Assembly (NCBI RefSeq): GCF_040183065.1
Contig: NC_091131.1
Span: 13,228,300 to 13,292,299, forward strand
From: Periplaneta americana
Taxonomy: Eukaryota > Arthropoda > Insecta > Blattodea > Blattidae
Direction of reading: 5' to 3'
DNA length: 64,000 bases
Positions 1-64,000 of the stretch are shown here, piece by piece. A program made the position numbers and the translations under genes. Within the stretch, counting starts at the first letter, position 1. Every line of letters begins with the position of its first letter. The notes under the pieces were generated by a model. That model was given only the letters and a program-made list of their open reading frames with translations, made no database searches and was not told the origin of the DNA.

Positions 1-357
1 ATGAAGTTACAGGAGAATGGAGAAAGTTACACAACGCAGAACTGCACGCATTGTATTCTTCACCTGACATAATTAGGAACATTAAATCCAGACGTTTGAG
101 ATGGGCAGGGCATGTAGCACGTATGGGCGAATCCAGAAATGCATATAGAGAGTTAGTTGGGAGGTCGGAGGGGAAAAGACCTTTGGGGAGGCCGAGACGT
201 AGATGGGAAGATAATATTAAAATGGATTTGAGGGAGGTGGGATATGATGGTAGAGACTGGATTAATCTTGCTCAGGATAGGGACCAATGGCGGACTTATG
301 TGAGGGCGGCAATGAACCTCCGGGTTCCTTAAAAGCCAGTAAGTAAGTAAGTAAGTA
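1..357 (+). mobile_element. 3' end of a non-LTR retrotransposon (family A, RTE-like)
   Basis: The reading frame encodes the C-terminal region of a LINE polyprotein, including [19 protein letters not shown] and the basic run [20 protein letters not shown], ending MNLRVP. The stop is followed by AAAAGCCAG and a (TAAG)n tail. The same protein end and tail recur on the minus strand at 26723-27654 and 39840-40568 and on the plus strand at 43286-44395. The copy is cut by the window edge, so its 5' extent is unknown. It lies in a DEGS1 intron. Assignment to the RTE side of the LINEs rests on the ending style and tetranucleotide tail and is not certain. Confidence 0.85.
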
Positions 358-679
358 TTATTGGCTGAGACCACACCGTACACAAGCCTGGCTCTTATGG
401 TAGTAGCTAGAAACATTTTTTGTTGTACCATATACTTTTGAATTTGTACTCACTTTGCTTACTGGCTAAGTTAAATATTGTTTTCTTTTTTTGTAAATTA
501 TGCTTTATTATGATTTTAAAATTATGTATTTCAAGCCATATAGCCTTCACGATCTAAAGTTAAGATATACCATCCATAATATATGAAGTTCTGTTATGCT
601 CATTATTCTTTCTTTGCCTCATGATTCCCCTATTTGTGAGATATCCATTAAAAGTATTTACAATTGTTTCTGTTTGCAG

Positions 680-893
680 TACCAAGGAGACGAGATAAAG
701 GATACAGACATTCCAACATATCTTGAAGCTAAGATGTTTTGCAACACATTTGGGAAGTTCTGCTGGCTAATGCTGCAGCCATTTTTCTATGCACTACGTC
801 CCGTTATCACATACCCCAAGAATCCTACGAAGTTTGAAATAGTGAACGTAATTGTGCAGCTCGCATTTGACGTTTTAGTGTACAAATTGTGTG
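680..893 (+). CDS. DEGS1: Sphingolipid delta4-desaturase, antepenultimate coding exon
   Basis: DEGS1 (ifc in Drosophila) introduces the C4-C5 double bond of dihydroceramide to make ceramide. It is an ER membrane di-iron enzyme using NADH, cytochrome b5 and O2. This exon encodes about 71 residues from YQGDEIKDTDIPTYLEAKMF through YALRPVITYPKNP to LVYKLC. It is preceded by a pyrimidine tract and TTTGCAG and followed by GTAAGT. It starts in phase 0 and ends in phase 1 with the G of a Gly codon completed by the exon at 2408. The first two histidine boxes, expected just upstream of YQGDE, lie outside the window. An in-frame ATG at 596 is intronic and is not the start. Recognition rests on strong resemblance to animal DEGS proteins. 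Confidence 0.95.
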
Positions 894-1378
894 GTAAGTA
901 TTCAAAATAGGCTTCGAAAACTTCATACCTGCCTCTACTTATATTCATAATTATCTTCATTATTATGTTATTAATTTTTTAACTTCACAACATGTATTGT
1001 CTATCCAAGCCAAGAACCATACTAATGTATCACTATGCCGTGGTAAACAGAAAAGATCAAGTACACATGTATAGGTACATTAGGTTTCTTTTAGTCTAGC
1101 ATAATGGTTAATTTACATTGCACTGATTTGAATGTCTAAAAAAGTTAGTTATAATGAATTAATTAAGGGTCTATATTTTATAGCATGTGTTGGTTTTGGC
1201 TTTCAATCGCATATTAATCAGTGGCGTCATTTTGTTTTGATCCGTGTTTTGGTCTAGTATGGTTCTTAGCTTGGATAGACATTATGCATTACCATAGAAA
1301 TTGTTGAAATATGAAACAATAAAAAAAGAGAGACCTTTTATTATTGAATGATGTAATGAAAACCATAGTAATAGCTAA

Positions 1379-2352
1379 TCTTTACTAATAATAATTCTGT
1401 AGCCGAAATTTTTCTGGTAATTTTTGATTTTCCAAAAATAATTGGCCCTAACGTATATAATTAACCACCCTGAAACCGAAAATCGCTTTTTTGAAATTTT
1501 TGTTTGTCTGTCTGTCTGTCTGTCTGGATGTTTGTTACCTTTTCACGCAATAATGGCTGAACCGATTTATATGAAAATTGGAATATAAATTAAGTTCGTT
1601 GTAACTTAGATTTTAGGCTGTATGGCATTCAAAACACTTTATTTAAAAGGGGGGTTATAAAGGGGGCCTGAATTAAATAAATCGAAATGTGTCGCTTATT
1701 ATTCATTTTCGTGAAAAATATTACATAACAAAAGTTTCTTTAAAAATAATTTCCGGTAAGTTTTATTCTATACAAAATTTTGATAGGACTGATATTTAAT
1801 GAGATAAATGAGTTTTAAAATTACAATAACAATGCCATCTAAGGCGCTGTACTGAAATAAAAACAAATGACTTAGTCTATAAGGGGCCTTGGACTACAAC
1901 AATCGAAAGCTATTAAACATAGCCGAAGAGAATGTTTCTGTGTTTGTATGAAGTAATATCGGAAGCTAAATTAATCGATTTGTATAATTAATTATTAATT
2001 CACCATTGGAAAGTGTAGTTTCTCTAGATGGACATAATGCTATAATGTTATTACAGTAACTTCTGAGTGAATCGAGGACAGGTAAGATTAAAATAGCTTC
2101 TTATGCACAGAAAACTTGATAGGCATTCGTTTCCTGTATTTCCTAAAATAATTTTTATGACCAAATGAGTGGTCTCTGGATCAAAATGATCGCATTTTAA
2201 TTTTTTTAATACAATTTAAATTAAGTAACATAATAAACGATTTATCCTTCTATCAAACACGAATGTTCCATGGATCAAATGTCCTATTTTAATTATGTAA
2301 TTACTTTATATTTATTTCTAATGGGTGCAGCGGAGCGCATGGGTACGGCTAG
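1379..2352 (+). mobile_element. Non-autonomous Helitron-like element, copy 1
   Basis: The 974-bp element begins TCTTTACTAATAATAA and ends ...GGGTACGGCTAG. It sits exactly between an A (1378) and a T (2353) without target duplication. Just inside the 3' end is GTGCAGCGGAGCGCA, a short hairpin. TC start, CTAG end, 3' hairpin and A/T insertion are the Helitron hallmarks. Three more copies lie in the opposite orientation at 16788-17774, 30593-32011 and 59384-60628. It contains a (CTGT)n run near 1505 and no recognisable Rep/helicase. Its 3' end is 55 bp before the next DEGS1 exon. Confidence 0.8.
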
Positions 2353-2407
2353 TATGTGAGTAAATCGGTTGGTCATATTAAGAATTCACACATTTGTGCT
2401 GTTACAG

Positions 2408-2619
2408 GAGGTAAGATACTGGTCTACATGATTGGAGGGTCTCTACTTGCCATGGGGGTCCACCCTGTAGCGGGCCACTTCGTCTCTGAGCACTACATGT
2501 TCCGCAAGGGATTTGAGACATACTCTTACTATGGATGGCTCAACTTGATAACGTTTAATGTTGGGTACCATAATGAACATCATGACTTTCCTGCAGTGCC
2601 AGGTTCGAAGCTGCCAGAG
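2408..2619 (+). CDS. DEGS1: Sphingolipid delta4-desaturase, penultimate coding exon
   Basis: The exon encodes about 70 residues: [54 protein letters not shown] and [15 protein letters not shown]. It carries the third histidine box HNEHH at about 2569-2583, which ligates the di-iron centre of membrane fatty-acid/sphingolipid desaturases. Splicing: TGTTACAG precedes position 2408 (phase 1, making Gly with the last base of the previous exon) and CCAGAG is followed by GTACGA (phase 0). No stops or frameshifts, so the exon looks functional. A Helitron ends only 55 bp upstream, so the branch point must lie in that gap or in the transposon. Confidence 0.96.
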
Positions 2620-3589
2620 GTACGAATCTAGTTAATGCTACTAGATTGTATTTATATAATTTTTTTGTAACTAGAGTGCTGTGAATTATAAATAGGACGT
2701 ATAGTATTATTTAACAATATCTCACTACAAACCAGCCCTGGAGATATTAAATTTGGCATGCAAGCAATTTATTTCTTCAGCTTTATTCCACATTTTTGAC
2801 ATTAAAAAAGAAGCAGTGCCCAACATTTAAAGTAGAATTAAGTTTAGTTTAAACTTACTTTAAGTGACGGCTGTGTGTTTTGGTACAATAATTTTTCATA
2901 CCCTCAGGATGTAGATGATTTTTCTCCATGTTGAGTATTACAGCATTTTACAACACTAATGTTAACACAAAGTGCACTTAGAATTGAGATATTTTCATCA
3001 TTCTTGCACAAAAATGAAGCTGATTAACGTAGCTGAGTGCCAAACTAAAAACAGTGTCCTACTGCTTAAGAAAATTAATTTAAAACTCCAAGATCTTAAA
3101 TTTTTATTTTTATGGTTGCAATTTTCAAAAAAATAAAGTAATATTTTTCCTTAATGGGATAAGATAGGGAAAAACCGTTTTCACAACTTATTCTGCCTTT
3201 TTTAGGAGTAAGACAGTGAAAGAAATTTTGTTCTAATATAAAAACTGTAAGTACTAAAACAAATTTCAGTTTTCGCTTAAAAAAATTGCTCTCCCCCCCT
3301 TGCCCTTAGTTATGTGTCAAGTAATCAGAGAAAAAAAGAGTTTTTCTCCCAAGGGTAGATAAGTATCTTAAGTTAAAGTTTAAAGAAGATTAATAAATTG
3401 AAACATGAACATTATTGTCTTATGCATAGGAGTAAGAAATATTCTGAAATAATTGCCAATAAAAAGAATCGTGAGCTACTATAACAATAACTGAAATAAT
3501 GATTAAATTGGGTTGGAAGTGTCCCAAAAGAAGTTTTAGCCACACTTTCAAAATCTGTAAGTTACCTAATGATTGGTATTAGACGAAGA

Positions 3590-4330
3590 CAGGCTAATTT
3601 TATGTACCATAAATCCCTGTCTTCACTTCCCTTCTGGATAAAGTTTTTAAAATCACTTTTCTACAGATGTGAATCTTGGATATTCGTACATTGCTTCACA
3701 GCTAGAATATGGAACAAGTCAAACGAAAAAAAAATCTTAATAGTACTCGTACTATAAAGTCTTAATTTACAGTCACAGTCTAGTTGAAATATATATAGAA
3801 GAGAATTACAATATAGTCTACTAGTACAACACAAAGTTTTAGTATCAATTTCATGAAGCGTTATTGAATGTCATGAATTTACCAACAGAATAGAAGGCGT
3901 GAGAAATTAGGTACTGCTTTAATTTGGCCCTAAATAATCTTATGTTTTGAGTTTCATATTTTATATCCCTAGGGAGGCTATTAAACATTTTTACTCTCGT
4001 ATAACATATTTCTTTTTGATAGCATGATAGGCTTGCCGATGGAGTATGAAAGTCATTTTTTTGACGTGTATTTATGCTATGAACTGTAGAATTAGTTACA
4101 AAGATATGTAACAGTTCGTGTTGATTCTAATTATACCAAGACCTCCCTTTAATTAGAGTCAATCATGGCACTCTATATGATTTATGAATAGCATATGGGC
4201 AGTAACTTCGTCACATTTTTTCCTTCAAGTTATTGATTCACTGTTATATAATTTATGACTCCGATATCCATTAAGTAAAGCTTTCCAGGACAGCTTAACT
4301 AGCTATTAGAAAGACTGTGAACCATTACTA
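3590..4330 (-). mobile_element. Degraded LINE 3' fragment
   Basis: The minus strand reads in one frame through HIFVTNS...STVHSINTRQKNDFHTP and KMFNSLPRDIKYE...FRAKLKQYLISHAFYSV. This is the signature of the extreme C-terminus of many insect LINE polyproteins (a VFNSLP...FK..LK..L...FYS pattern). Upstream coding has stops and downstream sequence resembles an old 3' UTR. No reverse transcriptase core and no target duplication are visible. It lies in the last DEGS1 intron. Confidence 0.7.
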
Positions 4331-4377
4331 GAAGAGCTTTTTGTTTTTAACCCACTGTCTTTTCTGTCAACAGACAC

Positions 4378-4482
4378 GCACGCACACACACGCACGCACG
4401 CCCTCGCACGCACGCCCTCGCACGCACGCCCACGCACGCACGCACTCACACACACTCACACTCACACTCACACTCACTCACA
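4378..4482. repeat. CACG/CA/CACT microsatellite
   Basis: A low-complexity tract of GCAC, CACG, CCTCGCACG and CACT units in the last DEGS1 intron. Confidence 0.95.
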
Positions 4483-5395
4483 CTTCAAAAGGGAGGAACA
4501 TGGCCTGCATATAAAATGCAACGAATAGGAAAGTTCATGAATGAATATCGAAAATTTATTAATGCTATTGAGTTAGAGAATTTATAAGGGTATAAGTATT
4601 ACAATGTTAAGTGTCAAGATATCGGTGTGTTAAAAACTATCACATTTTAAACAATCTGTACGAACATATTGAAGAGAGATGCTTCATTGCAGTGGTCATG
4701 AGGCTTCTATCTTATGTGTTGTGCATCGGTGTATTCTATGGGTGGAGATGAATGAGAGTAGAAGTGAGTGAAAGAGGAGGTGATGACATATGAATTAGAG
4801 CTTAATGGTGAATTAAGTATGCATTGTCTATCTGTAGCAGTATCTTTGTATTTTTTTTTGGAACAACTGGATAATACGCACGGCAGACCAATATCGATAG
4901 TCGACTCTACTCGCTGGCCACTAGTCACCGGGCCGTACCGAGCCGTATCAAACAAAATATAATCGAAATGGTGGTAGTCAAATTCGCGACTATATTCTTA
5001 AATAATTCACTCCATTAGTCAAGTTCAAGGTTTTATGTAGTACAACGGCGGTTTTTTGAATGCATTAAATGAAAATGAAGAAGTAATAAGATAATAAACT
5101 AGGTTATCACAAGGAAATTAACAGGAAAAAAGATGTGTTTCACGGAATACAATTAAAATGACGGAAAGTAAATTTCCGGTTAATGTTCGCCAAAGCGTAA
5201 AGTACGTAATTATGACGGCGTTGCTGTTTTATTTCTGGCCTATAGAAAAATACCTAGCCTTTTACGAAAAAAAAAATTTAAGGACCATGAAATTATTCAC
5301 CGCTTTCATTATAGGCCTATTATTTTTTAACAATATTACGAATCAAAAACTGTCATATTATATAATTTTAACTACTACATGGACGAACCAAATCA
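4483..5395. other. AT-rich intronic DNA without recognised features
   Basis: Part of the last DEGS1 intron. Open frames at about 4707-4962 and 5158-5406 resemble no family I know and lack splice context. Confidence 0.5.
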
Positions 5396-5728
5396 AGCTA
5401 ACCTAACCTAACCTAACCAAAGCTAACCTAACCTAACCAAAGCTAACCTAACCTAACCTAACCAAAGCTAAGCTAACCTAACCAAAACTAATCTAACCTA
5501 ACCAAAGCTAATTTAACCTAACCTAAGCTAACCTAACCTAAGCTAACCTAACCAAAGCTAACCTAACCTAACCTAACCAAAGCTAAGCTAACCTAACCAA
5601 AACTAATCTAACCTAACCAAAGCTAATTTAACCTAACCAAAGCTAATTTAACCTAACCTAAGCTAACCTAACCTAAGCTAAGCTAATCTAAGCTAAGCTA
5701 ACCTAACATAACATAACATAACATAACC
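5396..5728 (-). repeat. Interstitial degenerate TTAGG-type tract
   Basis: About 330 bp of AACCT-based repeats, that is (TTAGG)n on the minus strand, with regular variants AACCAAAGCT and AAGCT and a terminal AACAT run. Longer units recur, including AACCTAACCAAAGCT, so the tract has local higher-order structure. TTAGG is the ancestral insect telomere repeat; this copy is intronic and degenerate, so it is not a functional telomere. Confidence 0.9.
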
Positions 5729-6439
5729 TTCGTAAATGCAAGGCCTGTAACCGGAGCAAGAAGGGATCTCAATCATTTAATCTGCAAGTACACGCAAAAA
5801 TAAATTCAAGTAAGGATCACGCTCCCACTGCATGAGAGGTCCGCGCATGCGCTACAGCAAAACTGTTTCTGTCCCGAGCCTCTCCTCTAAGGCACTCGTC
5901 ATAATTTACTCGCAATATTTACGCAAATACACATTGTCGCTAACAGTGGTGCTATCTCTCAATAATGTTCAGAACGAAGGAGGTAGACAGAGAGAGAAAA
6001 AATTTCTCCCGCCAACTACGCCACACACCAACGTCACGTTCTTATGTTGGTGACATTGTGTATTTACTTAAATTTGGTGCTAAACGTAACGGCACGGTTC
6101 AAAGTGACCGTGCTAATTCTCCAGTATAGCGTTTTTTTTTTAAGTATGGGCTATTGTTGCCTATAGTGATACATTTTCAAATGATAAGATAACGGATATG
6201 TTCATTTTTCTTTTTTTATTTTCTTTTTAATTATTATTTTTTTTTTTCTTACAAAAACAATAGTTATTATCTATGAATATGAACTATAAAACTGGCCAAA
6301 CATCCCGAACATTAACTATTATTACTGCATAGTATATAAATAAGAGAAATATTTATAAAAACCTAATAAGAAAACCAAGGCATGTAGTATTACGCTGTGT
6401 AATGGAACATGTTGTATGATGAAATAAAACAAAACAAAA

Positions 6440-7003
6440 AAACACACACACACACACAGACAGACAGACAGAGTGTATTGCAAATGGCAGGCCTTTCACT
6501 GCAAATTCAGCATTCTCCAGTCTTTTCTATTTTCTACCTTTCCCTTAGTCTCCGCATATGATTCATATATCTTTTTTTTTTTTTAGTAGGTTATTTTACG
6601 AGCTTTATCAACATCCTAGGTTATTTAGCGTCTGAATGAGATGAAGGTGATAATGCCGGTGAAATGAGCCCGGGGTCCAGCACCGGAAGTTACCTAGCAT
6701 TTGCTCATATTGGGTTGAGGGAAAACCCCTGAAAAAACCTCAACAAGGTAACTTGCCCCAACCGGGAATCGAACCTGGGCTACCTGGTTTCGCGGCCAGA
6801 AGCGCTAGCCATTACTTCATAGGTATGGACCATATATCTTAATGTCGCCTATTGTCTGATATCTTCTTCTGCCCCGAACTCTTCTCCCATTCACCATTCT
6901 TTCCAGTTCATCCTTCAATAGGCAGTTTCTTCTCAGCCAGTGACCCAACCAATTCTCTTTTCTCTTCCTGATCAGTTTCAGCATCCATGAACCATATTGC
7001 ATT
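6440..7003 (-). mobile_element. LINE 3' fragment split by a SINE
   Basis: The minus strand encodes KLIRKRKENWLGHWLRRNCL, then VNGRRVRGRRRYQTIGDIKIY, then after the SINE resumes at ESYAETKGKVENRKDWRML and a stop. The 3' tail is a CTGT/GT microsatellite at about 6440-6473. This is the basic C-terminal tail of a LINE endonuclease/reverse transcriptase, truncated at the 5' side. Removing the SINE and one copy of its target duplication restores an uninterrupted frame across the junction. Confidence 0.82.
6574..6830 (-). mobile_element. tRNA-derived SINE (family S1), copy 1
   Basis: The minus strand begins with a tRNA-like head: an A-box-like GGCTAGCGCTTCTGG and B box GGTTCGATTCCC. It is followed by a ~150-bp body and ends in an A/T-rich tail. 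A perfect 10-bp target duplication CATATATCTT flanks it (6564-6573 and 6831-6840). A second copy is at 53881-54138. Confidence 0.9.
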
Positions 7004-7259
7004 AAATTATTCGAAAAGAATCATGGGAACCATTTTATGCTTCTGCTAGTTGTATTATGAGAGAGTTTCGTACCTATTGCTTTTGTTTACCTCCATCTCT
7101 TAGTAAGAATGGCAGGAGAACAGTGTTATATCTTGAGGGATGTTTCTGTTCTAAATAAAATCGTGAGAGTGGCCTTGTGGGTTAGCTGTCATGTCACTGA
7201 ATCACTTGATTTATATTATTTAGAAATTAAAAACTTTATTCCGTATTCTCTGTTCACAG

Positions 7260-7400
7260 GTAAAACGAATAGCAGGAGAATACTATGATAACTTGCCACA
7301 GCATAACTCGTGGGTCAGTGTGCTGTATGACTTCGTCATGGACCCAGACATTGGGCCTTACGCACGCATCAAGAGGAAAAACCACGGACTGAAGTCTTAA
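7260..7400 (+). CDS. DEGS1: Sphingolipid delta4-desaturase, last coding exon and stop
   Basis: The exon encodes 46 residues beginning [20 protein letters not shown], continuing [20 protein letters not shown] and ending NHGLKS before TAA at 7398-7400. It follows TTCACAG in phase 0, matching the 2619 donor. The three exons in the window total 567 bp, 188 codons plus stop, roughly the C-terminal 58% of a family that is usually about 320 residues. The C-terminus lies on the cytosolic face in known family members. No disabling change is visible. Confidence 0.96.
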
Positions 7401-8025
7401 GCAGGAGGCATTGTAACGTTTGTTTGTGAATTACTATGTCTGAAATGTGTGATGAATCTGAATACCTTTTTATGTCGTTAAGTCGTCAAACTACATTAAA
7501 TCTAATTGCCTTGAAAACTGTCTTTGGATACGAGATAGAACGTAATTTTTGTATATCTGAACGTAGTAGATGTAGGTAGGTTTAGATTGTTGCTACGTCT
7601 TGTGTGATATGCTCAAAGTGGAACAGTGTGAATTTCGAAATATAAATTAACCTTTCAGGTAAGAAATTACACCACCTCTGAAAGTACTCCTGATGGAATA
7701 TCGTATAAATTAATTATTATTTACAGATTCGTTCCAGAAATACCCATTTGCGCTTAAGTTACCAGAGAAAGTGAATTGTTTATTGCTCTTATTTAAAAAA
7801 AAAACCAACTGTAGTTAAGGACAAGTGAACTAAATCTCGAAATCGCATCACAGTTATTATGAAATACAAATACATATATGTTGTCGAACTTTGCTTTGCA
7901 TTATTAAAATTAATACCGAACGAAAATTGCTTAGGAAAAGGGGGAGGAATTAAATGTTCTCATTTGAATGTTGTAATTTAGAGACATTTTCCCGGGATTT
8001 CAATAAAAATTGTTACATGCTATTC
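7401..8025 (+). other. DEGS1: Probable DEGS1 3' UTR
   Basis: AT-rich non-coding sequence directly after the stop. The best polyadenylation signal nearby is AATAAA at 8002-8007, which would give a ~620-nt 3' UTR. The exact cleavage site cannot be read from sequence. Confidence 0.45.
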
Positions 8026-9939
8026 TTACTCCAACCATAATTAATACAATAGTAATGAATAGGAACCGGATTTTTATGTAATACCAAGGTGTGAAATATG
8101 TATGTATTCATGGAAGAAAAATAAGCTGAATATGTACCAAAATATTTAAAATCATGAAAATATTTATTATCAATATCTGGCAGGTATAGGATAGGTAAGA
8201 CTCTCCAGTTGTGATTTCATAGAGCACCTGACTTTTTTACCGCACATATTACTATTTTTCCATCTGTAGTGAAAGCTTCATCCATCGCAATCCATGATTT
8301 TATTTTTGTCGTTAGGGTTGAAGATGCAGGGGCCATTTTAGTTAGTTAAAAGCGGTAGATAAACTCACTTGCACTTTATACTGTAGGTATTAAAACTAGA
8401 GAACTGAGTGAAATGAATGACGCAACAGTACTGTAAACACTGTTTCGCTTTACTGGATTATTTATTTTAATCTTTCAACATCTTTCCAGTTTGTTCCTTT
8501 ACTCCAGCTTCTTTTCAAAAGTCGGCTACTTTATTGCAGCTCATGCCAGAATTGACACGGGTTTTCCCTGGAAGGATTAGGAAGAGGGTGGATAAGGCTG
8601 CAAATTGCATGGTAACGGCTTGTTAAGAGTTGTGCAGAACAATTATAGTTCGAGATAAATCATGTCATCCTCGTCCCACTCCACCACATGAAGGCAACGC
8701 TACTTTCTGAGTGATTTTTACAATACGAGGTAGTTGTATGAGAAAGGTTGCCTTTTGTTCATTCATATTTACAGTGGGCAGTATGGGGTGAGTGTCTCTA
8801 TTACTTCCTGGAACTAAGGACGTTATGTTTCATCCCAAAATATATCGTTTCTTGGGTAGGTAAAAAGGCTTTTTAAATCTGTATATTTCAAATTGTAAAC
8901 TTCCCCAGCAGAAGTTTTCCTTTTTTCCTTTAGAGAAGTAAAAATGAATAAACCCCCTAAATGTGTAGATTTATGTAATACCAAGCCATAATATGTAATG
9001 TGGGGTAAATATGTAAAAATATATAGTATTAAATTTTAATATATTAATGGTAATTACAAGATTCGCAAAGATTTATTATTTATATACGGTTAGGTTGAAA
9101 GGAACATAATATATAATTACATAAAAATCCAGTCCCGAGTAATGAAATTTGAAAGTAATTTGTATTTATGCATTTTATCTCAAATAGAATGTCATGATTT
9201 ACGTTTTTGAAAAGGTGGGGAATGGGTTATTGTAATTTTGCTATCTTTCAGAATCACTACATTAGTACCTGCAGCATCTGCAAAGTAGGGAGTCTTGTTA
9301 AAATGGCCCCTAAGTTTCTGACATTTCTTAGGTTACATTTTTTCAATAAGACATTTTGAAAATTTTAGCTTGTGTTAATGGATAAAACAAAGTCTCGGTG
9401 AACTTATTGTGAAGACGAACTGTGTACAAAATCCTTCATCAAACCATCTTTCTTCAAAATAGTGCTTTTCAAATTCGTAACGTGTCTACAGTACCTTTCC
9501 AAGCCTTCTTTTATTGTTGACTGTATTTTCTAATTTCTCAGTTCTTGTAATCACTTGAGTGACACTTCACCCAGAACATTCTTAAATAGACTCTCATATG
9601 GTTTGTAGAATATTGTCATTTCTCTGATTTAATTTGTACCTTATAATATTTATTCACAAACCTGTTTAGGGTATTTTTCCAGAAATGCTACACCAAAGAA
9701 GGTACAATTTTCTTTTCCTTCTCTGACTTCTGTGAGATGTATATAGTGACAAAACACGTGATTTTAATTTGCAGCCACAAATACTTTCAACACAAAAATT
9801 GTTTGATATTCACCTGCACATTTTAATATGCTTTTGTAGCTCCCCCACCACTCGTAATAAATATAACACTTGAGAGGAGCTAAACATTTGAGATAAAAAA
9901 TGGAGCATTTTAATAAAAAAACCAGAAATTATTCGAGAA
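8026..9939. other. AT-rich intergenic DNA, no recognised gene
   Basis: No exon-like frame, RNA gene or transposon terminus recognised. Confidence 0.5.
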
Positions 9940-10190
9940 ATCCCACGTAAATCTGCAGTAGCAAAATTCAGACTGCTTACAGAACACGATTATTTGGCCA
10001 AACACTTGAATAAAATAGGAATTTACACAAATCCAAATTGCCCTCTATGCAACAAAGAAGAAGAAATGACTGAAGATCATCTACAAATCTGTGAAGTTCT
10101 ACCTGATGGATCCACCACAGAAAAATATTAGGGAAATTAACAATTTCGTCGGTTTCTTGGTAAAAGTGACCAAGTCCAAAATGCAAAATT
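9940..10190 (+). mobile_element. LINE C-terminal fragment (RNase H/zinc-knuckle-like tail), copy 1
   Basis: The plus strand reads IPRKSAVAKFRLLTEHDYLA, KHLNKIGIYTNPNCPLCNKE and MTEDHLQICEVL. The CPLC...H...C pattern after an AxFRLxTxHDxLxxHLxxIG segment is typical of the end of insect Jockey-like LINE ORF2. A related fragment is at 19717-20065. Stops follow. Confidence 0.75.
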
Positions 10191-10487
10191 GCTGGGAAAA
10201 GGCATTTAAAAGTTTAATGATCTTACTGTACTTCTTTAGATGTTAGTAATAAGTTATTTTGAAGGTAAATGTGATATAGTATTTGTTTTTAATATAAAAT
10301 TATGTCTTAAATTTTCATAATGCTTGAAAGCCTTGGAATGTGACTTATGTAATGATTCCTCCTAGACCTCTTCCATAGTATGTTAGTAATTACAAATGCA
10401 TTAAAATATACTGGTAAGTATGAAACGATTTTTATGTTGAAAATATTCATGGTTGTTAACTAAGAACCACGTCTTTATCGCTATATA

Positions 10488-11164
10488 AAGGGTGCGTCAG
10501 AAAGAACGGATGGATTTCAAACTATCGATACGCAACGAGGAGAGAGATATAGTGAGGGGGACCACGACTGTTGGGTCAGCCATAGAATGCAGTTTCAGTT
10601 GAGAACATGGTGTTGGTCTGGTGTACAACGTGCTTTCATCGTAGAGACATTTTTGAAAAATGAAGAATCTGTGATCGCCACTCAGGACTCATTTCGACAT
10701 CGGATGTCACGCTAGGATTCCAACTCGGAATACAATTTTGCGGTGGGTGGCTTCATTTCGTATCACAGGTTCAATATTAAAGAAGAAATCACCTGGACGA
10801 AATTCTATTGCACTGAGATTGTCCGAGGCTACGGTAAGATCTCGCGCCCTGCGACTTCTTTCTTTGGGACCATTTGAAGGCGTAAGTTTGTAAACATCGA
10901 TCACATACACTGGACGATCTGAGACAGCGATTCGTGAAGAAATCGTGGCAATTGCACCAGCTATGACTGTGAAAGTTATGGCGAACATCAGAAAACGCCT
11001 CGATGCCTGTATTGAAAGCCAAGGACATCATATGGATAATGTTGTTTTCCATAAATAAACTGCATGTATTGGTGAATATGTTGATAACAATAAATTTTTG
11101 ATTTGATGAATCTTTACAATTTTCTTGCCATGTGAAATCCATCCGTTCTTTCTGACGCACCCTG
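10488..11164 (+). mobile_element. Mariner-like element deleted for the catalytic core
   Basis: Inverted ends of 32 bp match at 31 positions (10488-10519 and 11133-11164; core GGGTGCGTCAGAAAGAACGG), flanked by TA on both sides. Inside, frame-broken coding resembles the N-terminal HTH of a mariner-like transposase (a VATQ.SFR pattern, then NFAVGGFISYHRF). The C-terminal tail resembles a ...KVMANIRKRLDACIESQGHH end. The segment holding the DDE residues is absent, so it is non-autonomous. Confidence 0.85.
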
Positions 11165-12071
11165 TACATCTCACAGAAGCCAGTGAAGAAAGAGAAAATT
11201 ATGCCATTTTTGGTGTAGCTTTTCTGGAGAATTATCCTATTCACTTGGATAAGATTTTTATGTAGTATTTTAGATGGTTTATAAGATACAGCTTTTATGC
11301 ATAATTTGGTTATATTCTTATCTTATTCTTTTCTTAGGTGACCAGGCTGTAGAAGTAACCCTCCCTTATTTCAGACATCCCCTTATTCATTCACATGCGT
11401 GCCAGACTGTAGGCTAATTGGATATAAGTCCATTGACCCAATGGGAATTAATGTTGCACCTTAACTGCTGTGCACTCCATATTTATTGCACTCTTCAAAT
11501 TTCATAACAGGAAAAACTAAAACCAACCAAATATATTTTATATTGACAGTTAATTTGTCTGTAAGCATTCATGGATTATTGTTTCGTTGTTCACTAGGTG
11601 TACATTTCAGAGATGATGCGTACAATAGTTTCATACTCATGATACTGACGAAAGCAGAGAATTTTCCGTTGTTACATGCTTATGGTCCTCACCTATGCAG
11701 ACGAGGCAGTTTGTTGTTTATAATAAAATGGTGTGACTTCCATGACTCACATTAATCTGGCAACTGGAATGTGCATAACAATTTCAGTTGCTGGCAGATA
11801 GTAATTGTCAATTGTAATATGTTTATGTAGTAGTGTAGAGTGAGATTGGATGGAGGTGTCTGTACTTTGTTTCATGAAAGAAGACACTTGAGAGCTGGTT
11901 AGAGAGACAGGAATTGCTATCGAAAGAAAACATATCAACAGCCCATTTCAAAAGGGAAACAACTCAATATTCAAAGTTTTGATAAACTTTTATTTTTAAA
12001 GCTTCATGTTGCTGTGAAAAATCCAAGGATCATATAAATTACTCCAAATTCTGTTAATGATGTTCTATGTA
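11165..12071. other. No recognised feature
   Basis: AT-rich. Short open frames at 11486-11755 and 11747-11938 resemble nothing I recognise. Confidence 0.5.
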
Positions 12072-13205
12072 CAGTAAAACCTGTTCAAGACGGAAGTGAC
12101 ATGGTCCTAATTTTTTTTCCGTTGTGGACAGGTTTCCGTATTATTCAGGTGTGAAATTAAAATGGAATATTTTACCATTCTTATACACGGAAAAACAAAA
12201 TAGCATACCACAAACTGCAAGAAGTATAAAATATTCTGTTTAACACTATTCATATTAAATCAGCTTTCTGTCGCTTATTCTGTTGGTGAATCATTTTGAT
12301 TAAAATCTCATTTTCTGTATAAATGTTATCGTGACTCCTCATTAGTCATTAAACACTACTAAAGTTTACTAATCTGATTCAATTTAATATCTAACACTAT
12401 AGGCCTACTATAATACTGGACTGTGTATCACTGCACATTATTAATTAATTGGACTAGGGGCCTTGAATTCTGGTTTACCTAATTTCTTTGCCAGTTCAAT
12501 GACTTGCTTTGTGGAATAGGTCCAGAAATTGGCATGTTCTTCGAAAGGTCGTGAAGAACCCACTCCCACAAACGTTCATTTATTTCCACATAAACCGTTT
12601 CTTTATGGTTCCTTTTATGTCACCAATATTGGCCGCAAGCCACTCACTCATTTTGATCTTTATTTTTTAAAGTGTCACACCTGAGTTTTCCACAACTGAA
12701 CTTCAACATTATTTCACACACACTTCGTTTCTAATTTTCCTTGAACTTGATAACTTTTACTTCATCACTTAATGTTAATGCCACATTTTACGCAACTTAC
12801 TTTTTTTTTTTTTTACCAGGAAATCACTACACTTGTACTCTGTCTAGCTAGGACAGTATACGGATGTGAAAATCTTTGAAAGGACTCGTCTGCCTAGTCA
12901 ACAGGGTAATGAAATTTATGACCGACAGGCCAACACACCCTTGCACCCCTTAAAATTTTGCGAAGAAAACTTGTTATCTTAGTGACCTACATATTTCGTA
13001 TATTCCTTGAAATTACATGCTGTTTCAAAATATAGTTTACATTAAAGGAATGTGCCCGAAATATTATTTCCGTTTCTGCGTTGGGCAGTTTCCGTTTTAC
13101 TCAGTAAAAATTGTACATAATACATACGAATTTTGCAGGGAAAAATAAATTGTTCCGAAATAGAATTCCGGATTATTCAGGTCCCGATTTGATCAGGTTT
13201 CACTG
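12072..13205 (-). mobile_element. Pogo/Tigger-like DNA transposon remnant
   Basis: The ends are inverted: CAGTAAAACCTGTTCAA at the left and, reversed, CAGTGAAACCTGATCAA at the right, with TA on each side (12070-12071, 13206-13207). CAGT..AAACC termini and TA duplications fit pogo/Tigger elements. Around 12470-12540 the minus strand gives SKNMPISGPIPQSKSLNW, which resembles the NxPISGPxLQEKAL segment of a CENP-B-type DNA-binding domain. Frames are broken and no DDE core is evident. Confidence 0.75.
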
Positions 13206-14534
13206 TATATTATAAGTTTCAAAATAGTGTGTGTTAATTGGATTTTTCACAGCACCATGTGAAGCTTTAAAATGCAGTTTCCTCAAAACTTTAAATTTTG
13301 AGTTGTTTCCTTTTTGAACTGGCCAGTCAATATATATTTAACTTAACCATTGTTGTCAACCCATTTATGAGTATTTAACGTACCACAAATGCAAAAAAAA
13401 AAAAATGGATTTCATTACAGAATTATCGTAACATTTACTATTTTACACAGTAATTGTGTCAAGAAGCCATATACTCCGGTATAGCAGGCATTTGCACAAT
13501 GGAATCTTCATTTTCTCATGGTTATCATTCAAGGTGAGCACAAACCTAAAATAATTTAATGCATTCATCCTGTTTAATGTGAAATTTTGTTTGTTATTCA
13601 CATTCACTTTTTAGCTTTACATTTGTTTTACATAAGTACATAATAACTTACAAATTTATTAATTACAATATGAAAAGTGTGGGAATTCTATATTTGCAGG
13701 ATTGAAAAATTCTATGTCTGTGCCTGATGAATAAAATATTTTTAGAAATCCATATACCGTATTTGAAAAGTTAAAAAATTTTCCCCTTCAGATCCCGAAA
13801 AAAAAAAAAAAAAAAAAAAAAAAGCCTTGAATCATTACATCCATCATCTTGTAATGACGTGTAAAATTTAAAGGCTCATTCTTTCAAGGTTAGTGGAATG
13901 GAGACCAAACTACAGGACAAAATTTGTACAGCTTAGTATCTGACAAAATAAGGTAACGAAATATTGAATAATTTTTATAAACTTCAGTAATGTTCATTCT
14001 CTTTTAGAGTTCCATTATTGTATTTCTACTTTCGTACTAGTTAGTAACACTGAAGGTAATTAAAAAATCATAAAATAGGTTTACTGTTCATTGTTGGTGA
14101 ATGTAGACGACCATATTGCATTAGTGAGCTCAGATTAGCAACTAAAGTCAGTTGGAACTTTAGATTGACAGGATGTCGATAAGTGAAGTGAAGTGAAGTG
14201 AAGTTATACATATGAGCTAAACTAGTGCAGAGGTAGTTCTCTTCATACTCTCTATTACACATGGCTTTTTTTTCAGCTGTTTCTTCAGTATTACCAACAT
14301 AATATAGCATGACATTATGAAAGTTTCATGCTAGTGTACACTGGACTTTATGTTAGCATATTTGTGTACTATTGCGTTACCACATTGAGGTATCTATAAA
14401 TGTATTTACTTCCCTGGCCTCTAGTCGAGTCATATGCACCATAAAAAAAGTGGCAACGCACATTTGACACTGAATATAAGAATCAGAAGTTGCTATGAAA
14501 GTGGAGGTTGGTGGAGAAGTGTGGGAATCTGTGA
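13206..14534. other. AT-rich DNA with a poly-A run
   Basis: Holds a 25-base A run at about 13799-13823 and a GAAGT microrepeat near 14180. No gene recognised. Confidence 0.6.
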
Positions 14535-14780
14535 CAGGTTAGGTTAGGTTATGTTAGTTTAGGCTTTTAGTACGTCTTGCATATGCGAATCAGTGACTAG
14601 TTAAGTTAGGTTAGTGTAGATTTCCGGTATGCCTTGCATATATTCAGAATTGTCTAAGAATGTGCCCTTTCTTGCTGTCTGCCTTCCTTTGGCAATGCTT
14701 TGTAAAGATTTACCAAAAGCTTACGTTAGGTTAGGTTAGGTTAGGTTAGGTTAGCTTAGCTTAGCTTAGCTTAGCTTGGC
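14535..14780 (+). repeat. Short TTAGG-type tracts
   Basis: Two clusters, near 14535-14565 and 14724-14775, of GGTTA repeats. The second changes from TTAGG to TTAGC units. The orientation is opposite to the tract at 5396-5728. Confidence 0.85.
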
Positions 14781-15315
14781 AGACAGTCTACGGGAATATT
14801 TAGATGTTAGTGATTGAGTTTGGGGATTTTAAAGCCCTGGGGAAGGCTGATGATTTTTTGTTTTGTGGCATTGTCAAAACTGTCTATGACATGCTACTGT
14901 AATGGTGGATATACAAATTCACATTACGAAAACTGTGTGTTTATTTCATTATTATTTGCTCTGTTTTACTATTTATACAGCTTATTCCATTAAATAAGTG
15001 ATGCATATTTCACATTACGTATCATATTATGTTTTATATTCCTACATCTTTTTTTTTTTTCACTAGAAACCACCACATATTCACTTACACTATGACACAC
15101 CTCTCATTCCAAACGTATTTTACCACATTAAAAAATATATCACTATAAAATACTTACATATTCAACTTCATCTCCACAAAAAAATCCTTTACAAATTCCA
15201 GGATTTCTACTTCCAAGATCATCAGAACTCTCTGTGCGCTAGTTTATCCCACATATGTTGTTAGACTGTTCATTCATATACTATTTATGTATACTTTAAA
15301 ATGTTAGCTGATGAG

Positions 15316-16229
15316 CAGGCTTCGAGACTTCAGACACAATAGAGCAGTTCATGGGAAATCCGCATAACGGCGTGCTGATTATAGTGGTAAAGCATATAGA
15401 GCGTATAGTGGGTGGGAGTACTGTGGAATGAATGCCAACAAGTACGCAAAGAAAAACGCTCTGGATTTGAAGGTTCTGACGAATAATTTGGTTTTCATAC
15501 AAACCCATTTTCAAACTGTGTCTGAAACTATTACACGGTTAGAAAAGTCAGAGCAAGAGATGCCGGAACCCCTCAAATTAATTTAGAAAATGACGCAGAG
15601 AATTAATGAGACACCAAATACACTGGTTACTGAACGTGTAAAACAGGAGTGGAAATCAATTTTATGTAAAAATAACGGAGATGGAACATTGTGTAATATA
15701 AACAGCAAATTAGTGGACATAGAGTCACCCGAGAATAAAGGACTGTGTCTTACAGACTGCAGTGAGGTTAGGTTTTTTTCGTTTTGCTCCTATCACGTCA
15801 TGCGACATAGAGCGCAGATTTCTACAGTACAAACTTTGGCAGATAACCGAAAAAGATTTACATTTGAGACACTGAGAATGTATCTTGTAGTACATTGCAA
15901 TTCGGTACTGTAACTGTACTTCCTAAAGACGACCAATGGGATAAATGAAAAAATTAAAATTGCTACATGCTTATTTCCACCATTAACACTGTGTATAATT
16001 AAACAAAGACAGGAGAATAAATGCTTTTCACATTCTCTTGAAATTGTCATTGTGTAATGTACATTTACTTTCAGAATGTACATGTGTGTGTGTTTCCTCA
16101 TACTACCGTACTCAACTCTAAATAGCAACGTTGTTACCTCAACACATCTCTATCTACCTGCAGCGAGTCAACAACCTATAGTGCATGCACAGTAAACTTA
16201 TTGTATCAGGTCCAAAGTCTCGAAGCCTG
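15316..16229. mobile_element. hAT-like non-autonomous element
   Basis: The element starts CAGGCTTCGAGACTT and ends with its inverse AAGTCTCGAAGCCTG. It is flanked by a perfect 8-bp direct repeat CTGATGAG (15308-15315 and 16230-16237). An 8-bp duplication with CA..TG ends is the hAT pattern. An interior open frame (15590-15913, 107 codons) does not resemble a hAT transposase. Length 914 bp. Confidence 0.8.
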
Positions 16230-16237
16230 CTGATGAG

Positions 16238-16787
16238 AGAATTGATAACCTGAAAAAGGAATGTAGAATTAATGATAAGCAAGTAAATCATTGACATTGT
16301 TGGTTTCTTTTGTGACGTCTTTGAGCAAAAGTGTTTATAGTGGGCGCCAGCGATCTAGGCAGATGGATTTTATTAATGAGAACTCGAGAGCGAGTTACTC
16401 ACCGCTGCAAGATTGGTTGTTATCTCTGTCGCAGCTGGAATGGGTAGGACATAAGAGTAAACATGCACGCCCGAGTATTCTATTGGACTCTGGACAGTCA
16501 CCTCCAAAAACTAAACAAATATTACACATACTGGGAGATGTACTGTAAAATCATTGCAAACGAAAGTCGCTTGCGGCACGCTACAAATTATCCACTTGGA
16601 CTCTACTGTGGTCCATTTGTATATTTCATAACATTGATACTAGCGGAGGAAAACATTATCGTCTACTCATTCCTGAAGGACAACAAATAGCTTGTCAGCA
16701 AGGTCATTCGCTGGAATTGATGGTTCCAACTGTAACATGTTACAGAATATAATGCTTTTCTTATAGTTAATATCTTTTTATGCAATA
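16238..16787. other. No recognised feature
   Basis: Contains overlapping short open frames at 16291-16690 without recognisable homology. Confidence 0.5.
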
Positions 16788-17774
16788 CTAGCCCTACCCG
16801 TGCGCTCCGCTGCACCTGTTAGAAATAAATATAAAGTAATTACGTAATTAAAATAGGACGTTTGATCCAGGGAACATTCGTGTTTGATAGAAGAATAAAT
16901 CGTTTAATATGTTACTTAATTTAAATTGTATTTAAATAATTAAAATGCGGTCATTTTGGTCCAGAGAGCACTCATTTGGTGCAATGACAATTCCTTTAAC
17001 ATATTTCTTAATTGTTATTACATGCAACCATAGTTTAATGAAGATTGACATATCATTTAGTTTTAATGTGTATACTTTATATTACTTCCTATATGTTTCA
17101 GAAGTTACTGTAATAACATTGTAGAATTATGTCCATCTAGAGAAACTACACTTTCCAATGGTGAAATAATAATTAAACAATTAATTAGCTTCCGATATTA
17201 CATCATACAAACACAGAAACATTCTCTTAGGCTATGTTTAATAGCTTTCGATTGGTGTTGTCCAAGGCCCCTTATAGACGAAGTCATTTGTTTTTATTTC
17301 AGTACAGCGCCTTAGATGGCGTTGTTATTGTAATTTTAAAACTCATTTATCTCATTAAATATCAGTCCTATCAAACTTTTGTATAGAATAAAACTTATCG
17401 GAAATCATTTTTAAAGAAACTTTTGTTATGTAATATTTTTATGAAAATCAATAATAAGCGAGATATTTCGATTTATTTAATTCAAGCCCCCTTATAACCT
17501 CCCTTTTAAACAAAGTATTTTGAATGCCATATAGCCTAAAATCTAAGTTACAACGAACTTAATGTATATTTCAATTTATATATAATTCGGATCAGCCATT
17601 ATCGCGTGAAAAAGTAACAAATATCCAGACAGACAGACAGACATACAAACAAAAATTTCAAAAAAAGCGGTTTTCGGTTTCAGGATGGTTAATTATACAT
17701 GTTAACACCAATTATTTTTGGAAAATCGAAAATTACCAGAAAAATTTTGGCTACAGATTTATTATTAGTATAGA
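16788..17774 (-). mobile_element. Non-autonomous Helitron-like element, copy 2
   Basis: On the minus strand it runs from TCTATACTAATAATAAAT to CTAG, again between A and T, with the same 3' hairpin (GTGCGCTCCGCTGCAC on the plus strand). It aligns along its length with copies 1 and 4, including an internal GACA microsatellite near 17628. Length 987 bp. Confidence 0.82.
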
Positions 17775-19716
17775 TTGTATTCACTTACTTGCTATTACTC
17801 GCTAATATTTATATTTATTTGTCACTGTATTTATAAGACACAAATGTTACCATTTATATATTCATTGTATTCAGTCATTATTGACCTTGAGAAACATTAC
17901 AGAACACACATTCAAAATGCGACAATCATTAGTTTACAAGACTGATGGTAGAATTTTTTTTTTTACAAAACCAACCAAAGAACGCGCTAATTAATGACCC
18001 CTGCATTAGTACCAGTAGTTGTTTTGTAATATCTATCATAATCAATGGCTTTACTAGTATCAGTCTAGTTTCATAAGTTGGTACCCGGAAAATAATAAAA
18101 TTTAACACGAGAAAGACATAAATATTCCGAAATAAATATTCCTTGATATTCAAGATGTAAGTAGTTTTATGTTTTCTTCTGTAGTAATATAGGTAGGAAA
18201 TAAATAAAATGTTGGGTGATTTGTGGTTACAGAATTGTATAGAACTATTAGATTTATAATAAGAACAGGATATATTCCATCATGGATTGAACACTTTTAA
18301 CAACCTTTGAACTTGAACATCTTATGACATCTTGATACAGCTGTCATGTGTCTTCTTTCGGAAATTCAAATATAGTGAACTTGAACGTATATAAGGCAGA
18401 GAACCCTGCAGGCTTTCATCTCAGTAGGTATAAAACACTCTGTAACCATGGTTTTAATTTTTAAAGAATAATATTCTTATTTAAAAATTAGGTGAAACTT
18501 CGATTCTTTTCACATATCACATACAGGAGAAAAAACATACTTAAATCTTTGAAAATAACCTCAAAATTGTGGCATCTCACTTTAGAGATATGATGTGGTC
18601 GCGAACGCTATAGACCCACCCAATATGCTCCAAATACCTTCCTTTCTTATATCTGTGGTTGATCAGAACATGATAACTCCAAAAATGGCCTTTTTTTTAG
18701 CTGAAAGCGCAGCCCTATATAAAAATAATTCTCTTTCGTTTGGTATAACCGTGATATCTCCATCTAATCTTACGTTATTTTCATTCATATTTGTATGTAA
18801 ACTAGAATTATGATTTGTATAGGAAAAGTGAAAATAAAAATGCTTGTATCTCAAAACACGTTTTTTGGAGTTATGTTTTGACCAAACAACACAGATATAG
18901 CCTGTCTACCAAAAAGCATGTATGCCAGGCATACCAAAAGCCTGAACAAAATAAACCTAACCTGTCACTGATCCTCAACTTTACGAAAAACTTGCTTATT
19001 TATCTTTCCAGATATTGGCAGCACTGTGATATGTGTATCAAGAGTCCTTTGTTGAATATACTCCTAATCACATATATAACAGATTGGCCAGATCCTCATG
19101 TTAAAAATGGTAACATGTTGAAGAGAACAACCACCAGGATCGCCACTATCGATTGGTAAAGACTGCTAGATGGAAGTACAGTTTCTCCATGCAGTTCAAA
19201 TGAGAGTTATAACGTGACTTCTTATGCAGTAGCTAGATGGCAGCATAGTGAAAGTGATAAATGTTTTTGGCATCAAAGCCTATAAGGCTGAGCAATCTGA
19301 TACATGTGATCTGGGGATATATTCACACTGTTGACATAATGTAATGGACAATTTTATGTGGAATGTTTATTGAGTACAGTTGTGGAAATATAGTGTATTG
19401 AACATGATAATCTCAACTTGAACCATGTGTGTATTTGTAAAGTTATTTCATCTCTCATTTCCATTTGATCATGAAATAATGGAATGCGATCAGATTTGGT
19501 CCCGTTTGTGGTGTATGAGAAGATCGAAGTTTCAATAAAAATTCTATGGAATATATCATAAAAAGTAAGACAGTTTGACTTCTCAGTAAGAGCGGTTGCC
19601 CCTAAAAGCCTCCTCCCAAGTGCATTCGTGATCCGAGTGTGTTTTGGTTCTCCTCCCTCCGACTTTATTTGAGATTTTTTAAGCATAGTGTGACCAAGCT
19701 GTGGATCTACATACTT
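17775..19716. other. No recognised feature
   Basis: Several 60-124 codon frames, such as minus 19354-19728, show no family resemblance or splice context. Confidence 0.5.
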
Positions 19717-20065
19717 AGACTTCAACAAACAAAATTTGATAACACAATCTCAAGGGGAAAAAATGGAACTCTCTGCATCAAAATCCACAGTTAATTCCCG
19801 ATTTACCACGAAAATCGTCTGTAGCTGCATTTAGATTGGCAACAGACCATGATTGTTTGGCCAAACACCTGCATAGAATTGGAATATATCAGTCCCCTAA
19901 CTGTCCATTGTGCAACTCAAACCAAGAAATGGATTCGGAACACCTCAAAATCTGTGCTTCAGTAGCTGACCATGATAATATCTTTGAAAAATATTGGAGT
20001 GCAAGAGGTCAAATGACTTTATTGTCAAACGCCTGGCATTGGAAAACAACAACAACATATTAAGT
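19717..20065 (+). mobile_element. LINE C-terminal fragment, copy 2
   Basis: Reads LPRKSSVAAFRLATDHDCLA, KHLHRIGIYQSPNCPLCNSN and EHLKICASV, then YWSARGQM, and ends in an (ACA)n tail at about 20048-20058. It has the same CPLC...H...C ending as the copy at 9940. The intact end and tail suggest a 5'-truncated insertion. Confidence 0.82.
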
Positions 20066-20611
20066 GTTCAGTGATTACAGACGTTGAATTTGAATAATTC
20101 AAACTTATCACACTTGGAGTGAGTAGCATTTCTTGAGAATATTTTGAGAAGGCTTACATGCTGTTTTAGACAGCTTCAGCTGCCTCTGTGGTGTAAATCT
20201 TGAGTTTGAATGAAAGCAATTTGTATCGTGTACATTTTTCGTATTTCTTATCTCTGTACCAGTTCCTTTCACAATGGAGAATCTTCCTGGACAGTGATAG
20301 TTATTGATATTGTACCATTGACAAGGAATGGAATCCTGCTCTGTAGCAGTTTGTAGCTCTGTCTATTTCGTTAGCAAGACAGGAATGTGTAACAGATTTG
20401 TGTGACATTGTATCATAACCTAGAACTGAAGTTGTTTACTTCTGACTTTATGAAGCTATCAAGAAATTAACGAACATAATATTAAAACAGGAATTTGTAA
20501 TATTTATCGTGCTTGCCAATTTGACTCTGAAAGAATCTGAGAAAGAAAATAGTACTTTCTGTACACTACGCATACTGAGAAAAAAAAGAATAATTGAAAG
20601 TATAAGAAATA
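20066..20611. other. No recognised feature
   Basis: AT-rich spacer between the LINE fragment and the Tc1 element. Confidence 0.5.
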
Positions 20612-22190
20612 CACTCGGGGACAAAAAAAACCAGACACTTCTATATTTGCTTGTATTTTGTTGCCAATTATTTCAAAATGAAACAAAACCCATTTAAACA
20701 AAATAATGTTCCATTTAGCACCTTATACGACAACATTTGAAAAAAATTAAAATCTCTGATGAGAAAATTTACAAAAAATTACAAAGGGCGTATAACTATG
20801 GCATCGGTTGGTCTAACTGTTTTTTTTTTTTTTTTTTTTTTTTTTCATTTTATGGTGCCTTAAACATTAAAAACTTTTTTTAGTAACGGGTATTACCCCC
20901 TCTGGCTTGAATAACTGCATCCATACGTCTTGGCATGCTCTCAATTTGGTTAGCAATGTCTTCTTGGGGAATAAGTTCCCATTCTTCGCCAAGTGCTCGC
21001 CTCAACTCTTGTAACGATTCTGGTCTCGGTGTCTATTCTTAACACGCCGTCCCAGCATGTCCCACACGTGTTCAATTGGGTTCATGTCTGGACTCCTTGC
21101 TGGCCATGGAAGAACATGGATTCCCACTTCTTGGAGATAATCTCCGACCGCATGGGCAATATGCGGCCGTGCATTATAATGCATTAAAACAAAATTATCG
21201 CCTACAAATTGGCCAAATGGCACAACATGATCAGCCAAACATTCATTTATATACCTATCAGCTGTTAGTCTTCCACTTTCAACAAAAACCAACTCTGTAC
21301 GAGCATCCGTACACACTCCTGCCCAAACCATCACTCCACCACCTCCATACGGCACATTTTCGGAAATGCAACACTGTGAAAATCGTTCTCCCCTCCTTCT
21401 CCAAACTCTTTCACGTCCATCAGGTGAGCACAGATTGAAACGGGACTCATCGGTGAACAGAACACAGCTCCACTGTCCATTTCTCCAATCCCTGTGATCA
21501 TTTGCAAAACGCAGTCGTTCAACTCGATGCATTCTGAGAAGTCTGGGACCAGTTGCAGGTCTACTTGATATCAGTCCACTTGCTTTCAACCTCCTTCTAA
21601 CTGTTTTGGCCGAAATTGGGTGTCCATGCATGTTAACAAATTGCTGGGCTACACTAGTAGCTGGCAGGTTGCGCTCCCTAAGAACTCTCAACACCATATA
21701 CCTGTCTTCATTTGGATTTGTAGCTCTTGGACGACCCGAACCTGGTCTTCTGGTATATTCTAGGGTCCTCTATACCGTTTTATGGCATCCTGGGTTGTGC
21801 TTCTAGCCATATTCATAACATTTGCAATGTAACGTACACTGTGTCCATCATCGTAAAGGGCTACAGCTTGAGCCACATTTTCAGGTCGCATCTTGTTTTA
21901 TGACAAATGTTACAACCCCACTTAAACTCAGAAAATGTAAAAATAAAGAAATAACGAATGATAACGATAATGAAGTACAAAATGGTTGAGACAAAATTGT
22001 TATAGCTGAGACTCCAAAAGCAAAATTGAAATATTTGGTTGTAATGGCTTGTTTATAAAACAAAAAACAATCAACAATGTATACACGTCTCCATAACAAC
22101 AGATGGCTACCATAATATTGTATGAGAAGATAATATTTTGCAAAATACCAGCAAATATTAAAGTGTCCGGTTTTTTTTTGTCCCTGAGTG
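20612..22190 (-). mobile_element. Full-length Tc1-like DNA transposon
   Basis: The 1,579-bp element is bounded by ~47-bp imperfect inverted ends (CACTCGGGGAC... and its inverse GTCCCTGAGTG) with TA on both sides (20610-20611, 22191-22192). One transposase gene fills most of the minus strand. Length and structure fit Tc1. A poly-T run lies at about 20820-20845. Confidence 0.93.
20880..21891 (-). pseudogene. Tc1-family transposase, frameshifted and catalytically dead
   Basis: The protein would start MRPENVAQAVALYDDGHSVR at 21891 and end GGNTRY before the stop at 20880, about 337 residues, normal for the family. The N-terminal HTH lies in one frame. After about 21755 the frame shifts into the long stretch holding KTVRRRLKASGL and FTDESRF (first catalytic Asp). 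Next comes MHYNARPH, where the usual MHDNARPH second Asp is Tyr, and SPDMNPIEHVWDMLGRR with the DDE/D Glu. A second frameshift near 21030 precedes a tail resembling PESLQELRRALGEEWELIPQ. Two frameshifts and the lost Asp mean it is inactive. Confidence 0.92.
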
Positions 22191-22342
22191 TATTTATACA
22201 TAACGAGTATTTTTATTAATATTGTGAATAAAGCTACAGGAAACGAGATTGGCAGTGTGGGATCTTTTTTTTTTCAATATATAATTAAATATCTGAAGGC
22301 ATATGATGTGTTTGTACTGTAGCAACAGTATGGAACTTAGTA

Positions 22343-23397
22343 GGGGAGAAGTGGGTACAGTAAGACAGGGAGAACAGTGAGACATTTTTTATTAGATGGT
22401 AAATTTTGATGTTGAGATGTTGGTAACAGTGGAGTTGTATGTTGCATGAATAAAGTAAAAGTATTTTCATACTCGATTTGATTCTAGTTATAAAGGTGAG
22501 TGATGAAAAAATAATTCGTAATTTTTCACTCTAGAAGTAAAATTTTGGCTTGTGTGTAATGAAGGTTATATTGGATATACAAATGAGATATAAACATGAA
22601 TGTTTTGTTACCTAATACTATGGTATTTGAGGTTATGTTTGGCAAGGTTTCGTCTTTCTTGTTTTAATTTTGAAGTGATGGCGTCATTTTTAAACGAACT
22701 ATGCATAAAGGTAACAGTGAGACATGCCATTGAAGGGTACACTGAGACGTCTCACTGTTCCTATGTACCAATGATTTGCAAAAACAAACTGTAATTATAA
22801 TGCATTTACCAGTAACTAACATTAAAAATGAACATACTAGTAACCAATTTGGGAACTATAGCTTAAAATAATGGATACATTACATTTTAATGGTTTCATA
22901 AATAAAAAATAACAAAGAATTAAATTAAATTCTTATAATTATAAGCTCTGTTGTCACCAAAAATTCATTTAATTTTTTCGCAAAAGTTCGAAATGTCATG
23001 GAAAATTCACTTTTCCAAATGTTCCAGATGTTTCGATGGTTTCGAAGCCAGACATCAAAATGGCTCTAAATAAGCCTACAGAACATGTCAAGATAAAGAG
23101 ACAGCAAGCTTTCCTTTCTTTTGAAATAAATGTAAATCATTTCAATGTCCGTTAATAGACACTGTGGTGTCTCACTGTACCCTCCTGAATGGGAACAGTG
23201 AGACATTTGCATTTTTTTGTCAAACATGTATTGTATATTATGCCCTTTATGTATTAACATTTTTGTTTATGTATTATTGCACTCCTTGTTTTCATGTCTA
23301 TTTCTATTGCACTTGATTTTAAAAATACTTGAATTATCCCTTGCATACATACCGGTATGTCTTAATATTTTGTGTCTCACTGTACCCACTACTCCCC
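22343..23397. mobile_element. TA-flanked element with repeated CAGTGAGACA motifs
   Basis: The ends are inverted: GGGGAGAAGTGGGTACAGTA at the left and, reversed, GGGGAGTAGTGGGTACAGTG at the right, with TA on each side. A motif near ACAGTGAGACA occurs at both ends and internally in both orientations: 22356, 22373, 22713, 22738, 22749, 23167, 23194 and 23373. No transposase is visible. Family unknown. Confidence 0.7.
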
Positions 23398-23703
23398 TAT
23401 GCCATCACTTTGATGTTGTCTTGTAAGTAGTTCAAGTTTACAATTTTCTAACCTCTTTCGTTCTTCATATTACTCTCCTTTGGATTGTGTGTGCTTGATG
23501 GCTATGAAACTAAAATTTGTGGAGAATTGTGTGAAATTTATTGTATGGAAGAGCTCACATAGTTTTTATATGCAACTTTTGTGAACTTCTGTGTTTTATA
23601 TCTAGAATAGGTGTGTTTTTAAGTATATTTAAGTTGCTGTGAGGCTGTGTTATAGGATGGTGTTACACTATCAAAGTTCTTTGACAAAGAATATAATAAA
23701 ATA

Positions 23704-24513
23704 TTTTATCCATGACCATAACGAAAAACATGCCTTTACTAAACACTTTTCCGTTTGTAAAGTAGGCTTTTATTCAACATTACTTTATTCCACTAGTGAG
23801 ATAAAGACTTTACCTCACAGTTTGAACTTTATCTCACAGTTCATTAGTATTTTCCTAGTACCCGGGTACACATGTATACTTTTCCATTCAACTATTACTC
23901 AAGAAGTTAATATATTAGTTACTAGATGCCACTACCTCTACTTCTTTATTACCATCTCTTAAATATACATACACTCAATCTCCTTCTCTTTTCTCTATCT
24001 GCTACGTCGTAATTTGTACATTACATCCATATCTAATATGCATCTTTTTAAAATTTTGTAATAATTTACCTTTTGGGATGCGAGGAGACTTGAACTTGCG
24101 AAGTTGGGTTTATAGGATTTTAAAACAACACGTGTTAGCCAACTGAGCTAAACAGACACGATGAGTAATTAAGTTTTAATATTCCTCTTAAGTTTACAGA
24201 AGTAAAATGTGAAATTATTTTAATCACAATAGTCCCGTGAACACTTCTAAATAATCCCTGAAACTTCAAAAAGACGAAAATACACGTTTAAAATGAAAAA
24301 AATATATATTAAAATTATGTAATTAATTATAATTTGTTATTTATCCAACGCCTTAGATACCATTCTTTACTAATCATGGCCTCCTACATCATGACCTACC
24401 TAGTACACGTATTGATTCTAAAATCCATGCCATGATATGTGATTACATGAGGACTTATTTTCAACATATTTTCTTTTATAAAACATAATTTTTCGTTATG
24501 GTCATGGATAAAA
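23704..24513. repeat. Region bounded by a 25-bp inverted repeat
   Basis: TTTTATCCATGACCATAACG at 23704 is repeated inverted at 24489-24513. Together with the adjoining foldback at 24522-24634 it looks like part of a MITE-like repeat, but no target duplication is clear. Confidence 0.5.
24076..24158 (-). pseudogene. tRNA-like sequence, probably a pseudogene or SINE head
   Basis: The minus strand contains TTTAGCTCAGTTGGCTAACA, a good A box and D arm, and AGTTCAAGTCTC, a weak B box. The acceptor ends do not pair and the anticodon arm is poor. It is not a convincing tRNA gene. Confidence 0.4.
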
Positions 24514-24521
24514 TTACGTAT

Positions 24522-24634
24522 GGTACTTGTGAGCGTGATCTTTATTGCACTCGTGTAATTTAAGCACTCGGCTGACGCCTCGTGCTTAAATCTTTCCACT
24601 CGTGCAATAAAGATGCACTTACCTCACAAGTACC
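24522..24634. repeat. Foldback palindrome
   Basis: GGTACTTGTGAG...ATCTTTATTGCACTCGTG is mirrored by CACTCGTGCAATAAAGAT...CTCACAAGTACC. The transcript would form a near-continuous hairpin of about 50 bp per arm. Confidence 0.8.
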
Positions 24635-25321
24635 ATAAATAACTATTATCAAAGATCTATAATAAAAGGTAGGATTTGAATATATTACACTATATAAAAT
24701 ATTTTATCAAAGATAACTTAAAAGGACTAAGAAATGTCAGCCTCAATTTGAAGTGAAATAAAATAAAATATTTTTTGATCACGGATATGCAAATATGACT
24801 GAAGAAGAGCACTATTCTTGTCTAGCTACAATTAGCTCGAAATATTACAATATGCATAGTGCTGAAAAAGAAATAAAAGAAAATGAAATGCCTATGGGTT
24901 GCCAGATATGATCAAAAAAACTATCCATCAAAACTTAGGTATTAAAAGAGCTACAAGCGAGGACTTGAAAAATTACAAAAATTATTTGAGAATAGATGAA
25001 GATAATTTTCAGTTTGTCCAGACTTTTATAGTCTCTGCTGTTTTTATGTACAGTTCTTGTCTTTTATTTCTGTTTTTGTAGTCCATGTGTCTTGTGTTAC
25101 ATAATATTTAATTTACTTCATATTCTGATGTCAGCATTTTGGTCGTAACAGTTCAACAATATTTAGCATGTTCTGCCACATTGGTTTCAAGCTAGTCAGC
25201 TGTTTTATGAAAGTTAACAAGATGTATTTACATTTTACAAATCATCTTTTATCAAATAAATTTTTTTGAAAGATAACCCATTACACTGTCGTATATTTTA
25301 TAATATATATTTTATAAAATA

Positions 25322-25587
25322 GAGCAGCTGGCTACGGACTGGAAGGTCCGGGGTTCGATCCCAGGTGGCGACAGGATTTTTTTCTCGTTGCCAAACTTTC
25401 AGAACGGCCCTGAGGTTCACTCACCCTCCTATAAAGTTGAGTACCGGGTCTTTCCCGGGGGTAAAAGGCAGTCAGAGCGTGGTGCTGACCATCATTCTAG
25501 TGCCGAGGTCATGGAAAGCATGGGGCTCTACCTCCATGCCCCCCAAGTGCCTTCATGGCATGTTACAGGGATACCTTTACCTTTTTT
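25322..25587 (+). mobile_element. 5'-truncated tRNA-derived SINE (family S2)
   Basis: It starts inside a tRNA-like head (GAGCAGCTGGCTACGGACTG, then B box GGGTTCGATCCC). The body contains GGGTCTTTCCCGGGGGTAAA and the tail is T/C-rich, ACCTTTACCTTTTTT. A perfect 18-bp target duplication TATATATTTTATAAAATA flanks it (25304-25321 and 25588-25605). The A box is missing, so the copy was truncated at insertion. Confidence 0.85.
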
Positions 25588-25605
25588 TATATATTTTATA
25601 AAATA

Positions 25606-26710
25606 TCTTTGATATTGTAATACCAACCATAGTTTGCAATGGCTGAATATATCTATGCTTACCTAGATTGTTATAAAAAATTTGAAATGAGATTTGATGT
25701 GTTTTATAATACTGCATGAAGATGCAGTAAACTCATATTATTGTTATGCGAATCTGGCTTCTAGGTTTAGCTTCCCTTAAAGCTAATTTGAATAATATTA
25801 TCCATATTATTTTTGTTTGAATGTGAAATATTTATCTATTCTGTGCTAAATTCTTAATTAGGTAGAAGAATATTTTCAGTGAATCTTCATTATCTTTGTG
25901 TGTTGTCGTTAGGAATTTGTTTTCTGACTAGAAAAAAAAACCTCTGTAATACAGATTGTTGAATATATTACAACTGAAACTTTTTATGATTCGAAGATTT
26001 AGATTAGCAATCTGTCACGTAAATTATAAATTTTCAGCCAAGCTTTGCCAGAATGTATATTTAATTTACAATGACTTTGCAGATATTTTCTTGTAATTAT
26101 TTAACATTGCTATAATTATAACCATTGTTAAATATAATTACGTCAAGTTTTTACTTTGTGACATTTCATTTCTTGAGGATAAAATGTTCCACAAATAGAA
26201 TTTCGTAGGTGAATAGTGTAATTTTTTTTAATGTAACTCATTTCTTTAATGTGACCAGGATAAAATGATAAAAGCTGCTCTATTTTAATAGATACATTCA
26301 GTTAAATTAAACATTCTGAACTGATTGACATATTAGATAGAATATTTCGGATTTTGTGCATATGGGAGACAGTGGCAAAATCCACATAGAAAAGAACCTG
26401 AGACAACTTGTAGGCTGACACATGACTGCACACACAATATATTGAAAGTGGCTCTCTCTAAATACTTAATTCCAGTCTTTGGATACAAGAAGCGGCACTT
26501 CGAGGGTTATTAAATTTTACAGAGGATATATTCAAGACAAACTTCCCCCAGTCTTGTGTCATATATGAATTCTTCAAGAGAACCGCTCTGCTCTACCCAC
26601 CTCCAGATTAAATTACTGACTTCTAGCCATTCACTTCGAGAATACTATTGCAGATAAATGGGATAGCTGTCACCGCTTATAACCCTCTAACCTTGTCACA
26701 GACAGTTGAC
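25606..26710. other. AT-rich DNA, no recognised feature
   Basis: No gene, RNA or transposon end recognised. Confidence 0.5.
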
Positions 26711-26722
26711 CTATGCTCATAC

Positions 26723-27654
26723 TTACTTACTTACTGGCTTTTAAGGAACCCGGAGGTTCACTGCCGCCCTCACATAAGCCCGCCATCGGTCCCTATCCTG
26801 AGCAAGATGAATTCAGTCTCCACCATCATATCCCACCTCCCTCAAATCCATTTTAATATTATCTTCCCATCTACGTCTTGGTCTCCACAAAGGTCTTTTT
26901 CCCTCTGGCTTCCCAACTAACACTCTATATGCATTTCTGGATTCGCCCATACGTGCTACATGCCCTGCCCGTCTCAAATGTCTGGATTTAATGTTCCTAA
27001 TTATGTCAGGTGAAGAATACAATGCGTGCAGTTCTGTGTTGTGTAACTTTCTCCGTTCTCCTGTAACTTCATCCCTCTTAGCCCCAAATATTTTCCTAAG
27101 AATCTTATTCTCAAACACCCTCAATCTCTGTTCCTCTCTCAAAGTGAGAGTCCAAGTTTCACAGCCATACAGAACAACCGGTAATATAACTGTTTTATAA
27201 ATTCTAACTTTCAGATTTTTTGACAGCAGACTAGATGACAAAAGCTTCTCAGCCGAATAATAACACGCATTTCCCATATTTATTCTGTGTTTAATTTCCT
27301 CCCCAGTGTCATTTATATTTGTTACTGTTGCTCCAAGATATTTGAATTTTTCCACCTCTTCGAAGGATAAATCTCCAATTTTTATATTTCCATTTCGTGC
27401 AATATTCTGGTCACGAGACATAATCATATATTTAGTCTTTTCGGGATTTACTTCCAACCCTATCTCTTTACTTGTTTCAAGTAGAATTTCCGCGTTTTCC
27501 CTAATCGTTTGTGGATTTTCTCCTAACATATTCACGTCATCAGCATAGACAAGAAGCTGATGTAACCCGTTCAATTCCAAACCCTCTCTGTCACAAAACC
27601 TAACAATAAGCCTCCGATTGGGACTGATTCTCTGGCACGACCACAGCAAAGGAA
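26723..27654 (-). mobile_element. Family A LINE, 5'-truncated, with chimeric 5' end
   Basis: The minus strand encodes the [12 protein letters not shown] reverse transcriptase motif, [34 protein letters not shown] and the C-terminal [13 protein letters not shown] block, then a (TAAG)n tail. A perfect 12-bp duplication CTATGCTCATAC (26711-26722 and 27655-27666) marks the insertion. A TGG-to-TGA change stops the frame at 26813. The 5'-most ~62 bp (27592-27654) is not family A but matches another repeat ([10 protein letters not shown]...RRLIV). Confidence 0.92.
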
Positions 27655-28009
27655 CTATGCTCATACACGTTCAATTTTTTTTTTTTTGCAATTCAGTACT
27701 TTACAAGAAAAACATGTTAAAGATTAATCATTATTGAAAAAGATTTTCCAAAGAATGTTTCATATTGCTAAAGGTTTGACAGGATTTTAAAACATGTGCT
27801 TCAAGTTCCTTGTAACCTTTGTAGGCCTATCTACCAACTACTGGGTGAACAGTATAGAGCAAAACAGGTTTCACGGCTCTTAACAGACCACCCGGTTATG
27901 TGTGTGGAGGTGGAGGACTGAAGGCTGTGCAAGGCTTCATTGTGAGTTGAACTCTTGCAAATGTAGCACGTTTTTGTCAGGTGACGCAATACAGTGCGTA
28001 TTAAGTGAA

Positions 28010-29274
28010 ATGGCTCAATTCGGGTACCGGTATTCTGTTCCCCAAAAAGTATTTATTTATGAGTCATACATCCGTACATTTAAAATGGAACGAAATCTAC
28101 ACATCAGGAATCAAAATAACCAGTGCTCTAACATTAAACACCTTACTCTATGCCGATGATCAAGTCATAATTTCCAATTCAGAGGATAATTTACAAAGAG
28201 GATTATATACATTAAATAAAAATATTAAAAGATTTTGGGATGGAAATTTCAGCACAAAAATCAAAAGTAATGGCATTTTTATGACAAGACGCAGTCAAAG
28301 TAAGATAATACTCAATAATCAATGCCTCGAACAAGTACAAAATTTCAATTATCTGGGTTGTGAAATATCTTATCAAAATGAAAAAGATGTGAACAAGAAA
28401 ATTACCAAATTTACACAAATTCTAGGAATAATAAACAATACATTAAAAGCTAAATTAGTACAAAAATCTACAAGAATAAAAATATGTAATACACTAGCAT
28501 TACCCTCCCTTTTATACGGAAGCGAGATTTGGACATTAAAGAAAAAAGACATGAACAGACTCAAAGCAACAGAAATGAAATTTTTGAGGAGGACAGCAGG
28601 ATATACTCTTTTAGACCGAAAAAGGAATGAAGAAATTTTAGAACAATTAGAAGTAGAGTCACTAGAAGAAAAAATCAGCATATACAAATTCAATTGACTA
28701 GATCATGTAAGAAGAATGGAAAATTCAAGAATCCCAAAAATGATGCGGTATAAACCTAGAGGACATCATCGACCAGGAAGACCTTTTAGAAGACTGCTAG
28801 ATGGGGCCGAAACAGGTCTACAGAGGCCTAATTCGTGAAGGATGGTGATGATGATGACGTCCGTACAGAACCTGCGAGTGCCAGAAAGAGATTATTTCGA
28901 GAGAGATTTCCTGATGTTCAAGTTCCAGGTGGAATTATGATTCATAGATTAGTAAATAAATTACGTGAAACGGGAAGTCATCTTGATAAGAAACATAATA
29001 ATCCACGTACAGTACTCACAGAAGACATTCTAGATAACATTGGACATGTTCTGGAAAGTTCCCCTAGAAAATCACTTCGACGTCTTTCTCAGCAAATGGA
29101 AATTTTTTATGGCTCTATTCGAACGGCTACAAAGTTTTACTGAAGTTAAAGCCCTGTAAATTCACTGTAGTGCAAGAACTTAAAACCAGGTAATGGCCAA
29201 TTTCCTATGCAGGTGCCAGAAATGCTTGAACAACGAAGGGAGCACTTCCAACATCACCTGGCTTGATAATGTGA
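28010..29274 (+). pseudogene. Mariner-like transposase remnant split by a LINE
   Basis: The N-terminal HTH starts MAQFGYRYSVPQKVFIYESY, is interrupted after IRT, and resumes at 28868 with EPASARKRLFRERFP, RLVNKLRETGSHLDKK and RTVLTEDILDNIGHVLESSP. This HTH is the type I know as DUF4817 in insect transposon proteins. After KPCKFTVVQELKP the sequence jumps to VPEMLEQRREHFQHHLA, which resembles a transposase C-terminus. The DDE core is therefore deleted. Confidence 0.78.
28079..28856 (+). mobile_element. 5'-truncated non-LTR element (family B, RTE-like)
   Basis: It encodes LLYADDQVIISNSEDNLQ (catalytic YADD), FNYLGCEI, LLYGSEIWTLKKKDMNRLKA and, after one stop, LDHVRRMENSRIPKMMRYKP and GHHRPGRPFRRLLD. 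It ends in GATGGTGATGATGATG. Near-identical 11-bp flanks (ACATCCGTACA at 28068-28078, ACGTCCGTACA at 28857-28867) are the target duplication. Removing it rejoins the host transposase frame. Confidence 0.88.
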
Positions 29275-29479
29275 GTACTTTTATTTTTAAGTGTTTATTT
29301 TTTGTTTCTTTGTTAGAAATATGATATGATATATTTGATATGATATTTATTTGTCAGTCAACTTTACAATTCACTGTTATGGTGGACCTTCACATTTCTG
29401 TTTTTCGATCCACCATCCCTTTAATACATACAACTCTTTTCTATTAATGTATTCTTTGCCGAGTATTTCTTGATTACTT

Positions 29480-30330
29480 TCTAATGTTCTGTTATAACTG
29501 AATTGCTATATGTCCTTCCCCCTCTATCCTCTTCTATTCTCTCCCTCCTACCTAGGCTGTCTCCATTCCATTTCTCGCTCACCTATTAAATATTGCATAT
29601 TCCTTCCTTAATAATTTGCATTTTTTATTTATTTTCTTCTCTACCCTCACATCCTACCTACTCTTAATCATTATTTTCCAGCTATTTTCTCCTACATTAC
29701 TTGCTAACTTTTCCGTTTACTCTATTTTACAACACTTACATCACTTATTTTTTTTCTATCCTCTGTTTATTTATGTATTGATCCCATTCTCTTCGCTTCA
29801 CTCCTAAATTTCCTATTTTATTATCTCTTTCCATATATTTATTTCTATAATACTCCTACAGTTATAGTACCCCTGATACTACTCCCAACCCATAACATTG
29901 AAAAACATGAAATATCTAATTCACTTAATTACACTTGCAATTTCTCTCTCATTCCACTTCTCATTTGTTCAGATTTTTTTTTTCACTTTAATTCTCTTGT
30001 ATTCACTGTTTGATAGTCTTATCTTATTACACTATTACACTATCTTCTTACACTTAACACTTTCTTCTCTGTTCCTTTTCCTACACTTTTGCCACCCCTA
30101 ACTTTCTTGCACTCAATTTTTTAGCACTCTTCTTCTTCACTAATAACCTCTCCAAAGCCCTATTCATTCTGTCCTCACAATCACTAATATCTGGTAGTCG
30201 CTTCGTTCCTTCACCCATTCTTATCATGTCTTCTCTTGCATTTCCTCCATTAGTCTTGTCTATGCTCCTGACCTTAGACCCTTCCAGCTGTTTCCCTAAT
30301 TCTTCGTCCGCAGTATTTCTTTGTTAGAAA
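29480..30330. other. Pyrimidine-rich stretch of unknown origin
   Basis: The plus strand is strongly C/T-rich over ~850 bp. The minus strand near 30090-30330 has a long open stretch of purine-rich codons (about LEGSKVRSIDKTNGGNARED) matching nothing I recognise. It lies within the 2.6-kb mariner-like element and may be a further insertion. Confidence 0.45.
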
Positions 30331-30592
30331 TAACTTGTGCGACAAACCATAGTGTATATATACTGTGGACTTCCTGTTACCCGCCTCCATGTGCATAACA
30401 AGCCGGCTAAGAGCCGTGAAAAACCTGTTCTGCTCTATACTGTTCACCCATTATTACATTATAAATATGTAAATCCTTTGGAGAATAATTAGGCTAAACA
30501 AAACAATATTTGTATTACTTAACTGTACGGTACCCCCCCCCCAAAAAAAGGATATTACGATTGCATATTGCTTTAAAACAAAATATTTACGA

Positions 30593-32011
30593 CTAGCCGT
30601 ACCCGTGCGCTCCGCTGCACCCGTTACAAATAAATATAAAGTAATTACATAATTACAATAGGACATTTGATCCAGGGAACATTCGTGTTTGATAGAAGGA
30701 TAAATCGTTTAATATGTTACTTAATTTAAATTGTATTTAAAATATTACAATGCGATCATTTTGATCCAGAGACACTCATTTGGTGCAATGACAATTCCTT
30801 TAACATGTTTCTTAATTGTTATTACCAATTATTTTTGGAAAAGCGAAAATTAACAGAAAAATTTTGGCTACAGATTTATTAATATGTTTATATTATATTA
30901 TATTATATTATATTATATTATGAAAAAGTGTGTTGATAACGGATGTAGGCTACTCGAATTAGAAAGTTTTTAATTTGTTGTGGGAGCTCTTGAATCTCAG
31001 GAGGAACAACTTTTACAACAGCGCAACATAATCTGCCTGGCTCATTACCCAATTTTTTTGCATTGCATTTATTGCATATGTATTTTATGTATTTTAACAC
31101 AATTCAATTGAGCATAGTTAAAATTTGAATTATAAAATAATGGATTGCTAAGCTAACATACTATTACTGCATACTAAATCAATACACTCTCGTTGTTCGT
31201 TAATTCTCTGAGATAAAAATGAATATGTTCATAAACATTATTATAGGAAATACAGGAAATGAATATACAGAATAACCTATCGAGTTTTCTGTGCATAAGA
31301 AGCTATTTTAATCTTACCTGTCCTCAATTCACTCAGAAGTTACTGTAATAACATTATGGTATTATGTCCATACGGAGAAAATACACTTTCCAATGGTGAA
31401 ATAATAATTAATTATACAAATCGGTTAATTTAGCTTCCGATATTGCTTCATACAAACTCAGAAACATTTTCTGTAGGCTATGATTCATAGCTTTCGATTG
31501 TTGTTGACCAAGACCCCTTATAGACGAAGTCATTTGTTTATTTCATTACACGGCCTTAGATGGCAGTAATTTTAGTTTTAAAACTCATTTATCTAATTAA
31601 ATATCAGTCCTATCAAAATTGTTCAAAGAATAAAACTTATAGGAAATGATTTTTAAAGAAATTTTTGTTATGTAACATTTTTCATAAAAATCAATAATAA
31701 GCGAGATATTTCGATTTATTTAATTCAGGCCCCTTATAACCCCCCTTTTAAATAATGTATTTTGAATGCCATATAGCCTATAATCTAAGTTACAACGAAC
31801 TTAATTTATATTCCAATTTTCATCGAAATCCGTTCAGCCATTATCGCGTGAAAAGGTAACAAACATACAGACAGACAGACATACAAACAAAAATTTCAAA
31901 AAAGCGATTTTCGGTTTCAGGGTGGTTAATTATATATGTTAGGACCAATTATTTTTGGAAAATCGAAAATTACCAGAAAAATTTCGACTACAGATTTATT
32001 ATTAGTATAGA
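30593..32011 (-). mobile_element. Helitron-like element, copy 3, apparently composite
   Basis: The outer ends match the family (ACTAGCCGTACCCGTGCGCT at left; ...TTAGTATAGA at right, followed by T). At about 30820-30885 an internal copy of the 5' terminal region (CCAATTATTTTTGGAAAAGC...CAGATTTATTAATATG) appears. It is followed by ~300 bp of foreign AT-rich DNA with a (TATTA)n run before family sequence resumes near 31200. This suggests one element inside or next to another. Confidence 0.72.
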
Positions 32012-32021
32012 TTATAAATGA

Positions 32022-32282
32022 TTGATTAAATGGCGATCTTACTCGTGTTAATTGTGTAAGCATGTGCGGCTTACAGCTGTTTCGGTGCTTCTTCACACCA
32101 TCTTCAGAGCCTACTAGATCTCGGTGTCATCTCGAACTTCGCTGCCTGTTGTGTGGGTGCGTTCGATTGTTGAAAAGTGTTGAAATGTGGTGTCAAATAG
32201 TGTGTGTGTTCTGAAATTGATCTGTGTGTTGAGAATTTGATCAGGGTGTGTATTAACACGAGTAAGATCGCCATTTAATCAA
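32022..32282. mobile_element. Inverted-repeat element carrying a hammerhead-like motif
   Basis: A perfect 31-bp inverted repeat (TTGATTAAATGGCGATCTTA... at 32022-32052 and its inverse at 32252-32282) bounds 199 bp. The interior carries the motif at 32068-32111 and a GTGT-rich stretch. It abuts the right end of Helitron copy 3. Family unknown; a tail-to-tail pair of Penelope-like terminal repeats is one possibility. Confidence 0.65.
32068..32111 (-). ncRNA. Hammerhead-ribozyme-like motif
   Basis: Minus strand order: GGCT, CTGAAGA, T, GGTG-loop-CACC, GAAAC, a short AC...GT stem III, then A, then AGCC. GGCT pairs with AGCC as stem I. The elements match the type I hammerhead layout (CUGANGA, stem II, GAAA, short stem III, GUH). 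It has one extra U after CUGAAGA. Activity is untested. Confidence 0.45.
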
Positions 32283-32399
32283 TTATTTATATTCAAGTGT
32301 TAAAAATAGTGTACGAAAGATTCAACATGGATTTACGATTAATTCGCGTAGGTTATAGGTTAGAATCTTCATTAAAAACATTTTATGTATTGGTACTTG

Positions 32400-32602
32400 A
32401 GATATTTGTTTTGCAGTTACCTCATAGGCGTTATTGTTTATCATTTGTTGTATTCCACAGAACCCGCCCCCCCATGGGGGCCATTTTGAACATGTATGTA
32501 CAGGCTTAAGGAATACAAAACTGTAGAAATCGTATTTACGTCTCATCTGGTTGCTGAGAAATAGTGTTTCAAAATCTGTATACATCAATTTGGGACACCC
32601 TG
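32400..32602. mobile_element. Terminal fragment of a mariner-type element
   Basis: It ends TTTGGGACACCCTG before TA, a common mariner-like terminus. The opposite end was not found, so only one terminus survives. The interior includes a CCCATGGGGG palindrome at about 32470. Confidence 0.4.
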
Positions 32603-32739
32603 TATTGATGTCAGAGATGGCTCAACAACACAATTTTTTTTTATAATTGGTACTGACCTGTTTTTAATTTTTAGTATACAAGATGTAACGAAAATGGTGA
32701 TCAAAGCGTAATGTATGGATTCAGTTTACTAATGATGCA

Positions 32740-33255
32740 GTCTGTGTAAATTTGCTTACAGGAACTGTTCAGAATGCCCTCCTTCTGCCTGAATATAGAC
32801 CGCAGCTTGTCGTCTTGTTGACCTCTGGACATTCATCCAAATACCTGGCATAGCTTATATTGTTTGACAGCGTTTCGGAATTCGCTGACGAAGAGCTTTC
32901 ACATCATTCACAGAGGTCAAATACACAAACGCCTTCAAGTGCCCCCACTGGTAGAAGTCCAGTGGTTTGAGATCTGGTGAGCGTGGGGGCCAAGAAACTG
33001 GTCCAACTCGCCCTATCCATCGGCCAGGGTAACGTGCATCAAGGTATCTACGTACACGAAGACTGAAATGTGGGGGAGAATCATCAACACGTGTCGCATA
33101 AACATAAGTTCTGGGGTGCACAATGGTCCTCCTTGTCACCTCTAATAATACGTCAACCAAGCATTTCTTGACCCATGTTGATATAACTTTTTTCTTCTCC
33201 ATTATGAGCAATAAATGCCTGAAGTTTTGCCCACCATTTTCGACACACCCTATAT
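32740..33255 (-). mobile_element. Mariner-like transposase fragment
   Basis: The minus strand starts near a GGGTGTGTCGAAAATGGT end. It then reads FSLRVRRYLDARYPGRWIGR, WPPRSPDLKPLDFYQWGHLK and VNDVKALRQRIPKRCQTI. WPPRSPDL...DFYxWG is the region around the third catalytic residue of mariner transposases. The left part of the protein is missing and stops are present. Confidence 0.8.
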
Positions 33256-33840
33256 ATTTTTCGGAAATTTTTAAAATTATATCCCGTAAGTATAATGAGA
33301 ACATAGTTTCTAATTATTTTATATATCTAATTTTCGAACATTCGTTATTAATCCATTGCTGTCTAACATCGTGCCTTGCGCGAGATGTGAGGGCTGTCCA
33401 ACCCCTGGCTGCCAGGTAACATTTCTGAGACAAGGTGATTTTTGAAAGCAGTTTTTTTTTTTGCTGTGTTATTTTGTCACGAATTTATGACGGTATTATA
33501 TGTTTGTGTAGTTTTTTCTAGATTTGAAGATGATTTTACATCAAATTAAATACTTATTATTAACTGAAGAACAAAATTAATTGAAAATGTACTCCTCACA
33601 TAATAGGTTCACCAGAGAACACCCCGTTACAAGCTAAATGTTGAATTCACTTTCCTTTTTATATAGGTACTTCCCACATAAAATAAAAAGAATTCAGTAA
33701 TGGACTGTAAACAGTGCACCAACCACAAGAAAAGAAGTGAAACAACGTGGGAGTTCAAGAAATCTGGTTGTCCCCCACATTCCAGAGTACTTCAAAGCCT
33801 ACCAAACACTTCAAAATTATTAAAATAAGGTAAGACAATG

Positions 33841-36450
33841 ATTAAATTACATAAGTTAGGTCAGATGCAACAGTGTTCATGAGTAAGATAGTTATATATA
33901 ATAAAAGTAATATAATACAGTTATATGAACACTTTTTAATGATTGAATAAAATTAATAAAATCGGTTAAAAACCATACATGTTTCGGAGGAATGCTCCTC
34001 CATCTTCAGTGGTAGTACCACGATGCTGGTACAGATGTTCGACCGTGTAACTTCTAAACCAAATCGTTTTGTTTAGCAGTTCAATTTGGAGACACATGTC
34101 GTGGTACTGATTGACCAAGTTTTCTTCACTAGTAACCATGATTAAATTACATAAGTTAGGTCAGATGCAACAGTGTTCACGAGTAAGATAGTTATATATA
34201 ATAAAAGTAATATAATACAGTTATATGAACACTTTTTAATGATTGAATAAAATTAATAAAATCGGTTAAAACCATACATGTTTCGGAGGAATGCTCCTCC
34301 ATCTTCAGTGGTAGTACCACGATGCTGGTACAGATGTTCGACCGTGTGTCTAAACCAAATCGTTTTGTTTAGCAGTTCAATTTGGAGACACATGTCGTGG
34401 TACTGATTGACCAAGTTTTCTTCACTAGTAACCATGATTAAATTACATAAGTTAGGTCAGATGCAACAATGTTCATGAGTAAGATAGTTATATATAATAA
34501 AAGTAATATAATACAGTTATATGAACACTTTTTAATGATTGAATAAAATGAATAAAATCGGTTAAAAACCATACATGTTTCGGAGGAATGCTCCTCCATC
34601 TTCAGTGGTAGTACCGCGACGCTGGTACAGATGTTCGACCGTGTAACGTCTAAACCAAATTTTTTTGTTTAGCAGTTCAATTTGGAGACGCATGTCGTGG
34701 TACTGATTGACCAAGTTTTCTTCACTAGTAACCATGATTAAATTACATAAGTTAGGTCAGATGCAACAATGTTCATGAGTAAGATAGTTATATATAATAA
34801 AAGTAATATAATACAGTTATAGTAACACTTTTTAATGATTGAATAAAATGAATAAAATCGGTTAAAAACCATACATGTTTCGGAGGAATGCTCCTCCATC
34901 TTCAGTGGTAGTACCGCGACGCTGGTACAGATGTTCGACCGTGTAACGTCTAAACCAAATTTTTTTGTTTAGCAGTTCAATTTGGAGACGCATGTCGTGG
35001 TACTGATTGACCAAGTTTTCTTCACTAGTAACCATGATTAAATTACATAAGTTAGGTCAGATGCAACAATGTTCATGAGTAAGATAGTTATATATAATAA
35101 AATTAATATAATACAGTTATATGAACACTTTTTAATGATTGAATAAAATTAATAAAAATCGGTTAAAAACCATACATGTTTCGGAGGAATGCTCCTCCAT
35201 CTTCAGTGGTAGTACCGCGACGCTGGTACAGATGTTCGACCGTGTAACGTCTAAACCAAATCGTTTTGTTTAGCAGTTCAATTTGGAGACACATGTCGTG
35301 GTACTGATTGACCAAGTTTTCTTCACTAGTAACCATGATTAAATTACATAAGTTAGGTCAGATGCAACAATGTTCATGAGTAAGATAGTTATATATAATA
35401 AAAGTAATATAATACAGTTATAGTAACACTTTTTAATGATTGAATAAAATGAATAAAATCGGTTAAAAACCATACATGTTTCGGAGGAATGCTCCTCCAT
35501 CTTCAGTGGTAGTACCGCGACGCTGGTACAGATGTTCGACCGTGTAACGTCTAAACCAAATTTTTTTGTTTAGCAGTTCAATTTGGAGACGCATGTCGTG
35601 GTACTGATTGACCAAGTTTTCTTCACTAGTAACCATGATTAAATTACATAAGTTAGGTCAGATGCAACAATGTTCATGAGTAAGATAGTTATATATAATA
35701 AAATTAATATAATACAGTTATATGAACACTTTTTAATGATTGAATAAAATTAATAAAAATCGGTTAAAAACCATACATGTTTCGGAGGAATGCTCCTCCA
35801 TCTTCAGTGGTAGTACCGCGACGCTGGTACAGATGTTCGACCGTGTAACGTCTAAACCAAATCGTTTTGTTTAGCAGTTCAATTTGGAGACACATGTCGT
35901 GGTACTGATTGACCAAGTTTTCTTCACTAGTAACCATGATTAAATTACATAAGTTAGGTCAGATGCAACAATGTTCATGAGTAAGATAGTTATATATAAT
36001 AAAAGTAATATAATACAGTTATATGAACACTTTTTAATGATTGAATAAAATTAATAAAATCGGTTAAAAACCATACATGTTTCGGAGGAATGCTCTATCT
36101 TCAGTGGTAGTACCGCGACGCTGGTACAGATGTTCGACCGTGTAACGTCTAAACCAAATTTTTTTGTTTAGCAGTTCAATTTGGAGACGCATGTCGTGGT
36201 ACTGATTGACCAAGTTTTCTTCACTAGTAACCATGATTAAATTACGTAAGTTAGGTCAGATGCAACAGTGTTCATGAGTAAGCTAGTTATATATAATAAA
36301 AGTAATATAATACAGTTATATGAACACTTTTTAATGATTGAATAAAATTAATAAAAGCGGTTAAAAACCATACATGTTTCGGAGGAATGCTCCTCCATCT
36401 TCAGTGGTAGTACCACGACGCTGGTACAGATGTTCGACCGCGTAACGTCT
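33841..36450. repeat. Tandem array of nine ~300-bp units
   Basis: Units start at 33841, 34141, 34437, 34737, 35037, 35338, 35638, 35939 and 36236, with spacing 296-301 bp; the ninth is partial. Each has the order ATTAAATTACATAAGTTAGG, AT-rich middle, a hairpin region with TTTCGGAGGAATGCTCC, and ACTAGTAACCATG at the join. Units 4 and 6, and units 5 and 7, share diagnostic variants (TATAGTAACAC with GACGCATG, versus AAAATTAATAT with GACACATG), so part of the array is a ~601-bp dimer repeat. Minus 34253-34435 shows a 60-codon open frame that is not conserved as coding. Confidence 0.97.
33972..34013 (-). ncRNA. Hammerhead-ribozyme-like motif, first of nine tandem copies
   Basis: Minus strand order: ACCA, CTGAAGA, T, GGAGGA-GCAT-TCCTCC, GAAAC, AT, GT, A, TGGT. 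ACCA and TGGT pair as stem I, stem II is 6 bp with loop GCAT, stem III is the 2-bp AC/GT, and GTA is an allowed GUH cleavage site. Further copies: 34271-34312, 34568-34609, 34868-34909, 35169-35210, 35469-35510, 35770-35811, 36070-36107 and 36367-36408. The 36070 copy lost 4 bases of stem II. The extra U after CUGAAGA departs from the textbook core. Confidence 0.5.
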
Positions 36451-38815
36451 TTCGTTAGGAACTGTAATTTTTGCGCTCTCTCGAGCCAATACTGAAGAGA
36501 ATGATGCATGTAAATATCTACACCACACCGCCATTAAGTATATGAAAAAGACCCAACCCCACTTGATTAATAACTATAAAAATATTTGATTTTAACAATA
36601 TTATCTTACTTAAGTTTTGTAGTTATGTACTGTATATAATAGCCACCACTCAGTAAATTATAGAAATGAAGATCTAATTTAAGATATTCTCTACATCTAC
36701 TTGTATAAACCCAAAACGTTTCACATTATTATGTATAATTAATTTAAAATAGTCACATCATGGCGTTAACTATAATAATATTTCATGTATAATGGTAATA
36801 ATGTCATCAAACCACCTCAAGTTTTGTAGATTTTAATATCCAATACACAGCTTTACTCAGAAAATTACACACTGCAGAATCAGACCTGTAAGTTATTTTA
36901 GTAAGTCTTGAAGTTTTTAATAACCAATTGAATTTGAACTCTAAATATGTCAGCAATCCTGCAGGTCATGGCCTTCGTGTAATAGCCTATTGTTTATTGT
37001 AGTATGTGTTTTGTTTTATTCTGAAATGCAATTAGTACTCAAAACTGACGAAAGATGGATTTTGGGAAATAGGAAAATTATGTAGGAAAACTAATGCTTC
37101 ACTGAAAGTTGCTATTTTTCTGAAAATCTTTGGTTGCCAAGCTTCAAAATGACGGGTCACTCATTAAAATCCGTTCAGCCGTTTTCCCGTAATTTTCATT
37201 ACCAGTTCAAATTATATATGTTAGTCATAATTATCTTACCCGTGCAGTGATCATACTTTTATTTTGCTTGTGTGCTTCCTACATGACGCTTGAAAGTAGT
37301 ACCAGTATCACGTGTTATTGCTTTAAAGACAGCTGTTGGTTGCGGATGAATACAGTTATTTTGACGTCAGAATTAAAAGTACAGTGAACAGACTATTGGT
37401 ACTGTATATACAACGTTAAAGGTGGGAGGAAGAAATTTTGCACAGCACTATAAGAAGTGTGATTTTGAAGTGGAAAGACAGACTTAAATATAATTCTGCC
37501 ACTCTGATAAAAAAAATAAATTAGTGACGTTTTAAATTATCATTTTGTTACCGTCAAGGTTACTTGTTTTAATGTAATCCCGAAGAGGATTCTTTTTAGT
37601 TCGACGAATAAAATTGCACCATTTCTTGAGACAAGGTTTAATATTTTACGAATCTTTGAATTTGCCATATTAGTCAATATGGTTAATACAAAACAAATAC
37701 CATTTTTAGCGAGTGTCAAAATTATTTTTCAATATACCTACAGAGTTAATAATTGAGATGCCTTTATCATCCACATCTGTTGCCTTTTTTTGAAGATACA
37801 AATGTACGTATATCCATTTTATTGTATTTATTGGATTGTAGCTAAGTAACACTAATTGTAAGTAACATGAATTTACTTTCCGCATAATAAAATGGCTTCT
37901 GAATACTACAATTTAGCTATCACAATTTTTCATATTTTCTAACGCCTCATTCATCTGTTTGTCAAAGCCATGGAGATGACTTCAGGTATGCACGTGTAAA
38001 CAAAAGCATTCAATTTGCTTGCGTCATCATTCATAGCATGTGCAACTCTTTGTGCATTGTTAAGTGGACGTGAATGTAATGTAATGGCATTATCCTATTT
38101 TCATGACAAAGGTTATTTACTCAAATGCTAGACGAATTTAGTAATATCTCATACAGTTTTTGTAGGTTACTTACGGATCAAACAAGGACGAAATTAAAAT
38201 ACCAATTGGTTGTTTGTGCAAAATGTTTACTTTTTGTGAAAAAAAAAAAAAAGACAGGGATATAATGATATCTCGATTGCGTGAAACGTCTAAACTCGAA
38301 TTAAACAGTAAAATACATTAATACTATATGTATTTTCTTTAGCATTGTAGTGTATTTTATTTTATATTTATGTAGCGTACATCGGGTGTCTCAAAATAGA
38401 CCGACATTGTAGTAGTAGCCACAGACTAAAGAAATATGCCAGTGGAAACCCAACAGTCCTCTTTTAAATACTTTTCAAGTTATCAATCTGTGAATTTGTT
38501 AAAACCCAGTCCTAATAATGAAAGTTTGGCAATGTCTGAAAGGTATAAAGGAGGGAAGGATATAATTATGTTATTTGTAGGATGTTTTGTTTCTTTTCGC
38601 TCAATTGATTTATACATTTAAAATAAGTAAAACTGTGTAAAATCAACCTAACTCACAGTGATTAGGCAGTGTATGGAGAGCTGTTCTCGGGTTCCGCGGC
38701 AAGTTCAATAGTTCGATGACTTGCTCGATTATTATAAGACTTGCCACCGCAGAAACAGAATGTTATTACTATCGAAATTAAAAATCGATTTTTGATCTAC
38801 TACTATAGATGAGCA
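36451..38815. other. AT-rich DNA, no recognised feature
   Basis: No coding, RNA or transposon signature recognised over ~2.4 kb. A 12-base A run lies near 38240. Confidence 0.5.
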
Positions 38816-38824
38816 GGTGAGACC

Positions 38825-39416
38825 AGCGAATAGGGATTATAAAGAATGGACACTGAGCGAATTTTCCTGTGTTTTGTTTCTCTGTGCGCCAGCGTTTAGT
38901 TCTACTTTCAAGCGCTAGAGGTTAGTGTAATCGAGCATAGGCTAAGATAATAATTGAGAATAGAGTTGAGACACAGGATCCAAACATCGCCTACCTTATT
39001 CCATAAACCAGTAACGCTTTGCTTCAAATAAATTCAAGTTAACAGCTCTTCCTTATTTCTCAGTGACGAACTAGTTGTAATAATAATTTTTTATATTTCA
39101 GATATAATAAATTATATTATAAAATAATATAATACATTATAAAATTATGTATCAAATTCGTATAATATTTGTATATAATATAATATAGGTATATGGTTTT
39201 ACTTCTCATAAGAGTTTTGTTTTTCCATTTTCAGTGCTATCAAATCATTACATATTTTAATTGTTGTTGGGGTCAACGTCACAACTCTCATTATAAAGGA
39301 ACTCTAGGGAGAAAGCAGAATCTGACGCTCTAGCTGGCTTGAAGGTCATTGAAGTCAGTCCGGCTACATCAAAGGTACCGACACGAAGTGTCCATTCTTT
39401 ATAATCCCTATTCGCT
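38825..39416. mobile_element. MITE with perfect 29-bp inverted ends and 9-bp duplication
   Basis: AGCGAATAGGGATTATAAAG and nine further bases (38825-38853) are exactly inverted at 39388-39416. A perfect 9-bp direct repeat GGTGAGACC flanks it (38816-38824, 39417-39425). Nine-base duplications suggest a Mutator-type transposase in trans. No coding capacity in 592 bp. Confidence 0.88.
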
Positions 39417-39839
39417 GGTGAGACCTGGCATGTGAGCTGTGCGAGAGGGGAAAGAATGAGCTATTATAAAGATAGCTTGTTTCATGATGGTTAATATTAT
39501 ACGAATCTATCGACATAGAAGTTTATCTCGTACTAAAATCTATCTTCCCCCTCCATATCCATTGTAATTAGCCACGGCACATCATACGGTCATAGAACAG
39601 GTCTGGCCTCCTCTACTGTACTAGAGACTCTGACCTCTTTGAACATGTTTTATTATGACATTAGAATAAATTTATTCTGAAAAATGTGTCTTTTTTATGT
39701 AACAAAATTATGTATTCAAGTTTCAGTTGGCGTGGACTTTTTTGTACTAGTATAATTTGTACACGAGCTGAGAATCTTTCCTCTTGTGCAAAAAGATCCA
39801 CAGAATTTTCAAAACTTGTTAATACCTTCAGAGCCTTAT

Positions 39840-40568
39840 TTACTTACAAATGGCTTTTAAGGAACCCGAAGGTTCATTGCCGCCCTCACATAAGCCCGCC
39901 ATCGGTCCCTATCCTGTGCAAGATTAATCCAGTCTCTATCATCATATCCCAACTCCCTCAAATCTACTTTAATATTATCCTCCCATCTACGTCTCGGCCT
40001 CCCTAAAGGTCTTTTTCCCTCTGGTCTCCCAACTAACACTCTATATGCATTTCTGGATTCGCCCATTCGTGCTACATGCCCTGCCCATCTCAAACGTCTG
40101 GATTTAATGTTCCTAATTATGTCAGGTGAAGAATACAATGCGTGCAGTTCTGTGTTGTGTAACTTTCTCCGTTCTCCTGTATCTTCATCCCTCTTAGCCC
40201 CAAATATTTTCCTAAGAACCTTATTCTCAAACACCCTCAATCTCTGTTCCTCTCTCAAAGTGAGAGTCCAAGTTTCACAGCCATACAGAACAACCGGTAA
40301 TATAACTATTTTATAAATTCTAACTTTCAGATTTTTTGACAGCAGACTGGATGATAAAATCTTCTCAACCGAATAATAACAGGCATTTCCCATATTTATT
40401 CCGCGTTTAATTTCCTCCCGAGTGTCATTTATATTCGTTACTGTTGCTCCAAGATATTTGAATTTTTCCACCTCTTCGAAGGATAAATCTCCAATTTTTA
40501 TATTTCCATTTCGTACAATATTCTGGTCACGAGACATAATCATATACTTAGTCTTTTCGGGATTTACT
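39840..40568 (-). mobile_element. Family A LINE, 5'-truncated
   Basis: An almost uninterrupted minus-strand frame runs from [20 protein letters not shown] through LYGCETWTL and [13 protein letters not shown] to MNLRVP. The YADD motif lies beyond the truncation. The tail is short and mutated. The 5' break falls at 40568, where unrelated repeat sequence begins. No clean target duplication was found. Confidence 0.92.
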
Positions 40569-40800
40569 ATTCCGAGGCTTATTGTAGGGATTCGCAACAA
40601 GCTGTTTTTTACGGTGATGGCTTGTTAGCCCTTCGCCCAACCCCCAAGCTGGAGGACCACCCCTTATCGGCTGTCCACGACTGCTTATTCAATATATTCG
40701 CAGCTACCCTCCATATCTGGAGGCCGTCTCCTCTATCCGCAACCTGAGGACGCGCCATGCCGTGGTGATAGGGACCCACAAGAGCCACGTGAATTTACTC
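40569..40800 (+). other. Coding-like fragment of an unidentified repeat
   Basis: The plus strand reads RLIVGIRNKLFFTVMAC, then, after a stop, LALRPTPKLEDHPLSAVHDC and LFNIFAATLHIWRP. I recall similar strings in many insect transposon-derived hypothetical proteins, but cannot check. A related RRLIV piece sits at the 5' end of the LINE at 27592-27654. It has higher GC than its surroundings. Confidence 0.5.
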
Positions 40801-40987
40801 TGACAATCTTACGTTTAGATCCGCTTTTATAGCCGGTCCTCAAAGAGAGTACCCTTCTTAAAATGTCTTTGATTTATTGGAAAAAAAAAAAAAAAAAGAA
40901 CAGATTTTTCATAAATTTATAAATTGCATGACAGACATTGACATCTTTTGTGGTTGAGATTTGCCCCACTTGTGGTATGCAAATAGA

Positions 40988-41004
40988 GAAGAGAGAGAGA
41001 GAAC

Positions 41005-41056
<52 letters not shown>
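40988..41056. repeat. (GA)n microsatellite
   Basis: About 70 bp of GAGA repeats with one interruption near 41005. Confidence 0.97.
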
Positions 41057-41059
<3 letters not shown>

Positions 41060-41810
41060 TGACACCCAAGAAATGTCATAAATAAATAAAAAATATACAA
41101 TTTCACAATATTCACAAAAGGGAATTTTTTAAAATCTTGTAACAATAATTTAACGTATATTTTCTTATTTCTCGAGCTTAAAGAGCAGCTACATTTGACT
41201 ACTTCCTCACATTCCTTGGTATGTAACTTGATTTCATTATTAATAGCGGGAATATTTGACATGTGATGCTAGAAGTCAAGACTTTGATACAACCCACTCC
41301 TCCCACAAAAATCTGGATCATGTGACTCTTCTGAGATTAATATAAGAAGTAAGAAGAAATATCTTTGCTATTCGTTGTACTGTGAGATTCTATTTCGTCT
41401 TCTGAAATTATAACTGAAGTAAAAGTTGTAACAATGACAGACGTGAGTGTAATGTTTCATTTTACTATAGTTCGTGTGTCTTTTGTTTCATATGTTTTGT
41501 TACGAAATATATAAATTCATTCAGAAGTCGTTTGGAACTTTAATGTTGTTTTTTTTTTTTTTTAATATTATAATACATTTCTAACTTAAATAGAAAACAA
41601 AAACATCAGTATTGGCCAAACAGTGAGATCTTTCATTTCTTACTTTTTTCATTTCCATAGTTATCATTTTATCGATTAACATTAAGGAATTTTTCTACGA
41701 TAGTGTGTAAAGTTGCATTTTATCCACTGTTAGTGAGCCTTTAAAACACTAGTGCGTAAAAAAGTGAGTAATCGCTTTAGGCACTGCTATTCATTTTACG
41801 CACCGCCAAA

Positions 41811-42472
41811 GAATAGTACATTATGCAACGAGCCTATAATGGTAGTAATTAAGACGCGAGTATGTTTGTTTAAGAAACGAGCGCAAGTGAGTTTCATAAT
41901 TTTCATACGAGCGTCTTAATTACCATTATAGGCAAGTTTCATACGACTTTTTATGCTCGACCATATTTCTAACTTGAAATTATTCAGAAGTATTCATGTT
42001 ATGGTTATGTAAGTGAGGAGTGGAACTGACCTGAATTGTGAGATGTGCGCAGACGCGAAATTATTGATTTTTTCCGAAACACGAATGCCATTGACCTTGA
42101 TGTAATCTAGAGAATAACATGAACATTAGGCTTGATATAACCTGGAAATTGATTTAGAATTGAAAAACGAAATGACAAATTGAATTTATTTGAATATTAT
42201 TTACAATTAACGCTACTTATTATAGCAACAGAACATAACCTTCTGCGACAGTATTGGATTTCCAGCCTCCGTGACTTTTCGCTAATTGTCTTTCGATTGC
42301 ATATGCGAGAATAATCTATATTTGCGGTTTTATAATGGTACAATCAGTACAAAGGTGAGTTCTCATTGGCTGAACAACTGAATTATAATGAATAGGTGTA
42401 CTTTAATGAGGTGCATTAAAGGGCTACTACCAGGTGTATAATTACTACATTTCGGCATGGTCGAGCATAAAA
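41811..42472. mobile_element. MITE-like family M1, copy 1
   Basis: The segment 41951-42472 is bounded by TTTATGCTCGACCAT and its inverse. It is preceded by an outer hairpin in which CCTATAATGGTA...ATTAAGACG is mirrored by CGTCTTAATTACCATTATAGG. An inverted, diverged copy with the same layout lies at 54711-55425. No coding capacity. Confidence 0.75.
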
Positions 42473-43172
42473 TGTAATACTCAATGTACAAACTTCATTC
42501 AGTAAGAAATTAATGCATTACTTCTATCTTTTATTACTTAAATATTACACGTAACACAAATAAGTAACACATTAAACATTCATATCTACATTTTAGCCCT
42601 TATTATTCTGAAGTTACATGTAGTACTCACTGTAACAAGATTTATCATTCAATTGTTTCTAACAGCTTTGTTGATTATATGGCCGGTTTAGATGGCCATG
42701 AAATCGTGAACATGAATAAAACAGGATGCTAATGGTTCTGAGTTTAGACGGCCGTGACATAATGATTTTGTATCCTCCTCAACTTGAAATATTTATTTAA
42801 TGTAAATTTGTGCTGTTGTAGAAAAAGCATTGTATGAAATACATTCGTAAAGTTATCTTTTTGGCTCTCGTACGTTTGTGAAACTCGTACCAAAAAAGAG
42901 AACCTTTACGAATATCTCACATAAATAACTATTATTAGTATTGCTGCAAGCTTTTTAAATTTTCAGGCTATGGTTCTATCATTATGATCTCTGTATTTAT
43001 TATCGCGTTTGTAAACGTGGTTTAGCGATATTTACATTGTAATATTTTGAGACTTATGACTAGGGGACAGATTCATACGCACTAAAACTGCAAAATATGC
43101 AAGCTCATATGCACTTGAAAACCAGCATTTATGTACTAAAATCACAAAATATGCACTGTTAAAATTGCAAAA
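42473..43172. other. No recognised feature
   Basis: Contains a small inverted repeat around 42855-42915 (TTCGTAAAG...CTTTACGAA) similar in style to the foldback at 24522. Confidence 0.5.
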
Positions 43173-43250
43173 AAAAAAAAAATATATATATATATATATA
43201 TATTTAATTTGTAGCAAATGTCTTTTTTTTTTTTTTTTTTTTTTTTTTTG
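43173..43250. repeat. (AT)n and poly-T low-complexity tract
   Basis: A poly-A/(TA)n run at about 43171-43203 is followed by a T run of about 28 bases ending at 43249. Confidence 0.95.
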
Positions 43251-43285
43251 ACGATTTTCCTGTTATAAGAATACTAAGATCAGTT

Positions 43286-44346
43286 ATTCATAGATTTCAA
43301 AAAGGCGTATGACTCGGTTAAGAGAGAAGTTTTATATGATATTCTTATTGAATTTGGTATTCCCAAGAAACTAGTTCGTTTAATTAAAATGTCTCAATGA
43401 AACGTACAGCATAGTTCGTATAGGTCATTTTCTGTCAGATGCGTTTCCAATTCACTGTGGGCTAAAGCAAGGAGCTACACTATCACCTTTACTTTTTAAC
43501 TTTGCTCTAGATTATGCCATTAGGAAAGTCCAGGATAACAGAGAGGGTTTGGAATTGGACGGGTTACATCAGATGCTTGTCTAACGATTAGGGAAAACAC
43601 GGGAATTTTACTGGAAGCAAGTAAAGAGATAGGTTTGGAAGTAAATCCCGAAAAGACAAAGTATATGATTATGTCTCGTGACCAGAATATTGTACGAAAT
43701 GGAAATATAAAAATTGGAAATTTATCTTTTGAAGAGGTGGAGAATTTCAAATATCTGGGAGCAACAGTAACAAATAAATATAAATGATACTCGGGAGGAA
43801 ATTAAACACAGAATATATATGGGAAATGCCTGTTATTATTCGGTTGAGAAACTTTTAACATCCAGTCTGCTGTCGAAAAATCTGAAAGTTAGAATTTATA
43901 AAACAGTTATATTACCGGTTGTTCTGTATGGTTGTGAAACTTGGACTCTCACTTTGAGAGAGGAACAGAGACTACGGGTGTTTGAGAATAAGATTCTTAC
44001 GAAAATATTTGGGGCTAAGCGGTATGAAGTTACAGGAGAATGGAGAAAGTAACACAACATTGTATTCTTCACCTGACATAATTAGGAACATTAAATCCAG
44101 ACTTTTGAGATGGGCAGGGCATGTAGCACGTATGGGCGAATCCAGAACTGCATATAGAGTGTTAGTTGGGAGGCCGGAGGGAAAAAGACCTTTAGGAAGG
44201 CCGAGACGTAGATGGGAAGATAATATTAAAATGGATTTGAGGGAGGTGGGATATGATGATAGAGAATGGATTAATTTTGCTCAGGATAGGGACCAATGGC
44301 GGGCTTATGTGAGGGTGGCAATGAACCTCCGGGTTCCTTAAAAGCC

Positions 44347-44395
<49 letters not shown>
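43286..44395 (+). mobile_element. Family A LINE lacking the YADD segment
   Basis: It starts at FIDFKKAYDSVKREVLYDIL (RT motif A), then is stopped and frame-shifted. At about 43575-43590 GLHQMLV joins directly to LTIREN, deleting the [13 protein letters not shown] segment seen in the 26723 copy. Later parts ([37 protein letters not shown]) are preserved. It ends with a long (TAAG)n tail at 44342-44395. Confidence 0.9.
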
Positions 44396-44467
44396 CTTCA
44401 TTTATTCTGCTGGAGTTGCATATTTTTTCTAAATTGTCAGGCAACAAGTTTTTTCTATTGTCCACAA

Positions 44468-44818
44468 AAAAATCCACGGCGCCACAGTCCTTTAAGCGCC
44501 CCGACCGACCAGCCGGCTGCTGGCTTCACGTCCACATGTCGAACACAGGTGCACGATCATCCAACCAGAATGGAGGTAGGCGTATAGTGTGGTTAGCACG
44601 ATGTTCCTCCAAGCCCTTACAGCTGGTTTTCGTTACCGGATTTCGTTACGTATCGTAGCTCCCCAAGTGCATCACGATGCTGGGTGGGCACCGGTCCCAT
44701 ACACTTGCCGAAATTTCATGAGAAAATTTCTTCCTCCATGAGGTCTCGAACCAGCGCGCATTTCGTAACGCGAGTCCTAGACAGGATCCCTTGGAGACCA
44801 CGACGCCATGGCGCGAGA
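44468..44818 (-). mobile_element. tRNA-derived SINE (family S3)
   Basis: The minus strand starts GCGCCATGGCGTCGTGGTCT (A-box region) and has B box GGTTCGAGACC, followed by a ~250-bp unrelated body and an A/T-rich end. Its GC content is well above the flanks. No clear target duplication. Confidence 0.65.
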
Positions 44819-45160
44819 CTTCTGTTCTCTTCAAGAATCTTTTAGAACAGGCCTGCACGAGGTTTGCGCTCTCCGAGCCGGCTCACAGCTCATGAGCGGA
44901 ATGCAGATATTAGCTGCGCTCTGTATAAGGGAGGACTGGAAGAAGGGGTGATCTCGTACAAAATATACACAAAAGGCAGTACTATTACGAGTGCTTATGA
45001 AATGAATTCTCGTTCAGTGTTTGCAGAACTATCTTGGACTATTATTAATTAATAAAGAAATATTTATTTTACAGAAATAATAGAAATTCTATAGCTACTT
45101 AAATGTACAATATCATGTTGTTATATTTTTATTTATCAGTACGTCAAAACGAGGTTTTAT

Positions 45161-45343
45161 CACAGTCTACTATATACAGTCACGAAGCTTGAGTTTTGAG
45201 GGTGCTAGAAACAATAGACTGTGACGGTACTATTTTGCATTGCCTGTAATGAGGCGATATTAGCGATCCTAGTGGTGAGCAACTATCTAATGTTTGCATA
45301 TTTACTACATATTGAGCTTCGCGACTGTATATACTAGACTGTG
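45161..45343. mobile_element. Short MITE (family M2), copy 1
   Basis: The inverted ends are 29 bp with 27 matches (CACAGTCTACTATATACAGT...), flanked by GTTTTAT on both sides (45154-45160, 45344-45350). A near-identical copy starts at 56931. Length 183 bp. Confidence 0.88.
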
Positions 45344-45930
45344 GTTTTATGCTGTTGGCAGCTGAAAGGAACAGTAGCCTACTGATCGTAATTAAACATC
45401 AGTTATAGATGTTCGATGTCTGCCTTTATTAAAGTTGATTATAGAAAACAGTTGCTCACAAATATAAATGTTGAGCCAAACATAGCAATCATTTTCACAG
45501 CCAGCCTGTGTAGTGGATATTATTGCTAATGTTTAGTCTTGTAAAACTCAACCAGGCTAGTAGTATTATTCAAACGATCTTTAGCCCTTAGGTCACATTG
45601 AAGATCAATAAGTTCGAGCTGTAAATCGTTAAATGTTAAATGTTATGTTCCGTCTTTTAGATTCCTCCATACTGTACTGTAGCAGTAGGTAAGTAACGTG
45701 AAACAGTTACTGAGAATAGGCCTACACACTGCACTGTACTAGATAACTGAGTGATCGTTTCCCTTTCCTCTACCTATAGCAAGTCTATGTCATTCTGACG
45801 TATCTTCCTCTCCGTTTCGGCGAGCGGTAAACTCGGCTCTCCCGCTCGCGCGCTCGTTGAGCGCTGTTTGTGCAGGCCTGTTTTAGAAGCTCCGTTCAAC
45901 ATCACAAGATCAGCAATGCATTTAATTATA

Positions 45931-46542
45931 CAGGGTGTCCCATAAGTCTTGAACCATAGGCCAAATCTCTGAAATGCTGTTTCTTCTACTTTATAGGTAG
46001 GCCTACTTCTGAAGCCAGAGTTATATCTTTAAGTAAAGAGGAATGACATTCAAGTGATACTGTTTGCTGGTAGCTGCAGCCGCAGAGAAGTTTCAAAATT
46101 TAATCAGCTGCACCCCGAACAAGTGTTGATTACACACAGTTACATGGGAAAACTTGTCTGCTCGTCTGTTAACATTGCCGGTGGTCCATGGAGCAGTTTG
46201 TCTTTCACTTGTCCCAGAACTTTTAATGAGATTTCCAGTGCAAAAATAGTGTGTAACGGCGCTTGTTCTGAGTGCGACCAATTAAATTCCAGATCCATAT
46301 TTCCTGTGACTGCAGCTACCAACAAACATAATCACTTGAATGCGTCCCTCTTTACTAAACAATATCACTCAAGCTTTAAAAGTATACATGAAAACAAGAA
46401 GAAACTGCATATCAGAGATTTGGCGTATGGTCCCAGACTTAAGCGACACACTGTAGAGTGCTTTGCTCATTGCCACGGATTTGCCCACAACAATTCGCTG
46501 ATAGCAATGCACTGTTGTCAGATTGCAATAAATAATATATAA
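45931..46542 (+). mobile_element. Mariner-like fragment with degraded HTH coding
   Basis: It begins TA-CAGGGTGTCCCATAAGTC, a mariner-type terminus. Inside, an open frame includes QLHPEQVLITHSYMGKLV and FNEISSAKIVC, which look like scrambled pieces of the same HTH transposase type seen at 28010. The right terminus was not found. Confidence 0.55.
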
Positions 46543-46550
46543 ATCTAATA

Positions 46551-48650
46551 TGTCTCAATGCCAGCTTTTTTTTCTATATTCCATTTTTTTTTCCTGATTT
46601 TCGCGCTCTTAATCTCGATTTAAGCACTAGAATGCTCAAAAACAAGCTGAAATATGCATTAATACATTAAATATGCATACGTATGCACTATAAAATCTTG
46701 ACCTTTTAGTTGAAAATATCTTGAAACGCATTTATACATGGACATCATTTTATTTTTACTTCAACTTTTATTGTACCTCAGTTTTTGAATGTACTTCACT
46801 CCCACCCCTTCTACTAATGAAGTTCAACCGTCTTCCACACAGAACCAAGACCGCATATACAGTCATAGTAGCCTTATGGTCATAGTAAACAGTACGTTCC
46901 AAAAATATGTTCGCGTTTTCCAGTGACGAAAGAGCTTTCAATATTGAATCATTTTCGCACAGGTACTGTAGTCCATTTGCCTACGTCGTATCCCGGTTTC
47001 TCCCACCAGCTTTTATTCGCCAGCTAGTGGCTGGGCTGTCTTAGCTCTTTTCTGAGAACATTAATTTCTGTTAGGAATTGGACGTCTACGTCATATTATA
47101 CAAAAGTTTAAAATAACTTAAATGAAAGAGGCTCGTTATGTAATTAACTGTCACGTTATTTCCTCCCTTTCTACGACCCTACGACATAACCACTTGGACG
47201 GACAGTAGATAGCATGTCTGAGTAATTCTATCTTTTCGGATCGGGCAGAAGTGAAGATTTTATTTACAGTACGTAAGGTACTCTTTTATAGAGTAGGTAC
47301 AGAATTATTTCAACATGAGTTACTAGTACGAAGAACGAAACTGATAATTGGGATTAGATGCAATAGACTATAGTGCGATAATATACACATTAGAACTGGA
47401 GCCTGTTTCGAAATAAACGGCCACCATTTTAAAAAATGTGTTTAAATATCCATATTATGATTATTTTTCAATTTAACTTCATTCTCTATATTGTACGCTA
47501 ATATGCTGTAGACAGTATAATATACACTGCATAATGAATACGTCCGCATGAATAGCTCAGTTCGTGAGTAAAAACACTCATTGTTAATACTGTACTGTAT
47601 TATGATTAAACAAAAACCTAATGAAAATTATCAAACTCAAAATCGCGACATTTCCTACTTTACGTAAATGGATGAACTACTTTTCTTCCCTCCTATACCT
47701 AGTAAAGTGATTTGTTTGTATATTACGCCAGTATCATCGAACTCCAGTCGCGGAAGGGGGTAGCAAACGGTGTTTCCGGTTCTTAATCGTTGAACCAAAG
47801 GTATAGCCAGGTTAATATCAGAAATGTTAGTAAAAATAAAATGATGTCCCTGTATAATGGTAGCATATAATCTCCATCTAAGGAATAAAACGCCCCCTAC
47901 TTATGACATAATGACGGATCATATTTAATATCTTCTTACAGATATCGTATTTTATTGAACGTATAAATGTCTGCTTGCTGTTTGGCATGGTCTATCTACA
48001 AGTCAGTCAAGTCACGTTAGTAACAGATGCATGTCAAGATAAACCGAGAGCCGTCGTTTAAGAAAGCTGAAGTTCATACAAGTCTCTTTAATACAGTGAC
48101 TGACAGCTGTAAGATGTTTAGACGTAAGTTATTTACCATAACGATTGTGAATTCATACGCCAAGGCCCTATACTCACGTCTGCGTGCTTGAACATGGATT
48201 TCGCTTGAAATTTCACTGACAAAAGACGGTATACAAAGCATGGCGCCGTGATAATTTATTAAACGGAGCAAAGATGAAAGAAATCCTTTATTTGCGTTGT
48301 GTCAAGTGTCCTTGCATAGTTTTTAAAATTCATAATGATGCCAGTCTGTCAGAAAACCCACATGATCATAAAAAATTAACGTTATAGTCGCTAATTTCCC
48401 TTAAAGGGTTATATGAAGAACGTTTTCCGGCGTTTGCTGTTATTGTCTTCATTTGTTTACTGAAATAAGCGACATGTTTTATTGATAAGGAAATAAAGTG
48501 ACTCCAATCGGTAAATCGCTATGGTCCTGTGCAATTGTGGATAATGCGATAACTTGTTTGGCTCAGATTGCATTACTCTTCTTTACGGAGAGGTTTTATG
48601 CTCCCTTTTATACCTACCCTGGGCTGCAAAATAAATGCCGATACGAAATA
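46551..48650. other. No recognised feature
   Basis: Two kilobases without recognisable coding, RNA or transposon ends. Confidence 0.5.
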
Positions 48651-50361
48651 CAGGGCTATTAAAAAAGATGGAGCAGATTTCAAATATTTATTTCTTCCAA
48701 ACTACAAAAGATAGAAACACAATTCCAACGTTCCTGGACAGACGAAAGTTTAAATTTTGAACAGTCCGGGTAGACGTTCCAATCATGGCCGCATTGGCGC
48801 TGTTGATTGTCTGTACTAAAATGGCGACATAACAGGAAAAAGCATTTTGTGCGAGATCGTGCGTATTTGCTTGCTTTCCGCATAAAACCAATACGCGGTA
48901 AGTGTGAAATACCACATTCAGTATTCCCAACCTAACATACATAACAATTTCCCTCTTCTTACCGCTTAAGCGCCATATTCATTTTACTGCTTTAGGCTTT
49001 TAACATATTATTTTTAGAGACGTTTAACATAGTAATAATTGTAAATTGGAAACTTACCACTGCAATTTCACCTAAATTGCAATGTTAATTATTGTTTTTA
49101 AATATTTGCAAAAATTAAGTAAACTCTACAACACCACAAAAGTTACTGCATTTGTAATGCAAGTAACAGTAAGGAAGCCGTGAAAAAATCAACAAGATTC
49201 CAGATGCCGATGTTATTACTGCAATATGTTATATAAATAATATTGTTAAAATATTAAAACGAAAAATAAATCATTACATAACCTTACCGTTTGTTTGAAG
49301 TTCGCATTTATAGACTGGGGGAAAAAAAGACAGACGTATATCACGGCCTGCTGGAGTATAGTAAACACAGAAAACATTTTATAGAAACAATGTTGAAGAT
49401 AGATATATCTGTTTTCCAAAGTTGCCGTCATTGAACAAAAACCAACATGGAGATTTCATTGCAACTAATTAGAAATTCCTCTTTCAGGTATGTAATAAAC
49501 GATCTTCGCACAAAATAATGTACGATACACGAGCGGTATGTTTGTTTTCATGTTCTCGGAAATTAAAAAAGCTCAACTACGTTTCGCTTTTTCAATCTTT
49601 TCCTCGAACATGAAAACGTCAACATACCGCCCTTGTAACGCATATTACTATTGTGTGCTGCAATTAGCAAAACTAGGGTCCATTATTGAAGTTCAACGTG
49701 CTTTTCGCCGTCAGTTTAATAAACAACCGCGTCGTCATAAGCAGATTCAGCAGTGGCATCGAAAATTCGTAGAAGATGGTTGCATCTGCAAACAGAAAAG
49801 CACGGGACGTCCTCGCACATCGAATGAAAATGTTGAGCGTATTCGTACAGTTTACGAAAGGAGCCAAAAATAATCCACAACACGAGCAAGCAGAGAACTG
49901 AACATTCCTCAACCAACGGTATGGCGAGTTCTGAAACACGTCTGCACATGAAGCCGTACAAACTGCAGTTATTGCAAGCATTGGATCCTAACGACCACAA
50001 CAATGACACCATTCCAGGAAGTTGGATTGGAAGAGGAGGAGGAAATCAACTTCATCGCTGGTGGCCTCCCAGGTCTCCAGACCTCACTCCTTGTGATTTT
50101 TATCTGTGGGGTTACGTAAAATACCTTGTTTTTATTCCCCCCCCCCATGCCTGACATTGGCCTTAACACTGCAATCAACAGCGCCAATGCGGCCGCGCAT
50201 GACAAGCAACAGCTCCAATGCGGCCGTGATTGGAACTTCTACCCGGACTGTTCAAAATTTAAACTTTCGTCTGTCCAGGAACGTTGGAATTGTGTTTCTA
50301 TCTTTTGTAGTTTGGAAGAAATAAATATTTGAAATCTGCTCTTTCTTTTTGAATAGCCCTG
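48651..50361 (+). mobile_element. Mariner-like element with ~160-bp inverted ends
   Basis: CAGGGCTATTAAAAAAGATG... (48651-48811) is repeated inverted at about 50201-50361 with few differences. Flanks are TA at left and TT at right. The transposase coding (49673 onward) gives LGSIIEVQRAFRRQFNKQP, QQWHRKFVEDGCICKQKSTG and TRASRELNIPQPTVWRVL. It then jumps to WPPRSPDLTPCDFYLWGYVK, so the region with the first two catalytic Asp is deleted. Confidence 0.88.
49527..49645. repeat. Foldback repeat inside the mariner-like element
   Basis: GCGGTATGTT..GTTTTCATGTTC is mirrored by GAACATGAAAAC..AACATACCGC around a ~60-bp loop. It probably inserted into the left part of the transposon. Confidence 0.7.
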
Positions 50362-50707
50362 TTCTGTATATCGTTTTGCGAGGACTTTAACAAACATGGA
50401 GAAGTGGAAAGCTATTTTCCTGATATTAGTTAAAAAAACATGTAAATACGACTTTTATGGCATGTTCACGTTATTATTTAATATGAATTGATTTTAAATT
50501 ATTCATATACTTTTATTTTACAACATCAATAGAGTACTACACGAAAATAGTGAAACTGCAGTTTATATTATGATATTCCACAGCCTTCCTTATTATCCAT
50601 GGATGCTGTCATTGTTACAATCGATATATACGGCCAGTTACGTTTCATATTATATTAACAAAAAAAAATATTAATTTTATTACAAATATGAAATATTATC
50701 ATTGGTG

Positions 50708-50710
<3 letters not shown>

Positions 50711-50793
<83 letters not shown>
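50711..50793. repeat. (TTA)n microsatellite
   Basis: About 28 perfect ATT units. Confidence 0.98.
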
Positions 50794-51641
50794 GGAGACA
50801 TACACGAACAAGCTGAATAATGTAATGATAACAGAGCAATAACAGAGTTTATATGCAATGCCTCCTGTGTATCTCTATTTCAATTGTTGCCTAAGCAAAG
50901 TCCCTGTAACACGATAATGTTTCAAATCGATAGCGACTTCGACTCGGCAATCCTTTTGCAGTCCAATGTACCAGCTTTACATGTAACAAGCATTCGACCA
51001 TCGATTATTATCAAGCTAACTGTTGGATCAGAGATTACAGGATTGGAACCTGGCTGGGGGCTTTGGATTTTAAGGGGCTATAAAGTCCTCAGCATAGTTT
51101 CCTCCGGAAATAAAGCATAGCTGGGGAATTGCGTGTTGTGGGTTTGTCGCACTTAAAATGTCCTGTTCCCAATAGCTCCAGACAAACGTTTGCGGGTTAA
51201 TACCCCATCTACTAGAGACCGGCAAATCACACAAGACTCACGCCCGTACCCGGTTGCCGTCAGGCTTGGGTTCCGGTGACGCTACAAAGCAAGTTAACTG
51301 TTAGCCTGAACCCATTGAGCCCGGGTTTTATAGGTTCAGTCCAGGCGGGACCCAAGAAAGCTGCCTGTTTGCTCGTATTATGAGGTAGAGTGACTTGCAT
51401 TCACGGAAGCCAGTCTGCGCTGGTTAAGATGAAACAGTACTAGTTTGAAATCTAAGTCACTTCAAAAAATCTTTATCTTATGGTCCAACACGGCAGATAT
51501 TTCTTGGTTAAAGAAACACAGTTTTAAGATTTATTGCACTACAGAATTCATAAAGTAATAAGACAATATTATACATTTCAGATTCCTGCAAAGTGCATCT
51601 GACTCAACAAAATAGTAACATTTCGTAACTTGTGACTAGTT
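50794..51641. other. No recognised gene; locally GC-richer patch
   Basis: Around 51190-51420 the sequence is GC-richer than its flanks (for example CCCGTACCCGGTTGCCGTC) without coding or tRNA features. It may be an unrecognised repeat. Confidence 0.4.
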
Positions 51642-51965
51642 GGGAAGGGAAGGGAAGGGAAGGGAAGGGAAGGGAAGGGAAGGGAAGGGAAGGGAAGGGA
51701 AGTTCGTAACTTGTGACTAGTTGGGAAGGGAAGGGAAGGGAAGAGAAGGGTAGGGAAGGGAAGGGAAGGGAAGGGAAGGGAAGGGAATAGAATAGAAGAG
51801 AGAAGAGAAGGGAAGGGAAGAGAAGGGTAGGGAAGGGAAGGGAAGGGAAGAGAGGGAAGGGAAGAGAAGAGAAGGGAAGGGAAGGGAAGGGTAGGGAAGG
51901 GAAGGGAAGGGAAGGGAATAGAATAGAAGAGAGAAGAGAAGGGAAGAGAGGAGAGGAGAGGAGAG
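51642..51965. repeat. (GGGAA)n pentanucleotide array
   Basis: About 320 bp of AAGGG units with variants (GAGAA, GGTAG, AATAG). A 22-bp spacer containing TTCGTAACTTGTGACTAG occurs twice (near 51620 and 51702), so a unit plus spacer was duplicated. Confidence 0.96.
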
Positions 51966-52311
51966 ATTATAGAAAAATATTTCATTTTAACTTTTTCCTT
52001 ATCAACAATTAAAAACCTTATGAATACCTGTAAAGTGTATAAAAGTTTTTCGTTCTTCAGAATATTGATTTGCTATTTAAATTCTGAGGGATAGATTTCT
52101 TTTTATTTATGAAGCTGAAAGTTTGAATGGTTTGCATTAAATTTATATTACTACGATGAAAAGGAAAGTGCAAGTAATTTATAATAACTGTTGGCATTTC
52201 ATGGATATTATGTTGACGAGAGATAGTTTTCTTTGTCTTTTATTAACGGTACGTTTCAGAAGACAACAATCGCCTGCCACTTTATTCACTTTAAAACGTC
52301 TTTAAATAAAA

Positions 52312-52312
52312 T

Positions 52313-52344
<32 letters not shown>

Positions 52345-52345
52345 G

Positions 52346-52414
<69 letters not shown>
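52312..52414. repeat. (CTA)n microsatellite, left part
   Basis: CTA units with one CTG interruption. The array continues at 52997-53055 beyond an inserted element. Confidence 0.97.
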
Positions 52415-52415
<1 letters not shown>

Positions 52416-52996
52416 AGACGTGGACAAATTATTAACAAAATTGACGATTTTTATGATAATTCTGTTTACAAAATTTGACTTTTCAATTTAAACTACAGTT
52501 GACAATTTTGCATATTTCCATCATTACAGTAGACAGAAATATGTAAAAATGTCAACTGTAGTTAAAATTGAAGAGTCAAGTTTTGTAAAAATATATAATA
52601 AAAATCTTCAATTTAGCTAATAATTTATAAATTAGCAAAAATGTCATCTGCATTGAAGAGCCAAATTTTGTAAAAATATAAAACAAAAATCTTCAGTTTT
52701 GCTAATAATTTGGAAATATCCAAAATGTCAACTGTAGCCCAAATTGAAGAATCAAATTTTGTAAAAATATACAATAAAAACCTTCAGTATCGCTAATAAT
52801 TTGTAAATATGCAAAAATATCAAATGTAGTCCAAATTGAAGAGTTAAATTTTGAAAAATATACAATACAAATCTTCAATTTGGCTTATTATTTGGAAATA
52901 CACAAAAATGTCAACTGTAGTCTAAATTGAAGAATCATATTTTGTAAAAATATATAATAAAAATCTTCAATTTTGCTAATAATTTGTCCACGTCTG
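52415..52996. mobile_element. TA-flanked element with internal ~90-bp tandem repeats
   Basis: The ends are inverted: CAGACGTGGACAAATTATTA at the left and its mirror at the right, with TA on both sides inside the (CTA)n array. The interior is about five copies of a ~90-bp AT-rich unit carrying GTCAACTGTAG and ATTGAAGA, at about 52551, 52643, 52727, 52819 and 52909. No coding. Confidence 0.85.
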
Positions 52997-53055
<59 letters not shown>

Positions 53056-53122
53056 TTCCTATTACTACTGATACTATACCACCACCACCACCACCACCAC
53101 CACCACCACCACCACCACCACC
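52997..53122. repeat. (CTA)n right part and (CCA)n
   Basis: The CTA array resumes to about 53055, followed by CCA units at about 53076-53121. Confidence 0.97.
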
Positions 53123-53372
53123 AAGTCCCGCTGCTTGTGAATGTCTGTCCCTTTATTTCTTCTTCTTAGTGATCAGGTTCGGCCTCTTCCGATCTCACGT
53201 CTTGCCAACGTTTTCTTGGACGTCCCAGTTGGCAACATGAATCACACTCACTAGTTTTGTATTCAGAGTAGGAAACTGTATCAAACGTGACTGGTTGGCC
53301 CACTTTCACCAGTCAGGACTTTAAGTGCCAGTAGGGATTAACAGACTCGTTAAAACAAGCGAATTAGTATCT

Positions 53373-53445
53373 GGGGGCGTAGCTCAGATGGTAGAGCGCT
53401 CGCTTAGCATGTGAGAGGTACCGGGATCGATACCCGGCGCCTCCA
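53373..53445 (+). tRNA. tRNA-Ala (AGC)
   Basis: A 73-nt cloverleaf: acceptor GGGGGCG with CGCCTCC (one G-U pair), D arm GCTC-AGATGGTA-GAGC, anticodon arm CTCGC-TTAGCAT-GTGAG with anticodon AGC, T arm CCGGG-ATCGATA-CCCGG, discriminator A. A and B boxes are intact. T runs from about 53450 can serve as the Pol III terminator. It lacks a SINE body, so it reads as a genuine nuclear tRNA gene. One G-U pair in the anticodon stem is the only blemish. Confidence 0.92.
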
Positions 53446-53480
53446 GGTCTTTTTCGTTTTTAATTTTTCCATTATACCAA

Positions 53481-53481
53481 G

Positions 53482-53515
<34 letters not shown>
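53481..53515. repeat. (GTT)n microsatellite
   Basis: About 11 GTT units. Confidence 0.97.
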
Positions 53516-53516
<1 letters not shown>

Positions 53517-53880
53517 CAACCTGTCTTCGGATATTTGACTATACCAAGTATAAACAAATAATATAATAAATGTGCACAGCACAGTAGAAGTAATATTATG
53601 CTGAAAAAATATTGGTTTAGACATTTTCACGGAGGACACATTTCCTGTCATTGAAAAAAAAATGTGGAATGTGCGCAGCATTTAGGATTTATGTTTATAT
53701 GCTGAATCTTCAAGTCGGTTCATTCCGGAATTATGGACATGAAATATAACAATTTTGTTAAAAATAATCAACTGGTGCATAGCTTTATTTATTTATTTGA
53801 AAGTACACAGGCATTACTGCCCATAAAAACACCTTCTTAACATTTTTAAATAACATTTCTTAAATATATCATCTGTTCCT

Positions 53881-54138
53881 TTTTGTTATTTTAGTAAGTT
53901 ATTTTACGACGCTTCATCAACATCTTAGATTATTTAGCGACTGAATGAGATGAAGGTGATAATGCCGGTGAAATTAGTCCGGGGTCCAACACCGAAAGTT
54001 ACCCAGCATTTGCTGATATTGGGTTGAGAGGAAACCCCGGAAAAACCTCAACCAGGTAACTTGCTCCGACCGGAAATCGAACCCGGGCCACCTGGTTTCG
54101 CGACCAGACGCGCAAACCGTTACTCCACAGGCGTGGAC
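53881..54138 (-). mobile_element. tRNA-derived SINE (family S1), copy 2
   Basis: It aligns throughout with the copy at 6574-6830 (shared blocks GAATGAGATGAAGGTGATAA and ACCTCAACCAGGTAACTTGC). B box on the minus strand: GGTTCGATTTCC. Target duplication of 12 bp with one mismatch: TCATCTGTTCCT (53869-53880) and TCATCTGTTTCT (54139-54150). Confidence 0.9.
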
Positions 54139-54710
54139 TCATCTGTTTCTGAAAATAAATTAATATCATTAGGATTATTCAACTTATAAAGGGACAACAT
54201 ACTGATTTAGAATGAATTTTTATGACTGACTCTCTTTGATCTAGGAATATGGAAAAGTGCTTTTCACGTGTCTTAACGAATGGAGTATAAAAGGGAATTA
54301 ATTTCAATATATTTGAAGAATCGATTTTGTTTGTGAGTATTCTCCTAGGAAATAAAATTGTGCATACCGGTCTCCTATGTTGGAGGGATTTCATATTAAA
54401 CATTGATCTTAGCTCCACTGTTGGTGTCGGAATAGGGCAAGAGTTTTTAAACGATTTAAAATACACATATCTTAAAATTTTATTCTGAATAATTTCAACT
54501 ATATGTTGTAGGTATAGTGGAGTCAGGACTGCAAGATTATTAAACAGATTTGAATTTATTATAACAAATCCAAGTGGTTTATAAGCTGAATTAACAATTG
54601 ACGTACTATGTGAATTAAAAGTTAAAGATTTGTCAAGTATTACGTCTAAATTCTTAATTATTGTTGATATTGATTCTAAACGTAGGCCTACGCTGTTTAT
54701 AAAATAATAG

Positions 54711-55425
54711 TTTATGCTCGACCATGCCGAAATGTACTAATTATACATCTGGTAGCAGTCCTTTAATGCATGTCATTACAGTACACCTACTCATTAAAGT
54801 ACAGGTCTTCAGCCAATGATAACTCAGCTTACATGTGTTCAGCCAATGACAAGTCAGCTTTGTACCGTTATAAAACCGCAAGTATCGATTATTCTCGGAT
54901 ATGCAATCGAAAGAGAATTAGCGAAAAGTCACGGAGGCTGGAAATCCAATACTGTCGCAGAAGGTTATGTTCTGTTACTATAATAATTAGCGTTAATTGT
55001 AAATAATATTCAAATAAATTCAATTTGTCATCTCGTTTTTCAATGTCGAATTCAATAATCAAGGTTATAATATTATAATATTGTCAAGTTTAACGGGACT
55101 ACGTCAAGGTCAATGACATTATTGTTCCTCGGAAAAAATCAATACTTTCGCGTCTGCGCAAATCTCACAATTCACGACCTAGAACAAGGTCACTTCCGAT
55201 CTTGTCAGATACAAATAAAATGTATACATCTGAATACCGGTAATTTCAAGTTAGAAATATGGTCGAGCATAAAAAGTCGTATGAAACACGCCTATAATGG
55301 TAATTAAGAAGCTCGTATGAAAATTATGAAACTCGCTTGCGCTCGTTTCATAAATATCCATACTCGATTCTTAATTACTATCATTATAGGCTCGTTGCAT
55401 AATGTACTATTATTCACTTATTTTC
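54711..55425. mobile_element. MITE-like family M1, copy 2 (inverted)
   Basis: It starts TTTATGCTCGACCATGCC; the matching inverse ATGGTCGAGCATAAA is at about 55259-55273. The outer hairpin (CCTATAATGGTAATTAAG...) extends to about 55400. It interrupts the LINE between SFSMK-coding and NLDVIL-coding sequence. It is diverged from copy 1 at 41811. Confidence 0.75.
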
Positions 55426-55796
55426 ATTGAAAAACTCATGTATTTACATTTATTTGGGTTAAGCAAGAGACAATTCTTTTTACACCAAGATGCAACATTA
55501 TTAATATCTGTTTGCAAATTAGCTTCAACTATTGGATCGGATATAGTATTGAATAGTTTTAAATCGTCAGAAATAAAGACAGTTTCATTGAGTTATTACT
55601 TCAGATAGGTAAGTCATTAATTATAAATAAAAAGAGGAGTCCTAAATTAGAGCCTTGTGGTACGCCGGAGTTACTAATAAAATACTCAGCATGTTCATTG
55701 TGGAATGTTATATACTGTCTCCTACTATTGGGATATGAATTATGTATCTATATTACCAGCAAGAATGTCATAATATTTCCTTTACTTCTGTTGCAG

Positions 55797-55968
55797 GTAC
55801 GCTCATCGAGGAACATAGAGACGGGGCTGTTGTCCGTTATTCTGTTGTATTTACTGAATATCCATGTCCTCTGTATAGAAACGGAGACGACATTTCCACT
55901 TATCAGTGAATTTTTAAGCCATTACAGACTGAGAGATGCAGTGGCCTTCACCTGCTGGAACAAGACAG
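55797..55968 (+). CDS. Ir75-like ionotropic receptor, N-terminal exon
   Basis: The frame gives ETGLLSVILLYLLNIHVLC, a hydrophobic stretch suited to a signal peptide, then IETETTFPLISEFLSHYRLR and DAVAFTCWNKT. It follows a pyrimidine tract with TTGCAG and ends at CAAGACAG before GTACAG in phase 1. The exon at 58829 starts with the two bases that complete the codon. There is no in-frame ATG after the acceptor. One lies at 55698, but it falls in antisense LINE DNA, so the true start is probably in an exon further upstream that I cannot identify. IR75 receptors detect carboxylic acids and amines in antennal coeloconic neurons. Confidence 0.68.
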
Positions 55969-56034
55969 GTACAGCAATTTGCTTCAAAGGGAATTGTACA
56001 CAACATTAGGAACTAAACTATTTCTCTACTTATA

Positions 56035-56624
56035 CAGGGTGATTCACGAAGTTCTCTCCCGGTTTATGGAGGTGATTTCTGAGGTTATTTAGAACAAAAA
56101 ATGTGAATAAATTAATGGTATCATATTCATACTTACAGAGTTACAAACACATATTCGAAATGCATCATAATGAATGAAGCGCTAGGAATGTTTGTTGCCA
56201 TAACTACGTGCACCCTTAGATTACTGCATCTGGGGTTTTTAAAAGACATCGTGTATCAGGTTAAGGTACAAACACTCGAAGAGTTGCTTCAACGCATTCT
56301 GGATGCCCCGGCGACAATAAGGAACGTCTGAAGCTGCGAAATGCTACAAGTGCGGTTCACACCCATGCAGACCGTTGCCTTGAGATTCAGGGAGACATTT
56401 TCGAAAATGTGATTTAAGTCCACTCTAAACTGATACATAAACAATCATTAGTTTGCATTTTAATTAATTTTAGCATTCTTGTTAGTGAAATCCGGAAATA
56501 AAAGGTTTTTTTTCTGCCGTTTTCAAATTATGAAGGCTATCCCATTAATTTATTTACATTTTCGTTCCAAATAACCTCAGGAATCACCTCCATAAACCGG
56601 GAGAGAACTTCGTGGACCACCCTG
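56035..56624 (+). mobile_element. Mariner-like element deleted for the catalytic core
   Basis: The inverted ends are ~85 bp (CAGGGTGATTCACGAAGTTC and CAGGGTGGTCCACGAAGTTC), with TA at 56033-56034 and 56625-56626. The interior keeps a transposase C-terminal piece (LGFLKDIVYQVKVQTLEELL...RILDAPATIRN). N-terminal and DDE coding are lost. It lies in the receptor gene's first visible intron. Confidence 0.88.
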
Positions 56625-56930
56625 TATAGCAGCTAATGATAAATTATTTTAATTGCATATAGGTTTTATTTTTAACAGAATAATCTGCCCTCATTGAGGA
56701 TGACCATAAAGATCCGGAATAAAAGTAGTACAGAATAATTTGAAAGACAAAAATGAAAGTAACGCATAATTGAAATTAAAATTGAATGAGTGGATTTGCG
56801 ACAAAATTCTCAGACACGCCAAACATTTATTTAGAAAAGTATGTTTTTATCAAAACAAAATATTTTTGTGACTATTGTGCGAGTTATGACGTCATCGAAA
56901 ACATTTTTAAGTGACATTCTATAGTTATAT

Positions 56931-57093
56931 CACAGTCTACTATATACAGTCACGAAGCTTGAGTTTTGAGGGTGCTAGAAACAATAGACTGTGACGGTAC
57001 TATTTTGCATTGCCTGTAATGAGGCGATATTAGCGATCCTAGTGGTGAGCAACTATCTAATGTTTGCATATTTACTACGTATTGAGATTGTGG
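56931..57093. mobile_element. Short MITE (family M2), copy 2
   Basis: Its first ~150 bp differ from 45161-45343 by only about one base. Some 24 bp of the right inverted end (CTTCGCGACTGTATATACTA...) are missing. Flanks GTTATAT and GTAATAT look like a slightly diverged 7-bp duplication. Confidence 0.82.
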
Positions 57094-57145
57094 TAATATT
57101 ATTATCATCTGAACGAGCAAATTTTTATGTAATATTTCATTAGAC

Positions 57146-57478
57146 TGCCTCCGTGGTCTGTTGGTCAGCATGCTGGCTTCCAGATCAGGAGGTCCCAGGC
57201 TCGGTTCTCGGTGAATTTTTCTTGAAGAAGAGGAATTCGCTGGATGTCTAGAGTCTGGAAATTTGTATGAATGTGAGTGTGATTGTGAGTGTGCCGGGTT
57301 AATATTAATTAAGCAATCATCACAAATATAAAAATACATCAGGACTGTCGCTGGGCAGTAACCTGAACACACGTTTCAGCGTCACATTGTTGACAAGTAA
57401 CTCCATCTGTTAGCACAACCATGAAGCATCTAATAGATGCTATAGAGTTACCAACAACGGAAAAAAAATAATAAAAAA
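57146..57478 (+). mobile_element. tRNA-derived SINE (family S4)
   Basis: It starts GCCTCCGTGGTCTGTTGGTC (tRNA-like D arm) with a degenerate B box GGCTCGGTTCTCGG, followed by a ~260-bp body and an A-rich tail AAAAAAAATAATAAAAAAAA. No clear target duplication. Confidence 0.6.
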
Positions 57479-58309
57479 AATTAAATAAAATCATTTGTTT
57501 TGTACAGAAGCTCCGTGGTTGTGGTTACTATGGTAACGCAATTTTATTGCAGATACATTTTGTTAGTTCGTATGTTATGAAAACAGTTTTATTGACGGAA
57601 ACAAAATAAAACAAGATTTTTTTGAACTAATAGCGGGTACTTGACTGTTCGTCATTCACACATATGAAGCCAGTTGTGAAAACCAATTTACCGACAGAGT
57701 CGTTGCCCAGGGTGCGCCATAGGAGGCTGGTCTACACTACACCCGCGATGAGACGAGAAGATGATGGAGATTTGTTAGGATGCCGGAGCTCTCGGAGAAA
57801 ACCCCTGTGTTACCTGGATGACGGCCCTGTGTGTTCTTAAGAGAAAATGATCTTTTCATGTTTCTGACATGTCAATGTTATCTGAATTTCACTTCTATTC
57901 TACTCACGTTACTGAACGATATACGATATTTCTATAAAAATATCACTAAAACACTAATCAGTTTCATCCAGTATATTCAAGACTATCAATTTGCGTAATA
58001 TTTATTCAATGATTTTTCGATAGTGAACTCAGTTCACGATCCGAAATTCCATCTTCAAATTATATTATCTCTCTTTGACGAATATCAGAGATTACAGAAG
58101 TTAATGAAACAAAAGTAAGCCTCTTGACATTTGTTGTTCAGTCAACTGTCCGAAGACAAGTTTAAACCTCATAAATGACATAAATAAGGCGTCACTCATG
58201 GGACAGCTAACAAGCAAACATTCTGATGGGGACAGATAAGAAAAGTTAATTTTTTTTCTTCCGCCATGTTAATAATGTCAAAAGAAGTGCTTATACAAAT
58301 TTTGGCCAC
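57479..58309. other. Intronic DNA, no recognised feature
   Basis: A GC-richer stretch at about 57690-57840 (for example CTACACTACACCCGCGATGA) may be an unrecognised repeat. The rest is AT-rich. Confidence 0.4.
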
Positions 58310-58622
58310 TCGACCGCAATTACGAGGGCCGTAAAAAATAAGTTCGGCATGGGCCGTTAACAGAAAGAAAACACAATTTCGCTGAAAAAATTTATTGGAA
58401 CAGATACAGCAATTGTTGAGCTTTTTTAAACATATTCCCCATCGGAACTGAAACATTTGTCATATCGTGAAATCGCTAGAGAGGTGCAGACGCTGTTAAA
58501 CACTGGTTCCGACCCCAGGCGGCTGACTTCTACGACATAAGGATACTAAAATTGATCCCATGGTATGACAAATGTCTCAATTCCAGTGGAGGATATGTTG
58601 ACAAATAGCGCAACAATTGCTG
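58310..58622 (+). mobile_element. Mariner (irritans/SETMAR-type) transposase C-terminal remnant
   Basis: Around 58484-58608 the plus strand reads AVKHWFRPQAADFYDIRIL, KLIPWYDKCLNSSGGYVD. This resembles the C-terminus of irritans-type mariner transposases (xAxDFYxxGIxxLxxRWDKCLNxxGxYV). The rest is degraded. It lies 200 bp before a receptor exon. Confidence 0.72.
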
Positions 58623-58828
58623 TATCTGTTTCAATGAATCTTTCCATGCAGTTGTACTCTTCTTCTGTAAACGGCCACAGGGAAAATCACTTCCTCGACC
58701 TTTTAAGCCTTTTTAAGATACCAGAAATCGTAGAAATTTTGTTACAGACAACCAAAATGTGGTTAACCCATGTTAAATGTTCATCAACCATCAAAGCTAC
58801 AAATTTAAGTGTTGCTCATTTTCCTCAG

Positions 58829-58992
58829 ATGAATTGGGACTGATGAAATATTTGACGGCTAGAGACGTAATGTTGAAAATCATTGACCACTATGAAGATA
58901 CCGCCAACTACTCTTTACTGGAAGTCAAGTACAGCCATCTGGGTGTGGTGGTTGATCTGCAGTGCGAAGGGGCCTTCGGAATCTTGGGTCAG
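58829..58992 (+). CDS. Ir75-like ionotropic receptor, second visible exon
   Basis: It encodes ELGLMKYLTARDVMLKIIDH, YEDTANYSLLEVKYSHLGVV and VDLQCEGAFGILGQ. The stretch HLGVVVDLQCEGAFGILGQ|ASRYNFF corresponds to the N-terminal lobe of IR75 proteins (V-DL-C--A--IL--AS----F). It is preceded by TTTTCCTCAG, phase 1. The 3' boundary that joins to the next exon in frame is CAG|GCAAGT at 58992/58993, a GC donor. The nearby GT (58997) would break the frame with either plausible acceptor. Confidence 0.78.
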
Positions 58993-59117
58993 GCAAGTAG
59001 ACTCGGTTTATATTTTCGTCTACGACAGAGGTCGACACAACTTTCAATACGACAATATCACCTGTGGAAAAATATGGGAGTAAATCCATATAGGCTATTG
59101 TTGGTGATTTTTTTATG

Positions 59118-59383
59118 TTGGTCACTGTTATTCTACGATTATGGGAATTAATGAAAAGATATAATTTTTTTTCTGAAGTTTTAAAAGGTGTTCCTTATTT
59201 TTGGTTTACAAGACCAATATATTTTTTTAAATTATTAAAACTAATGAAAATTATCTTTTTTTCTATTATATTTTTTCTTCCAATCGTAAATATTTATTTC
59301 TTATTAATCAGAATATAATTTGATTAATAGGATAGAATTGTATGCCAATATTTTTAATATCAGAAAGTAGTTTATTTAAAATA
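59118..59383 (+). pseudogene. Nuclear mitochondrial insertion: tRNA-Pro, tRNA-Thr, nad4L start
   Basis: Order: tRNA-Pro-like 59118-59177 (ATGGGAATTAATGAAAAG); antisense tRNA-Thr 59178-59241 (TTTTTGGTTTACAAGACCAA, so anticodon TGT on the other strand); ATG at 59244 with a short frame ending near 59318 that could be a decayed nad4L start. Then comes a second tRNA-Pro 5' half, CAGAAAGTAGTTTATTTAAA (59362-59383), continued after the Helitron at 60629. trnP-trnT-nad4L on one strand is the insect mitochondrial order. Confidence 0.72.
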
Positions 59384-60462
59384 CTAGCCGTACCCATGCG
59401 CTCCGCTGCACCCGTTAGAAATAAATATAAAGTAATTACATAATTAAAATAGGACATTTGATCCAGGGAACATTCGTGTTTGATAGAAGGATAAATCATT
59501 TAATATGTTACTTAATTTAAATTGTTTTAAATAATTAAAATGTGATCATTTTGGTTCAGAGGCCACTCATTTGGTGCAATGATAATTCCTTTGACGTGTT
59601 TCTTTATTTTTCATTACATGCAACCATAGTTTAATGAAAATTGACATATCATTTAGTTTTAATGTGTATACTTTATTTTACTTGCTATATGTTTCCATTG
59701 AATTATGGTAATAACTTAATTTTAACCCTTGTTTTCTACGTCTTCAGTAAATGGCGCTTGGCCCACTATGGTTCTGAACCCTTCAAATAACTTAATAGTG
59801 ATACAGCATATATAGTGATATGTAATTATATCTCTTTCTTTCGAAAATGTAAGAATTCACGATCTCCTATGTACCATTGCCATGGAATGAATAAATGTGT
59901 TGTTTCTTCCTACTCAAAATGTTTATATTTTGCACATAGGAGTTATTGCAGGAACAACAACGCTATAATCTAAGCGGCGGCGAAAATGTATTACATTGTT
60001 ATTTTAAAAGTCTTGTATAACCTTTAATCGATAGGCCTATTACTTCATACAAACACAAAAACATTCTCTGTAGGCTATGTTTAATAGCTTTCGATTGTTG
60101 TTGTCCAAGGCCCCTTATAGACGAAGTCATTTCTTTTTTATTTCATTACAGCGCCTTAGATGGCGTTGTTATATAAATTTTGAAACTCATTTCTCTCCTT
60201 AAATATCAGTCCTATCAAAATTTTGCATAGAATAAAACTTATCGGAAATAATTAAAAAAAAACTTATGATATGTAACATTTTTCACGAAAATTAATAATA
60301 AGGGAGATGTTTCGATTTATTTAATTCAAGCCCCCTTATAACCTCCCTTTTAAATAAAGTATTTTGAATGCCATATGGCCTAAAATCTAAGTTACAACGA
60401 ACTTAATTTATATTCCAATTTTCATATAAATCGGTTCAGCCATTATCGTGTGAAAAGGTACC

Positions 60463-60499
<37 letters not shown>

Positions 60500-60628
60500 T
60501 AGAAACAAAAATTTCAAAAAAGCGATTTCGGTTTCAGGATGGTTAACTATACATGTTAACACCAATTATTTTTGTAAAATAAAAAATCACCAGAAAAGTT
60601 TTGGCTACAGATTTATTATTAGTATAGA
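59384..60628 (-). mobile_element. Non-autonomous Helitron-like element, copy 4
   Basis: It has the same termini as the other copies (ACTAGCCGTACCCATGCGCT at left, AGTATAGA followed by T at right), again between A and T. It interrupts a mitochondrial tRNA-Pro-like sequence. A (GACA)n run lies at about 60463-60497. Confidence 0.85.
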
Positions 60629-60740
60629 TTAGTTTTGGGAATTAATGAAAAGATATAATTTTTTTTTGAAGTTTTATAAGAACTCTCAAAAAAGATTACG
60701 CTGTTATCCCTAAGGTAATTTAATCTTATAATCAACAGTA
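60629..60740 (-). pseudogene. Nuclear mitochondrial insertion: tRNA-Pro 3' part joined to antisense 16S rRNA
   Basis: TTAGTTTTGGGAATTAATGA continues the tRNA-Pro interrupted at 59383. At about 60670-60678 it switches to AACTCTC..AAAAGATTACGC, TGTTATCCCTAAGGTAATTT, the complement of a highly conserved segment of mitochondrial 16S rRNA. The strand relation differs from the mitochondrial genome, so pieces were joined before or at insertion. Strand given is for the 16S part. Confidence 0.85.
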
Positions 60741-61690
60741 CAGATTTAATCTGTGATCTACATTTCTGTGGCTCTAAAGCAAATGTAATACGTATGTCAT
60801 TTGTTGCAGTTTTTCAGGATGAAATACGGTCACAACACAACGGAATTAAATTATCTCTAAATTAAATTGTAACACTGGATTTAAACAAAGAAGCTCGTTA
60901 CTATAGTAACTGAATGCTTACATTTTGAGAAATCCGTATCTTGTGTAAAGAGATAGTGTGCAAGATTGTATAAAAAGTGAAGAAAGCGCAGTTTAGATTG
61001 TCTATTAGTTAAAAGAAGCTGCATGAATAATAGAACACATCTTTGTCTAGTTTAACTGATGGTATTAGAAAGGTATCGTTAATACTGCATATTCGAAGTA
61101 GGTATTTGAAGAACTGTATAATGGCTACGGGGCGTATTCTGGTCCAGGACGTGCGGAGGTAAGGTTAACTGTTCTTGGACTATATTGACGTGACGTCATG
61201 TTTCGCGCACGGCACAGACACTATCAGGAAACACTTGCATCTTGTTTGTGCTGCAGTTGTATTCATGATTCAGAACTGTATCTCGCAAACTGTTCACAGT
61301 ACATTCTAGTGATAAAGTCTGATACTACGATTACCTTTCTTAAAATTTAAATTATTTGTTTATATGGTCAAAAGGAATCACACTCATAAATTCAACTGCA
61401 TAGCCAGTCACAAAAAAAAAAAAAAAACACAAATTTTCTGTCTCGAAAGCAACAGTGCCATTCGGCTGAAGTTTTACTTATGGTCAAGTTAAGGGCAAAG
61501 GGTTATGAGAGCATACAAACATTATGGCAAAACATGTAGTAACACTTTTGACAGTATCTACCACAAGAGTTATGGTAGCCATACATAAATTTTACCACTG
61601 AATCTGGAAAGAATGCTGAATTGAATAACTTATAGTTCACTTCATTTAGTTTATTAATTTGTTGTTTACAATTTGTTCAATAATAATGGT
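60741..61690. other. Intronic DNA, no recognised feature
   Basis: AT-rich intron of the receptor gene. It includes an isolated ATGGCTACGGGGCG...CGGAG-GTAAGG at about 61121-61160, discussed elsewhere. Confidence 0.5.
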
Positions 61691-62175
61691 CCGCCAAGTT
61701 AGCTCTGTGGTACCGTGTCTGTCTCCAGACTAGCCGGCCCGGGTTCGATTCCCGGCGGGGTCAGAAATTTTTCACGTAAAATTTCTACCTCGTAACTAGG
61801 AGAGATGGCGGTGCGCAACTTCTAATCACTAGATTGTGCACCAATATGCCTGGGTTAAATCCATAGTGATTCGTCTGACGGACGGGGATGTTAAGCCTGT
61901 CGGCCCCCTTGGTGCTATTCGGCAGGAGTAGGCTACGTGCCGGCACCGGGTTTCCCCTTCTCCCTTCCTCATTTTCATCATCACTCATTTCTACACTACA
62001 CTTACACATACACTCACCCTAGTACACGATATAACTCTCCACAGATACACATCATGTACAGTGTGGCTCGCCGAAGTGGTGTACAACTAGAAAATAGATT
62101 ACAATCCAGCCATCTATCCACAATATTCGGAACCCGAATCACGTAAAGTGAAGTGAGTAGGCATTGGATACATAC

Positions 62176-62240
<65 letters not shown>
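61691..62240 (+). mobile_element. tRNA-derived SINE (family S5) with (AAT)n tail
   Basis: The head has an A-box-like TTAGCTCTGTGGTACCGTGT and a perfect B box GGGTTCGATTCCC, ending CGGCGGGGTCA. The ~400-bp body includes GGCACCGGGTTTCCCCTTCT. The tail is (ATA)n at about 62179-62240. The GC-rich head contrasts with the AT-rich intron. Confidence 0.85.
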
Positions 62241-62245
<5 letters not shown>

Positions 62246-63516
62246 CAGTTTATTGCTAGAACAAAGATACATATTGTTTTTTATATAATCACTCTAGCAC
62301 CCCCAGAAAGAATAAGTTACGTACTCGTGCTCAGGGGGGCGTTCCACATAATTTTAAGACATTTTATTAAATAACAGAATAAAAGTAAAAAAAAAAGAGG
62401 AAAAAAAGAAAAACACAGTTTATCACAATAATTGAAACTTTAAATTTTCTGTCTCTGAACAGTATTTTTTAAAATAAGGAGCATTAGCAAATTTATGTTA
62501 GAGAATTTAGCTATTACCTATTGTAGCAAAAAAACCGAAAATACACTGAAACATAAGATCTCATAGGTACATTTTCTTGGTCAACTAATGATGCCATTGT
62601 TTCCAAATTTTTACCAGATCTTACATATTGTCGTCGTTGAGTCAGAAGTCACTAAGTCCAAAATTTACGAAGTCCATTATTTTGGATATTCTAAGAAATA
62701 ATGCGTATCTACATGGCAACAATTTCACATTTATGCCGATAAAATTAAGTAGGAGATGTAATCAGAAGAAAAAAATAGGTTAAGTTATGCCAAAACAAGT
62801 TTTTAAAATTTGATTAAACTTTAAAATCGCTGTAACTCAAAACAACAACTTTGGACTTGGTGATTTCTGCCAGAACGACGACGATATTGCCTTGTGTTAG
62901 TGAAACTCAGTTTTTATTTTTATAACTTGAAAATTAAGTCAGTTTCATAAGTTTATACCTACATGCTGTAAATTTTTTTTTCCAAACTCTAATTTTTTAA
63001 AATATCACAAAACCGACAGATCTTTCTCCAATTAAGTAAAAAGTGAATTTCTTATAGCTGTATCTGATAAAAATTTGGGAGCAATGACATCATTTGTACC
63101 TATGTGAGCTTATGTTCTAGTGTATTTTCGATTAATTGTAACAATTAAACAAATTATTTAGGACAGATGAATAATCTAAATTAAGTGAACTGTATATCAT
63201 TCAATTCAGCTTTCTTTCCAGATTCAGTGATAAAATTTATATATGACTATCATAAATATTGTGGTAAATATTGTAAAAAGTGTCAGTTCGTGTTTTTCCA
63301 TAATTTTTGTACGCGTTCACAGCCCGCTGCTCTTAACGCTAGTAGTTAAGTTTGTCCCAGTTTGGAGTATGGAACGTAATTCATTTTAGAGGAATATACT
63401 ATATAAGGTCTTCCCCAAATTTCTTGCCCCCCCACAAGCAAAATCTAAAATGACTCCCTGATATTTCTTGAACAGATTTTATATTGAACTTTAATGATTG
63501 CAACTGTTTTTCTCAG
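62241..63516. other. Intronic DNA, no recognised feature
   Basis: AT-rich, ending in the acceptor TTTTTCTCAG before 63517. Confidence 0.55.
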
Positions 63517-63810
63517 GCTTCCAGGTACAATTTCTTCAAAGGACTGCACTTCTGGCTGTTACTTTCGGCCTTCCCAGAGATGGACCCTCTGATGGAGGAC
63601 CTGGAGTTACTGGATCTGCCTCTAGACAGTCAGGTGATCGTGGCGGGATTCGAGACCGATCAGAGTCGGTTCCTGCTTCGAGAAGTGTACCGTCTGGGGA
63701 ACAACTCTCTCACGGTGACGCCTTCAAGTTATTGGGAAGTTGGGGATCCTTTACCTCCCGAGGCTCGAAGGGACAACTTCAACAACATGACCATGAATTC
63801 GGGCGTCATT
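63517..63810 (+). CDS. Ir75-like ionotropic receptor, third visible exon
   Basis: The exon encodes 98 residues: ASRYNFFKGLHFWLLLSAFP, EMDPLMEDLELLDLPLDSQV, VAGFETDQSRFLLREVYRLG, TVTPSSYWEVGDPLPPEARR and DNFNNMTMNSGVI. LPLDSxV, LxEVYR, and YW...RR-N---M--GV are landmarks of the IR75 clade just before the ligand-binding S1 lobe. It follows TTTTTCTCAG (phase 0) and ends before GTGAGT at 63811 (phase 0). The ligand-binding domain, three membrane segments and pore lie beyond the window. No defects are visible. I am confident of the IR family, less so of the exact paralogue. Confidence 0.85.
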
Positions 63811-64000
63811 GTGAGTGGTACTGAGGGAGGCTAATTAGATTTAGAATTAAAGTAATAGTGATAATGAGTAATAGGATTAGGGACATGAATAGAGATGATA
63901 AAGACATTAAGATCTCTTCAAAATGACCTGTACTAGGACTATTTTGGGACTTAGGAATAAGTTAAAGTTGATCAGGTTCAGAATTGAAATGAAGTAAGTA

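Follow-up and report, generated by a model that had tools for sequence, protein, structure and literature searches.

The window analysed here is a stretch of 64,000 nucleotides from the genome of Periplaneta americana (assembly of 3.23 Gb in 91 contigs). Its minus strand carries a tandem array with a period of 300 bp, 8.7 copies and 97% matches according to Tandem Repeats Finder (Table 1). The array includes eight full units of 297–301 bp and a ninth, partial unit; the GC content of unit 6 is 34%, and alternating units share some variants. Each unit carries a motif of the form ACCA-CTGAAGA-T-GGAGGA-GCAT-TCCTCC-GAA-ACATGT-A-TGGT, unbroken in eight of the nine units. In unit 2 (C3 at 36104), 3 nt of stem II are deleted. 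A preliminary description of this DNA had recognised tandem units of about 300 bp with a hammerhead-like layout on the minus strand, and this is confirmed. It considered stem I to be only 4 bp long, which holds for the inner 4 bp but overlooked an outer helix: past an internal loop stem I resumes, and this outer pairing is CGGU/ACCG in six units and has UGGU as its 5′ side in the other three. It was also right in describing stem III as minimal (2 bp) but overlooked that the stem III segment, ACATGT, is a palindrome.

Table 1. Features of the array and of related motifs in the window
Feature	Position	Strand	Basis
Tandem array, PLE-derived repeat, 8.7 units	33838–36450	-	Tandem Repeats Finder, unit alignment
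Hammerhead motif, unit 1 (ACCA..TGGT); predicted cut 3′ of A at 36371	36367–36408	-	
Hammerhead motif, unit 2, broken (stem II minus 3 nt)	36070–36108	-	
Hammerhead motif, unit 3	35770–35811	-	Descriptor match
Hammerhead motif, unit 4	35469–35510	-	Descriptor match
Hammerhead motif, unit 5	35169–35210	-	Descriptor match
Hammerhead motif, unit 6; predicted cut 3′ of A at 34872; 34859–34916 with outer stem I (CGGU/ACCG)	34868–34909	-	
Hammerhead motif, unit 7	34568–34609	-	Descriptor match
Hammerhead motif, unit 8, stem I internal loop one T shorter	34271–34312	-	
Hammerhead motif, unit 9, in the last, partial unit	33972–34013	-	
Exon-exon junction CAGCG/TCGCGG, unit 6	34919–34920	-	GT-AG intron there in PLE copies L307, L309
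57-aa ATG ORF of unit 7, ends over the hammerhead	34562–34735	-	
Similar ORFs of 56–60 aa	33966–34139, 34253–34435, 34862–35035, 35163–35336, 35463–35636, 35764–35937, 36064–36234	-	
53-aa ORF, ATG formed by hammerhead A9-U-G10.1	34738–34899	-	
Two more ORFs of the 53-aa type	34438–34599, 35339–35500	-	
Longer ORF through the 53-aa frame, from an upstream ATG	36348–36509	-	
F2 hammerhead motif, GGCT-CTGAAGA-T-GGTG..CACC-GAA-ACAGCTGT-A-AGCC	32068–32111	-	Descriptor match
43-bp inverted repeats (32010–32052 / 32252–32294), 95%, bracketing the F2 motif	32010–32294		

The core of a type I hammerhead (C3 U4 G5 A6 N7 G8 A9 / G12 A13 A14 / A15.1-U16.1 / H17) is present in eight of the nine units. A single nucleotide, U, separates CTGAAGA from stem II, and passages of PMC10085705 describe the spacing between CUGANGA and the stems as none, or at most 1–2 nt. 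Inspection, which was not a systematic search, identified no contact between loops I and II; such a contact is reported to be absent from the minimal hammerheads of Penelope-like elements (PLEs) in passages of PMC6155905 and PMC7761336. In isolated 63-nt folds, units 1 and 3–7 form both stem I and stem II of the drawn structure, and a pair between the extra U and G12 lengthens stem II; this pair belongs to the local MFE structure of six units. In unit 2, stem I is retained and stem II is defective, and a competing local hairpin is favoured over the hammerhead in units 8 and 9. In a 300-nt context the pairing probability of stem I is only 0.07–0.38 (three units). The local fold of the array motif is better than that of shuffled sequences (z -2.18; 3 of 200 shuffles equally good), and the circular monomer, 53% of which is paired, is weakly more structured than its shuffles (z -1.65).

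Chance agreement was estimated with a relaxed descriptor which allows 0–1 nt after CTGANGA and requires 4 bp or more in each of stems I and II, along with GAAA, A15.1-U16.1 and H17. Its expectation per 64 kb on both strands is 0.007 in a first-order Markov simulation (7 matches in 128 Mb), and conditional simulation over 30.5 million contexts gives 0.004. Requiring the extra nucleotide, together with a palindromic stem III no longer than 8 nt, lowers the figure to about 1e-5 (13 matches, conditional simulation); these two criteria were added post hoc, when the motif had already been seen, and palindromic stems III are known in papers for other hammerheads. In the window itself, the true descriptor matches the array and only one more site (32107, minus strand), and 719 descriptors with a permuted core give 4 matches in total outside the array. 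The architecture, these estimates and, above all, the relatives described below support the earlier reading of the array motif as a type I hammerhead with minimal stem III, for which self-cleavage is predicted.

The extra U between CUGAAGA and stem II had been a caution in the preliminary description. Viral contigs (IMG/VR) were scanned with the pattern CTGAAGATGG-N(3,14)-CCGAAAC, which leaves stems I and III outside, and with a control in which G8 was mutated. Stem II reaches 4 bp or more in 37 of 87 distinct matches against 4 of 49 controls, and 21 of the 87, some of them near-identical, are full type I hammerheads with the extra U, against none of the 49. The extra U is also common to two other hammerhead families of the P. 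americana genome, whose stem III is palindromic and whose stems, though of other sequence, pair fully. Since it occurs in both these families and the 21 viral-contig hammerheads, it is no defect and the worry is removed. An alignment of 18 extra-U hammerheads used core letters selected from the window motif. Several of the 21 viral-contig hammerheads (L122–L231) lie shortly upstream of an ATG. Three extra-U candidates with a 4-nt spacer and GTA were set aside, as they resemble coding sequence rather than hammerheads. A descriptor scan of 298 viral loci found none with a palindromic stem III of 6–10 nt.

The preliminary description proposed running the Rfam covariance models on the minus strand. 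No hammerhead match was obtained for the window, the array, the motif or the F2 motif. The same models also miss the extra-U hammerheads of viral contigs at five of five loci (two of them near-identical), and that of L148 was also missed alone on 111 bp. As a positive control, two ordinary type I hammerheads of L017 scored 25–30 bits (E <0.001), below the gathering score of 34; a scan at gathering score of 18 loci chosen by the hammerhead core pattern gave no hammerhead. Because the models miss extra-U hammerheads in viral contigs, the negatives for the window carry little weight and, after the positive controls, they were dropped as evidence against a hammerhead. In the cases tested, then, Rfam misses a natural subtype with one U after CUGANGA, and such motifs may therefore be undercounted.

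Relatives of the array motif, which we call family F1, are numerous in the genome. The exact 32-nt core is present in 519 copies, eight of them in the window, against none for a reversed control, and the F1 core matches listed include many inverted pairs. The second motif of the window (F2), which the preliminary description had passed over, has other stems than the array motif, yet has in common with it the extra U, the GUA triplet and the palindromic nature of stem III (ACAGCTGT). Its exact core has 26 copies genome-wide, including that of the window (control, 0), and shuffled versions of it fold locally just as well (z -0.07). The stretch next to the inverted repeats that bracket it is one which we take to be Helitron-like. 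Members of the third family, F3 (GTAT-CTGATGA-T-GTTGA..TCAAC-GAA-AACGTT-C-ATAC), are found in eight of 15 GIY-YIG loci (10 motifs against 0.003 expected). Comparison of the three motifs shows a common architecture in which each of stems I–III differs in sequence between families and still pairs, so that the extra U and the palindromic stem III are common to families with unlike stems. The palindromes ACATGT (F1), ACAGCTGT (F2) and AACGTT (F3) can pair over their full length only between two copies, which would give a stem III of 6, 8 and 6 bp respectively.

Among 79 distinct flank-anchored F1 copies, 73 keep the core layout and six fail. Position 17 in the 73 is C in 38, A in 32, T in two and G in one, that is, H in 72, and stem III is palindromic in 65. 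The array has a GUA triplet and many relatives have GUC. Mean identity to the majority base over the 79 copies is 98% in the core, 95% in the inner hammerhead, 94% from the anchor to stem I, 90% over the following 40 bases and 75% farther out, a gradient that is only suggestive because the anchor favours near bases. Within the array, two of 22 variant events fall inside the inner hammerhead against 3.0 expected, and there is thus no sign of selection on the motif at this level.

F1 and F3 adjoin PLE coding sequences in some of the loci examined. PLE coding adjoins the F1 copy in three of nine loci read for ORFs (L307, L309 and L310), and there is no clear PLE ORF in the other six. One ORF of L310 matches RVT_1 with an E-value of 2.6e-5, below the curated cut-off, and the GIY-YIG model has no match to the endonuclease-like pieces beside the F1 motifs of the three loci. 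At L409, an F3 locus, both RVT_1 (1.1e-13) and GIY-YIG (7.9e-7) exceed their cut-offs; L408 also has RVT_1, and it holds an open PLE frame of 811 aa. The F1-linked pieces were assigned to PLEs by homology to ORFs of the L409 type: the RT piece of L310 is 48% identical (E 2.6e-26) and its EN piece 35% (E 4.7e-17) to PLE ORFs of GIY-YIG loci. These loci come from a genome search with PF01541, in which 150 of 7669 candidates were scored with at least 108 matches and 15 loci were examined. At one of the 15, L393 on contig C85, the best GIY-YIG match looks like UvrC, with no PLE and a neighbourhood that looks bacterial by eye; C85 may come from a symbiont or a contaminant. A pseudo-LTR plan, in which an inverted hammerhead, the ORF and a sense hammerhead follow one another, is found at L309 and L307 (F1) and at L408 (F3), an order resembling the PLE plan of Adineta in passages of PMC3846280. 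Within the window, the array unit does not recur in inverted orientation. Bases 65–152 of the unit were considered as the start of a PLE ORF, which was unconfirmed; the stretch matches other loci.

PLE copies contain a GT-AG intron just upstream of the hammerhead, and this intron is exactly absent from all nine array units. At the donor side, GAACATCTGTACCAGCG is followed by GTGAGT in L307, L309 and L310 (one mismatch in L310), the exon end being CAGCG/GTGAGT; at the acceptor side (CAG/TCGTGG), CAG is followed by TCGTGGTAYTRCCACTGAAGATGG in L302, L303 and L309. The alignment of an array unit splits at the intron, with an overlap of one base, in L307 and L309, and 497 bp lie between the two parts in L309. 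In every unit the junction lies 14 nt 5′ of CTGAAGA (CAGCA/TCG in units 8 and 9), and the exact junction sequence without intron occurs at 237 places in the genome, seven of them in the window. Lacking the PLE intron, the array units were therefore probably derived from spliced RNA, and splicing followed by reverse transcription would be the simplest cause of its loss. The earlier notion of a satellite hammerhead is correct in that the hammerhead lies in a tandem repeat, but the array consists of a PLE-derived intronless unit and is not free-standing.

Short related elements are dispersed in the genome. TSD-like direct repeats no shorter than 10 bp (12 bp in most cases) are found at the edges of 16 of 30 dispersed clusters against 0.6% of mismatched edge pairs; with repeats of at least 8 bp the figures are 18 of 30 and 6.3%. 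The 16 repeat-flanked clusters are 228–660 bp long, shorter than a PLE ORF needs. Other short tandem arrays are present in three of 94 loci, many of which are too short to show any, with monomers of 289 bp (L335), 255–256 bp (L388) and 141 bp (L389). In L389 the same 12 bases, TTACCTGGTTGA, flank both sides of an inverted piece plus array. The window array has no TSD at its own ends (about 30 bp examined on each side).

The units also contain ORFs, and it could be proposed that the array is one of functional tandem small genes, the hammerhead look being a codon by-product. Eight units have an ATG ORF of 56–60 aa, GC is 42% in the ORF against 22% outside, and of three deletions in the ORF two preserve the frame. 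On the other hand, 15% of shuffled units yield an ORF of this length, substitutions in the ORF mostly change amino acids (judged by eye), no convincing relative of the 57-aa ORF was found in Pfam, PDB, phages, IMG/VR viral contigs or the prokaryotes of GTDB, and F2 and F3 keep the same architecture with other letters. After the shuffles, the conservation data, the genome copies and the intron-bearing PLE copies, this reading was dropped, and we regard it as very unlikely. It is even harder to believe that the letters merely resemble a hammerhead by chance: although there is no Rfam match and the motif was spotted by eye, which implies some pattern selection, this extremely improbable coincidence would have to overcome the expectation of 0.004–0.007 per 64 kb (or about 1e-5 when the subtype features are required), the permuted-core control and the occurrence of three independent families in one genome. 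The 53-aa ORF whose ATG is formed by the hammerhead itself may be compared with the Anolis PLE as presented in passages of PMC11167929.

A more serious alternative is that the array is a dead relic, descended from a PLE hammerhead and amplified as an ordinary satellite by unequal crossing-over, with no cut transcript and nothing mobilised. The motif is not over-conserved within the array and unit 2 has lost its stem II; the missing TSD at the array ends, the absence of an inverted unit from the window and the variants shared by alternating units point in the same direction. Against this, eight of nine motifs are intact, and related short arrays exist with different monomer lengths, one of them flanked by TTACCTGGTTGA. 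We consider such a relic quite possible, if short of probable. As to the nature of the array, it is very probably a satellite of intronless PLE end-pieces (the pseudo-LTR region) with the family's minimal type I hammerhead, which is likely to work as a dimer cutter. This explanation is based on the anatomy, the relation to PLEs, the missing intron and the TSD-like repeats of the short related elements; transcription, cleavage, dimer action, circles and the use of PLE enzymes are inferred. The array is accordingly classed as a putative retrozyme-like satellite that derives from a PLE and carries a minimal type I hammerhead.

In the mechanism that we propose, a minus-strand transcript of the array would fold and two hammerheads would pair through ACAUGU/ACAUGU into a double hammerhead, a dimeric mode of cleavage suggested by the palindromic stem III. 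Cutting 3′ of position 17 would release RNAs of about 300 nt with 5′-OH and 2′,3′-cyclic phosphate ends. These might then be circularised by ligation and copied back in trans by PLE enzymes. Passages of PMC6155905 describe newt and viroid motifs that act as dimers, and a palindromic stem III is noted for several hammerheads in a supplement legend of PMC3088659. An amphibian retrozyme hammerhead with a one-pair stem III and a palindromic tetraloop cut poorly as a monomer (passages of PMC7229834), and the Anolis PLE hammerhead cut only with protein added (passages of PMC11167929). By analogy with these precedents, weak cutting as a monomer and better cutting as a dimer or with the assistance of protein would be expected. 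We further suggest, tentatively and with some doubt, that spliced PLE transcripts give rise to small circles made by the hammerhead, and that rolling copying and insertion by PLE enzymes generate intronless arrays (monomers of 300, and of 289, about 255 and 141 bp) in single events. If true, PLEs would be the visible parents of animal retrozymes, and the unexplained PLE hammerhead would have a job. As the missing intron would mark a passage through RNA, the origin of the arrays could be tested on RNA and DNA reads that already exist.

Minimal type I hammerheads of PLEs were reportedly described by Cervera and de la Pena in 2014 and by Lunse et al. in 2017. Passages of PMC7761336 place them in a pseudo-LTR context with a very short stem III, suggest that they act as dimers, call their role in PLEs a mystery and only propose PLEs as helpers of retrozymes. 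Like these, the array is derived from a PLE pseudo-LTR and has a very short stem III; it differs in being ORF-less, intronless and tandem, and in its family palindromes (ACATGT, ACAGCTGT, AACGTT). Metazoan non-LTR retrozymes (passages of PMC7229834) likewise have tandem units of about 300 bp, low GC and a type I hammerhead and, with 300 bp and 34% GC, the array falls within the retrozyme definition of tandem low-GC units of 150–450 bp with such a hammerhead. In contrast to these retrozymes, it is visibly PLE-derived without the PLE intron, its unit is weakly self-paired and inspection identified no canonical loop contacts. The satellites of newts, Schistosoma and Dolichopoda cave crickets (PMC2837043 and passages of PMC6155905) also carry hammerheads in tandem repeats, but the core in the array has the extra U, and its relation to PLE copies is documented here. 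Passages of PMC3846280 on Penelope-mediated transfer in trans in Adineta vaga describe inverted pseudo-LTRs, head-to-head palindromes, TSDs and foreign cargo between pseudo-LTRs; introns are kept in Adineta, whereas the small dispersed elements of P. americana are intron-free. No such array appears in titles and abstract openings on hammerheads with Periplaneta, cockroach or satellite DNA, or on retrozymes with insects, a survey mostly of papers available without subscription. As far as these searches show, hammerheads of PLEs and of satellites are known and the PLE-derived intronless tandem form is new. A single genome presents both ends of the path: PLE copies that have the intron as well as the hammerhead, and short derivatives lacking the intron, of which many have TSD-like repeats and some are in tandem.

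The window contains several other features. Tandem Repeats Finder detected TTAGG-type (CTAAC) telomere-like interstitial arrays at 5398–5729 and 14721–14774, and a GGGAA microsatellite (51642–51946) and a 91-bp minisatellite (52536–52986) lie near a tRNA gene (53373–53445). An ORF on the minus strand (21002–21769) encodes a Tc1/mariner-type transposase (DDE_3, HTH_Tnp_Tc3_2), and one on the plus strand (63472–63834) matches the N-terminus of ionotropic receptor 75a (PF24576, E 3.2e-8).
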